The notes beneath the pieces are model-generated. The model was not told where the DNA came from. It did no database searches and saw only the letters and a list, made by a program, of their open reading frames with translations. A stretch of 40,546 nucleotides of DNA from an uncultured Ruminococcus sp. (GTDB lineage Bacteria > Bacillota > Clostridia > Oscillospirales > Acutalibacteraceae): the NCBI GenBank assembly GCA_902767845.1, contig CACXIV010000016.1:1-40546 (forward strand), written 5' to 3'. Numbering within the stretch: the stretch's first letter is position 1; each line of letters starts with the position of its first letter. Of the stretch, positions 1 to 40,546 are shown piece by piece. A program made the translations under genes and the position numbers.

Positions 1-1
1 A

Positions 2-1036
2 ATGATAAAAGCAGGAATCGTAGGCGCTACGGGTTATGCCGGCGCGGAGCTTGTCAGGCTGCTTTTCGCCCATCCCGAGGCGGAAATCGCTGCGGTAAGC
101 TCGGTCTCGTTCGAGGGACAGGCGCTCAGCGACGTGTACCCGTCCTACAAATTCTTAAACGATATGGTTTGCGGAGATCAGGACGCCGTGGTCGAAAAAA
201 GCGACGTTATCTTCGCGGCGCTTCCGCACGGACTTTCTCAGGAGCTCGCGGAAAAATGTATGGAAGCCGGCAAGGCGTTTATAGACCTCGGCGCGGACTT
301 CCGCCTCGAGAGCGAGGATGAGTACGCCGAATGGTACGGCGGCACCTTCCTCGACAAAGAACTTCACAAGCAGAGCGTTTACGGTCTGCCGGAGTTTTTC
401 AGGGAACAGATCAAGGGCAAGCGCCTTATCGCTAACCCGGGCTGTTATACGACCTGTTCGCCCTTGGCGATAGCGCCGGCGATCGCGAACGGCCTGATCA
501 GCACAAAGGGTATCATCTGCGACTGCAAGAGCGGCGTAACGGGCGCCGGCAGAAAGCCTGCGCAGGGCAGCCACTTCCCGGAGCTTAACGAGGGCTTCCA
601 CGCGTATAAGGTCGCCTCTCACCGCCACACCCCGGAGATCGAGCAGACCTTGTCAAGACTCAGCGGCGAGGATGTAACCATCACCTTTGTGCCTCACCTT
701 CTGCCTGTCAACAGGGGGATTTTGGCGACGGTCTACGCCGACATCAGGGACGGCGTGAGCTTTGAGGATATCAGAAAAGCCTACGAGGATTACTACAGGG
801 ACGAGTTCTTTATCAGGCTCCTCGACGACGGCGTGTGCGCCGATATCCATAATGTGCGCTACTCGAATTTCTGCGATATCTCTATCCATCACGACAAACG
901 CGCAGGCAAGCTTGTGGCGTGCGCCGCGATCGACAATATGGTAAAGGGCGCCGCGGGTCAGGCGATCCAGAACATGAACATTATTTTCGGAATCGACGAA
1001 AAGGCAGGGCTTGTAATAATGCCTCCTGCCTTCTAA
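2..1036 (+). CDS. argC: N-acetyl-gamma-glutamyl-phosphate reductase
   Basis: Cytoplasmic NADPH-dependent reductase of arginine synthesis that converts N-acetylglutamyl phosphate to the semialdehyde. The 344-aa protein starts with a Rossmann motif, GIVGATGYAGAEL (residues 5-17). The catalytic cysteine is Cys148 in ANPGCYTT, and the HRH motif around residues 207-209 (SHRHTPEI) carries the active-site histidine. Length and the ATG at base 2 fit a complete ArgC, so the window opens exactly at the gene. It is the first visible gene of an argC-J-B-GNAT-D-F operon; the promoter and any ArgR operator lie outside the window. Identification is secure. Confidence 0.97.
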   Translation: MIKAGIVGATGYAGAELVRLLFAHPEAEIAAVSSVSFEGQALSDVYPSYKFLNDMVCGDQDAVVEKSDVIFAALPHGLSQELAEKCMEAGKAFIDLGADFRLESEDEYAEWYGGTFLDKELHKQSVYGLPEFFREQIKGKRLIANPGCYTTCSPLAIAPAIANGLISTKGIICDCKSGVTGAGRKPAQGSHFPELNEGFHAYKVASHRHTPEIEQTLSRLSGEDVTITFVPHLLPVNRGILATVYADIRDGVSFEDIRKAYEDYYRDEFFIRLLDDGVCADIHNVRYSNFCDISIHHDKRAGKLVACAAIDNMVKGAAGQAIQNMNIIFGIDEKAGLVIMPPAF

Positions 1037-1047
1037 GGATAAATGCT

Positions 1048-2319
1048 ATGAAAAACTATCGGTTTATTGACGGAACGGTAACTTCGCCGCTCGGCTTCAC
1101 CGCGAACGGAATCTGCGCCGGAATAAAAGCGTATGGCAGCGCGACTCAGCCGGCGCTCAAAAACGAGCCGCTTTTGCCCTCGAACGGCAAGCGCGACCTT
1201 GCGCTGATCTGCTGCGAAAAGCAGTGCAGCGCCGCGGCGATTTTTACAAAGAATCTCGTAAAATCAGACACTATATACGTTACTCAAAAGCACCTTGAAA
1301 ACGGCAGGGCGCAGGCGGTCATCGTCAATTCGGGCAACGCCAACGCCTGCAATCCCGACGGCTATGAAAAGGCAGAGAAAATGTGCAGGATCGCGTCCGA
1401 GGTGCTCGGAGTCGCCGAGGACGACGTGATCGTCGCCTCCACCGGAGTTATCGGTCAGGCGCTGCCGATCGAGCCGATCGAGGCAGGGGCAAGGGCTATG
1501 CGCGGCACGCTCTCAAAAGAGGGCGGCACAAACGCCGCCGAGGCTATAATGACTACCGATACCGTCCGCAAGGAATGGGCGGTACAGCTTACGCTCGGCG
1601 GAAAAACCGTCACTATCGGCGGCATCGCCAAGGGCAGCGGAATGATCCATATAAATATGGGCACGACGCTCTCGTTCGTCACCACCGACGCGGCTGTCTC
1701 GGCGGAAATGCTCAGAGAAGCCCTTGTAGAAGCGGCGGACGTCAGCTACAATATGGTCAGCGTGGACGGCGACACCTCAACGAACGACACGCTCGCGATA
1801 ATGGCGTCGGGGCTTGCCGGCAACGACGAGATAACAGAGAAAAACGAGGATTATCATATCTTTACCGAGGCGCTCACAGCCGCGTTCAAAAGGGTTGCCA
1901 AAATGCTCGCCTCCGACGGCGAGGGAGCCACAAAGCTCGTTGTTTGCAAGGTGGACGGCGCCAAGGACGAGAACACGGCGAAGGTGATCGCCAAGAGCGT
2001 TATCTGCTCAAGCCTTGTCAAGGCGGCAATGTTCGGCGCGGACGCCAACTGCGGAAGGATATTGTGCGCGGTCGGCTACAGCGGCGCCGAGGTAAATACA
2101 AAGAAAATCGACGTGTCATACAGATCGGCAAAGGGAGAGATCTTAGTCTGCAGGGACGGTTTCGGACTCGCCTTTGACGAGGATAAGGCAAAGGAGATCC
2201 TGCTCGAAAACGAGATCGACATCATCATCACCTTATCCGACGGCTCGGGCTCGGCCGAAGCGTACGGCTGCGACCTGACGTATGATTACGTAAAAATAAA
2301 CGGTGACTATAGAACGTAA
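1048..2319 (+). CDS. argJ: Glutamate N-acetyltransferase / amino-acid acetyltransferase (ArgJ)
   Basis: ArgJ moves the acetyl group from N-acetylornithine to glutamate, and in many bacteria also makes N-acetylglutamate from acetyl-CoA. The open frame extends back into argC, but ATG 1048 is preferred: it has AAGGA about 8 nt upstream and gives the usual N-terminus (MKNYRFIDGTVTSPLGF), 423 aa. The family self-cleaves before a conserved threonine to give alpha and beta chains. Here the site is KGSGMIHINMGTTL with Thr206 as nucleophile. The residue before it is glycine, whereas alanine (MAT) is what I expect in the family. The gene follows argC by 11 nt. Whether it is mono- or bifunctional cannot be read from sequence. 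Confidence 0.95.
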   Translation: MKNYRFIDGTVTSPLGFTANGICAGIKAYGSATQPALKNEPLLPSNGKRDLALICCEKQCSAAAIFTKNLVKSDTIYVTQKHLENGRAQAVIVNSGNANACNPDGYEKAEKMCRIASEVLGVAEDDVIVASTGVIGQALPIEPIEAGARAMRGTLSKEGGTNAAEAIMTTDTVRKEWAVQLTLGGKTVTIGGIAKGSGMIHINMGTTLSFVTTDAAVSAEMLREALVEAADVSYNMVSVDGDTSTNDTLAIMASGLAGNDEITEKNEDYHIFTEALTAAFKRVAKMLASDGEGATKLVVCKVDGAKDENTAKVIAKSVICSSLVKAAMFGADANCGRILCAVGYSGAEVNTKKIDVSYRSAKGEILVCRDGFGLAFDEDKAKEILLENEIDIIITLSDGSGSAEAYGCDLTYDYVKINGDYRT

Positions 2320-2411
2320 AAAACCTGTTCGACACATAAAGGATCAGGTAAATGACAGGCGAAGGATTTGACAAAGATCATTTCTTGACCATGTAATAGG
2401 GAGCAAATACT

Positions 2412-3269
2412 ATGGATACAGCAAAAAGAGCCAAAGTTTTAATTCAGGCCATGCCTTACATAAAAAAATTCGCGGGAGAGACCATTGTCGTTAAATACGG
2501 CGGCAACGCCATGATCAACGAGGAGCTCAAATCCGCGGTTATGAGCGACCTTGTGCTTATGCAGCTCGTCGGGATCAGCGTGGTGCTGGTTCACGGCGGC
2601 GGCCCCGAGATCAACTCCATGCTCGACGCGGTCGGCAAGGAGAGCGTTTTTAAGGAGGGCATGAGAGTTACCGACGACGAGACCATCGACATCGTTCAGA
2701 TGGTGCTCGCCGGCAAGGTCAACAAGAGCCTTGTCCAGCACCTTGAGCAGCACGGCGGCAAGGCGCTGGGAATGTGCGGACTCGACGGCAGGCTCCTCAT
2801 GGCCGACAAAATGGCTTCCGCCTACGACCTCGGCTACGTCGGAGAGATACGCGAGGTCAATCCCGAGCCCCTGCGCATGGCTATGAAGGACGGCTATATC
2901 CCGATCGTAGCGACCGTCGCCGGCGGTTACGACGGCAAGGTCTACAACATCAACGCAGACCTTGCGGCGGCGCAGATCGCGGCAAAGCTCAGGGCTAAAA
3001 AGCTGATCCTCATGACCGATATCCGCGGACTTCTTAAAGACGTCAGCGACGAGGACTCGCTTATCCCGGTAGTAAACGTCAGCGAGGTCCCGATGCTCAA
3101 GCGCGACGGGATAATCAAGGGCGGAATGATCCCCAAGATCGACTGCTGCGTTGAAGCGGTGCGCAACGGCGTAAACCGCGCCCATATCATCGACGGAAGG
3201 ATCGAGCACTCAATACTCCTCGAGCTTTTCAGCGACGAGGGTATCGGCACAATGTTCTATCAACTGTAA
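2412..3269 (+). CDS. argB: Acetylglutamate kinase
   Basis: Phosphorylates N-acetylglutamate with ATP, the committed step of the acetylated arginine route. The 285-aa protein has the amino-acid-kinase features VVKYGGNAM (near residue 28), the glycine-rich loop VHGGGPEIN, and the C-terminal nucleotide-binding region (MTDIRGLL, then GGMIPKI). ATG 2412 is preceded by a GGGAG SD. A 92-nt gap separates it from argJ, longer than elsewhere in the operon; I saw no terminator there, only a TTGACA hexamer without a good -10, so internal initiation is possible but unsupported. Confidence 0.97.
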   Translation: MDTAKRAKVLIQAMPYIKKFAGETIVVKYGGNAMINEELKSAVMSDLVLMQLVGISVVLVHGGGPEINSMLDAVGKESVFKEGMRVTDDETIDIVQMVLAGKVNKSLVQHLEQHGGKALGMCGLDGRLLMADKMASAYDLGYVGEIREVNPEPLRMAMKDGYIPIVATVAGGYDGKVYNINADLAAAQIAAKLRAKKLILMTDIRGLLKDVSDEDSLIPVVNVSEVPMLKRDGIIKGGMIPKIDCCVEAVRNGVNRAHIIDGRIEHSILLELFSDEGIGTMFYQL

Positions 3270-3283
3270 AGGATATTTATTTT

Positions 3284-3703
3284 ATGCAAATTCGTCCAAT
3301 GACAATCGGCGATTACGACGAGGTATTCGCCATGTGGCAGATCACCTCGAGGCGCGCGCTGTCCAAGGCTGACGAGCGCGGTCAGATCGAGAGGTATCTG
3401 AAACGCAACGAGGGCATGAGCCAGGTAGCCGTGACCGACGGAAAGATCGTCGGAACGGTGCTTGCCGGTCACGACGGCAGGCGAGGCTTTATTCACCATA
3501 TGGCGGTGCTGCCCGAGTACAGAAGAAGGCATATCGGCCGCAAGCTCGCCGAAAAGGCTATCGAAAAGATCACCGCCGACGGGATCGACAAGACCCATAT
3601 CTTTTGTTACAGGACAAACGAGGCAGGGCAAAAGTTCTGGAGCGATTTCGGCTTTGAAAAGCGCGGCGACATCTATATTTTTTCATACAATAATAAGGAT
3701 TGA
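3284..3703 (+). CDS. GNAT-family N-acetyltransferase in the arginine operon
   Basis: A 139-aa single-domain GCN5-related acetyltransferase. It opens with IRPMTIGDYDEVFAMW, has the beta4 strand IHHMAVLPEYRR followed by the acetyl-CoA pyrophosphate loop RRRHIGRKL (about residues 80-90), and ends with the usual NEAGQKFWSDFGFEKRG segment. AAAGGA overlaps the argB stop region, so it is co-translated with argB, and its stop overlaps the SD/start region of argD. The acceptor substrate cannot be read from sequence. Position suggests a link to arginine metabolism, for example N-acetylglutamate supply or acetylation of a pathway intermediate, but that is inference. Confidence 0.85.
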   Translation: MQIRPMTIGDYDEVFAMWQITSRRALSKADERGQIERYLKRNEGMSQVAVTDGKIVGTVLAGHDGRRGFIHHMAVLPEYRRRHIGRKLAEKAIEKITADGIDKTHIFCYRTNEAGQKFWSDFGFEKRGDIYIFSYNNKD

Positions 3704-3708
3704 TCACG

Positions 3709-4875
3709 TTGAACACAAAGGAAAAAGACTCTAAATACATAATGCACACCTACGGCAGGTACGACGTCGCCCTCAAAAGCGGCAAGGGCGCTGTCGCCTA
3801 TGACGAGGACGGAAAAAAATATATCGACGTAAGCTCCGGCATTGGCGTCAACAGCCTCGGCTACTGCGACGAAGGCTGGGTAAAGGCGGTCTCGGAGCAG
3901 GCAGGCACGATCCAGCATATGTCGAACTACTTTTACAGCAGTCAGGCGAGCGATCTCGCGGAAAAGCTCTGCGCGCTTTCGGGGCTTTCAAAGGTCTGCT
4001 TCGGCAACAGCGGCGCCGAGGCTAACGAATGCGCGATCAAGATCGCCAGAAAATACAGCTTTGATAAATACGGCGCGGAAAGGAACGAGATCATCACGCT
4101 GCGCGATTCATTCCACGGCAGAACGGTGACGACTCTCTCCGCCACGGGACAGGATGTTTTCCACAACTATTTCTTCCCGTTCACGGGCGGCTTCAAATAT
4201 GTCCGCGCGAACGATACAGACGCGCTCGGGGAAGCGGTATCCGACAAGACCTGCGCTGTTATGCTCGAGGTGATCCAGGGCGAGGGCGGCGTTAATATCC
4301 TCGATAAGGATTACGTCAAAGCGCTCGCGGACTTCTGCGCCGAGAAGGACATCCTCGTCATCTGCGACGAGGTGCAGACCGGCATCGGCAGAACCGGCAG
4401 GGTGTTCGGATTTCAAAATTACGGGATATCCCCCGACCTTGTCACCTGCGCAAAGGGGCTGGGCGGAGGACTTCCGATCGGCGTCTGCCTCTGCTCCGAA
4501 AAGCTGAAGGACGTTATGGGACCCTCGAGCCACGGCAGCACCTTCGGAGCGAATCCCGTTGTATGCGCCGGCGCCAATTACGTGCTCGACACCGTGTCGG
4601 ACGAAAAATTCCTCGGCGCGGTCGAGGAAAAGGGCGCTTATCTCGAAGCGAGGCTCAGAAAGATAAAAGAGGTAAAAAATGTCCGCAGAATGGGACTTAT
4701 GGTTGGTATCGAGATCGACGGAAACGCCCATGATATCGCCGTAAAATGCGTAGAAAACGGACTTTTGATAATCACCGCCAAGGATCTGCTCAGAATGCTT
4801 CCTCCGCTGACCGTCACGAAGGAAGAGCTTGACGAGGCGGCCGCGATACTCGAAAAAACATTAAAGGAGAAATAA
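3709..4875 (+). CDS. argD: Acetylornithine aminotransferase
   Basis: Class-III PLP aminotransferase interconverting N-acetylornithine and the semialdehyde; related enzymes also act on succinyl-diaminopimelate. The Schiff-base lysine is Lys249 in CAKGLGGGLPIG, with the PLP-phosphate motif GNSGAEANE and the DEVQTGIGRTG stretch. The frame also contains a TTG at 3700, but AAGGA ends at 3699 and would abut it. TTG 3709 sits 9 nt after that SD and gives a 388-aa protein beginning with NTKEKDSKYIMHTYGRY, the expected ArgD N-terminus. It follows the GNAT gene by 5 nt and precedes argF by 2 nt. Confidence 0.95.
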   Translation: MNTKEKDSKYIMHTYGRYDVALKSGKGAVAYDEDGKKYIDVSSGIGVNSLGYCDEGWVKAVSEQAGTIQHMSNYFYSSQASDLAEKLCALSGLSKVCFGNSGAEANECAIKIARKYSFDKYGAERNEIITLRDSFHGRTVTTLSATGQDVFHNYFFPFTGGFKYVRANDTDALGEAVSDKTCAVMLEVIQGEGGVNILDKDYVKALADFCAEKDILVICDEVQTGIGRTGRVFGFQNYGISPDLVTCAKGLGGGLPIGVCLCSEKLKDVMGPSSHGSTFGANPVVCAGANYVLDTVSDEKFLGAVEEKGAYLEARLRKIKEVKNVRRMGLMVGIEIDGNAHDIAVKCVENGLLIITAKDLLRMLPPLTVTKEELDEAAAILEKTLKEK

Positions 4876-4877
4876 AA

Positions 4878-5810
4878 ATGAAACATCTGTTAAAGCTTGA
4901 GGACTGGACGACCGAAGAGATAGTCCACTCCCTCAACCTCGCCGACCAGCTCAAATACGAGCAGAAGCACGGCATCGAGCACAAGCTCCTCAAGGGCAAA
5001 ACGCTCGGTATGATCTTTGAAAAATCCAGCACACGCACGCGCGTATCCTTTGAGGTCGGCATGACCCAGCTCGGCGGATATCCGCTTTTCCTGTCGTCAA
5101 ACGATCTGCAGATCGGCAGGGGAGAGCCCGTTCAGGACACCGCCCGCGTGCTCTCGCGCTTTATTGACGCCATCATGATCCGCACCTTTGAGCAGAGCGA
5201 GGTAGAGGCTCTTGCCGAGTACGGCTCCATCCCGATCATCAACGGACTCACCGACTACTGCCACCCCTGCCAGGTGCTCGCCGACCTTATGACCATCCGC
5301 GAGTTCAAGGGCAAGCTCGAGGGCTTGAAGATGTGCTTTATCGGCGACGGCAACAACATGATGAACTCGCTCATCGTCGGCGCCATGCGCACTGGAATGA
5401 GCTTTTCGGCGGCGTGCCCGGCGGACTATATGCCGCCCGAGCATATCCTTGAATTCGGCAAAAGCTTCGGCGACAGGTTCGAGATAGTGACCGATCCCGT
5501 TGAGGCGGCTAAAAACGCCGACGTTGTCCTCACCGACGTATGGGCTTCCATGGGTCAGGAGGAAGAGAAAAAGATCCGCGAGGCGGCGTTTGAGGGCTAT
5601 CAGGTCAACGACGAGCTGATGAAGGTCACAAACGAGGGCTGCATGGTGCTCCACTGCCTGCCGGCTCACCGCGGAGAGGAAATCACCGCCGAGGTTTTCG
5701 AGGCTCACGCTGACGAGATATTCGAGGAAGCCGAGAACCGTCTCCACGCTCAAAAGGCGGTTTTGGTAGAGTGCCTTCTCGATAAAAAAGAAGAGGAACC
5801 GATCTCATAA
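4878..5810 (+). CDS. argF: Ornithine carbamoyltransferase
   Basis: Transfers the carbamoyl group of carbamoyl phosphate to ornithine, giving citrulline. The 310-aa protein has the carbamoyl-phosphate motif STRTR (51-55), HPCQ (129-132), the ornithine-binding DVWASMG (220-226) and HCLPAHRGEEI (259-269). The last two separate ornithine from aspartate carbamoyltransferases. ATG 4878 has AAGGAGA 7 nt upstream within the end of argD. It is the last gene of the operon and is followed by a strong intrinsic terminator. argG, argH and carAB are not in the window. Confidence 0.97.
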   Translation: MKHLLKLEDWTTEEIVHSLNLADQLKYEQKHGIEHKLLKGKTLGMIFEKSSTRTRVSFEVGMTQLGGYPLFLSSNDLQIGRGEPVQDTARVLSRFIDAIMIRTFEQSEVEALAEYGSIPIINGLTDYCHPCQVLADLMTIREFKGKLEGLKMCFIGDGNNMMNSLIVGAMRTGMSFSAACPADYMPPEHILEFGKSFGDRFEIVTDPVEAAKNADVVLTDVWASMGQEEEKKIREAAFEGYQVNDELMKVTNEGCMVLHCLPAHRGEEITAEVFEAHADEIFEEAENRLHAQKAVLVECLLDKKEEEPIS

Positions 5811-5826
5811 AATCGCAATATAATAC

Positions 5827-5857
5827 AATCAGCCGTCGTTTTCGACGGCTGATTTTT
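5827..5857 (+). terminator. Intrinsic terminator of the arginine operon
   Basis: A perfect 12-bp stem, AATCAGCCGTCG (5827-5838) with CGACGGCTGATT (5843-5854), closed by a TTTT loop and followed by further T residues. It lies 17 nt after the argF stop and separates the operon from the 5S promoter. Confidence 0.95.
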
Positions 5858-5927
5858 GCGCTAATGCCTGAAAAATTGCGATAAACAGTGACTTTTTTGG
5901 AGATAAAAAGAAAAATCAAAAAAAGTG

Positions 5928-5956
5928 TTGACAAACGTAAATCGTTGTAGTATAAT
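5928..5956 (+). promoter_or_regulatory. Consensus sigma-A promoter of the 5S rRNA gene
   Basis: TTGACA (5928-5933) and TATAAT (5951-5956) are separated by exactly 17 nt. Both hexamers are perfect consensus, as expected for a strong rRNA promoter. The initiation point should be near 5963, just before an inverted repeat GTTCTC-AA-GAGAAC (5964-5977). Confidence 0.9.
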
Positions 5957-5979
5957 ATCTACTGTTCTCAAGAGAACGA

Positions 5980-6096
5980 GTTGGTGTTGATGACGCTGAG
6001 GGTCCACCTGTTCCCATACCGAACACAGAAGTTAAGCTCAGTGGTGCCGAAAATACTTGGCTGGCGACGGCCCGGGAAAATAGGGAGATGCCAACA
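5980..6096 (+). rRNA. rrf: 5S ribosomal RNA
   Basis: About 117 nt with hallmark 5S blocks: GGTCCACCTGTTCCCATACC and CGAACACAGAAGTTAAGCTC, then GCGACGGCCCGGGAAAATAG-like and GGGAGATGCCAAC ends. Helix I is formed by GTTGG (5980-5984) and CCAAC (6091-6095). Ends are inferred from this pairing and may be off by a few bases. No 16S or 23S gene is near, so this is an orphan 5S gene with its own promoter. Confidence 0.93.
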
Positions 6097-6123
6097 CTCA
6101 ATAGGGTGGGCGTTTTTCTTTTT
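6090..6123 (+). terminator. Probable 5S terminator overlapping the mature 3' end
   Basis: CACTC (6095-6099) can pair with GGGTG (6104-6108) across an AATA loop, extended by GCC/GGC, and is followed by GTTTTTCTTTTT. The stem is short, so some read-through into the FkbM gene, whose start is only 13 nt further on, seems possible. Confidence 0.55.
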
Positions 6124-6135
6124 ACGGAGAATGTT

Positions 6136-7194
6136 ATGATCGATCATTTAAAAAGCCTGCCCTGCGTTTGGGACAGCCTTAAAAACAGCGAAAAGCCCGT
6201 TGTCCTTTACGGAATGGGCGACGGCGCGGACAAGGTGCTCAGAGCCTTTGAAAAATTCAATATTAAAGCCTCGGCGGTAATGGCGAGCGACGGTTTTGTC
6301 CGCGGTCAGAGCTTTCACGGGTTCAGGGTAAAAAAACTCGGCGAGCTTGAGGCGGAATACGGCGATTTCACGATCGCGCTTTGCTTTGCCAGTCAGCTTC
6401 CCGAGGTTATGGACACTATAAGGAGCGTTGCGAAAAAGCACGAGACCCTCGTCCCGAGCGTTCCTGTTTTCGGTGATGTTCTGTTTGACGATGAGTTCAT
6501 TGGCAAATACGCGGAGGATATGGAACACGCGTACACGCTTTTTGCCGATGAGCAGTCAAAAGCGGTTTACAAAAACACTCTTAGCTTTTACCGCACGGGT
6601 CAAATACCCCTGCTCGACGGGATCACCACGGACAAGGACGAAGCGTTCAACAGTATTTTGAAGCTCGGAGACAACGAGGTCTACGTCGACCTCGGCGCGT
6701 ACAACGGCGATACGATCGACGAGTTCCTCGGTTTTGTCAACGGCTCCTACCGCAAGATAATCGCCCTTGAGCCGAACGCGAAGAACTTTGAGAAGCTGAA
6801 GGCTCACTGCGCCGATATCCCCAAAACCGAGCTCTGGCAGCTCGGCGCGTACAGCCGCAATACGATCCTTGAGTTCAACAACAAGGCAGGCCGCAACAGC
6901 GCGATCGCCGACAGCGGCGTAAAGACCCGGGTGGTGACGGTCGATTCGATCCTCTGCGGCACCGCGGCGACGTATATCAAGGCGGACGTCGAGGGCGCCG
7001 ATTTTGACACGCTTTTGGGCATGAAAAAAACGCTGAAAAGCTGCAAGCCGAAGCTGAACTTCTCAGCATATCACCGCTTTGAGGATATTTTTAAATTGCC
7101 GCTTTTGATAAAAAAGCTAAACCCCGATTATAAAATCTACCTGCGCCACCACCCGTACATCCCGGCGTGGGACACAAATTTGTATTGCGTATAG
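6136..7194 (+). CDS. FkbM-family SAM-dependent methyltransferase
   Basis: A 352-aa cytoplasmic protein with an FkbM-type methyltransferase domain in its C-terminal half. SAM motif I is VYVDLGAYNGDT (182-193), followed by ALEPN (210-214), KADVEGAD (282-289) and the C-terminal YHRFEDIFKLPLLIKKL with YLRHHPY. The N-terminal part (about 20-110) has a Rossmann-like strand PVVLYGMGDGADKV. ATG 6136 is chosen because GGAG lies 6 nt upstream; an earlier ATG in frame falls inside the 5S gene. Family members O-methylate sugars or polyketides; the substrate here is unknown. It is monocistronic. Confidence 0.85.
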   Translation: MIDHLKSLPCVWDSLKNSEKPVVLYGMGDGADKVLRAFEKFNIKASAVMASDGFVRGQSFHGFRVKKLGELEAEYGDFTIALCFASQLPEVMDTIRSVAKKHETLVPSVPVFGDVLFDDEFIGKYAEDMEHAYTLFADEQSKAVYKNTLSFYRTGQIPLLDGITTDKDEAFNSILKLGDNEVYVDLGAYNGDTIDEFLGFVNGSYRKIIALEPNAKNFEKLKAHCADIPKTELWQLGAYSRNTILEFNNKAGRNSAIADSGVKTRVVTVDSILCGTAATYIKADVEGADFDTLLGMKKTLKSCKPKLNFSAYHRFEDIFKLPLLIKKLNPDYKIYLRHHPYIPAWDTNLYCV

Positions 7195-7198
7195 AAAA

Positions 7199-7225
7199 AC
7201 AGGCTGACCGTTTTGGTCAGCCTGT
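7199..7225. terminator. Bidirectional terminator between the methyltransferase and the dockerin phosphatase
   Basis: Perfect 11-bp stem, ACAGGCTGACC (7199-7209) with GGTCAGCCTGT (7215-7225). Read on the minus strand it is followed by TTTTTC, a good tail for the 7232-9943 gene; on the plus strand the tail is the weaker ATCATTTTA. Confidence 0.9.
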
Positions 7226-7231
7226 ATCATT

Positions 7232-9943
7232 TTACCTTAAAACAATGCCGTCAAATCCTGCAATATATTTTTGCATATGGGTTGCGTCAATTATATTGAT
7301 CACATTGTCGCCGTTGGTGTCGGCTAAATCAAAATTTTCGTCCGGAATCTTTTCCAATTCGGTAAGGTGGCGCTGAATGACAGTCACATCGCTGATAGTG
7401 ATTTCACCGTCAAGGGTCGGATCATTCATATTCATATATTCAAAATTCGGCGTTATCACATCGGATACCGTGAGCGGTGAACCGTCAGGGTTCAAAAGCG
7501 CTTTCTCAGGCAGGATAACATTGCCGTTGTTGTCGCGGTGCGAAGGAATCTCGGTATACAGCTGCCCTTGTACATCATCGCGGAAAAAGCTCCATATGCC
7601 TGAAAACGCGGAATTTTCGCTGATCTGTTTTTCGGTCAATCCCGTCACGGGAGAAACCCAGACCGCATTATTGCCGGTCGAAGATCCGCCTGTCATGATC
7701 CAATCGCCAAATGTCATTTCGTGAGGGATATTAAATGTTCCTTTTCCTTCGATCGTAAACGAAACATTGTCATATTTCCAAGGATCGTTATCGTGGATAT
7801 ACTTTGCTTCCGGTTCTGTAGGATTGTAAAACAAATGGTAACAAGTGCTCTCCTCGGCGTTCGGCGACAATTCGCTGCCGGTGTTCGAGCAATGGGCGAT
7901 CACCATAGTTTCGGAACTGACATATCCGCAGATACCGCAAAGGATCGTCTTGCCGCCTGCATAGGATATGATCTCACCGGAATTGCTGCAATGCGAAAGG
8001 GTACAGTATGATCTGCCGCCTTTCATAAAGCCGACAACGCCTCCGGCATACGAAAGCTCCTGAGCGTTTTTGCCTCCGCAAATAACATTGCCGCTGTTCT
8101 CGCAGGAAAGCAATGTTTTCATTACGTCACCCGTGTCGAGATAACCACCGAGACCGCCGACGTATTTCGCCGACGTTGTCACCTCTCCGCTGTTTTGGCA
8201 GTTCTGCATCATTACGGAACCGCCGGATTTTGCTACCATACCGCCCGCATAGTACGAAACCGACGCGGGAGCAGCGGTGATTCTGCCGTTATTTTTGCAG
8301 TTTGAAAGCGTCAGTTCTCCGGTCGTTCTACAAACTATTCCCGCAGCGTGATACGCCGAGCTGATATTTCCATAGTTTTCACAGTCAATAAACGACGCCC
8401 ACACGGTAGAGTGCCCCACGAGTCCGGCGGCGTAATACTTACCTGTTACGGAAACATCGGCATAGTTATTAATATTTATACACGTGAGGCGCGAGCCTTC
8501 ATACGCTAACGCTCCTATCCTTCCGTCCGAGGAAGAAATACTGCCGCGGATAGTCAGATTCTTAACCACGCCGCTCAGGTTTTTAAACAGCGGCTGCGAG
8601 GTTGTTACGGTGTGACCGTTTCCGTCAAGCGTACCGAAAAACTGCGAAGCATAACCGTACGAAAGAGAAATATCATTCGCCAGATAATAATTGCCGTCGT
8701 TTTTCATAGAGAGAAAATCCTCTTGAGAGGAGACGGGCTCACCGCGCAGGGTATCGTCACGCGGAATAAGGTTGAGCCTGATAACGGCGTCGAGCTGTTC
8801 GGTCGGGACGCCGACATATTCGTTCAAAAAATTGTATGTCTTTTCCTGCAGGGTCTTTCCGTCATAATTCTTGATGAATTTCGGATATTTTGAACGGATA
8901 GTTGAAACAGAGCGTGAACCGCCGATTTTGCCGAAATTAGAATAGAGGTAATCGCGGATAATATCCGTTTCGCTCATACCGAGCAGCGCCTCAATGCAAT
9001 ACGCGACCATTCCCGTGCGGTCTGTTCCGATCGCGCAGTGGAAAATAACGGGGTAATTCTCTTCCTTTGAAAGCACTTCAAATACACCGCGAAGCGAGCC
9101 GATGTTGTCTTCATCAAATGTGCCTTCAAACATATTGCCCGAATAGTGCATCGGCAAAAGATAATAATTTACATCATCTCCGAGCACACTGCCGCTTACA
9201 CCGCCGTACTCGTTGTTTGATACTTTGCGAAGCTCTATTTCGGATTTAATACCGAGGTTTTCCCTCATTTCGGTAATACCTTTTGCATTGATTATTTGGT
9301 TTCCGTCGCTGTTATGCAGCTTCCCGCAGCGTATGATTCGTCCCTGCTTTACGGTATCGCCGTTTAGGGTCGTGTACCCGCCGATATCGCGCACATTTGT
9401 AATGCCGCTCACATAGAGGTTGCGCGGACCGTTTCGCTCAGTCGTAAAGGAGGATGCCTCGCTTTCGTAACGCTCGCCTCCGATCTCGGATCCGACTTTC
9501 CAATAGTATGTCGTATTCAGTTCCAGATTCGTGACCTGATATGATGTTTCGGCGGTATAATATACCTTAGCGTCGGATAAATCGTCTGATTTTCCGAAAT
9601 ACAGCTCATAATTACATCCGTCAGCCGAAACGCCGTTTTCTGCGGCGTATGTTTCGTCGATTTCAGTATTCCAAGAAAGCGTGATCTTTGCCGGTCTGCT
9701 GAGTTCTTCGGTACCGTCCGCGTAGCTTGCAATATCCTGAAGCGGTCCGTTCAGGTACTGCTCCTGCAAATCGCTGTGTATAGAAACGTGGTTGCCGAGA
9801 GATTCCGTTACGATCCTAACGGGGGATGTTTCCTCAGCGAAAGCGGTTACAGACGAAGGAATGATAAAGGATACAGCTATTATAATAGTGAGTAAAAGAG
9901 AAAAGATACGTTTATCGGTTTTGGCTTTAATATTTTGTGTCAA
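7232..9943 (-). CDS. Secreted IphP/LipA-type tyrosine phosphatase with beta-repeat region and dockerin
   Basis: A 903-aa extracellular multidomain protein. In order: signal peptide (about 1-37), fibronectin-III-like domain (about 85-167), a protein-tyrosine-phosphatase domain that opens with NVRDIGGY and has the P-loop HCAIGTDRTG (302-311, Cys303 and Arg309), a region of GLUG-like repeats (about 490-690; units such as AAGLVGHS and AGGVVGFMKGG with NSG/NYG turns), and a C-terminal type-I dockerin (about 840-900) with two calcium-binding loops, DPTLDGEITISD and ADTNGDNVINIID. TTG 9943 is preferred because GGGGAGG lies 8 nt upstream; an ATG at 9967 precedes that SD. Base composition is more AT-rich than the neighbours, which may mean transfer. 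The substrate could be a phosphoprotein, phospholipid or inositol phosphate. Confidence 0.85.
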   Translation of the reverse strand: MTQNIKAKTDKRIFSLLLTIIIAVSFIIPSSVTAFAEETSPVRIVTESLGNHVSIHSDLQEQYLNGPLQDIASYADGTEELSRPAKITLSWNTEIDETYAAENGVSADGCNYELYFGKSDDLSDAKVYYTAETSYQVTNLELNTTYYWKVGSEIGGERYESEASSFTTERNGPRNLYVSGITNVRDIGGYTTLNGDTVKQGRIIRCGKLHNSDGNQIINAKGITEMRENLGIKSEIELRKVSNNEYGGVSGSVLGDDVNYYLLPMHYSGNMFEGTFDEDNIGSLRGVFEVLSKEENYPVIFHCAIGTDRTGMVAYCIEALLGMSETDIIRDYLYSNFGKIGGSRSVSTIRSKYPKFIKNYDGKTLQEKTYNFLNEYVGVPTEQLDAVIRLNLIPRDDTLRGEPVSSQEDFLSMKNDGNYYLANDISLSYGYASQFFGTLDGNGHTVTTSQPLFKNLSGVVKNLTIRGSISSSDGRIGALAYEGSRLTCININNYADVSVTGKYYAAGLVGHSTVWASFIDCENYGNISSAYHAAGIVCRTTGELTLSNCKNNGRITAAPASVSYYAGGMVAKSGGSVMMQNCQNSGEVTTSAKYVGGLGGYLDTGDVMKTLLSCENSGNVICGGKNAQELSYAGGVVGFMKGGRSYCTLSHCSNSGEIISYAGGKTILCGICGYVSSETMVIAHCSNTGSELSPNAEESTCYHLFYNPTEPEAKYIHDNDPWKYDNVSFTIEGKGTFNIPHEMTFGDWIMTGGSSTGNNAVWVSPVTGLTEKQISENSAFSGIWSFFRDDVQGQLYTEIPSHRDNNGNVILPEKALLNPDGSPLTVSDVITPNFEYMNMNDPTLDGEITISDVTVIQRHLTELEKIPDENFDLADTNGDNVINIIDATHMQKYIAGFDGIVLR

Positions 9944-9993
9944 TATGATCGCCTCCCCATATCTCATTGTTTTTTATGAACTTATCATACTTT

Positions 9994-10022
9994 AGTATAG
10001 CATTTGAGAATACAGGCGTCAA
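9994..10022 (-). promoter_or_regulatory. Sigma-A promoter of the dockerin phosphatase
   Basis: On the minus strand TTGACG (10022-10017) and TATACT (9999-9994) are separated by 17 nt. The start would be near 9987, leaving a leader of about 43 nt before the TTG. Confidence 0.75.
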
Positions 10023-10061
10023 TGATTTACGCATAAAGAAACGGATGCATTGTAATAATAA

Positions 10062-10088
10062 ACCGGACAACCTTTCAGGTTGCCCGGT
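10062..10088 (-). terminator. Terminator of the small membrane protein gene
   Basis: On the minus strand ACCGGGCAACC pairs with GGTTGTCCGGT (one G-U pair) around a TGAAA loop, followed by TTATTATT. It starts 4 nt after the stop of the gene ending at 10093. Confidence 0.75.
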
Positions 10089-10092
10089 CTTT

Positions 10093-10701
10093 TTAATAAT
10101 CATATTCAGTTTTTCCGTTGTCCAAATCGTCGAGCATTTTGTCGATGTCCGACATGTACTTGTCGTAATCAAAGTCGTCGTCATAATCCTTCGGGGATGA
10201 AGCTCTTTTTTCGACCCTGAGTTCGGGTTCGGCGCGGTGGACTCGGCGGCGCGGCTGAGCGCTCTCGGCAGCCATTCTCTGCTTTTCGCGTTCGTCGCGG
10301 CGCTTTGCCTGGAGCAAAAGCTCCTCGGCGGCCTGCTTTTCCTTTTTCTCCTGTTTTCTTCTGGCGTCGCCGAAGGCAAGGTCGCCTAAAAACAGTCCGA
10401 AGATACCCGAGATCAGGTATACTATAAGAAGGATAATATTTGTCGGATTTGAGAAGCCGCCCGCGTAGATCATCATAGTGAACAAAAACGCGATCGGCGC
10501 TATCAGCGTGAATAAAAAGTCGAGTCCGTGCTTGGCGCAGTAGACAGCCGAGCAGACGACCTGAGTCATGAGCAGGATAAAGTAATACGCCACCGCGGAA
10601 AACTTCTGCATCGGCTCGATGATGAAGATCAGCGGAACAAGAAGGTATACCGCGAAGATTATAACGGCATACGGTAAATATTTTTTGATCATACCGGTCA
10701 T
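10093..10701 (-). CDS. Four-helix membrane protein with charged cytoplasmic tail, unknown function
   Basis: I do not recognise the family. The 202-aa protein has about four hydrophobic segments in its first 115 residues (including YAVIIFAVYLLVPLIFII and IILLIVYLISGIFGLFLG). An Arg/Lys/Glu-rich stretch likely to form a coiled coil follows (RRKQEKKEKQAAEELL), and the end is Asp/Tyr-rich (DYDDDFDYDKYMSDIDKML). ATG 10701 is used because AAGGAG lies 7 nt upstream; an ATG at 10722 lies upstream of that SD. It is transcribed alone, with its own promoter and terminator. A membrane scaffold is one guess. Confidence 0.75.
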   Translation of the reverse strand: MTGMIKKYLPYAVIIFAVYLLVPLIFIIEPMQKFSAVAYYFILLMTQVVCSAVYCAKHGLDFLFTLIAPIAFLFTMMIYAGGFSNPTNIILLIVYLISGIFGLFLGDLAFGDARRKQEKKEKQAAEELLLQAKRRDEREKQRMAAESAQPRRRVHRAEPELRVEKRASSPKDYDDDFDYDKYMSDIDKMLDDLDNGKTEYDY

Positions 10702-10732
10702 AATAAAGCTCCTTAAACACATTTATACTGAT

Positions 10733-10760
10733 ATTATACTATATATTGAAAAAAAATCAA
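10733..10760 (-). promoter_or_regulatory. Promoter of the four-helix membrane protein gene
   Basis: Minus-strand TTGATT (10760-10755) and TATAAT (10738-10733) with a 16-nt spacer. It is nearly back-to-back with the mgtE promoter at 10785. Confidence 0.65.
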
Positions 10761-10784
10761 GGATACAAGATTCTAAAAATAGCG

Positions 10785-10813
10785 TTGACAATGAAGAATA
10801 AAAGGGATAAAAT
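10785..10813 (+). promoter_or_regulatory. Sigma-A promoter of mgtE
   Basis: TTGACA (10785-10790), a 17-nt spacer, then TAAAAT (10808-10813). Transcription should start near 10820, giving an unusually long leader of about 235 nt before mgtE. Confidence 0.8.
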
Positions 10814-10819
10814 ATATAA

Positions 10820-11045
10820 GAACGACCGTGTATCGGTAAAAATCCAACAGTGAGAGGTGAAACATTAATGGACGCAGACGGAAATTTAGGCGTTGTTCCC
10901 GGGCGAAGTAGAAACATCGGACGCCGGTATCGCGTCCGTAATGTTTGTGATTAACTCAAACCCGTGCAATCCGCGCGGTGATTTCGCGGCTTTGGGTTAA
11001 CGCGCCCATGAACGCGTCTCTTTCCATGATGCAAAAATGCAAAAA
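10820..11045 (+). promoter_or_regulatory. Structured 5' leader of mgtE with mutually exclusive stems
   Basis: This 356-nt stretch between genes holds a leader that looks like a switch. Two near-repeats, AAACATTA..GGACGC (10860-10875) and AAACATCGGACGC (10912-10924), can each pair with the same downstream strand GCGTCCG.TAATGTTT (10932-10946), so only one stem can form at a time. Downstream are a long hairpin TTAACTCAAA/TTTGGGTTAA (10951-11000) with an inner CCGCG/CGCGG, and a small ACGCG/CGCGT hairpin (11000-11017). I could not match it to the M-box (ykoK) magnesium riboswitch: the GUUAGGUGAGGCUCC block is absent. A 28-codon ORF (10868-10954) with AGAGGTG 8 nt upstream could be a leader peptide. 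Ligand and mechanism are unknown. Confidence 0.55.
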
Positions 11046-11057
11046 GGAGGAGAGATG

Positions 11058-12425
11058 ATGATACAGGTTAACGTAACTCTTACGGAAACCATCAAAAAGC
11101 TGCTCGAAGAGAAAAAGTACAACACTCTTCGGGATATCCTGGTTACTATGATGCCGTACGATATAGCGGCGGTATTTGAGGAGCTCCAGGACGAAAAGAC
11201 CCCTATCCTGTTTAGGATACTGCCAAAGGAGCTCGCCGCGGAGACCTTTGTTGAAATGGATGAGGACACCCAGGAGTTTTTGATCCACGGCTTCAGCGAC
11301 AGCGAGCTCAAGGAGATAGTTAACGAGCTGTTCGTCGACGACGCTGTCGATATTATCGAGGAAATGCCGGCGAACGTAGTAAAGAGGATCCTGCGCCAGG
11401 CGGATAAGGAAATGAGGCGCGAGATCAACGAGCTTCTGAAATATCCCGAGGACAGCGCGGGCTCTATCATGACGACCGAGTTCATCGTGCTGCGCCCCGA
11501 CATGACCGCGGAAATGGCGATCAAGCGGATCAGAAGAACCGGCGTAGACAAGGAAACAATCTACACCTGCTATGTTACCGACGAGAACAACCACCTTATC
11601 GGCATTACCACGGTAAAAGACCTTCTTCTCGCCGAGGACGACGACTTTGTCAGGGATATGATGGAGGAGAATGTTATCTCCGTCCACACCCTCGACGACC
11701 AGGAGCAGGTCGCTCAGCTTTTTTCAAATTACGATTTTCTGGCTCTGCCTGTTGTAGATAACGAGCAGAGGCTCGTCGGTATCGTTACGATCGACGACGC
11801 GATCGACGTAATCCGCGAGGAGGCCACCGAGGACTTTGAAAAAATGGCGGCGGTACTGCCCTCCGACAAGCCCTACATGAAAACAAGCGTATGGGGCATT
11901 TATAAAAAGAGGGTGCCGTGGCTGCTTGTGCTGATGCTGTCGGCGACCTTTACGAGCACGATAATCTCAAGCTTTGACGGAATGCTCGCCAGCGTTATTA
12001 TCCTGTCGAGCTTTATCCCGATGATAACCGGATCGGGCGGTAACGCCGGATCGCAGGCTTCGGTGTCGGTCATCCGCGCTTTGTCGCTCGGAGAGATCGA
12101 GTTCAAGAGCATGTTCGCGGTTCTTTGGAAGGAGCTCAGGGTAGCGTTCTTCTGCGGACTCACGCTCGCCGCGGCTAACTTTATAAAGCTGATGATCTTT
12201 GATTTAAGAGGTCACGATAACGCGTTGTTTATCGCGCTTGTGGTGTCGCTCACGCTCGTGGGCACCATCATAATGGCAAAGCTGGTCGGCTCAAGCCTGC
12301 CGCTTTTGTCAAGCAAGATCGGGCTTGACCCGGCGGTAATGGCCAATCCGCTCATCACCACCATCTGCGACTCGCTTTCGCTTTTGATCTACTTCGGCGT
12401 AGCGAGCGCCATACTGCAATTATAA
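11058..12425 (+). CDS. mgtE: MgtE-family magnesium channel/transporter
   Basis: Inner-membrane Mg2+ channel. The 455-aa protein has an N-terminal acidic helical domain (about 1-130), a CBS-domain pair that senses cytosolic Mg2+ (about 132-253; SIMTTEFIVL and TIDDAIDVI), and five membrane helices from about residue 285. The pore signature GSGGNAGSQ (GNAGSQ at 328-333) and the DPAVMANPLITT segment (424-435) are present. The SD is AGGAGG (11045-11050); ATG 11058 (7 nt) is slightly better placed than ATG 11055, and the upstream ATG 11037 precedes the SD. Control probably acts through the long leader. Single-gene transcript. Confidence 0.95.
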   Translation: MIQVNVTLTETIKKLLEEKKYNTLRDILVTMMPYDIAAVFEELQDEKTPILFRILPKELAAETFVEMDEDTQEFLIHGFSDSELKEIVNELFVDDAVDIIEEMPANVVKRILRQADKEMRREINELLKYPEDSAGSIMTTEFIVLRPDMTAEMAIKRIRRTGVDKETIYTCYVTDENNHLIGITTVKDLLLAEDDDFVRDMMEENVISVHTLDDQEQVAQLFSNYDFLALPVVDNEQRLVGIVTIDDAIDVIREEATEDFEKMAAVLPSDKPYMKTSVWGIYKKRVPWLLVLMLSATFTSTIISSFDGMLASVIILSSFIPMITGSGGNAGSQASVSVIRALSLGEIEFKSMFAVLWKELRVAFFCGLTLAAANFIKLMIFDLRGHDNALFIALVVSLTLVGTIIMAKLVGSSLPLLSSKIGLDPAVMANPLITTICDSLSLLIYFGVASAILQL

Positions 12426-12652
12426 ATAATTACGACCGGCTGAAAACCCTTTCGAGCTTTCAGCCGGTCGTTTCTTTTCGCTGTCTGAACATTCAGCCGC
12501 ACTATCCCAGCCTTTCTGCGCCGAACCGCCTTTGCCGAAGCGTTTGCGCGGCGCCTTTGGCGGCGTCTGCCGAAAACGATTATACTCGCCGATCGTCCGA
12601 CAGCGTAAAAGATAAAAACATAAACACATAAATTGATTAGTAAATTGAACAT
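12389..12652 (-). CDS. Possible small membrane protein downstream of spoIIID
   Basis: An 87-codon frame, doubtful but not dismissible. In its favour are a very strong SD (GGGAGG plus AAGG, 4-9 nt before ATG 12652) and a hydrophobic N-terminus (MFNLLINLCVYVFIFYAVG) followed by an Arg-rich stretch, typical of a small single-pass protein. A TATAAT lies upstream on the same strand. Against it, the 3' third runs through the mgtE terminator hairpin and is antisense to the last 12 codons of mgtE, so the real product may be shorter or not made. No family recognised. Confidence 0.4.
   Translation of the reverse strand: MFNLLINLCVYVFIFYAVGRSASIIVFGRRRQRRRANASAKAVRRRKAGIVRLNVQTAKRNDRLKARKGFQPVVIIYNCSMALATPK
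12432..12471. terminator. Terminator of mgtE
   Basis: A 14-bp perfect stem, ACGACCGGCTGAAA (12432-12445) with TTTCAGCCGGTCGT (12458-12471), followed by TTCTTTTC. It begins 6 nt after the mgtE stop. Confidence 0.92.
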
Positions 12653-12724
12653 AATACCTTCCTCCCTTATACTTTAATTATAAACCGTCGGGTGTCCGAT
12701 AAAACGCCCAATGCTCAGCGCGGG

Positions 12725-12979
12725 TCACTTTTTTCTGTCAAGATACTTGTGCCTCGTGGCGAGTCCGCCGCGGATATGGCGCTCGCTCTTGTTCAGGTCG
12801 AGGATCTTGCGCACCCTTTGGTACATAGCCGGATTCGCCGACCGCAGCCTGCTTGTGACATCCTTATGCACCGTGCTTTTGCTTACTCCGAATTTTTTTG
12901 CCGCGTCCCTCACGGTGGCTCCGCTCTCGATTATGTATTCGCCGAGCGTCACCGCGCGGTCGTTCAGTGAACCGTTCAC
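12725..12979 (-). CDS. spoIIID: Sporulation transcription factor SpoIIID
   Basis: An 84-aa DNA-binding regulator of mother-cell gene expression in sporulation, working with sigma-E and sigma-K. The helix-turn-helix lies at about 23-45 (VRDAAKKFGVSKSTVHKDV), and the family signature KSERHIRGGLATRHKY is near the end. GTG 12979 is chosen: GGAGG lies 6 nt upstream. The protein is slightly shorter than the roughly 93-aa Bacillus protein, lacking only the acidic C-terminal tail. It is divergent from metF; the 126 nt between them hold the metF promoter and I saw no clear promoter for spoIIID. Confidence 0.95.
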   Translation of the reverse strand: MNGSLNDRAVTLGEYIIESGATVRDAAKKFGVSKSTVHKDVTSRLRSANPAMYQRVRKILDLNKSERHIRGGLATRHKYLDRKK

Positions 12980-13043
12980 ACAATTCCTCCAAAAGTTAAG
13001 ATACCTAAATATATGCGCCCGGGCTTAAAAATAATCCTGCTTA

Positions 13044-13072
13044 TTGAAAGCGCGGAGTTTTTATGATATAAT
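13044..13072 (+). promoter_or_regulatory. Promoter of the metF-metH operon
   Basis: TTGAAA (13044-13049), a 17-nt spacer and TATAAT (13067-13072); a second TATAAT overlaps at 13072-13077. The leader would be only about 28 nt, so there is no room for a SAM (S-box) or cobalamin riboswitch. Confidence 0.8.
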
Positions 13073-13105
13073 ATAATCTACAAATAAAAGAAAGCGGTAT
13101 GGATC

Positions 13106-13969
13106 ATGAAAATCAAAGAGCTTTTTGAAAACAAAGATAAAACCATCCTTTCCTTCGAGGTCTTTCCGCCAAAGAAAACCTCGCCGATAGAATCGGTTTA
13201 CGGCAAGCTTGAGGAGATCTGCGCGCTGAAGCCGGATTTTATCAGCGTTACCTACGGCGCCGGAGGCACGGGCGGACACAGCCGCACCTGCGAGATCGCC
13301 TCAAAGATAAAGAACGGCCTCGGCGTTGAGTCTATGGCGCACCTGACCTGCGTAAACAGCACAAAAGAGATGATCGACGAGACGCTGAGGGATTTTAAGG
13401 AGCATAATATAGAGAATATCCTCGCTCTGCGCGGCGATTACGTCGACGGAGTCGAGCCGCAAAAGGATTTTAAATACGCAAGCGAGCTTTGCGAATACAT
13501 CAGGGCAAAGGGCGACTTTGATATTGCCGGAGCTTGTTATCCCGAGGTTCACCTCGACGCCAAGGACGAGGTGGAGGACGTGCTCAACCTCAAAAAGAAG
13601 GTCGACGCGGGCGCGGATCACCTGATCAGCCAGCTTTTCTTTGAGAACGCGGTATTTTACAGGTTCCTTGAGAGGACAAGGATCGCCGGTATTTCCGTGC
13701 CGATCGAGGCAGGCATAATGCCTGTTACCAATAAATGCCAGATCGAGCGCATGGTCTCGATGTGCGGCGCGAGCCTTCCCCCGAAATTCGTCAAGATAAT
13801 GCAGAAGTACGAGAGCAAGCCCGAAGCCCTGCGCGACGCAGGGATCGCCTACGCGGTCGAGCAGATCGTCGATCTTATCGCGAACGGCGTCGACGGCGTC
13901 CACCTCTACACCATGAACAATCCGTACATCGCCCGAAGGATCACCGAGGCGGTGTCGAACCTCTTATGA
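13106..13969 (+). CDS. metF: 5,10-methylenetetrahydrofolate reductase
   Basis: Flavoenzyme that reduces methylene-THF to 5-methyl-THF, the methyl donor for MetH. The 287-aa protein has the family motifs SFEVFPPKK near the N-terminus, FISVTYGAGG, LALRGD (the folate/FAD region) and HLISQLFF. It ends at TGA 13967-13969, which overlaps the ATG of the next gene (ATGA), so translation of the two is coupled. Length is normal for the bacterial catalytic domain. Context with metH confirms the methionine role. Confidence 0.96.
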   Translation: MKIKELFENKDKTILSFEVFPPKKTSPIESVYGKLEEICALKPDFISVTYGAGGTGGHSRTCEIASKIKNGLGVESMAHLTCVNSTKEMIDETLRDFKEHNIENILALRGDYVDGVEPQKDFKYASELCEYIRAKGDFDIAGACYPEVHLDAKDEVEDVLNLKKKVDAGADHLISQLFFENAVFYRFLERTRIAGISVPIEAGIMPVTNKCQIERMVSMCGASLPPKFVKIMQKYESKPEALRDAGIAYAVEQIVDLIANGVDGVHLYTMNNPYIARRITEAVSNLL

Positions 13970-14610
13970 TCGCGCTGACGAGCCTGAACCGAAACGAGGC
14001 AAAGCGTTACCTCGGGGGTTCGGGGATCGAGCTCGACGAAAAAATGCTCACTTTATTTGAGAGCTGCGAAAAAGAGGTGCTTGCCGCCGCGAAGCCGAGA
14101 TACCTCTATAAAATTATCGACCTGCCGAATGATGAGCTGACCGCCGGAGAGGATATAAAAAATCACCTTTCGGGCTGCGCGAAGGCGGCGCTGATCTGCG
14201 CCACGCTCGGCGCGGACGTTGACCGTATGATCCGTGTGAGCCAAATATCCGACATGTCGCGCGCGGTGGTGCTCGACAGCTTTGCGAGCGTAGCGATAGA
14301 GCAGGTCTGCCGCGAGGCGGACAGGATCCTCGCAAAAAAATACCCCGAATACTATTTTACCTTCCGCTACAGTCCGGGCTACGGAGATTATCCGATCGAG
14401 CTGCAAAAAACCTTTTTGAGCGTCCTTGACGCGCCCCGAAAGATAGGACTCGGAGCGAACGAGAACTACATGCTGATCCCCACAAAATCGGTAACGGCGA
14501 TCGCCGGGATGTCAAAAACCCCGGTCGAGCGCAAAAAGCGCGGCTGCGCCGTCTGCGATATGAGCGACAGGTGTAAATACAGAATGAACGGAGAACACTG
14601 TGGATTTTAA
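13966..14610 (+). CDS. Stand-alone methionine synthase reactivation-domain protein
   Basis: A 214-aa protein corresponding to the C-terminal activation domain of long MetH, which binds SAM and remethylates the oxidised cobalamin. The signature RYSPGYGDYPIELQ (about residues 127-140) is present, followed by MLIPTKSVTAIAGMS. A Cys-rich end, CAVCDMSDRCKYR, may bind metal. ATG 13966 overlaps the metF stop by 4 nt; the open frame continues upstream but lacks that coupling. Its 3' end overlaps the metH start by 11 nt. The neighbouring MetH lacks this domain, so the two probably act as one split enzyme. Confidence 0.92.
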   Translation: MIALTSLNRNEAKRYLGGSGIELDEKMLTLFESCEKEVLAAAKPRYLYKIIDLPNDELTAGEDIKNHLSGCAKAALICATLGADVDRMIRVSQISDMSRAVVLDSFASVAIEQVCREADRILAKKYPEYYFTFRYSPGYGDYPIELQKTFLSVLDAPRKIGLGANENYMLIPTKSVTAIAGMSKTPVERKKRGCAVCDMSDRCKYRMNGEHCGF

Positions 14611-16990
14611 GACTTTGTTTGAAACAAAAGAATTTATTATACTCGACGGAGCTATGGGCACGCTTATCCAGAAAAGCGGAGCAAGCTACAGCCATTCTCC
14701 CGAGACCCTAAATATCACCGCGCCCGAGCTGATTACTTCCTTCCACCGGGAGTATATCGCCGCGGGCTCGGATATCGTCTACACCAACACCTTCGGAGCC
14801 AATTCCTACAAGCTCGAGGGCAGCGGATACACCGTCGGTGAGATAATCGGTGCCGGAGTTCGCAACGCGAGAGCCGCCGCCGAGGGCACGGACGCGCTTG
14901 TAGCGCTCGATATCGGTCCGATCGGCATGCTGCTCGAGCCCGCGGGCTCGCTCAGCTTTGAGCAGGCTTACGGGTATTTTAAAGAACAGATCGAGGCAGG
15001 CTCTCAGGCGGACGTTATCGTGCTCGAGACCATGACCGACCTGTACGAGCTAAAGGCGGCGGTGCTGGCGGCAAAGGAAAACTCCGACAAGCCGATCCTC
15101 GCCACAATGACCTTTGAGCGCAGCGGAAGAACATTTACCGGAGTTTCACCGGCAGCGGCGGCGCTTACTCTTACGGGACTCGGCGTCTCGGCGCTGGGAG
15201 TCAACTGCTCGCTCGGTCCCGACGAGCTCGAGCCGGTCGTTTCGGAAATGTCGCAGTACACCGGTCTGCCGCTGATCGTAAAGGCGAACGCCGGTCTGCC
15301 CGATCCGAACAGCAACGAATACGACATCCTTCCCGACAGATTCGCCGAGTGCGTGCTCGGACTGCTCAAGTACGGCGTAAAGTTCGTCGGCGGCTGCTGC
15401 GGAACTACGCCGGAATATATCGGCGAAATAAAAGCCTCCCTTGGCGGCAGGTCATTCACCCCTGCCGAAATAAAGCGCGGCACCTCGGTGTGCAGCGCGA
15501 GCACGGCGGTGGAGATCAGCGGTCCGCGGATAATCGGCGAGCGCATCAACCCCACGGGAAAAAAGCTGTTCAGGCAGGCGCTCGTCAACAACGACATCGA
15601 CTATATCCTGAGCCAGGCTCTGAGCCAGATAAACGCCGGCGCTCAGATCCTCGACGTGAACGTAGGCCATCCCGAGATCGACGAAAAAGCCATGATGACG
15701 CGCGTGATAAAGGCGATACAGGCGGTGTGCGACGCGCCGCTGCAAATAGATTCCACCAAGCCCGACGTGCTTGAGGCAGGACTGCGCTGCTACAACGGCA
15801 AGCCGATAGTCAACTCGGTCAACGGCGAGGAAAAAAGCCTTGCCTCGGTGCTGCCGCTCGTAAAAAAATACGGCGCGTCGGTGATCGGACTCACGCTTGA
15901 CGAAAACGGTATCCCCAAAACCGCGGAAGGCCGGTTTGAGATCGCCAAAAGGATCGTCAGCCGAGCCGAACAGCTCGGTATCGACCGAAAGGATGTTTAT
16001 ATAGACTGCCTTACCCTTACGGTTTCGGCTGAGCAGGACGCCTGCGCCCAAACGCTCAAAGCGCTGCACAGGGTAAAAACGGAGCTCGGCTGCAAGACCT
16101 GCCTCGGAGTATCAAATATCTCCTTCGGTCTGCCGAACCGCGAGCTCGTTAACAGCACCTTCCTTACAATGGCGCTCGAGGAGGGGCTCGATCTCCCCAT
16201 CATCAATCCGAACGCCGAGGCTATGACCGGCGCGGTGCGCGCTTACCGCGTGCTGGCAGGCATTGATAAAAATTCGGCGGAGTTCATCTCCTGCTATAAC
16301 GAGGCTTCAACCGCCCCTGCGCCCTCGCGCAGTGCGGAAAGCTCCGAGCCGGATATTTTCTCGGCGGTCTACAGCGGTCTTAAAAACGAGGGCGCCTCGG
16401 CTACGGAAAGGCTGCTGCAAAGCACCGATCCGATGAAGATCGTCAACGAAATGCTCATCCCGGCGCTCGACCGCGTGGGAGAGGACTTTGAAAAGAACAA
16501 GATTTTCCTTCCGCAGCTTATTCAGAGCGCGAACACCGCCCAGGCGTGCTTCGACGTTATCAAGGCGCACCTCGGCAAGACGGGCGGCGGCTCGGTCAGC
16601 AAGGGAAAGATAATCATGGCGACGGTCAAGGGCGATATCCACGACATTGGCAAGAACATCGTCAAGACCCTGCTCGACAACTACGGATATACCGTCGTTG
16701 ACCTCGGAAAGGACGTCGATCCTCAGCTTATCGTCGACACCGCCGTTGAGCAGAACATCACCATGGTCGGGCTCTCCGCGCTCATGACCACTACGCTCAA
16801 GAGCATGGAGGAAACCATCAGACTGATACGCGCCTCCAAAGAGCTTCAAAATCCCGACGGCTCAAGCAAAGTGACGGTGTTTGTCGGCGGAGCGGTTTTG
16901 ACAAAGGATTACGCCATGAAGATCGGAGCCGATTACTACTGCCGCGACGCCAAGGAGAGCGTTGACACGGCAAAGCTTGTTTTTGGCTGA
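14600..16990 (+). CDS. metH: Cobalamin-dependent methionine synthase, short form without reactivation domain
   Basis: Transfers the methyl group of methyl-THF through cobalamin to homocysteine. In its 796 aa the homocysteine/zinc domain comes first (GVNCSLGP and the double-Cys motif GGCCGTTPEY). The pterin-binding domain follows (GERINPTGKKLFRQAL, ILDVNVGHPEID), then the cobalamin cap and Rossmann module, in which GDIHDIGKNIV carries the cobalt-ligating His681. It ends at about residue 796 with CRDAKESVDTAKLVFG, where E. coli MetH (about 1227 aa) would continue into the SAM-binding domain. GTG 14600 has GGAGA 5 nt upstream and overlaps the preceding CDS. Confidence 0.95.
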   Translation: MDFKTLFETKEFIILDGAMGTLIQKSGASYSHSPETLNITAPELITSFHREYIAAGSDIVYTNTFGANSYKLEGSGYTVGEIIGAGVRNARAAAEGTDALVALDIGPIGMLLEPAGSLSFEQAYGYFKEQIEAGSQADVIVLETMTDLYELKAAVLAAKENSDKPILATMTFERSGRTFTGVSPAAAALTLTGLGVSALGVNCSLGPDELEPVVSEMSQYTGLPLIVKANAGLPDPNSNEYDILPDRFAECVLGLLKYGVKFVGGCCGTTPEYIGEIKASLGGRSFTPAEIKRGTSVCSASTAVEISGPRIIGERINPTGKKLFRQALVNNDIDYILSQALSQINAGAQILDVNVGHPEIDEKAMMTRVIKAIQAVCDAPLQIDSTKPDVLEAGLRCYNGKPIVNSVNGEEKSLASVLPLVKKYGASVIGLTLDENGIPKTAEGRFEIAKRIVSRAEQLGIDRKDVYIDCLTLTVSAEQDACAQTLKALHRVKTELGCKTCLGVSNISFGLPNRELVNSTFLTMALEEGLDLPIINPNAEAMTGAVRAYRVLAGIDKNSAEFISCYNEASTAPAPSRSAESSEPDIFSAVYSGLKNEGASATERLLQSTDPMKIVNEMLIPALDRVGEDFEKNKIFLPQLIQSANTAQACFDVIKAHLGKTGGGSVSKGKIIMATVKGDIHDIGKNIVKTLLDNYGYTVVDLGKDVDPQLIVDTAVEQNITMVGLSALMTTTLKSMEETIRLIRASKELQNPDGSSKVTVFVGGAVLTKDYAMKIGADYYCRDAKESVDTAKLVFG

Positions 16991-17003
16991 TATTAATATG
17001 TTG

Positions 17004-17046
17004 AAAGCGGATGTCATTTTTATCAATTTGACATTCGCTTTGTTTT
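17004..17046 (+). terminator. Terminator of the metF-metH operon
   Basis: A 13-bp stem, AAAGCGGATGTCA (17004-17016) with TGACATTCGCTTT (17029-17041, one G-U pair), followed by GTTTT. Its 3' arm contains most of the -35 box of the next promoter. Confidence 0.9.
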
Positions 17047-17056
17047 ATACTATAAT
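17028..17056 (+). promoter_or_regulatory. Consensus promoter of the UDP-sugar dehydratase gene, embedded in the preceding terminator
   Basis: TTGACA (17028-17033), exactly 17 nt, then TATAAT (17051-17056): perfect sigma-A consensus. The -35 lies in the 3' arm of the metH terminator stem and the spacer includes its T-tract, so terminator and promoter share the same bases. Confidence 0.88.
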
Positions 17057-17117
17057 TACAATTGGATTTATAGCGGATTGTGTGTTCTTTTTTCAAAAAC
17101 CGACGAGGGGTCAGAAG

Positions 17118-18989
17118 ATGAAGAGATTTAATTACCGCAAGCTTGTTTTGCTGCTTGCAGATATTTTTATAATCGCGGTAAGCGGTATCATTTTGAACTA
17201 TGTGCTCGAGCTTACCCATGTTATCGGAACAGAGTCGAGCAAAAGACTGCTTTATTATATTGTTATCAATATCATAACTTCGGTATTTACAATGACGCTG
17301 TTCGGCTCCTACTCGAGGGTGTGGAGGTACATCAACGCAAAGGACTACCTCATGAGCGGTATCGCCATGGCGATTGGGTTCGGGCTCGGATTTCTTGTGC
17401 TTTGGATCTTGCAGATCCCGACCCGAAAGCTCTTTTTCCTGCTGTTCTTTGTTTTGGCGACCGCTGGCGTACTGCTTTTCAGGCTGCTGTTCAAGCGGAC
17501 GTTCCTTGTCATAGCAAAGGATCAAAAGCCCGAAAATCTCGAGCATACTCTTATCGTCGGCGCCGGAATGGCAGGCAGAATGATCCTTACCGAGATCATC
17601 AACGCTCACAGCGACAAAAACAACCCGTCGCATGTGCTCGAGCCGATCGGCTTTGTTGACGACGACGTAACAAAGCTCCATACCGTGTTCAAGGGCGTAG
17701 AGGTTCTGGGCACCTGCCGCGAGATCCCGAAGCTCTGCCAGATCCACGATGTAAAAAACATTATCGTGGCGGTTCCCTCCTGCGAGGAGGAGGAAAAGAG
17801 AAGGATCCTTGACTACTGCTCCGCCACCGAGTGCTCTATCAAGGTCATCCCTTATCTCAGCGAGATATTATTCAGCGACGACAAGCCGCTCATCACGCAG
17901 GCCAAGGAGATCAAGATCGAGGATCTGCTCGGCAGAAAGCCGATCGAATTTGACCGCGAAAGGATCAAGAGCTTCATCCTTGACAAGGTATGTATGGTCA
18001 CGGGCGGAGGCGGCTCGATCGGAAGCGAGCTTGTGCGCCAGATCGCCTCGTACAGTCCTAAGCAGATAATCATTGTGGATATTTACGAAAACAACGCGTA
18101 TGATATCCAGCAGGAGCTTATTCTCAAATACGGTTCATCGCTGCATCTTGAAACGATAATTTCCTCTGTGCGCGACTACAATAAAATGGAGGCGATCTTC
18201 AAAAAGTACCGTCCCCAGATCGTGTTCCACGCCGCGGCTCACAAGCATGTTCCGCTTATGGAGACCGTGCCCGAGGAGGCGGTTAAAAACAACATCTTCG
18301 GCACCTATAACGTCGCGACTCTGTCCGAGCTTTATAAGGTCGATAAATTTGTTATGATTTCCACCGACAAGGCGGTAAATCCCACTAACGTGATGGGCGC
18401 TACAAAGCGCGCCTGCGAGATGATCATACAGGCAAAGGCGCAAAAATCGACCCACACCGAATTTGTCACCACCAGGTTCGGCAACGTGCTGGGCTCGAAC
18501 GGCTCGGTAATACCGCTGTTCCGCCGCCAGATCGAAAGCGGCTCTGCGGTAACGGTGACTCACCCCGACATAATCAGGTACTTCATGACGATCCCCGAGG
18601 CGGTGTCGCTCGTGCTTGAGGCAGGCGCTATGGCAAAGGGCGGAGAGATTTTCGTCCTCGACATGGGCGCGCCCGTAAAGATTACCACCCTCGCCGAGAA
18701 TCTGATAAGGATGTACGGCAAGACCCCCTACAAGGACGTGCCGATCGTATTCACCGGACTGCGCCCCGGAGAAAAGCTGTTTGAGGAGCTTTTGATGGAC
18801 GAGGAAGGGCTAAAGTCCACCGCGAACAAAAAAATATTTATCGGCAATCAGATAAACGTCGATTCCGTGGAGCTGATGCACAAGCTGAAGGGTATCCGCG
18901 TGGCGGCGGATTCAAACGACAGCGAAAAGACCGTCGAGCTGCTAAGCGATCTGGTTCCCACATTCCAGCATAACTGCGAGCAGGCGTAA
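17118..18989 (+). CDS. Membrane polysaccharide-biosynthesis dehydratase (CapD/PglF/WbpM-like)
   Basis: Large-form UDP-GlcNAc 4,6-dehydratase family. The 623-aa protein begins with four membrane helices (about 10-140) and a CoA-binding-like Rossmann domain (TLIVGAGMAGRMIL). The catalytic extended SDR domain follows: VTGGGGSIGSELVRQI for NAD, HAAAHKHVPLME, the STDKAVNPTNVMGATKR active-site stretch in which Met replaces the usual SDR Tyr, and GLRPGEKLFEELL. ATG 17118 is chosen because it has AGGGG upstream and lies after the promoter at 17028-17056; the open frame continues upstream into metH. It probably makes a 4-keto-6-deoxy amino sugar for glycan or wall polymer synthesis at the inner membrane. 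Confidence 0.9.
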   Translation: MKRFNYRKLVLLLADIFIIAVSGIILNYVLELTHVIGTESSKRLLYYIVINIITSVFTMTLFGSYSRVWRYINAKDYLMSGIAMAIGFGLGFLVLWILQIPTRKLFFLLFFVLATAGVLLFRLLFKRTFLVIAKDQKPENLEHTLIVGAGMAGRMILTEIINAHSDKNNPSHVLEPIGFVDDDVTKLHTVFKGVEVLGTCREIPKLCQIHDVKNIIVAVPSCEEEEKRRILDYCSATECSIKVIPYLSEILFSDDKPLITQAKEIKIEDLLGRKPIEFDRERIKSFILDKVCMVTGGGGSIGSELVRQIASYSPKQIIIVDIYENNAYDIQQELILKYGSSLHLETIISSVRDYNKMEAIFKKYRPQIVFHAAAHKHVPLMETVPEEAVKNNIFGTYNVATLSELYKVDKFVMISTDKAVNPTNVMGATKRACEMIIQAKAQKSTHTEFVTTRFGNVLGSNGSVIPLFRRQIESGSAVTVTHPDIIRYFMTIPEAVSLVLEAGAMAKGGEIFVLDMGAPVKITTLAENLIRMYGKTPYKDVPIVFTGLRPGEKLFEELLMDEEGLKSTANKKIFIGNQINVDSVELMHKLKGIRVAADSNDSEKTVELLSDLVPTFQHNCEQA

Positions 18990-19005
18990 AAGCCTGCTCT
19001 TTTTT
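18978..19005 (+). terminator. Terminator overlapping the dehydratase stop codon
   Basis: GAGCAGGC (18978-18985) pairs with GCCTGCTC (18992-18999), followed by six T. The stop codon 18987-18989 lies in the loop. Confidence 0.9.
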
Positions 19006-19042
19006 ATGCCCGGGCGGCGTTGCCGTTTTGGCATACAAAAAC

Positions 19043-19071
19043 TTGACAATTGACAGCACTTATGATAGAAT
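19043..19071 (+). promoter_or_regulatory. Promoter of the ribozyme-nagB-glmM operon
   Basis: TTGACA (19043-19048), 17-nt spacer, TAGAAT (19066-19071). A second TTGACA at 19050-19055 has no -10 at a suitable distance. Transcription would start near 19078, about 80 nt before the ribozyme cleavage site. Confidence 0.75.
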
Positions 19072-19151
19072 TTTGAATGGTTATGTGGGCTGATTTGTTC
19101 AGCGCCTTATCCGTAGTAAAACAGCCTCTTTTTGAAAGGAGAAGCGGAGAC

Positions 19152-19295
19152 TGTTAGCGCCCGGACCGTTTACGGTTGACGAGGAATGGCGGTTATCGAA
19201 AGATTCGGCGGATGCCGTCACGGCAGCAGCGTGTCGTTAGGGAGAAAGAAAAAAGCAGAATCAAAACTGTAACAAAGGTTCTCTTTTCGCTGTAA
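19152..19295 (+). ncRNA. glmS ribozyme
   Basis: The conserved glmS catalytic core is recognisable in order: AGCGCCCGGAC at the cleavage site (predicted between A19156 and G19157), the ACCG-TTTA-CGGT hairpin, TTGACGAGG, the GGTTATCGA block, TTCGGCGGATGCCGTC and GTTAGGGAG. A P4-type stem (GAGAA with TTCTC) around AAACTGTAACAAAGG follows. The ribozyme binds glucosamine-6-phosphate as a coenzyme and cuts its own mRNA, lowering expression. It fills the 350-nt gap before nagB together with the promoter. Ends are approximate. Its usual downstream gene is glmS; here it is nagB. Confidence 0.9.
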
Positions 19296-19339
19296 AAACG
19301 TATAATAAATTGTTATCAAGCCTAAAAGGAGATATGATC

Positions 19340-20131
19340 ATGAGAGTTGTTATTCAGGACAATTACGATAAAATGTGCAAATGGGCGGCTAATTACATCG
19401 CCTCGAAAATCAAAAACCACAAGGAGGATCGTCCCTTCGTACTCGGACTTCCCACAGGGTCGTCGCCTATCGGCGTTTACAAGGAGCTTTACACGATGAA
19501 CCAAAACGGCGAGCTTTCTTTCGCCAACGTCGTCACCTTCAACATGGACGAGTACCTCGGACTTCCCCGTGAGCATGACCAGAGCTACTGGTACTTCATG
19601 CACGACAATTTCTTCGATCACCTCATTGACATGAAGCCCGAGAACATCAACATCCTCAACGGCATGACCGACGATCCCGAGGGCGAGTGCGCAAGATATG
19701 AGGAGAAGATCGCTTCCTACGGCGGTATCGACCTCTTTATGGGCGGTATCGGCGTTGACGGTCACATCGCCTTTAACGAGCCGTTCACAAGCCTTGCTTC
19801 GCGCACGGGCGTAAGGAACCTCACAACGGACACAAGGATCGTTAACTCGCGTTTCTTCGGCAACGACCCTGAGGCGGTACCTGCTCAGGCTCTTTCGGTA
19901 GGTGTAGGCACCGTTACGGATTCAAAAGAGGTTCTTATCCTTATCAACGGCCACAACAAGGCAAAGGCTCTTGCCGAGACCGTAGAGGGTTCGGTCAGCC
20001 ACAAGTGGACCTGCTCCGCGCTCCAGATGCACAACGGCGCTATCATCGCCTGCGACGAGGCGGCATGCGACGAGCTTACCGTAGGCGCGTATAAGTACTT
20101 CCTGGATATCGAAAAGAAGGAGAGACTTTAA
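19340..20131 (+). CDS. nagB: NagB-family glucosamine-6-phosphate isomerase/deaminase, probably acting as synthase
   Basis: Interconverts glucosamine-6-phosphate and fructose-6-phosphate plus ammonia. The 263-aa protein has GLPTGSSPIGVYK, the FNMDEYLGL motif (Asp70), and GGIGVDGHIAFNEP with Asp140, His142 and Glu147, matching Asp72, Asp141, His143 and Glu148 of E. coli NagB. ATG 19340 is chosen because AAAAGGAG lies 8 nt upstream (ATG 19334 would be too close). The glmS ribozyme upstream and the GlmU-like and GlmM genes downstream, each overlapping by one base, argue that it runs in the aminating, biosynthetic direction. At the place of the E. coli allosteric Arg158 it has Gly157. Family is certain; direction is inference. 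Confidence 0.93.
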   Translation: MRVVIQDNYDKMCKWAANYIASKIKNHKEDRPFVLGLPTGSSPIGVYKELYTMNQNGELSFANVVTFNMDEYLGLPREHDQSYWYFMHDNFFDHLIDMKPENINILNGMTDDPEGECARYEEKIASYGGIDLFMGGIGVDGHIAFNEPFTSLASRTGVRNLTTDTRIVNSRFFGNDPEAVPAQALSVGVGTVTDSKEVLILINGHNKAKALAETVEGSVSHKWTCSALQMHNGAIIACDEAACDELTVGAYKYFLDIEKKERL

Positions 20132-20793
20132 TGTACACAATAAAAGATCTGTATGATCTCGACCACACGCTCGCGAAGGATTATCTTTCGCAGTTCACAT
20201 ACCCCTGGGAGGCGCTGAAGGGTATCAAGGACTTTATCCTTGAGCTCGGCAAGAGCCTCGGCGACGATTACGAAGAGGTATCCGAAAACGTATGGGTCCA
20301 CAAGACCGCAAAGGTATTCCCCTCGGCGTATCTCGGCGCTCCCTGCATCATCGGCCCCAATACCGAGGTAAGACACTGCGCGTTCATCAGAGGCTCGGCG
20401 CTTGTCGGCGCGGACTGCGTAGTCGGAAACTCGGTGGAGCTCAAGAACGTCATCCTCTTTGACCACGTTCAGACTCCTCACTACAACTATGTCGGCGACT
20501 CAATCATGGGCTACTTCTCGCACATGGGCGCCGGCTCGATCACCTCGAACGTTAAGTCCGACAAAAAGCTTGTAGTCGTTCACAGCGGAGACGAGCATAT
20601 CGAGACAGGCGTCAAAAAGTTCGGCGCCATGGTCGGCGACTATGTCGAGGTAGGCTGCAACGCGGTACTCAATCCCGGCACCGTGATCGGCAGACATTCA
20701 AATGTATATCCCACCTCATGCGTCCGCGGAGTTATCCCCGAGAACAGCATTTGCAAGACCCCGGGAGTTGTTGTAGAAAGGAAGAAAGACTGA
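20131..20793 (+). CDS. Left-handed beta-helix acyltransferase, GlmU C-terminal-like
   Basis: A 220-aa protein with a helical N-terminus (about 1-45) and hexapeptide repeats (about 48-210: GAPCIIGPNTEVR, GSALVGADCVVGNSVELKN, VGDYVEVGCNAVLNPGTVIG). The stretch YVGDSIMGYFSHMGAGSITSN matches the acetyltransferase half of GlmU (VGDS..G, GAG.I..N). It lacks the N-terminal uridylyltransferase domain. In this operon it most likely acetylates glucosamine-1-phosphate made by GlmM, giving GlcNAc-1-P. The start ATG shares one base with the nagB stop (TAATG) and the stop shares one base with the glmM start (TGATG), so the three genes are translationally coupled. Confidence 0.85.
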   Translation: MYTIKDLYDLDHTLAKDYLSQFTYPWEALKGIKDFILELGKSLGDDYEEVSENVWVHKTAKVFPSAYLGAPCIIGPNTEVRHCAFIRGSALVGADCVVGNSVELKNVILFDHVQTPHYNYVGDSIMGYFSHMGAGSITSNVKSDKKLVVVHSGDEHIETGVKKFGAMVGDYVEVGCNAVLNPGTVIGRHSNVYPTSCVRGVIPENSICKTPGVVVERKKD

Positions 20794-22139
20794 TGGGCAA
20801 ATATTTCGGCACAGACGGCTTCAGAGGCGAAGCCAACAAAAACCTTACCTTTGAGCACGCCGTAAAGATCGGCCGTTTCCTCGGCTGGTATTTCGGCGAG
20901 AATATGGGCAAAAAGGCAAAGGTAGTTATCGGCAAGGACACCCGCCGTTCTTCATATATGTTTGAGTACGCTCTCTGCACAGGCCTCATGGCGAGCGGAG
21001 CCGACGCGTACATCATGCACGTTACCACCACTCCCTCGGTAGCTTACATCACACGTATCGACGATTTTGACTGCGGTATCATGATCTCCGCTTCTCACAA
21101 TCCCTACTACGACAACGGCATAAAGCTGCTCAACAGCAAGGGCGAGAAGATGGAGGAGGAGACCCTGCTCAAGGTCGAGGATTATATCGACGGAAAGCTC
21201 GAGATCCCGATCGCTCACCGCGACGCTATCGGCAGAACAGTCGACTATGTCGAAGGTCGCAACCGCTATATCGGCTACCTCATCTCAATGAGCAAATACA
21301 GCTTTAAGGGCGTCAAGGTCGGCCTCGACGTTGCAAACGGCGCGGCGTGGCAGATCGCGAAGGGCGTTTACGACGCTCTCGGCGCAAAGACTTTTGTTAT
21401 GAACAACCATCCCGACGGCTATAATATCAACACCGACTGCGGCTCTACCCACATTGAGCATTTGCAGAAGTTCGTGGTTGAAAACGGCCTCGATATCGGC
21501 TTCGCTTACGACGGAGACGCCGACCGCTGCCTCGCGGTAGACGAGAAGGGCAACGTCGTAACCGGCGACCATATCCTCTATGTTTACGGCTGCTATATGA
21601 AGGAGAGGGGCAAGCTCCTCAACAACAAGGTAGTTTGTACCATTATGAGCAACTACGGTCTGTTCAAGGCGCTTGACAAGGTCGGAATCGACTGCGACAA
21701 GACCAAGGTCGGCGACAAGTATGTTTACGAGAACATGGTTCAGACCGGCAACCGCATCGGCGGCGAGGAATCCGGCCACATCATTTTCTCAAAGTACGCC
21801 ACCACGGGCGACGGTATCCTCACATCACTCAAGCTGATGGAGGTAATGCTCGCCAAGGAGAAGCCCATGAGCGAGCTTTGCGCTCCCATGGTTCGCTATC
21901 CCCAGGTGCTCAAGAACGTCAGGGTAAAGTCAAAGCCCGACGCCAAGAACGATCCCGACGTTCAGGCTGAGGTCGAAAAGGTCACCGAGGCTCTCGGCGA
22001 CACAGGCAGGATCCTGCTCAGAGAGTCCGGCACCGAGCCCGTTATCCGCGTAATGGTTGAGGCGGACAGCGACGAGACCTGCGAGAAGTATGTCGATCAG
22101 GTCATCGAGGTAATCCGCGCCAAGGGTCACATCATCTAA
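20793..22139 (+). CDS. glmM: Phosphoglucosamine mutase
   Basis: Interconverts glucosamine-6-phosphate and glucosamine-1-phosphate. The 448-aa protein starts with KYFGTDGFRGEAN, carries the phosphoserine loop ISASHNPYYDNGIK (Ser101), the metal loop YDGDADRC, the sugar loop GGEESGHI and the phosphate-binding loop RESGTEPVIRVM. Those features fit GlmM rather than a general phosphoglucomutase. The frame is open upstream, but ATG 20793 has AGGAAG and the coupled TGATG junction. It is the third gene of the ribozyme-controlled operon and is followed by a strong terminator. Confidence 0.93.
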   Translation: MGKYFGTDGFRGEANKNLTFEHAVKIGRFLGWYFGENMGKKAKVVIGKDTRRSSYMFEYALCTGLMASGADAYIMHVTTTPSVAYITRIDDFDCGIMISASHNPYYDNGIKLLNSKGEKMEEETLLKVEDYIDGKLEIPIAHRDAIGRTVDYVEGRNRYIGYLISMSKYSFKGVKVGLDVANGAAWQIAKGVYDALGAKTFVMNNHPDGYNINTDCGSTHIEHLQKFVVENGLDIGFAYDGDADRCLAVDEKGNVVTGDHILYVYGCYMKERGKLLNNKVVCTIMSNYGLFKALDKVGIDCDKTKVGDKYVYENMVQTGNRIGGEESGHIIFSKYATTGDGILTSLKLMEVMLAKEKPMSELCAPMVRYPQVLKNVRVKSKPDAKNDPDVQAEVEKVTEALGDTGRILLRESGTEPVIRVMVEADSDETCEKYVDQVIEVIRAKGHII

Positions 22140-22185
22140 ATCCGACCCATATCGCCGGTAAACCGAATAAATCAGATATTTCATG

Positions 22186-22221
22186 AGCCGAAGGCGCCGT
22201 TGAAGCGCTTTCGGCTTTTAA
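22186..22221 (+). terminator. Terminator of the nagB-glmM operon
   Basis: A 12-bp stem, AGCCGAAGGCGC (22186-22197) with GCGCTTTCGGCT (22205-22216, one G-U pair), followed by TTTTAATTT. Confidence 0.9.
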
Positions 22222-22289
22222 TTTGCATTATTTCCAAAAAAACAGGTCAAAATCCTCTTAATAACGGCAGATTTCCCGATAAAAAACGC

Positions 22290-22318
22290 TTGTTTTTCGC
22301 GCGGGAATTTAGTATAAT
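22290..22318 (+). promoter_or_regulatory. Promoter of the membrane protein-pyrC-pyrF operon
   Basis: TTGTTT (22290-22295), 17-nt spacer, TATAAT (22313-22318). The -35 lies in a nested inverted repeat (TTCCCG...CGGGAA with AAAAAC/GTTTTT inside, about 22272-22307), which could be an operator. The rest of the 250-nt gap holds only the preceding terminator. Confidence 0.65.
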
Positions 22319-22389
22319 TTATAAGTGTATGTTTTATTGTAAAATACTGTAAAATAAACCATAAAATCTTTTTTCCGGGGGGAAAGGAA

Positions 22390-24441
22390 ATGAAATTCAA
22401 ATCGCTGAAAAAAGCGTCGGCGCTGCTGCTGTGCGCGGTGATCGCGCTTGCCGGCGCGGTGACCGTATTCGCTGCCGGACACACCTACTCTATTCCCGAG
22501 GTAGCGGATATGCAGCTCACCCTGCCCGACGATATGACCGCGGTAACGCGCTCGTCAGACCCTAACGACAGGTATTTCTCGCTGTTCGGTATCGACTACA
22601 ATACCAACAAGCAGAACTTTGAGAACAGCAATATCTACCTTCAGGGCATGAACAGCAGCTCGAGCCTCACCGTCACGGTAACAATGACAGAGACCGACGA
22701 GAGCCGCCAGCTCTTGAACTACAACCAGCTCGAGCCCGATAAGCTCAGCGAGGTGGCGAGAAACTTTCTCAGCCAGACCGAGTACACCGCCTGCACCGTA
22801 GATCAGGCTGTCACAAACATCGTCTGGCTCGAGTTCAACACAAGGGTCAACAACTCCGGCTCGCTGATCGAGGCGTATCAGGCGAACACCGTTTTTGACG
22901 GCAAAAGCGTCAATGTAACTCTCCAGCGCAACGGCGGCAACGTTACCGCCGACGACTATCAGGTGTTCAGCGATATCATCCAGAGCGTAGAGTTCAACAA
23001 GATCGCGCTTTTCAGCTTTTCAAATCCGATCATGCCCTATATCCTGATCGGAGCCGGCGTGCTTCTTGTGCTGATCATCGTGTTCACGATCATCATTATC
23101 AGGGTAGCCGCCCGCCGCAGAAAGAAGTCCAAGAACGACAGGATCCTTGAGGAGCTTGCCGGAAAATACACCGTGAGCCGTCCCAATCAGGCGTATTCCG
23201 AGCCCGATAATTCATCGGAGCCCGTAAAGACCGCCGAGGAGGACAGGTCCTATGACCTCGAGTCGTTCAGCACCGACACCCGTTCGGCTTCAAAAGGCTC
23301 GGAGGGAAGGCGCTATTCCGACGAGGATATCGACGCCATGCTCGGAGAAAGCACCGAAAAGCCAAATTTTATTCAGGCTCTTCCCGAAGCCGAGGAGGAG
23401 CAGGAAGAGGTAAAGGACGACACTTTAAGTAACGCCGATCCCGTATCGGAGTTCTTTGAGGACGAGCCGTCAAAGCCTCAGGGCGCGGCGCTTCCCGCGA
23501 CAAAGAAGTTTGATTTTCCCAAGAAGTCAGCGGAAAATACAGAGAAAGATGATACAGAAGCAATGATCCCTGCCGAGCCTGAGCCCGAGACCGCTCAGCC
23601 CGTAGAGGAAGCCGAGGAGATCGAGACCGCTCAGCCCGTAGAGGAAGCCGAGGAGATCGAGACCGCTCAGCCAGAACCGCAGCCGGAGGAGCCTGCCGCC
23701 GTGCAGGAGGAAGCTCCTGCCGCGGAGCCGAAAGAGGCTATGGCGGAAGAAAAAACGGATTCTCCCGACGATACCGTAGCGGACGCCGAGTTTGTCGGCG
23801 AGCCGGCGGAGGAGCCGCAGGAGACCGAAAGGAGCCTCAAAGACGAGATCAGACTCGCGCTGAAGGAGTTTGAGTCCGACGAGGAGAACGAGGACGAGGA
23901 GTTCAACAACGACGAGGTCCTTGTAAGGCAGGAGGCAAAGCGCGCCAGGTTTGCCGACAGCGACGATTTCTTTGAGGAGGCGCCTAAAAAGACGATGGGC
24001 GTTATCAGCAGCAAAGAGATCCGCGACGCCGAGGAATACGACGTGATCGGCGAGGTAGAGCGCCGCGCCACCGAGGTCGAAAAGGAGCCGCCGCAGAAGG
24101 GCGAGGCGGTGACGAACGCGCTCAAGAGCGCCGGCAGCGGAGTAAAGAGCTTCTTTGCTCACTGCGGATATTTCATAACAAACGTCAAGCGCGAAAGAAA
24201 GCGCAAAAAGGCGCAGAAAAAGCGTCAGCAGTACGAGGAGGACAGAAAGCGCAGAGCGAGAGAGCGCGCCGAAAGGCAGCGTCAGCAGGCTGAAAACGGC
24301 GGACTTGTGCAGGTTCACAAGAGAACCGACCGCAAGCCTCCGCAGCGCAGACCCGGCACGGTACAGCGCAGGCCGAGCTCACAGCAGCGCAGACCTTCAA
24401 CGCCCCTGAACCGCAGGGGCAATCCTCCGCGCAAAAGATAA
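22390..24441 (+). CDS. Single-pass membrane protein with acidic repeat region and basic C-terminus
   Basis: No family recognised. The 683-aa protein has a signal peptide (about 1-29), an extracellular domain of about 180 residues, a membrane helix (about 215-239, MPYILIGAGVLLVLIIVF) and an RRRKK stop-transfer. The cytoplasmic tail is long and low-complexity: Glu/Pro-rich to about residue 540, including 2.4 perfect copies of a 12-residue repeat, ETAQPVEEAEEI (from residue 400). The last 80 residues are strongly Arg/Lys/Gln-rich (KRERKRKKAQKKRQQ, RRPGTVQRRPSSQQRRP). The tail could bind nucleic acid or acidic polymers. SD GGGGGGAAAGGA precedes ATG 22390. It appears co-transcribed with pyrC, 11 nt on. 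Confidence 0.8.
   Translation: MKFKSLKKASALLLCAVIALAGAVTVFAAGHTYSIPEVADMQLTLPDDMTAVTRSSDPNDRYFSLFGIDYNTNKQNFENSNIYLQGMNSSSSLTVTVTMTETDESRQLLNYNQLEPDKLSEVARNFLSQTEYTACTVDQAVTNIVWLEFNTRVNNSGSLIEAYQANTVFDGKSVNVTLQRNGGNVTADDYQVFSDIIQSVEFNKIALFSFSNPIMPYILIGAGVLLVLIIVFTIIIIRVAARRRKKSKNDRILEELAGKYTVSRPNQAYSEPDNSSEPVKTAEEDRSYDLESFSTDTRSASKGSEGRRYSDEDIDAMLGESTEKPNFIQALPEAEEEQEEVKDDTLSNADPVSEFFEDEPSKPQGAALPATKKFDFPKKSAENTEKDDTEAMIPAEPEPETAQPVEEAEEIETAQPVEEAEEIETAQPEPQPEEPAAVQEEAPAAEPKEAMAEEKTDSPDDTVADAEFVGEPAEEPQETERSLKDEIRLALKEFESDEENEDEEFNNDEVLVRQEAKRARFADSDDFFEEAPKKTMGVISSKEIRDAEEYDVIGEVERRATEVEKEPPQKGEAVTNALKSAGSGVKSFFAHCGYFITNVKRERKRKKAQKKRQQYEEDRKRRARERAERQRQQAENGGLVQVHKRTDRKPPQRRPGTVQRRPSSQQRRPSTPLNRRGNPPRKR
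23587..23672 (+). repeat. 36-bp coding tandem repeat
   Basis: Two perfect 36-bp units (23587-23622 and 23623-23658) and a third partial copy of 14 bp (23659-23672), each beginning GAGACCGCTCAGCC. They encode ETAQPVEEAEEI in the cytoplasmic tail of the membrane protein. Perfect identity suggests recent expansion. Confidence 0.95.
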
Positions 24442-24452
24442 GGGTGAACAAA

Positions 24453-25724
24453 ATGTCAGAGCTTTTAATTAAAAACGCCGTGGTGATCTCACCTGCCGAC
24501 GGGCTAAACGGCGTTCGCGACATAAAGGTCAAAGACGGGGTCATAGCCGAGATCGGCGAAAACCTCGCCTCCGACGGAGAGGTCATCAATGCCGAAGGCC
24601 TCTGCGCGGTACCGGGACTCGTAGACATGCACGTTCACCTTCGCGATCCCGGACAGACCCAAAAAGAGGACATAATCACAGGCTGCCGCGCGGCCGCGGC
24701 AGGCGGAGTCACAAGCCTGCTCGCCATGCCGAACACAAGTCCCGCGACGGATGATCCCGAGACCGTCCGCTATATTCTGGACAAGGCAAGCTCCGCCGAC
24801 GCGAGGGTATACGTCGCCGCGAGCATAACAAAGGGCTTGAAGAGCGAGGAGATGACCGACCTCGCCGCGCTGAGGGACGCAGGGGCTGTCGGACTCAGCG
24901 ACGACGGCAGACCCGTGGTCAACACCGGGTTTTTGAGCGAGGCCATGATCGCCGCGCCTAAGCTCGGCATGACTGTGGTCGCTCACTGCGAGGATCTTTT
25001 CCTCGCGGACGGCGGAAAGATGAACAAGGGCACGATCTCGCGTCAGCTCGGGATCAAGGGCATACCTGCTTCGGCGGAAGACTGCGGAACAGCGCGTGAG
25101 ATCGCTCTCGCCGCGGCGGAAAACGTCCCGATCCACATCTGCCACGTCAGCACAAAAACAAGCGTCGCCCTCATCCGCGACGCCAAAAAGCGCGGAGTCA
25201 GGGTGACGGCAGAGACCGCGCCCCACTATTTCTCGCTGACGGAAAACGAGCTGCTAAAGCGCGACGCCGACTACAGAATGAATCCTCCGCTCAGAACGGC
25301 GGAGGACGTCAAAGCGATAATCGAGGGGCTGACCGACGGAACGCTCGACGCGATCGCCACCGACCACGCGCCCCATACCCCTGACGAAAAAGCGGATTTT
25401 GAAAAGGCGCCCAACGGCTCGATCGGAATGGAGACCTCGCTCGCCGCGGGGATAACCTACCTTGTAAAGCCCGGTCTGCTCACGCTTGACCGGCTTATCG
25501 AGAAGATGAGCGTCAATCCCGCGAGGATCCTCGGCATAAACGCCGGCACTTTGAGCGCGGGCGCGCCTGCCGACATCGTTTTGATCGACCCTGACGAGGA
25601 GTGGACGGTGGACGTTAACAGGCTCCACGGCAAGAGCAAAAACACCCCGTTCAAGGGACTCACCCTCACCGGCAGGGTAAAAAGAACTGTCTTAGGCGGC
25701 AAAACCGTCTATTCTGATATGTAA
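24453..25724 (+). CDS. pyrC: Dihydroorotase
   Basis: Zinc amidohydrolase that closes carbamoyl-aspartate to dihydroorotate in pyrimidine synthesis. The 423-aa protein is the longer Gram-positive (type I) form, with the metal motif DMHVHLRDPGQTQKED, the ICHVSTKTS histidine, ATDHAPHTPDEK near the C-terminus and AGAPADIVLIDP. ATG 24453 is preferred over GTG 24444, since AAGGG lies just before it and would overlap the GTG. Followed after 25 nt by the aldolase-like gene and then pyrF. Confidence 0.95.
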   Translation: MSELLIKNAVVISPADGLNGVRDIKVKDGVIAEIGENLASDGEVINAEGLCAVPGLVDMHVHLRDPGQTQKEDIITGCRAAAAGGVTSLLAMPNTSPATDDPETVRYILDKASSADARVYVAASITKGLKSEEMTDLAALRDAGAVGLSDDGRPVVNTGFLSEAMIAAPKLGMTVVAHCEDLFLADGGKMNKGTISRQLGIKGIPASAEDCGTAREIALAAAENVPIHICHVSTKTSVALIRDAKKRGVRVTAETAPHYFSLTENELLKRDADYRMNPPLRTAEDVKAIIEGLTDGTLDAIATDHAPHTPDEKADFEKAPNGSIGMETSLAAGITYLVKPGLLTLDRLIEKMSVNPARILGINAGTLSAGAPADIVLIDPDEEWTVDVNRLHGKSKNTPFKGLTLTGRVKRTVLGGKTVYSDM

Positions 25725-25749
25725 TCAAGCAAAATTAGGAGTGGTATAA

Positions 25750-26730
25750 TTGGCACAAAAGGGTAACCTTCTGTCCGTCAGACAGGATATTCGCGTCGTC
25801 GACGCGACCATCCGCGACGGCGGACTATGCAACGACTTCCGTTTTTCCGACGAATTTGTAGAGTCTCTCTACAAGGCTAACCTCAAGGCCGGAGTTGACT
25901 ATATGGAGTTCGGATACAAGGCCTCAAAGGAGCTTTTCGACGAGGACGATTTCGGAAAATGGAAGTTCTGCAACGACGACGATATCCGCAGGATCGTCGG
26001 CGAGAACAATACAAAAATGAAGATCGCGGTAATGGCAGACGTCGGCAGGACAGACTTTGAGGAGGACATTATCCCCAAGGCGGAAAGTCCGATCGACCTT
26101 GTCCGCATAGCCACCTACATCAACACCATCCCGGCTGCGGTAGAGATGATCGAATACTGCGCCAAGCAGGGATATGAAACGACCATCAACATCATGGCGG
26201 TCTCAAAGGCGAGGACAGAGGACATAAAAACCGCCCTTGAGATACTCGGACAGACGCCGGTATCGTGCTTCTACATCGTGGACAGCTACGGCTCGCTCTA
26301 TCCCGAGGAATCAAGGCGCTACGCCGAGATGTACGGCGAGATCGCCGAAAAGTACGGCAAGCTCACGGGTATACACGCCCACAACAACCAGCAGCTCGCC
26401 TTCGCGAACACGATCGACGCCATGGCATACGGCGCCAGCTACCTCGACGCCACGGTCGACGGAATGGGCAGGGGAGCAGGCAACTGCGCGCTCGAGCTTT
26501 TGCTCGGCTTCCTCAAAAACCCGAAGTACAAGGTCAATCCGATCATCAAATTTATTCAGCAGCACATGAACACTCTGCGCGAGGAAGGCGTAAAATGGGG
26601 ATATGACATACCCTACATGCTCACGGGTCAGTACAATACCCATCCGCGCCCGGCTATTCAGTTCGTTCAGGAGGATCGCAGGGACTACTTCAAGTTCGCC
26701 AACGACCTTTACGATATAATCAATTCATAA
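25750..26730 (+). CDS. HMG-CoA lyase / 4-hydroxy-2-oxovalerate aldolase-family enzyme, substrate unknown
   Basis: A 326-aa TIM-barrel metal enzyme of the HMGL-like (DRE-TIM) group. The DATIRDGG signature is at 18-25, and the metal-binding histidines are in TGIHAHNNQQLAFAN (His209, His211), followed by DATVDGMGRGAGN. It lacks the C-terminal communication domain of DmpG-type aldolases. It starts with TTG 25750, with AGGAG 8 nt upstream. It lies between pyrC and pyrF, an unusual place, and is co-transcribed with them. True function is unknown; pyruvate- or acetyl-CoA-dependent carbon-carbon chemistry is the family norm. Confidence 0.8.
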   Translation: MAQKGNLLSVRQDIRVVDATIRDGGLCNDFRFSDEFVESLYKANLKAGVDYMEFGYKASKELFDEDDFGKWKFCNDDDIRRIVGENNTKMKIAVMADVGRTDFEEDIIPKAESPIDLVRIATYINTIPAAVEMIEYCAKQGYETTINIMAVSKARTEDIKTALEILGQTPVSCFYIVDSYGSLYPEESRRYAEMYGEIAEKYGKLTGIHAHNNQQLAFANTIDAMAYGASYLDATVDGMGRGAGNCALELLLGFLKNPKYKVNPIIKFIQQHMNTLREEGVKWGYDIPYMLTGQYNTHPRPAIQFVQEDRRDYFKFANDLYDIINS

Positions 26731-26746
26731 TTTTAGGGAGATTAGT

Positions 26747-27679
26747 ATGGCATTTGACAGGCTCATAGAAAAGATCGCCGAAACACAGAACCCCACAGTG
26801 GCAGGACTCGATCCCAAGCTCGAGTACATTCCCGCCTCTATCAGGAACGCCTGCTTTGAAAAGTACGGCAAAACTCTTGAGGGCGCGGCTGCGGCTCTGT
26901 TTGAATTTAACAAGGCGATCATCGACAGGATTTACGATATAGTTCCGGCGGTCAAGCCGCAGGCGGCGTATTACGAGATGTACGGCTGGCAGGGCGTATG
27001 GGCTCTCACCGACACCATCGCCTACGCCCAGTCAAAGGGCATGTTCGTCATTACCGACGGCAAGCGCAACGACATCGGAACAACCATGCAGGCTTACGCC
27101 GCGGCTCACCTCGGGACCACGGATATCTGCGGCGAGGAGGTATATCCCTTCGGCGCCGACGCGCTGACGGTAAACGGCTACCTCGGTACCGACGGAATAA
27201 AGCCGCTCACGGACATCTGTAAAAAAGAGGACAAGGGCATATTCGTTCTCGTCAAGACCTCGAACCCCAGCTCGGGCGAGCTTCAGGATATGAGGCTCGA
27301 AAACGGAGCGACGGTCTACGAGCAGATGGGCAGGATGTGCGAGAGCTGGGGAGAGGAGCTCCCCGGCAAATACGGCTATTCGGGAGTCGGCGCCGTTGTC
27401 GGCGCGACCTACCCCGAGCAGCTTCTCGAAATGAGAGAGAAAGCTCCGCACACCTTCTTCCTCGTACCCGGTTACGGCGCTCAGGGCGGCGGAGCCGAGG
27501 ACGCCAAAAACGCCTTTGATAAAAACGGACTCGGAGCGATAATCAACTCCAGCCGCGGTATCATGTGCGCGTGGAAGAAGCAGAACCTCACCGAGGAGGA
27601 CTTCGCCGAGGCCGCCCGTAACGAGGCGCTCAGGATGAAGGACGATATTATCTCAACGATCGGCAAAATTTCATTATAA
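26747..27679 (+). CDS. pyrF: Orotidine 5'-phosphate decarboxylase (type 2)
   Basis: Decarboxylates OMP to UMP, the last step of pyrimidine synthesis. The 310-aa length and the motifs VAGLDPKLEYIP, AVKPQAAYYEMYG, TDGKRNDIGTT (Lys106) and FLVPGYGAQGG identify the longer type-2 family. ATG 26747 follows the aldolase by 16 nt with TAGGGAG upstream. No clear T-tailed terminator follows; the next promoter begins 44 nt later. Confidence 0.94.
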   Translation: MAFDRLIEKIAETQNPTVAGLDPKLEYIPASIRNACFEKYGKTLEGAAAALFEFNKAIIDRIYDIVPAVKPQAAYYEMYGWQGVWALTDTIAYAQSKGMFVITDGKRNDIGTTMQAYAAAHLGTTDICGEEVYPFGADALTVNGYLGTDGIKPLTDICKKEDKGIFVLVKTSNPSSGELQDMRLENGATVYEQMGRMCESWGEELPGKYGYSGVGAVVGATYPEQLLEMREKAPHTFFLVPGYGAQGGGAEDAKNAFDKNGLGAIINSSRGIMCAWKKQNLTEEDFAEAARNEALRMKDDIISTIGKISL

Positions 27680-27723
27680 GCGCGCCGAAGTCGTTAAAAC
27701 TTTAACAAATATCGGTCAAAATA

Positions 27724-27752
27724 TTGACATGACGGCTCAAAGGGCGTATAAT
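27724..27752 (+). promoter_or_regulatory. Consensus promoter of serC-serA
   Basis: TTGACA (27724-27729), exactly 17 nt, TATAAT (27747-27752), both perfect. The leader is about 75 nt and I recognise no riboswitch in it. Confidence 0.88.
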
Positions 27753-27833
27753 CAAATTCGGTATTTTTTATGGAGCGCAGGTTTTTAAATCAGGCGTACG
27801 CTTCAAATCATTATAGAAAAGGGAGTATCAACA

Positions 27834-28919
27834 ATGGCAAGAGTTTATAATTTTTCAGCGGGTCCCTCAATGCTGCCCGAGTCTGTTCTAAAGAAAGCGG
27901 CAGCCGAAATGCTCGATTACGAGGGCAGCGGTCAGAGCGTAATGGAAATGTCTCACCGCAGCAAAACATACGATAAGATCATCAAGGACGCCGAAGCGCT
28001 TCTCAGAGAAGTAATGAACATCCCCGACAACTACAAGGTTCTTTTCCTTCAGGGCGGCGGTTCAACACAGTTCGCAATGGTAGCGCTCAACCTTATGAAT
28101 AAAAACAACAAGGCCGATTACATCGTGACCGGTCAGTGGGCAAAGAAGGCTCTCCAGGAGGCTCAGCGTTACGGCGACGCCGTTGCGGTCGCTTCCTCAG
28201 CAGACAAGACCTTCACCTATATCCCCAAGACAGACAGATCTATGTTCCGCGAGGACGCAGACTATGTTTATATCTGCCTTAACAACACTATTTACGGCAC
28301 CGTTTATCACGAGCTTCCCGATACCGGCGATATCCCGCTGGTAGCCGATATCTCATCATGCATCGTTTCCGAGCCCCTCGACGTTTCAAAGTTCGGACTC
28401 CTCTTCGCGGGCGCGCAGAAGAACATGTCCGGCGCCGGAGTTACCATCGTTATCGTACGTGAGGATCTCATCGGCAACGCCATGGATATCACACCCACAA
28501 TGCTCAACTACAAGACTCACGCGGACGCCGATTCTCTTTACAACACACCGCCCTGCTACGCTATCTATGTAGCCAAGCTCGTCCTCGAGTGGATCAAGAA
28601 CGAGGTAGGCGGCCTTGACAAGATGAAAGAGCTCAACGAGAAAAAGGCTAAGCTCCTTTACGATTTCCTCGACAGCTCCGAGATGTTCAAGGGCACGGTA
28701 GTTCCCGAGGATCGCTCGCTCATGAACGTTCCCTTTGTAACGGGTGATCCCGACCTCGACGCCAAGTTCGTCAAGGAGTCTACAGAGGCAGGCTTTGTTA
28801 ACCTCAAGGGTCACCGCACGGTAGGCGGCATGAGAGCTTCCATCTACAACGCTATGCCTTACGAGGGCGTAGAAAAGCTCGTAGAGTTCATGAAGGAATT
28901 TGAAGCAGCCAACAAATAA
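27834..28919 (+). CDS. serC: Phosphoserine aminotransferase
   Basis: PLP enzyme that makes phosphoserine from 3-phosphohydroxypyruvate and glutamate, second step of serine synthesis. The 361-aa protein opens with RVYNFSAGPSMLPESVL, has FLQGGGSTQFAMV for PLP phosphate, the catalytic Lys196 in AGAQKNMSGAG, and the C-terminal HRTVGGMRASIYNAM. It has SD AAAAGGGAG upstream. Codon use is visibly more biased (GTA, CTC, CTT, TCA) than in most neighbours, fitting high expression. Followed by serA after 32 nt. Confidence 0.97.
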   Translation: MARVYNFSAGPSMLPESVLKKAAAEMLDYEGSGQSVMEMSHRSKTYDKIIKDAEALLREVMNIPDNYKVLFLQGGGSTQFAMVALNLMNKNNKADYIVTGQWAKKALQEAQRYGDAVAVASSADKTFTYIPKTDRSMFREDADYVYICLNNTIYGTVYHELPDTGDIPLVADISSCIVSEPLDVSKFGLLFAGAQKNMSGAGVTIVIVREDLIGNAMDITPTMLNYKTHADADSLYNTPPCYAIYVAKLVLEWIKNEVGGLDKMKELNEKKAKLLYDFLDSSEMFKGTVVPEDRSLMNVPFVTGDPDLDAKFVKESTEAGFVNLKGHRTVGGMRASIYNAMPYEGVEKLVEFMKEFEAANK

Positions 28920-28951
28920 TCCTAACTATTATAAAAAAGGACTGATTTTTA

Positions 28952-30100
28952 ATGTACAACGTACTTACGCTTAATAAAATCGCAGCCGTAGGAACAGACC
29001 ACCTCGGCGCAGGCTACACTTACGGCGACAACGTACAGGATCCCGACGCTATCCTCGTAAGATCCGCCGCTATGCACGACATGGAGTTCGCTCCCAACCT
29101 CCTCGCGATCGCGAGAGCCGGCGCGGGCACGAACAATATCCCCAAGGATAAGTGCACAGAGCAGGGAATCGTTGTTTTCAACACCCCCGGCGCCAACGCC
29201 AACGCCGTTAAGGAGCTTGTTCTCACAGGTCTTTTCCTCTCATCCAGAAAGGTTGTAGAGGGAATCGAGTGGGCAAAGACCTTAAAGGGCAACGGCGAAG
29301 CCGTAGGCAAGATGGTCGAAAAGGGCAAGAGCCAGTTCGTAGGTCCCGAGATCGCCGGAAAGACTCTCGGCGTTATCGGACTCGGAGCTATCGGCATCCT
29401 CGTGGCTAACGCCGCCGTAGCTCTCGGTATGAAGGTAGTCGGCTACGATCCCTTCATGTCGGTATCGAACGCTCTCAAGCTCAATCCCCACATCAAGTTC
29501 ATGAAGAACAACGAAGAGGTAATGACTGCCTGCGATTATCTCACCATCCACGTTCCGCTCACTCCCGAGACAAAGGATATGGTCGACGCGGACATGATCG
29601 CCAAGATGAAGGACGGCGTGCGCATCCTCAACTACAGCCGCGACGGCCTTGTAAATACCGACGCTGTTCTCGAGGCTCTCAAGAGCGGCAAGGTAGCCAA
29701 GTATGTCACCGACTTCGGCAACGACAAGATCCTCGGCGAGGAAAATGTTATCGTACTGCCCCACCTCGGCGCTTCCACTCCCGAAAGCGAGGATAACTGC
29801 GCTGTTATGGCTTGCGATCAGGTCAAGGAGTACATCGAGAACGGCAACATCATCAACTCGGTCAACTTCCCCGCGATCTCACTTCCGCGCACAGCCGGAA
29901 CAACAAGGATCTGCGTTATCCACAAGAACGTCCCCGAGCTGTTCAAGACAGTCCTCGGCGAGATCAAGGGTAATGTCGAGAACATGCTCAGCAAGAGCCG
30001 CGGAGACTACGCTTACACTATCTTTGACGTAGCAGGCGAATACGACGTAGACGCTATCTCTCAGACAGAGGGCGTTATCAGAGTAAGAGCCATCGGCTAA
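28952..30100 (+). CDS. serA: D-3-phosphoglycerate dehydrogenase
   Basis: NAD-dependent oxidation of 3-phosphoglycerate, first step of serine synthesis. The 382-aa protein contains ARAGAGTNNIP, the NAD motif GVIGLGAIG, NYSRDGLVN in place of the commoner N.ARGG, and the catalytic LPHLGASTPESEDN. A short C-terminal ACT-like domain from about residue 315 (TRICVIHKNVPELF) suggests possible amino-acid feedback. AAAAAAGGA precedes the ATG. It ends at a strong terminator. Confidence 0.95.
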   Translation: MYNVLTLNKIAAVGTDHLGAGYTYGDNVQDPDAILVRSAAMHDMEFAPNLLAIARAGAGTNNIPKDKCTEQGIVVFNTPGANANAVKELVLTGLFLSSRKVVEGIEWAKTLKGNGEAVGKMVEKGKSQFVGPEIAGKTLGVIGLGAIGILVANAAVALGMKVVGYDPFMSVSNALKLNPHIKFMKNNEEVMTACDYLTIHVPLTPETKDMVDADMIAKMKDGVRILNYSRDGLVNTDAVLEALKSGKVAKYVTDFGNDKILGEENVIVLPHLGASTPESEDNCAVMACDQVKEYIENGNIINSVNFPAISLPRTAGTTRICVIHKNVPELFKTVLGEIKGNVENMLSKSRGDYAYTIFDVAGEYDVDAISQTEGVIRVRAIG

Positions 30101-30115
30101 AATTTCATCAACCGG

Positions 30116-30143
30116 CGCTCCCGTTTTTCGGGAGCGTTTTTTT
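30116..30143. terminator. Terminator of serC-serA
   Basis: Perfect 8-bp GC-rich stem CGCTCCCG (30116-30123) with CGGGAGCG (30129-30136), followed by seven T. It lies between convergent serA and spoVAC; the opposite side lacks a long T-run, so it mainly serves serA. Confidence 0.92.
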
Positions 30144-30179
30144 GTTTGGGGAATTTGTGAATGATAAAGCGCTGTCCTG

Positions 30180-30635
30180 TCAAAACAGCGTTATCCCGAA
30201 CATGTGCAGTATCCACAGTATCGCGCCGTAAACTATCGCCGCCGAAACTCCGTAGACTATCACGGGACCCGCGATAATAAACATCTTCGCGCCCAGACCG
30301 GTGACAAAGCCCTCGGTCTTGAACTCGATCGCGGGTGAGCTGACCGCGTTGGCAAAGCCGGTTATCGGCACAAGCGTTCCGGCGCCGGCGTGCTTGGCGA
30401 GCTTGTCATATACTCCGAGCGCGGTAAGCAGCACTCCCAAAAATATCAGCGAAACCGAAACGAGCGTTTTGGCGTCGTCCTCGGCGACGCCCCACAGCCT
30501 GAAAAGCTCGAGCAGTCCCTGACCGAGCGCGCATATGCCTCCGCCCACGGCAAACGCCTTTATACAGTTCACATAGGTTTTAGATTTCGGTGAATTTCTT
30601 TTCACAATAATATCATATTCTTTTTTTGTAACCAT
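30180..30635 (-). CDS. spoVAC: Stage V sporulation protein AC
   Basis: Part of the SpoVA system, which moves dipicolinic acid across the inner forespore membrane. The 151-aa protein has the N-terminal basic segment IVKRNSPKSKTYVNCIKAF, the hydrophobic AVGGGICALGQGLLELF, the conserved loop TLVPITGFANAVSSPAIEFK and KTEGFVTGLGAKMF, then a last membrane helix. These match the SpoVAC/SpoVAEb family; AC is favoured by length and N-terminus. spoVAD and spoVAE are not next to it. AAGGCGG precedes ATG 30635, and a CATAATA motif (30674-30668) resembles a sigma-G/F -10, but I found no convincing -35. Confidence 0.88.
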   Translation of the reverse strand: MVTKKEYDIIVKRNSPKSKTYVNCIKAFAVGGGICALGQGLLELFRLWGVAEDDAKTLVSVSLIFLGVLLTALGVYDKLAKHAGAGTLVPITGFANAVSSPAIEFKTEGFVTGLGAKMFIIAGPVIVYGVSAAIVYGAILWILHMFGITLF

Positions 30636-30771
30636 GCATCCGCCTTCTTATGTTTTGATTTTGCCATTATTATGCGCGATTTTTCCCGATTTATGTTAAA
30701 AATATCACTTTATTTTTTTGAGCGTATGTAGTATAATAGTTTATGTATAAATTATGATGGGGGAGAATGGG

Positions 30772-31899
30772 TTGGAACACTATCTTGACAACAGCGCGAC
30801 CACCGCGGTATCCGCGGCTGCCGCCGAAAAAGCGTTTAAGGTAATGACCGAGATATACGGCAACCCGTCGTCGCTCCACACAAAGGGTATAGAGGCGGAA
30901 AACGAGCTAAAGTCGGCGCGTAACGCGGTCGCCGAAAAGCTCGGCGCTCAGGACGAGGAGATATTCTTCACAAGCGGCGGCACCGAGGCGAACAACCTCG
31001 CGCTGTTCGGTATCGCGGAGGCGAAAAAACGCACCTGCAAAAGCATAGTGGTATCCTCGGTCGAGCACAGCAGCGTTATCGAAGCCGCTAAACGCCTTGA
31101 GCAAAACGGCTGGGACGTCAGGTACGTCCCTCCGCGTGAGAACGGAAAGATCCATCCCGACGACGTTGCCGGTCAAACCGACGGCACCACCGCGCTCGTT
31201 TCGGTCATGTATGTGAACAACGAGACCGGAGCGATAATGCCCGTCGGCGAGATATTCGCCCGGGCGCGCCTGAAAAATCCCCAAATCATCTGCCACACCG
31301 ACGCTGTCCAGGCGTTCGGCAAGCTCGAGATAAAGGCAAAAAAGCTCGGCGCGGACATTATCAGCGTCAGCGGTCACAAGGTTTTCGCGCCCAAGGGCGT
31401 GGGAGCGATATACATAAAAAGAGGCGTCAGGCTCGTTCCCCGTCAGTACGGCGGCGAGCAGGAAAAAAAGCTCCGTCCCGGCACAGAGCCGCTTCCGCTG
31501 ATCGCGGCGTTCGGCACGGCGTGCGGCGAGTTCGCGATAAAGGAAAACTATGAGGCGGCGGCGAGGCTCAACAGTTACGCGAGGGAAAAGCTCGCGCAGC
31601 TCGGCGGAGTGCTGATAAATTCCCCGGACGACGCTCTGCCTTATGTGCTCAATATCACGGCAGGAAGGGTGCGCAGCGAGACCATGCTCCATTTTCTCGA
31701 GGAACGCCAAGTATACGTGTCGTCGGGCAGCGCCTGCGCCAAGGGCAAGCCGAGCCATGTGCTGAGCGCGATGGGCTTCGGCAGACAAAGGGCGGACTCC
31801 GCCTTGAGAATAAGCTTTTCAAAGCATAACACAAAGGAAGATATCGACGCGTTGTGCGGCGGAATTGAGCTCGGACTCAAAACCCTCGCGCACAGATAA
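30772..31899 (+). CDS. Cysteine desulfurase (NifS/IscS family)
   Basis: PLP enzyme that removes sulfur from cysteine as an enzyme persulfide. The 375-aa protein starts with YLDNSATT, has the PLP lysine Lys203 in SVSGHKVFAPKG and the sulfur-accepting Cys322 in SSGSACAKGKPSHVL. TTG 30772 is preferred: GGGGGAG ends 6 nt upstream, while ATG 30754 precedes that SD. It lies 8 nt before thiI, so the likely sulfur partner is ThiI for 4-thiouridine in tRNA and possibly thiamine thiazole. A TATAAT at 30732-30737 marks the promoter, with a poor -35. Confidence 0.92.
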   Translation: MEHYLDNSATTAVSAAAAEKAFKVMTEIYGNPSSLHTKGIEAENELKSARNAVAEKLGAQDEEIFFTSGGTEANNLALFGIAEAKKRTCKSIVVSSVEHSSVIEAAKRLEQNGWDVRYVPPRENGKIHPDDVAGQTDGTTALVSVMYVNNETGAIMPVGEIFARARLKNPQIICHTDAVQAFGKLEIKAKKLGADIISVSGHKVFAPKGVGAIYIKRGVRLVPRQYGGEQEKKLRPGTEPLPLIAAFGTACGEFAIKENYEAAARLNSYAREKLAQLGGVLINSPDDALPYVLNITAGRVRSETMLHFLEERQVYVSSGSACAKGKPSHVLSAMGFGRQRADSALRISFSKHNTKEDIDALCGGIELGLKTLAHR

Positions 31900-31907
31900 G
31901 GAAGAAT

Positions 31908-33080
31908 ATGAAAGAGATATTATTGCTCAAGGACGGCGAGATAGTTCTAAAGGGGCTCAACCGCCGCCAGTTTGAGGACGTACTTAAAAAGAATATCAAA
32001 AACACGCTCAGTCCGCTGGGCAGGTTCGAGATAACCTCGGCGCAGTCGACCGTCTGCGTAAGGCCGCTCGGCGACGACATTGATCTCGACGATGCGTGCG
32101 AAAGGGTCGGCAGGATCTTCGGAATAGTCAGCTATTCAAGAGCCGCGCTCTGCGACGAAAAAACACTGGAATCGGTGCTCGCCACCGCTCCCGGATACCT
32201 CGAAAACCGGCTCCGCGCGGCAAAGACCTTTAAGGTCGAGGCAAAGCGCAGCGACAAAAAGTTTCCGTATAAGTCGCCTGAGATCTGCCGCGAAACAGGC
32301 GGAGCTATCCTTCGGAGATTCCCCCACCTAAAGGTCGACGTCCATAATCCCGAGGTCACGGTGTATGTTGAGATCCGCGACTTCGGCGCCTATATCCACG
32401 CGAACCCGATCAGGGGCGCCGGCGGTATTCCCGTAGGCACCGGAGGAAAGGCTGCGATACTCATCAGCGGCGGCATCGACTCGCCGGTAGCGGCGTACAT
32501 GATGGCAAAGCGCGGTATCAAGCTCACCGCGATCCACTTCGCGAGCCCTCCGTACACAAGCCAGAGGGCGGAGGACAAGGTGGTAAGGCTTCTTCAAAAG
32601 GTCGCGCGCTATTCGGGCGCGATGAAGATGTACACCGTGCCCTTCACAAAGCTGCAGGAAAAGCTCAGGGACGACTGCCCCGAGGAGCTGTTTACCATAA
32701 TAATGCGCAGGCTGATGATGCAGATCGCGCAGAGGATCGCGCGCGATAACGAGTGTCAGGCGCTTATCACCGGCGAAAGCCTCGGTCAGGTCGCCAGCCA
32801 GACGATCGGAGCGCTCGGATGTACGGACGAGGCCGCGGATATGGTTGTGTTCAGACCGCTAATCGGCATGGATAAGCAGGAGATCATCGACATCTCCTAC
32901 AGGATAGACACCTACCAAACCTCGATCGAGCCGTATGAGGACTGCTGCACGGTATTCACGCCAAAGCATCCGCGGACAAAACCGATACTGAAGTTTGTAA
33001 AGGAAGCTCAGGAGAAGGCGGGTTTTGAGCCGCTGATCGAGGAAGCTTTGCAAAATCTCAAGATCACCTACATCTCATAA
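31908..33080 (+). CDS. thiI: tRNA 4-thiouridine synthetase ThiI
   Basis: Adenylates U8 of tRNA and transfers sulfur to it. The 390-aa protein has an N-terminal ferredoxin-like and THUMP region (about 1-165, with FKVEAKRSDKKFPYKSPEI) and a PP-loop ATP pyrophosphatase domain with SGGIDSPVA (from residue 187) and ITGESLGQVASQT. The C-terminal rhodanese domain of E. coli ThiI is missing, as is usual in Gram-positive forms, so sulfur handling must rely on the adjacent desulfurase and internal cysteines (for example EDCCTVF). Confidence 0.95.
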   Translation: MKEILLLKDGEIVLKGLNRRQFEDVLKKNIKNTLSPLGRFEITSAQSTVCVRPLGDDIDLDDACERVGRIFGIVSYSRAALCDEKTLESVLATAPGYLENRLRAAKTFKVEAKRSDKKFPYKSPEICRETGGAILRRFPHLKVDVHNPEVTVYVEIRDFGAYIHANPIRGAGGIPVGTGGKAAILISGGIDSPVAAYMMAKRGIKLTAIHFASPPYTSQRAEDKVVRLLQKVARYSGAMKMYTVPFTKLQEKLRDDCPEELFTIIMRRLMMQIAQRIARDNECQALITGESLGQVASQTIGALGCTDEAADMVVFRPLIGMDKQEIIDISYRIDTYQTSIEPYEDCCTVFTPKHPRTKPILKFVKEAQEKAGFEPLIEEALQNLKITYIS

Positions 33081-33107
33081 CGGTTCTACACGAAAGGAAT
33101 GACTTGC

Positions 33108-35039
33108 GTGTTTGTAGAAATTATTTCGGTAAACAAAAAGAAAGAAACAGACGTTTTGGCTGAGCGCGAGAGCGAGCTCAAGGAAAAACTCGACAAATAC
33201 GGCTACTCGTTAAAGTCAGTCACCAAGGCGCTGATGACGCCGGTCGTCATCAATTCCGCGCTGAACTCCCTCGCTGTCGCCGAGGAAAAGCCGGACGTCG
33301 TTATCATAGCCAACGCCCTGCGAACCAAGGACAGCACCTCCTTCAAAAAGTATTTTGTCGAGACGGTGGTGACCGCCGAGCGCGCGGAATCCGAACCTGC
33401 TCCCAAGGATTACTGGAAAAACCGCAACAAGGCGTTCGCGGAGGCGAGAAAGCAAAAGAAAAGCAAGGAGGAGCTCGAGGCTCTCGAAAAGGAATACCTC
33501 CTCACCCGAAAAAAGGCAAAGGTGTTCTCGCTCGGGGATTTCGGCAACGGCTACAAGGGCTACTGCTTTATGTACAAGGGTATCCGCGTGGCCGCCGTTC
33601 CCAAGGCGGAGCTCACGGGGGTCGATTTTGCCGAGGTAGCGGCTTTGGCGGCGGTCAGGACGACCGAGATATTTGAAAACTCCGCGAACGATTATCCCGA
33701 GGGCTTCGGGATCGAGGAGTACGTTCCTCCAAAAACCGGCTTTGTCAATCAGTTCATACCGCTCAGGGGCGACTCTAAAAAAGAGATCGGCAGAAAATGC
33801 GTCGTTATCGCGGCGTTTCTGGTATTTCTCGGAGCGCTGTGGCTGCTGTTTTACAACATGGTTTTCCTCAGCGTGCGCAACGCCCAGCTTAACGGCGAGA
33901 TCCAGACGATCGCCCACGGCGACAACAATGAGCCACGCGCTCCCGACGCGGTCGACGACGAAGGTATCAACTGGGAAAAGCTAAAGGATATCAACGAAGA
34001 GATAGTCGGCTGGATCCAGATAAATGACACCGAGATCGACTATCCGGTGCTATGGCACAAGGGCGACGACCTTTCGAGCCAGTTCTACCTAAACCATAAC
34101 TACAAGGCGGAATACGATTCGTACGGATCCATCTTCCTCGATTACCGCTGTACCAAGGGAACAGACAGCAAGAACACCATCATGCACGGTCACCATATGA
34201 ACGACGGCTCGATGTTCGGCAACCTTATGAACTACGGAGGAACCTCCGGCAACCTTGATTTCTACAAGGAAGCCCCGACGATAAGGTTCGACACTCCGAA
34301 GGCAAAGGGAACATACAAGATAATCTCGATATTCAAGACCAACACCCTCTCAAGCCAGGGCGAGTTCTTCAACTATATGATAGGCAACTTCCAGAACGAA
34401 AAGGACTTTATGAACTACGTCTACAACGTAAGGATACGTTCGCTTATCAACTGCCCCGTCACGGTCAACGAGGACGACGAGCTGATAACGCTCTCGACCT
34501 GTTCGTATGAGTTTACCAACTTTAGAACCGTCGTTGTTGCCAGAAGGGTAAGGATCGGCGAGGATCCCAAGGTCGACGTCGGTAAAGCGTCCGTGAACGA
34601 CAACGCCGTTTGGCCTCAGGTCTACTACTCGTCAAGAGGCGGCGAACGTCCTGCGGTTACCGATTTTTGTACCGCCTACGAGAAAAAACAGATAAAGTGG
34701 TACGACGGAACCTACGACTTTAAGGATCAAAAGGTATCTGCGAGCGGCTCGACCACAGCTCCGACAACAAATTCAAAGGGCGAAACAGTTAAGCCTACCA
34801 CGGAGCCGCAGGTTTATCATACCGTAAAATTTATTAATTACGACGGTTCCGAGATATCTACTCAGCAGGTGCTCGACGGTCAGGCGGCAACGGCTCCGCC
34901 GGATCCCGTAAAGCCCAGCGATGATTTTTACGACTACACCTTCAAGGGCTGGGGACTGGAGTACAACTGCGTACAGGCGGATATGATAATAGCTCCGATA
35001 TTTGAGCCTAAGCTCAAGCCCGAGTTTGCTCAGCCATAG
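33108..35039 (+). CDS. CinA/MoaB-like domain fused to class B sortase with C-terminal InlB-type repeat
   Basis: An unusual 643-aa fusion. Residues 1-90 resemble the CinA/MoaB fold (MFVEIISVNKKKETD, DVVIIANAL), followed by a charged linker and a second cytoplasmic alpha/beta part. A membrane helix lies at about 230-253 (CVVIAAFLVFLGALWLLFY). A class B sortase domain (about 285-485) has the catalytic residues His362 (GHHMNDGSMFG), Cys465 (TLSTCSYEF) and Arg473 (FRTVVVARR). A Thr-rich linker and an InlB B-repeat-like unit (VKFINYDGSEISTQQV...FKGWG) end the protein. GTG 33108 is used because AAAGGA abuts ATG 33099 but lies 9 nt from the GTG, which also gives a CinA-like start. Sortases attach or polymerise surface proteins; no substrate gene is adjacent. 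Confidence 0.82.
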   Translation: MFVEIISVNKKKETDVLAERESELKEKLDKYGYSLKSVTKALMTPVVINSALNSLAVAEEKPDVVIIANALRTKDSTSFKKYFVETVVTAERAESEPAPKDYWKNRNKAFAEARKQKKSKEELEALEKEYLLTRKKAKVFSLGDFGNGYKGYCFMYKGIRVAAVPKAELTGVDFAEVAALAAVRTTEIFENSANDYPEGFGIEEYVPPKTGFVNQFIPLRGDSKKEIGRKCVVIAAFLVFLGALWLLFYNMVFLSVRNAQLNGEIQTIAHGDNNEPRAPDAVDDEGINWEKLKDINEEIVGWIQINDTEIDYPVLWHKGDDLSSQFYLNHNYKAEYDSYGSIFLDYRCTKGTDSKNTIMHGHHMNDGSMFGNLMNYGGTSGNLDFYKEAPTIRFDTPKAKGTYKIISIFKTNTLSSQGEFFNYMIGNFQNEKDFMNYVYNVRIRSLINCPVTVNEDDELITLSTCSYEFTNFRTVVVARRVRIGEDPKVDVGKASVNDNAVWPQVYYSSRGGERPAVTDFCTAYEKKQIKWYDGTYDFKDQKVSASGSTTAPTTNSKGETVKPTTEPQVYHTVKFINYDGSEISTQQVLDGQAATAPPDPVKPSDDFYDYTFKGWGLEYNCVQADMIIAPIFEPKLKPEFAQP

Positions 35040-35049
35040 GAGGTCGACA

Positions 35050-35463
35050 GTGGATTATAAAATCGTATTTTACTCCGCTCAAAAGACATCCGTCTGCGAA
35101 CGGACGCTGAAAAAATGCCTTTCGGCAAACCAGCTCAATCACTCGGGCTCGGTGTTCGCCGTCAAAAACGAAGCCCTCGGCGGCAGGCTGATCGAAGCGT
35201 TCAAAGCCTGCGACATCACTTTTGTGATCGGCGGACTGGACTTCGGCGACAGCAGGAACGCGGCGCATATAATCTCAAACGCCGCCGCCGACTGCTCACC
35301 CGAGCTCATAAGACAGCTAAAGGGTATTGACGGACATAACGGATTTATGTTAAAATCAGGCGGAAAGCTTTTGATACTTCTGCCCGATGATCCCGGTCAG
35401 ATCGAAGGTATCGTCAACGGCGGACTTTCGGGCTACCTGAGATATTTCGCGAAAGCGTCGTAG
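35050..35463 (+). CDS. Small protein resembling the MoaB/CinA C-terminal half
   Basis: A 137-aa protein (MDYKIVFYSAQKTSV...) starting at GTG 35050, with AGGAGGT 5 nt upstream at the sortase stop. The segment CDITFVIGGLDFGDSRNA and the end GGKLLILLPDDPGQIEGIVNGGLSGYL resemble the GGLG..DD.T and ...LPG.P.. elements of the molybdopterin-binding fold, though the usual acidic catalytic residues are not obvious. Together with the N-terminal domain of the sortase gene this could be a paralogous pair. Function unknown; the resemblance is by eye. Confidence 0.65.
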   Translation: MDYKIVFYSAQKTSVCERTLKKCLSANQLNHSGSVFAVKNEALGGRLIEAFKACDITFVIGGLDFGDSRNAAHIISNAAADCSPELIRQLKGIDGHNGFMLKSGGKLLILLPDDPGQIEGIVNGGLSGYLRYFAKAS

Positions 35464-35515
35464 CGGTATAAGTCCGCGCGCGCGTTCTATATAATTACGG
35501 AGGAAGGAATAATCT

Positions 35516-36772
35516 ATGAATACAAGCACATTTGAAACCTACGAATCGGTTGTACGCTCATATTGCAGACACTTCCCCAAGGTGTTCACAAACGCCAAGG
35601 GAGCTGTTCTCACAGACGAGGACGGCGTAGAGTATATCGACTTTTTCTGCGGAGCCGGCGCCGTGAATTACGGTCATAACAACGAGTACATAAAGCAGAA
35701 GATGGTTGACTACCTCTCGACCGACGGTATCATCCACGCCCTCGATATGTACACCGTGCCCAAGCGCGAGTTTATCGAGACGCTCGAAAAGAAGATCATC
35801 GAGCCTCGCGGTTTTAACTACAAGATCCAGTTCTGCGGCCCCACCGGTACAAACGCGGTGGAGGCGGCGCTAAAGCTCGCGCGCAAGAACAAGGGCAGAC
35901 GCAACGTGTTCGCGTTCATGGGCTGCTTCCACGGAATGACTCTCGGCGCGCTTTCGCTCACCTCGGAGATGTACGCGAGAAACGGCGCGGGCGCGAGCCT
36001 CAGCGACGTTACCCACATCCCTGCTCCCTATATGTTTGAGGGACTTGATGTCATTCAGTATATGCAGACGCTCATCGACGACGATCACTCCGGCGTTGAC
36101 AAGCCTGCCGCTGTCGTTATGGAGACCCTGCAGGCGGAGGGCGGTATCCGCCCGTTCAGCGACGAGTTCCTCCGTCAGGTACGCGAATTTTGCGACAGGA
36201 ACGACATACTCATGATCGTTGACGACATCCAGGTAGGCTGCTGCCGCTGCGGAAGCTTCTTCTCGTTTGAGCGCGCCGGCATCGAGCCCGATATGGTCGT
36301 AATGTCAAAGTCGATCGGCGGACTGGGCATGCCCCTCGCGATCCTGCTGCTCAAGGGCGAGCTTGACCTTTGGAAGCCCGGCGAGCACAACGGTACCTTC
36401 AGGGGAAACCAGCTCTCGTTCGTCGCAGGCAAGGCGTCGTTTGACTGGCTGCTCGAAAACAACGTCGAAGAGGAGACGCGCCGCAAGGGCGAGCTGGTAA
36501 AAAGCTTTATCGAGCGCGAGATCCTTCCCCTCGACAGCAGACTCGAGCTCCGCGGAATGGGACTCATCTGGGGCATCGACTTCGGCAAGATCGATCCCGA
36601 GCTCTCGGAGGTCGTTATCGAAAAGTGCTTTGACAACAGGCTCATCTGCGAGTGCGCCGGCAGAGACGGTGCTGTCCTCAAGATCATGCCGCCGCTCGTT
36701 ATCGAGGATACCCTGCTCATGAAGGGTCTGAATATCGTAGCGGACGCCGCTAAGGAAATATTAGCCAAATAA
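35516..36772 (+). CDS. ectB: EctB-like diaminobutyrate-2-oxoglutarate aminotransferase
   Basis: Class-III PLP aminotransferase. The 418-aa protein matches EctB closely in pattern: FETYESVVRSYCRHFP at the start, EYIDFFCGAGAVNYGHNN, FCGPTGTNAVEAALKLARK, CFHGMTLGALSLTS, and the PLP Lys265 in VMSKSIGGLGMPLA. EctB makes L-2,4-diaminobutyrate from aspartate semialdehyde and glutamate, the first step to ectoine. ectA and ectC are absent here, so the product may feed another path (a peptide, siderophore or polyamine) or the enzyme may use a different amino donor. It has SD GGAGGAAGGA and ends at a strong terminator. Confidence 0.85.
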   Translation: MNTSTFETYESVVRSYCRHFPKVFTNAKGAVLTDEDGVEYIDFFCGAGAVNYGHNNEYIKQKMVDYLSTDGIIHALDMYTVPKREFIETLEKKIIEPRGFNYKIQFCGPTGTNAVEAALKLARKNKGRRNVFAFMGCFHGMTLGALSLTSEMYARNGAGASLSDVTHIPAPYMFEGLDVIQYMQTLIDDDHSGVDKPAAVVMETLQAEGGIRPFSDEFLRQVREFCDRNDILMIVDDIQVGCCRCGSFFSFERAGIEPDMVVMSKSIGGLGMPLAILLLKGELDLWKPGEHNGTFRGNQLSFVAGKASFDWLLENNVEEETRRKGELVKSFIEREILPLDSRLELRGMGLIWGIDFGKIDPELSEVVIEKCFDNRLICECAGRDGAVLKIMPPLVIEDTLLMKGLNIVADAAKEILAK

Positions 36773-36781
36773 ACACATAAT

Positions 36782-36819
36782 AAAAAAGATGTCGTTCCTT
36801 TCGGAATGACATCTTTTTT
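36782..36819. terminator. Bidirectional terminator between ectB and the lipoprotein gene
   Basis: AAAAAAGATGTCGTTCC (36782-36798) pairs with GGAATGACATCTTTTTT (36803-36819) through 17 positions, including one G-U pair. A-run and T-run on the two sides make it work in both directions. Confidence 0.92.
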
Positions 36820-36832
36820 GCCTTAAAATGTT

Positions 36833-37066
36833 TTATTCGGTTTCATCAACGCTGTTTTCCGAGCTGTTGTCGTCGTCGGGGACTTCTTCTGACGAGCGGC
36901 ATATCTCGCAGAAAATACTGCTTACAAAGCAATCATAATATCTTCCTGCGGTGTCCTGAACAACAACGTGCCAGCAGTCCTGACCGCCGCAGCCCGAAAG
37001 CAGCGCTGCCGAGGAAAGGGCGATGACTGCCGCGAGGATCGCGGCAAGGATTTTGTACTTTGTCAT
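36833..37066 (-). CDS. Small cysteine-rich lipoprotein
   Basis: A 77-aa protein with a lipoprotein signal peptide: MTKYK, hydrophobic core ILAAILAAVIALSSAAL, lipobox LSGC with Cys26 as the lipid-modified residue. The mature part is about 50 residues with three more cysteines (Cys32, Cys47, Cys53, Cys56 region: CW, DCF, FCEIC) and a very acidic end. No family recognised. The SD is weak (AAGTAAG), but promoter spacing and the lipobox support it. It would be anchored on the outer face of the cytoplasmic membrane. Confidence 0.65.
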   Translation of the reverse strand: MTKYKILAAILAAVIALSSAALLSGCGGQDCWHVVVQDTAGRYYDCFVSSIFCEICRSSEEVPDDDNSSENSVDETE

Positions 37067-37087
37067 TTTTTAACTTACTTTTTTATC

Positions 37088-37116
37088 ATAATAACACAGT
37101 GCTTGCAGGATTTCAA
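37088..37116 (-). promoter_or_regulatory. Promoter of the lipoprotein gene
   Basis: Minus-strand TTGAAA (37116-37111) and TATTAT (37093-37088) separated by 17 nt, just after the stop of the adenosyltransferase gene. Confidence 0.6.
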
Positions 37117-37117
37117 C

Positions 37118-37633
37118 CTAAAACTCGATACCTATCCTGCCGCTTACCCCTTTGTCATGGGGGTGCCTGATTTTTTTGAACTCCGTGACGTAATCGGCTG
37201 TGTCGATAAATCTTTCGGAGGGGTCGTGACCGGTCATTATTATTTCCATGCTCGCGGGCGCGTTGGCGATAAACTCAAAAACCTGACCCTCGCCGAGCAT
37301 GCCCTCGTTAACGGCGTCAAAGATCTCGTCGAGGATTATCATATCGTACCTCTGAGAAAGCGCTGCCGATACGCTCCGCTCAAACAGGTTGCGGAACATG
37401 GCGGAAGCCTGCTGCTTTTCCTGCTCGTCCATTTCAAAGGTGAATTTAAGCTCGCGCGGACAGGGGGTAAGGGTCACGGTCTCGAGCTTTTCGAGCGAAA
37501 GCCGCTCCCCGGATGAATCGGTCTTTAAAAACTGCACGAACATAACGCGCATGCCGTTGCCGGCGGCTCTCGCGGCAAGACCTGCCGCCGCGGTTGATTT
37601 TCCCTTTCCGTCGCCGTAATAAACGTGGATCAT
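37118..37633 (-). CDS. Cob(I)alamin adenosyltransferase (BtuR/CobO/CobA type)
   Basis: Adenosylates corrinoids with ATP to give the coenzyme B12 form. The 171-aa protein begins MIHVYYGDGKGKSTAAAGLAA in pattern, with the inverted P-loop GDGKGKST at 7-14, a FVQFLK strand, and the Walker B-like YDMIILDEIFDAV. The open frame extends about 73 codons upstream, but ATG 37633 gives the usual N-terminus and has AAGGA about 9 nt upstream. Context with cobalamin-dependent MetH in the same window fits. No B12 riboswitch fits the short leader. Confidence 0.92.
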   Translation of the reverse strand: MIHVYYGDGKGKSTAAAGLAARAAGNGMRVMFVQFLKTDSSGERLSLEKLETVTLTPCPRELKFTFEMDEQEKQQASAMFRNLFERSVSAALSQRYDMIILDEIFDAVNEGMLGEGQVFEFIANAPASMEIIMTGHDPSERFIDTADYVTEFKKIRHPHDKGVSGRIGIEF

Positions 37634-37696
37634 ACAGCACCATCCTTCATAAAACACAATATAAAAGCCTAATACCCTATTATAGCTTACGATATG

Positions 37697-37729
37697 ATTA
37701 TAACCGATTATTTCCTGTTTGGCAAACAG
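37697..37729 (-). promoter_or_regulatory. Promoter of the adenosyltransferase gene with overlapping palindrome
   Basis: Minus-strand TTGCCA (37725-37720), 17-nt spacer, TATAAT (37702-37697). A 15-nt palindrome, CTGTTTG-G-CAAACAG (37715-37729), covers the -35 and could be a repressor site. A second TATAAT further down (37684-37679) has a poor -35. Confidence 0.5.
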
Positions 37730-37803
37730 CAATTTAAACAAAATTATAGTGAAATGTTCGTAAAATTTCTCTACCGAAAAATTTTTAAAAATCGCGGTAA
37801 AAA

Positions 37804-37832
37804 CTTGAAAAAAACCCCTATATAAGATATAA
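37804..37832 (+). promoter_or_regulatory. Promoter of the S10 ribosomal protein operon
   Basis: TTGAAA (37804-37809), 17-nt spacer, TATAAT (37827-37832). Start near 37839, giving a 330-nt leader before rpsJ. Confidence 0.8.
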
Positions 37833-37838
37833 TATAGC

Positions 37839-38168
37839 TTGCGTGACTGCACAAGATATGCGATGAAGCGGGAGGTTGCGGCCGTCTGGCCGGTTTTTCC
37901 GTGGAGTATGTCCGATTTTAAACCGGGCGATTTTAATTGAAAACACTGAGTATAACTGCGGCTATTAGGGTTGCTTTGCCATAGCTATGCTCAAACGCTT
38001 TCAGGACGTCCCCGGTTAACTGAACGGTTAAACGGGTTTTTTAATGCAGGGTGAGGAAACACCCGGCAGAGTTTCAAAAACTTTCACGACGAAATGAAAG
38101 CGAAACGCCCGCCTACAAGACAGCGTTCGCGAAAGCTTACGCTACCAAAATTTTAAGGAGGCGACGAT
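37839..38168 (+). promoter_or_regulatory. Long structured leader of the S10 operon
   Basis: The 535-nt gap between the adenosyltransferase gene and rpsJ carries no gene. After the promoter the leader contains: a GC stem CGGCC/GGCCG (37879-37892) followed by GTTTTT; a hairpin TGAGTATAACT/AGCTATGCTCA (37947-37993); an intrinsic-terminator-like hairpin at 38011-38042; GGGTG/CACCC (38049-38064); CTTTCA/TGAAAG (38081-38100); and an AGCGT/ACGCT stem before the SD. The order suggests attenuation control, possibly by a ribosomal protein as L4 does in E. coli, but I cannot match the structure to a described leader. Confidence 0.6.
38011..38042 (+). terminator. Attenuator-like terminator in the S10 leader
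   Basis: CCCG-G-TTAAC (38011-38020) pairs with GTTAA-A-CGGG (38027-38036), with one G-A mismatch, followed by TTTTTT. It sits about 125 nt before rpsJ, inside the transcript, so it must be conditional if the operon is expressed from the upstream promoter. Confidence 0.75.
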
Positions 38169-38486
38169 ATGGCAGTCAAGGAAAAAATCAGGATAAGATT
38201 AAAGGGTTATGATCACCAGCTGGTTGATCAGAGCGCCGAGAGGATCGTGGCGACAGCAAAGCGCACAGGCGCAAGGGTGTCGGGTCCCGTACCTCTCCCC
38301 ACAGAGAAGCAGATCGTTACTATTCTCCGTGCTGTTCATAAGTACAAGGACAGCCGCGAGCAGTTCGAGATCAGAACTCACAAGCGTCTTATCGACATTT
38401 TAAGACCGTCAAACAAGACAGTCGAGGCTCTTATGAGCTTAGAGCTCCCTGCCGGTGTTGATATCGAGTCCGGAGCCCGGAAATAA
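38169..38486 (+). CDS. rpsJ: Ribosomal protein S10 with altered C-terminus
   Basis: Small-subunit protein of the 30S head and transcription antitermination factor (NusE). The 105-aa protein begins [19 protein letters not shown] and contains [16 protein letters not shown] and the NusB-binding region. The family normally ends VDIEIKL or similar, whereas this one reads VDIE-SGARK. The last codons and the stop are contained in the start of the 139-nt repeat element at 38471, so the tail appears to have been replaced by it. SD AAGGAGG lies 6-8 nt before the ATG. First gene of the S10 operon. Confidence 0.96.
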
Positions 38487-38609
38487 CGACCGGCGAGGAC
38501 TAAGCAATTAAGGAACTCAAACCGATAAAATCTATCAAAAAGAGTTCATTAATTGATTAGACGAGTGGAAGTTATTTACGGAACAGCGGAGGACAACGAA
38601 GCGTGACAG
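38471..38609 (+). ncRNA. Structured 139-nt element, copy 1 (rpsJ-rplC)
   Basis: 117 of 139 positions match copy 2 at 40274-40412, without gaps. Helix P1 is CCGGAAATAAC (38477-38487) with GTTATTTACGG (38571-38581). Helix P2 is CAATTAA-G-GAACTC (38505-38518) with GAGTTC-A-TTAATTG (38542-38555), closed by a 23-nt A-rich loop that is the most variable part. The P1-P2 internal loop (GACCGGC.AGGAC and GACGAGTGGAA) is almost invariant. Two P2 base pairs covary between copies. The 5' strand of P1 contains the rpsJ stop codon. Not recognised as a known RNA family; no terminal inverted repeats or target duplication seen. Confidence 0.75.
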
Positions 38610-38649
38610 AGAGATTTCAGGTACCAACCTACAAGCAGACAGGGTAAAT

Positions 38650-38664
38650 GTTGGCACAGCCAAC
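38650..38664 (+). promoter_or_regulatory. Hairpin upstream of rplC
   Basis: GTTGGC (38650-38655) pairs with GCCAAC (38659-38664) across an ACA loop, between element copy 1 and the rplC SD. A nearby ACCAACC could pair with GTTGG instead. No T-run, so it is not a terminator. Confidence 0.4.
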
Positions 38665-38691
38665 CAATAACCTAAAAGGAGGATAAATTCC

Positions 38692-39324
38692 ATGCAAAAA
38701 GCAATCATCGGTAAGAAAATCGGCATGACACAGATTTTCGATGAAAAGGGAAGAGTAGTTCCCGTAACTGTTGTCGAGGCAGGCCCCTGCGTGGTAACAG
38801 CCAAGAAAACAGTTGAAAACGACGGCTACGCGTCCGTACAGCTCGGATTCGGCGACTTAAAGCCCAACAAGGTCAACAAGCCTATGAAGGGATTTTTCGA
38901 TAAGTCCGGCGTAGCACCCAAGAAAACTCTCAAAGAGTTCCGTTTTGCCGACACAGACGCCTACAACGTAGGCGACCTCGTAAAGGCAGACGTATTTACC
39001 CCCGGCGACAAGATCGACGTAACCGGCAAGAGCAAGGGTAAAGGAACCGCGGGCGTAATCAAGAGATGGAACTTCCATCGCCTTAAAGAATCCCACGGCA
39101 CAGGCCCCTGCGTACGTCACGGCGGATCGATCGGCGCCTGCTCCTCGCCCTCAAGAGTTTGGAAGGGCAAGAGAATGGCGGGTCACCTCGGCGCAGAGCA
39201 GGTAACGGTTCAGAACCTCACAGTCGTAAAGGTTGACGCAGAAAACAACCTCATCGCTGTAAAGGGCGCTGTTCCCGGTCCAAACAAAGGAATCGTTGTA
39301 ATCAAAGATTCCGTAAAGGCTTAA
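38692..39324 (+). CDS. rplC: Ribosomal protein L3
   Basis: Early-assembling 50S protein near the peptidyl-transferase centre. The 210-aa protein starts [19 protein letters not shown] and contains [16 protein letters not shown], the [25 protein letters not shown] loop in pattern, and [13 protein letters not shown] near its end. SD AAAAGGAGG precedes the ATG by 7 nt. It is separated from rpsJ by 205 nt, which is unusual for the S10 operon and is occupied by element copy 1. Confidence 0.98.
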
Positions 39325-39341
39325 AGGAAGGGGGATTATAA

Positions 39342-39965
39342 ATGCCAAGTTTATCAGTAGTAAATATGGAAGGCAAGAGCGTAGGTACTATCGACCTTGC
39401 TGAGTCCGTATTCGGTATTGAGCCTAACGCTGCGGTTATGCACCAGATGGTAGTCAACTACCTCGCGGCACAGCGTCAGGGCACACAGTCCGCTCTTACA
39501 AGAGCAGAGGTTTCCGGCGGCGGCAAAAAGCCCTGGAGACAGAAGGGCACAGGCCGCGCCCGTCAGGGTTCGACAAGAGCTCCCCAGTGGACGCACGGCG
39601 GCGTAGTATTCGCTCCCAAGCCCCGCAGCTACAAATTTACAGTCAACAAGAAGGTCAGAAGACTCGCTATGAAGTCCGCCTTCTCCGTAAAGGCTCAGGA
39701 AAACAACATCATCGTTGTTGATTCGATCGCTCTTGACGAGTTCAAGACAAAGAAGATCGTCGCGATGCTCAAGGCTATCGAGGCAGAAAAGAAGCCTCTG
39801 ATCGTTCTTGACAGCGCAGACAAAAAGGTAATCAAATCCGCTGCCAACATCCCCGGCGCAAAGACGACTCAGGTTAACACCCTGAACGTTTACGATATTC
39901 TCAACGCTGAGAAGCTCGTTATCGTCAAGGATGCGGTAAGCAAGATTGAGGAGGTATATGCATGA
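39342..39965 (+). CDS. rplD: Ribosomal protein L4
   Basis: 50S protein lining the exit tunnel; in E. coli it also represses its own operon. The 207-aa protein starts [18 protein letters not shown] and has the tunnel loop [23 protein letters not shown] in pattern (about 63-85). SD AAAGGAAGGGGG precedes the ATG. Its TGA overlaps the rplW start (ATGA). If L4 regulates here, the attenuator in the rpsJ leader would be its target, but that is untested inference. Confidence 0.98.
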
Positions 39966-40255
39966 TAGCTCACGATATTATCATCCGCCCCATCATCACC
40001 GAAAAAAGCATGGCGGGCGCGTTAAATAAAGTGTATACCTTTGAGGTAGCAAAGACAGCTAACAAGATCGAGATCGCTAAAGCTTGCGAAGAGGTCTTTA
40101 AGGTTAAGGTTGAGAAGGTCAACACCCTTCAGGTTCGCGGTAAGTTCCGCCGTCAGGGCAGGAACAACGGCGGCTACACCAGAAGCTGGAAGAAAGCCGT
40201 TATCAAGCTTACGGAAGACAGCAAGCCTATCGAGTTTTTTGAAGGCATGATGTAA
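39962..40255 (+). CDS. rplW: Ribosomal protein L23
   Basis: 50S protein at the tunnel exit that docks trigger factor and SRP. The 97-aa protein starts [15 protein letters not shown], has the [19 protein letters not shown] and [15 protein letters not shown] segments and a normal end, [10 protein letters not shown]. The start overlaps the rplD stop by 4 nt. Unlike rpsJ, its C-terminus is unaltered; element copy 2 begins 18 nt after the stop. Confidence 0.98.
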
Positions 40256-40273
40256 GTGCGAAGAGCTGAGGCG

Positions 40274-40412
40274 CGGAGCCCGGAAATAACGACCGGCTAG
40301 GACAAAGCAATTAAGAAATTCAAACCTTATAAAAACAATAATAAGAATTTATTAATTGATTTGACGAGTGGAAGTTATTTTCGGAACAGCGGAGCGCAAC
40401 GAGGCTTGACAG
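40274..40412 (+). ncRNA. Structured 139-nt element, copy 2 (rplW-rplB)
   Basis: Same length as copy 1 with 22 mismatches, about half of them in the loop. P1 is CCGGAAATAAC (40280-40290) with GTTATTTTCGG; P2 is CAATTAA-G-AAATTC with GAATTT-A-TTAATTG (40308-40358). Relative to copy 1, G-C 38513/38547 becomes A-U and C-G 38516/38544 becomes U-A, two compensatory changes. Downstream, before rplB, lie two small hairpins (GCCGAA/TTCGGC and GGGAAA/TTTCCC) with no T-run. Confidence 0.75.
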
Positions 40413-40502
40413 CACGAAGCCGAATATCCTTAAGTTCGGCAACAAAGTAGTTATGGGAAACGCCATTTCCCGCAAAACCATCATGAGGAGAGTGAAATCA
40501 CA

Positions 40503-40546
40503 ATGGCAATTAAGGTTTATAAGCCGACTATCAACTCAAGAAGAAA
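40503..40546 (+). CDS. rplB: Ribosomal protein L2, 5' fragment
   Basis: Only 14 complete codons are in the window, reading MAIKVYKPTINSRR. This matches the L2 N-terminus (MAIKKYKPTTNGRR in many bacteria), and rplB is the expected next gene of the S10 operon. AGGAGAG lies about 10-12 nt upstream. It is cut by the end of the window. Confidence 0.9.
   Translation, partial: MAIKVYKPTINSRR

Follow-up and report, generated by a model that had tools for sequence, protein, structure and literature searches.

A dispersed, genus-restricted structured repeat family with two copies in the S10 ribosomal protein operon of a Ruminococcus genome

The window analysed here, a 40,546-nucleotide stretch corresponding to exactly one contig of an uncultured Ruminococcus sp., ends within an S10 ribosomal protein operon, where rpsJ (S10; 38169..38486), rplC (L3; 38692..39324, used as a tblastn query), rplW (L23; 39962..40255) and the start of rplB (L2; 40504..40546), which is cut by the contig end, are all encoded on the forward strand. 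Two similar sequences occupy the rpsJ-rplC and rplW-rplB spacers. The initial annotation placed them at 38471-38609 and 40274-40412, equal in length and 84% identical, and these values were reproduced (117 of 139 positions); the boundaries, however, cut off the lower helix, as the true start of the element lies about 15 nt further upstream. A covariance model of the family, R1, assigned copy 1 to 38456..38610 (+ strand; 102.8 bits, E 3.4e-27) and copy 2, which is complete, to 40259..40413 (+ strand; 124.7 bits, E 9.9e-34), both copies being rows of the model's training alignment. When copy 1 was used as a BLAST query, copy 2 was recovered at E 5e-42.

Searched against Rfam 15 at the gathering threshold, the whole window matched only 5S rRNA (5980-6096), the glmS ribozyme (19145-19294) and the S10-Clostridia leader RNA (RF03136; 37855..37930, + strand, 50.6 bits against a gathering score of 35.1), a separate known element; a search of 38100-40546 at E up to 10 returned three weak matches, none within an element. 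A known Rfam family was ruled out at both thresholds; the family, unrecognised at first reading, matches no Rfam entry with either copy, and the hit to a known family that might have explained it was not found.

When the sense strand of each copy was folded, none of 200 shuffles did as well in either case; the z-scores were -4.27 and -4.61. Between the copies, pair 43-77 changes from G-C to A-U and pair 46-74, in the same helix, from C-G to U-A, in agreement with the two compensatory changes claimed at the outset; a third double change converts pair 31-89 from U-A to A-U (all in 139-nt numbering, read by eye), and two further ones fall in the lower helix outside the first boundaries (alignment pairs 15-141 and 16-140). 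The folding scores and compensatory changes thus uphold the proposed pattern of a structured RNA.

Copy 2 begins 3 nt behind the rplW stop codon (40253-40255), and its lowest helix may be extended by 4 bp through pairing of GTGC (40256..40259) with GCAC (40412..40415), both read from the sequence of the forward strand. Comparison of pairs revealed that the 5' arm of copy 1 is truncated and fused into rpsJ; alignment pairs 7-151 to 9-149, as well as 13-145, are broken, and the lowest helix is missing because the start of the copy falls within the last rpsJ codons. The S10 protein of the window ends in ESGARK, with the TAA stop codon inside the element (38456-38486), and that of genome G013 (L223), which carries a complete copy at this site, ends in EIKL, as do most other rpsJ products read. 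By this comparison, copy 1 has remodelled the end of rpsJ. In nearest-neighbour comparisons the two window copies were closest to each other (85%), and not to same-site copies elsewhere, and they are therefore within-genome paralogues. Besides these two full copies, the genome carries a 44-nt piece with which contig C24 begins; on that contig, tandem, hairpin-like repeats of ~70 nt separate the element fragment from two tRNA-like sequences (L040, about 140-480).

The R1 model was built from 29 aligned copies with a hand-written structure of 42 pairs. The element is ~133 nt long, or up to ~156 nt with a long apical loop, and forms an unbranched, rod-shaped hairpin. From the base inward, the rod starts with a helix of 5 bp and a tandem G.A pair, followed by a helix bearing an AA bulge and by a GNA/GNA loop that is symmetric; after 2 bp and an AANA bulge comes a long helix that covaries (CCU...AAC pairing with GUU...AGG). 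Another tandem G.A pair leads into a short helix that has conserved wobbles and one bulged G, beyond which CGAG opposes CGAG, forming a further tandem G.A, and CUAA/UUAG is topped by a variable tip that is either short or long and A-rich. A kink-turn was considered and rejected; kink-turns have no pair between bulge and G.A, whereas pair 13-145 occupies that position here.

Among the 29 copies, 25 of the 42 pairs were changed on both sides, and the covariation score of 0.354 was reached by none of 500 shuffles (mean 0.136). Paired cells amounted to 91.7%, against at most 41.4% in slid versions of the structure; as the structure was derived from the same sequences, the test favours it over the slid versions. 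A measure of further pair types was weaker, with 25 of 500 shuffles scoring as high. In 134 aligned copies a median of 90% of pairs were standard, and eight tandem G.A positions were each retained in 89 to 129 copies. G.U cells outnumbered A.C cells by 357 to 105 (261 to 103 without two wobble columns), indicating that the conserved fold is that of the sense RNA. The termini, 5' [G/T]AAG (77 G, 33 T) and 3' GA[C/T]A (77 C, 32 T), vary together in number; the T-type 5' terminus includes a TAA of its own, and eight contexts use this as the stop codon. The copies of L085 and L186 differ by one broken and four doubly changed pairs.

Of 59 genomes searched by BLAST with copy 1, 11 had matches, the window's own among them, and all 11 belonged to one genus. 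At E 0.01, R1 matched 86 of 161 genomes of this genus (Ruminococcus bromii and relatives); beyond it there was no match, the only matching genomes in draws from the order (394 genomes) and the class (391 genomes) being three and one, respectively, from the window's genus. The order and class searches scored eight candidates per genome under stricter filters, which weak relatives could escape. Nine genomes searched more deeply gave 2 to 21 matches each (82 rows in total), from 2 in G000 to 16 in G060 and 21 in G155. A core pattern was found in 31 stretches of named records, among them R. bromii ATCC 27255, Ruminococcaceae bacterium P7, Lachnoclostridium sp. MSJ-17 and many rumen and gut MAGs. 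Carriage by phages or plasmids was rejected, as two patterns had no match among viral contigs and no plasmid matched. One unannotated GenBank record labelled 'Bacteriophage sp.' (MT838463.1; L295) contains a copy that is 75.4% identical; it is probably mislabelled bacterial DNA, because its open reading frames read by eye as bacterial, Trk-type and RarA-like, and resemble chromosomal genes of the R. bromii type. The literature searched contained no description of the family, although an earlier prediction of it, without a name, may exist in a human-microbiome RNA survey available to us in part (PMC8040213).

Occupancy of the S10 operon was surveyed across the genus. A full or contig-cut copy followed rplW in 23 of 95 genomes; 21 of these were full or nearly full and lay no more than 5 nt from the stop codon, with the others further along the spacer (G109) or cut at the contig end (G178, 50.6 bits). 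Remnants stood behind rplW in three more genomes (G134, G166 and G112). The rpsJ-rplC spacer contained copies in six of 91 readable genomes, including a shortened one (G144) and one cut at the locus edge (G114), and remnants in two; copies also lay just before rpsJ in G065 and G169, with a remnant there in G030. Most rpsJ-rplC and many rplW-rplB spacers without a copy measured ~70-110 nt, to which the element adds ~130 nt. To this extent the operon is as compact as first supposed, although some copy-free spacers are longer through unrelated inserts. Five rplW-rplB spacers (L194, L209, L218, L219 and L223) share an insert of ~150-200 nt with CTTCGTCAAAAATCCTCG-like text, which looks like a second, unrelated repeat using this spacer. 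In several rplW-rplB spacers (e.g. L085, L186, L236 and L240) the flanks of the inserts can pair (AATACT with AGTATT and the like), which suggests, from the sequences, that an older outer stem directly behind the rplW stop codon may host the inserts.

One of the functions first suggested was that of an r-protein-binding site regulating the S10 operon through rplC and rplB. The element does recur in this operon, and copies were also found 11 and 13 nt behind L10 leaders. A ribosomal protein leader, however, would be expected to be confined to r-protein operons and to keep its place there. The element is not so restricted; it adjoins many unrelated genes, most genomes of the genus lack it in their S10 operons, and the S10 leader of the genus is a different, known RNA (RF03136). 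Regulation of this kind is already largely refuted, and we regard it as highly improbable.

The neighbouring genes were diverse. Copies lay in rRNA operons and beside tRNA genes, and Pfam matches among adjacent products included EF-G, EF-Tu, LepA, IF-1, S7, L36, S13, RimP, KhpA, RpoB, NusA, RNase J, SecA, DnaK, DnaJ, GroEL, HrcA, ParA, ParB, aspartokinase, dUTPase, HPr kinase, class II (fructose-bisphosphate) aldolase and glutamate dehydrogenase, as well as LRR, CotH, dockerin, CBM26, amylase-domain and transporter proteins. In G155, where 18 contexts were kept from the 21 matches, nine touched translation, transcription or chaperone genes and three more touched aldolase, glutamate dehydrogenase or HPr kinase. 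Neighbouring genes had higher codon adaptation in four of four genomes, although significantly so only in G155 (p 0.0008; G060, 0.26; G075, 0.17; G031, 0.16). Given such unrelated neighbours and the absence of copies from the S10 sites of most congeners, the element is a genus-restricted, dispersed, array-forming repeat family that is not specific to the S10 operon.

Several observations indicate mobility. In G060 and G155, several copies are ~95% identical although the 60 nt upstream of each are no more alike, when aligned, than unrelated DNA, and this, with the empty sites, implies that the element has moved; of the ideas first put forward, the one in best agreement with this dispersal is a small, mobile, structured element that r-protein operons tolerate. 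Tight tandem arrays with a period of about 131-136 nt occur (e.g. in G015, G031, G167 and G178), often followed by truncated copies. Apparent orthologues were limited to G015/G033/G113 and, separately, G096/G167; other same-site copies were nearer to copies elsewhere, and junctions were therefore probably filled more than once, or copies replaced. No consistent target-site duplication was seen by eye at element junctions and S10 spacers; A/T-rich sequence precedes the element, and position -4 is A in 68 of 112.

Neither of two candidate mobilisers accounts for this spread. A Y1 transposase (Pfam PF01797) was present in 12 of 28 genomes and absent from G000, G060 and G155; an RVT_1 reverse transcriptase was present in 14 of 28, with none in G031, G060 or G155. 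As the presence of either gene was uncorrelated with copies among the 28 genomes, a REP transposase or reverse transcriptase was rejected as mobiliser. We also considered movement at the RNA level, in which the element would join transcripts in RNA form and be restored to DNA through cDNA or by recombination. Such a route would produce sense orientation and a preference for abundant RNAs, and it is consistent with the sense bias described below, the junctions at stop codons and RNA ends, the many abundant host RNAs (rRNA, tRNA and the transcripts for r-proteins, EF-G and chaperones) and the lack of Y1 transposase in G000, G060 and G155. The missing RVT_1 genes in G031, G060 and G155 argue against it all the same, copies just behind promoters and behind terminators fit it less well, and no base-pairing rule with the target was found; we consider it very unlikely. 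An extended form, to which we assign a low probability, is a protein-less element whose folded transcript would be joined to the ends of abundant RNAs or to gene junctions and would return as a sense copy; highly transcribed operons would thereby collect it, and the host would use it as intercistronic punctuation.

Position relative to genes was determined for 136 places, reduced to 122 by keeping the first of each array and then to 113 distinct contexts, with genes called by a simple caller of our own; the loci, chosen among the better matches and in a small number of copy-rich genomes, are not independent. In 39 of the 113, the element started at a same-strand stop codon with a gap of -31 to +3 (20 at 0 to +3, 19 overlapping). 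Six began 3-6 nt behind a tRNA or 23S end, 14 lay behind a hairpin with a T-rich tail, 53 fitted none of these classes and one was at an edge. In random non-coding controls, which exclude overlaps and include unmasked rRNA, a same-strand gene ended 0-6 nt before 53 of 1193 positions, and a terminator-like hairpin preceded 163 of 4000. Among same-strand upstream genes, 39 of 74 ended within 3 nt of the element start or overlapped it; S10 sites contributed 11 of the 39 (two of them nearly identical orthologues), and 28 of 63 remained without them. The stop codon was TAA in 36 of the 39, against 533 of 724 in the background, a mild preference.

Between co-directed genes, 55 copies were sense and 10 antisense (binomial 1.2e-8). 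Abutment was one-sided as well; 0 of 21 element 3' ends lay within 6 nt of the stop codon of a facing gene (Fisher 2.4e-6), and 0 of 26 element starts lay within 6 nt of the start of a divergent gene. The P values treat loci as independent, which is true only in part. Taken with the G.U excess, the sense bias and one-sided stop abutment indicate that the RNA and its place in the transcript matter.

A site for RNA processing or stability was weighed at this point, whether cleaved by an RNase III-type enzyme or blocking exonucleases so as to define 3' ends. Copies stand 3 nt behind tRNA-Ile and tRNA-Ala and 4-6 nt behind the 23S 3' end, with others upstream of 16S, and the long, rod-like helix would suit such a role; the internal G.A loops, however, break the duplex about every 5-10 bp, the rRNA operons of most relatives carried no copy in an unsystematic look, and sites in 5' untranslated regions and behind terminators need no such processing. 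We consider it unlikely, and nothing in the analysis argues for either RNA processing or a ribozyme, both of which the initial annotation had raised. In L185, L187, L188, L191 and L192 a copy lies 12-16 nt behind the presumed start of promoters that share a TATACT box. These five loci, together with L128 and L122, have similar promoter-like sequence ahead of the copy, containing a TATACT-type box and a CACAG-like start; it could represent either a promoter class in common or a portion of some longer repeat. Other copies lie behind what we take to be a CIRCE-like operator before hrcA (L182) and, presumably, parS-like palindromes (L127 and L132).

Known repeats and structures resemble the element in part. 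Group IIC introns insert behind terminators, as some copies do, but the element has no Rfam intron domain match, stands behind stop codons with no need of splicing, and is abundant in the most copy-rich genomes, which lack RVT_1. Integron attC sites share with the element an imperfect hairpin form, conserved internal loops and a variable tip; its AAC/GTT boxes nevertheless appeared, by eye, to be internal rather than terminal, and no cassette open reading frames were seen between tandem copies (period about 132-136 nt). REP sequences are ~35-nt simple palindromes with a GTAG-type foot. Like the REP/BIME repeats of enterobacteria, the element is short, dispersed, extragenic, palindromic, hairpin-forming, found in arrays and often placed just behind stop codons; it differs in being a ~133-nt covarying, multi-loop rod with tandem G.A motifs, in its strong sense bias and in the lack of a Y1 (RAYT-type) transposase from the most copy-rich genomes, G060 and G155, and no GTAG-type foot was seen in its terminal columns. 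REPs within 15 nt of a stop codon are reported to lower translation (PMC12306157). Ribosome termination structures, stable mRNA structures immediately behind stop codons that reportedly govern re-initiation (PMC7518266), share that placement with the 39 stop-adjacent contexts only; they are a positional class with neither sequence identity nor mobility, whereas the element is one homologous mobile family that also lies behind rRNA, tRNA and promoters. The TAACTGA direct repeats of marine Beggiatoaceae are likewise dispersed and intergenic, some overlapping stop codons and some in r-protein operons (PMC4679880), but they are heptamers with no predicted RNA structure and no sequence relation to the element.

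Because the post-stop position is analogous to that of REPs near stop codons and of ribosome termination structures (PMC12306157, PMC7518266), we favour the interpretation that this is a new REP-like family of mobile structured RNAs acting as a post-stop insulator and/or decay barrier, and judge from the sequences that it has about an even chance of being correct. Copies would spread through machinery acting in trans and would persist mainly in active operons, at places where the folded RNA punctuates the transcript behind a coding region or a structural RNA. The RNA would most likely fold once the terminating ribosome has left, and could then limit ribosome run-on or re-initiation and block 3' exonucleases, in a manner similar to that reported for REPs and for ribosome termination structures. 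We also predict that the G.A loops are likely to be recognised by a dedicated RNA-binding protein.

Some of the data sit less comfortably with an insulator or decay barrier. The 53 contexts in no class count against it, the 14 copies behind terminators may escape transcription from the upstream gene, high expression of the neighbours was significant by codon adaptation in one genome of four, and the orthologous copies of G015, G033 and G113 have more broken (4-5) than doubly changed pairs (1-2). Patchy occurrence and remnants are as compatible with a decaying selfish element as with a useful one. A miniature element that is purely selfish or passive, its structure retained solely for recognition by the mobilising machinery and its positions reflecting tolerated insertion, ranks next, as a possible but less probable explanation. 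In its favour are the mobility, the arrays in tandem, the patchy presence, the remnants left by deletion at S10 sites (G134, G166, G112, G108 and G109) and the absence of a copy from any given S10 site in most genomes of the genus; the strong sense bias and one-sided stop abutment (39/74 versus 0/21) would not be expected from tolerance alone, and the G.U excess points to the RNA sense strand.

That the family is mobile although the genomes richest in copies show neither a transposase nor a reverse transcriptase raises the question of how such repeats spread. Whichever way they do, a homologous RNA module at dozens of gene ends within one genus, accompanied by natural empty sites and deletion remnants, amounts to a natural experiment on the effect of post-stop structure on translation, re-initiation and decay. 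R. bromii is a keystone degrader of resistant starch, and some copies of the family adjoin dockerin, CBM26 and amylase-domain genes.
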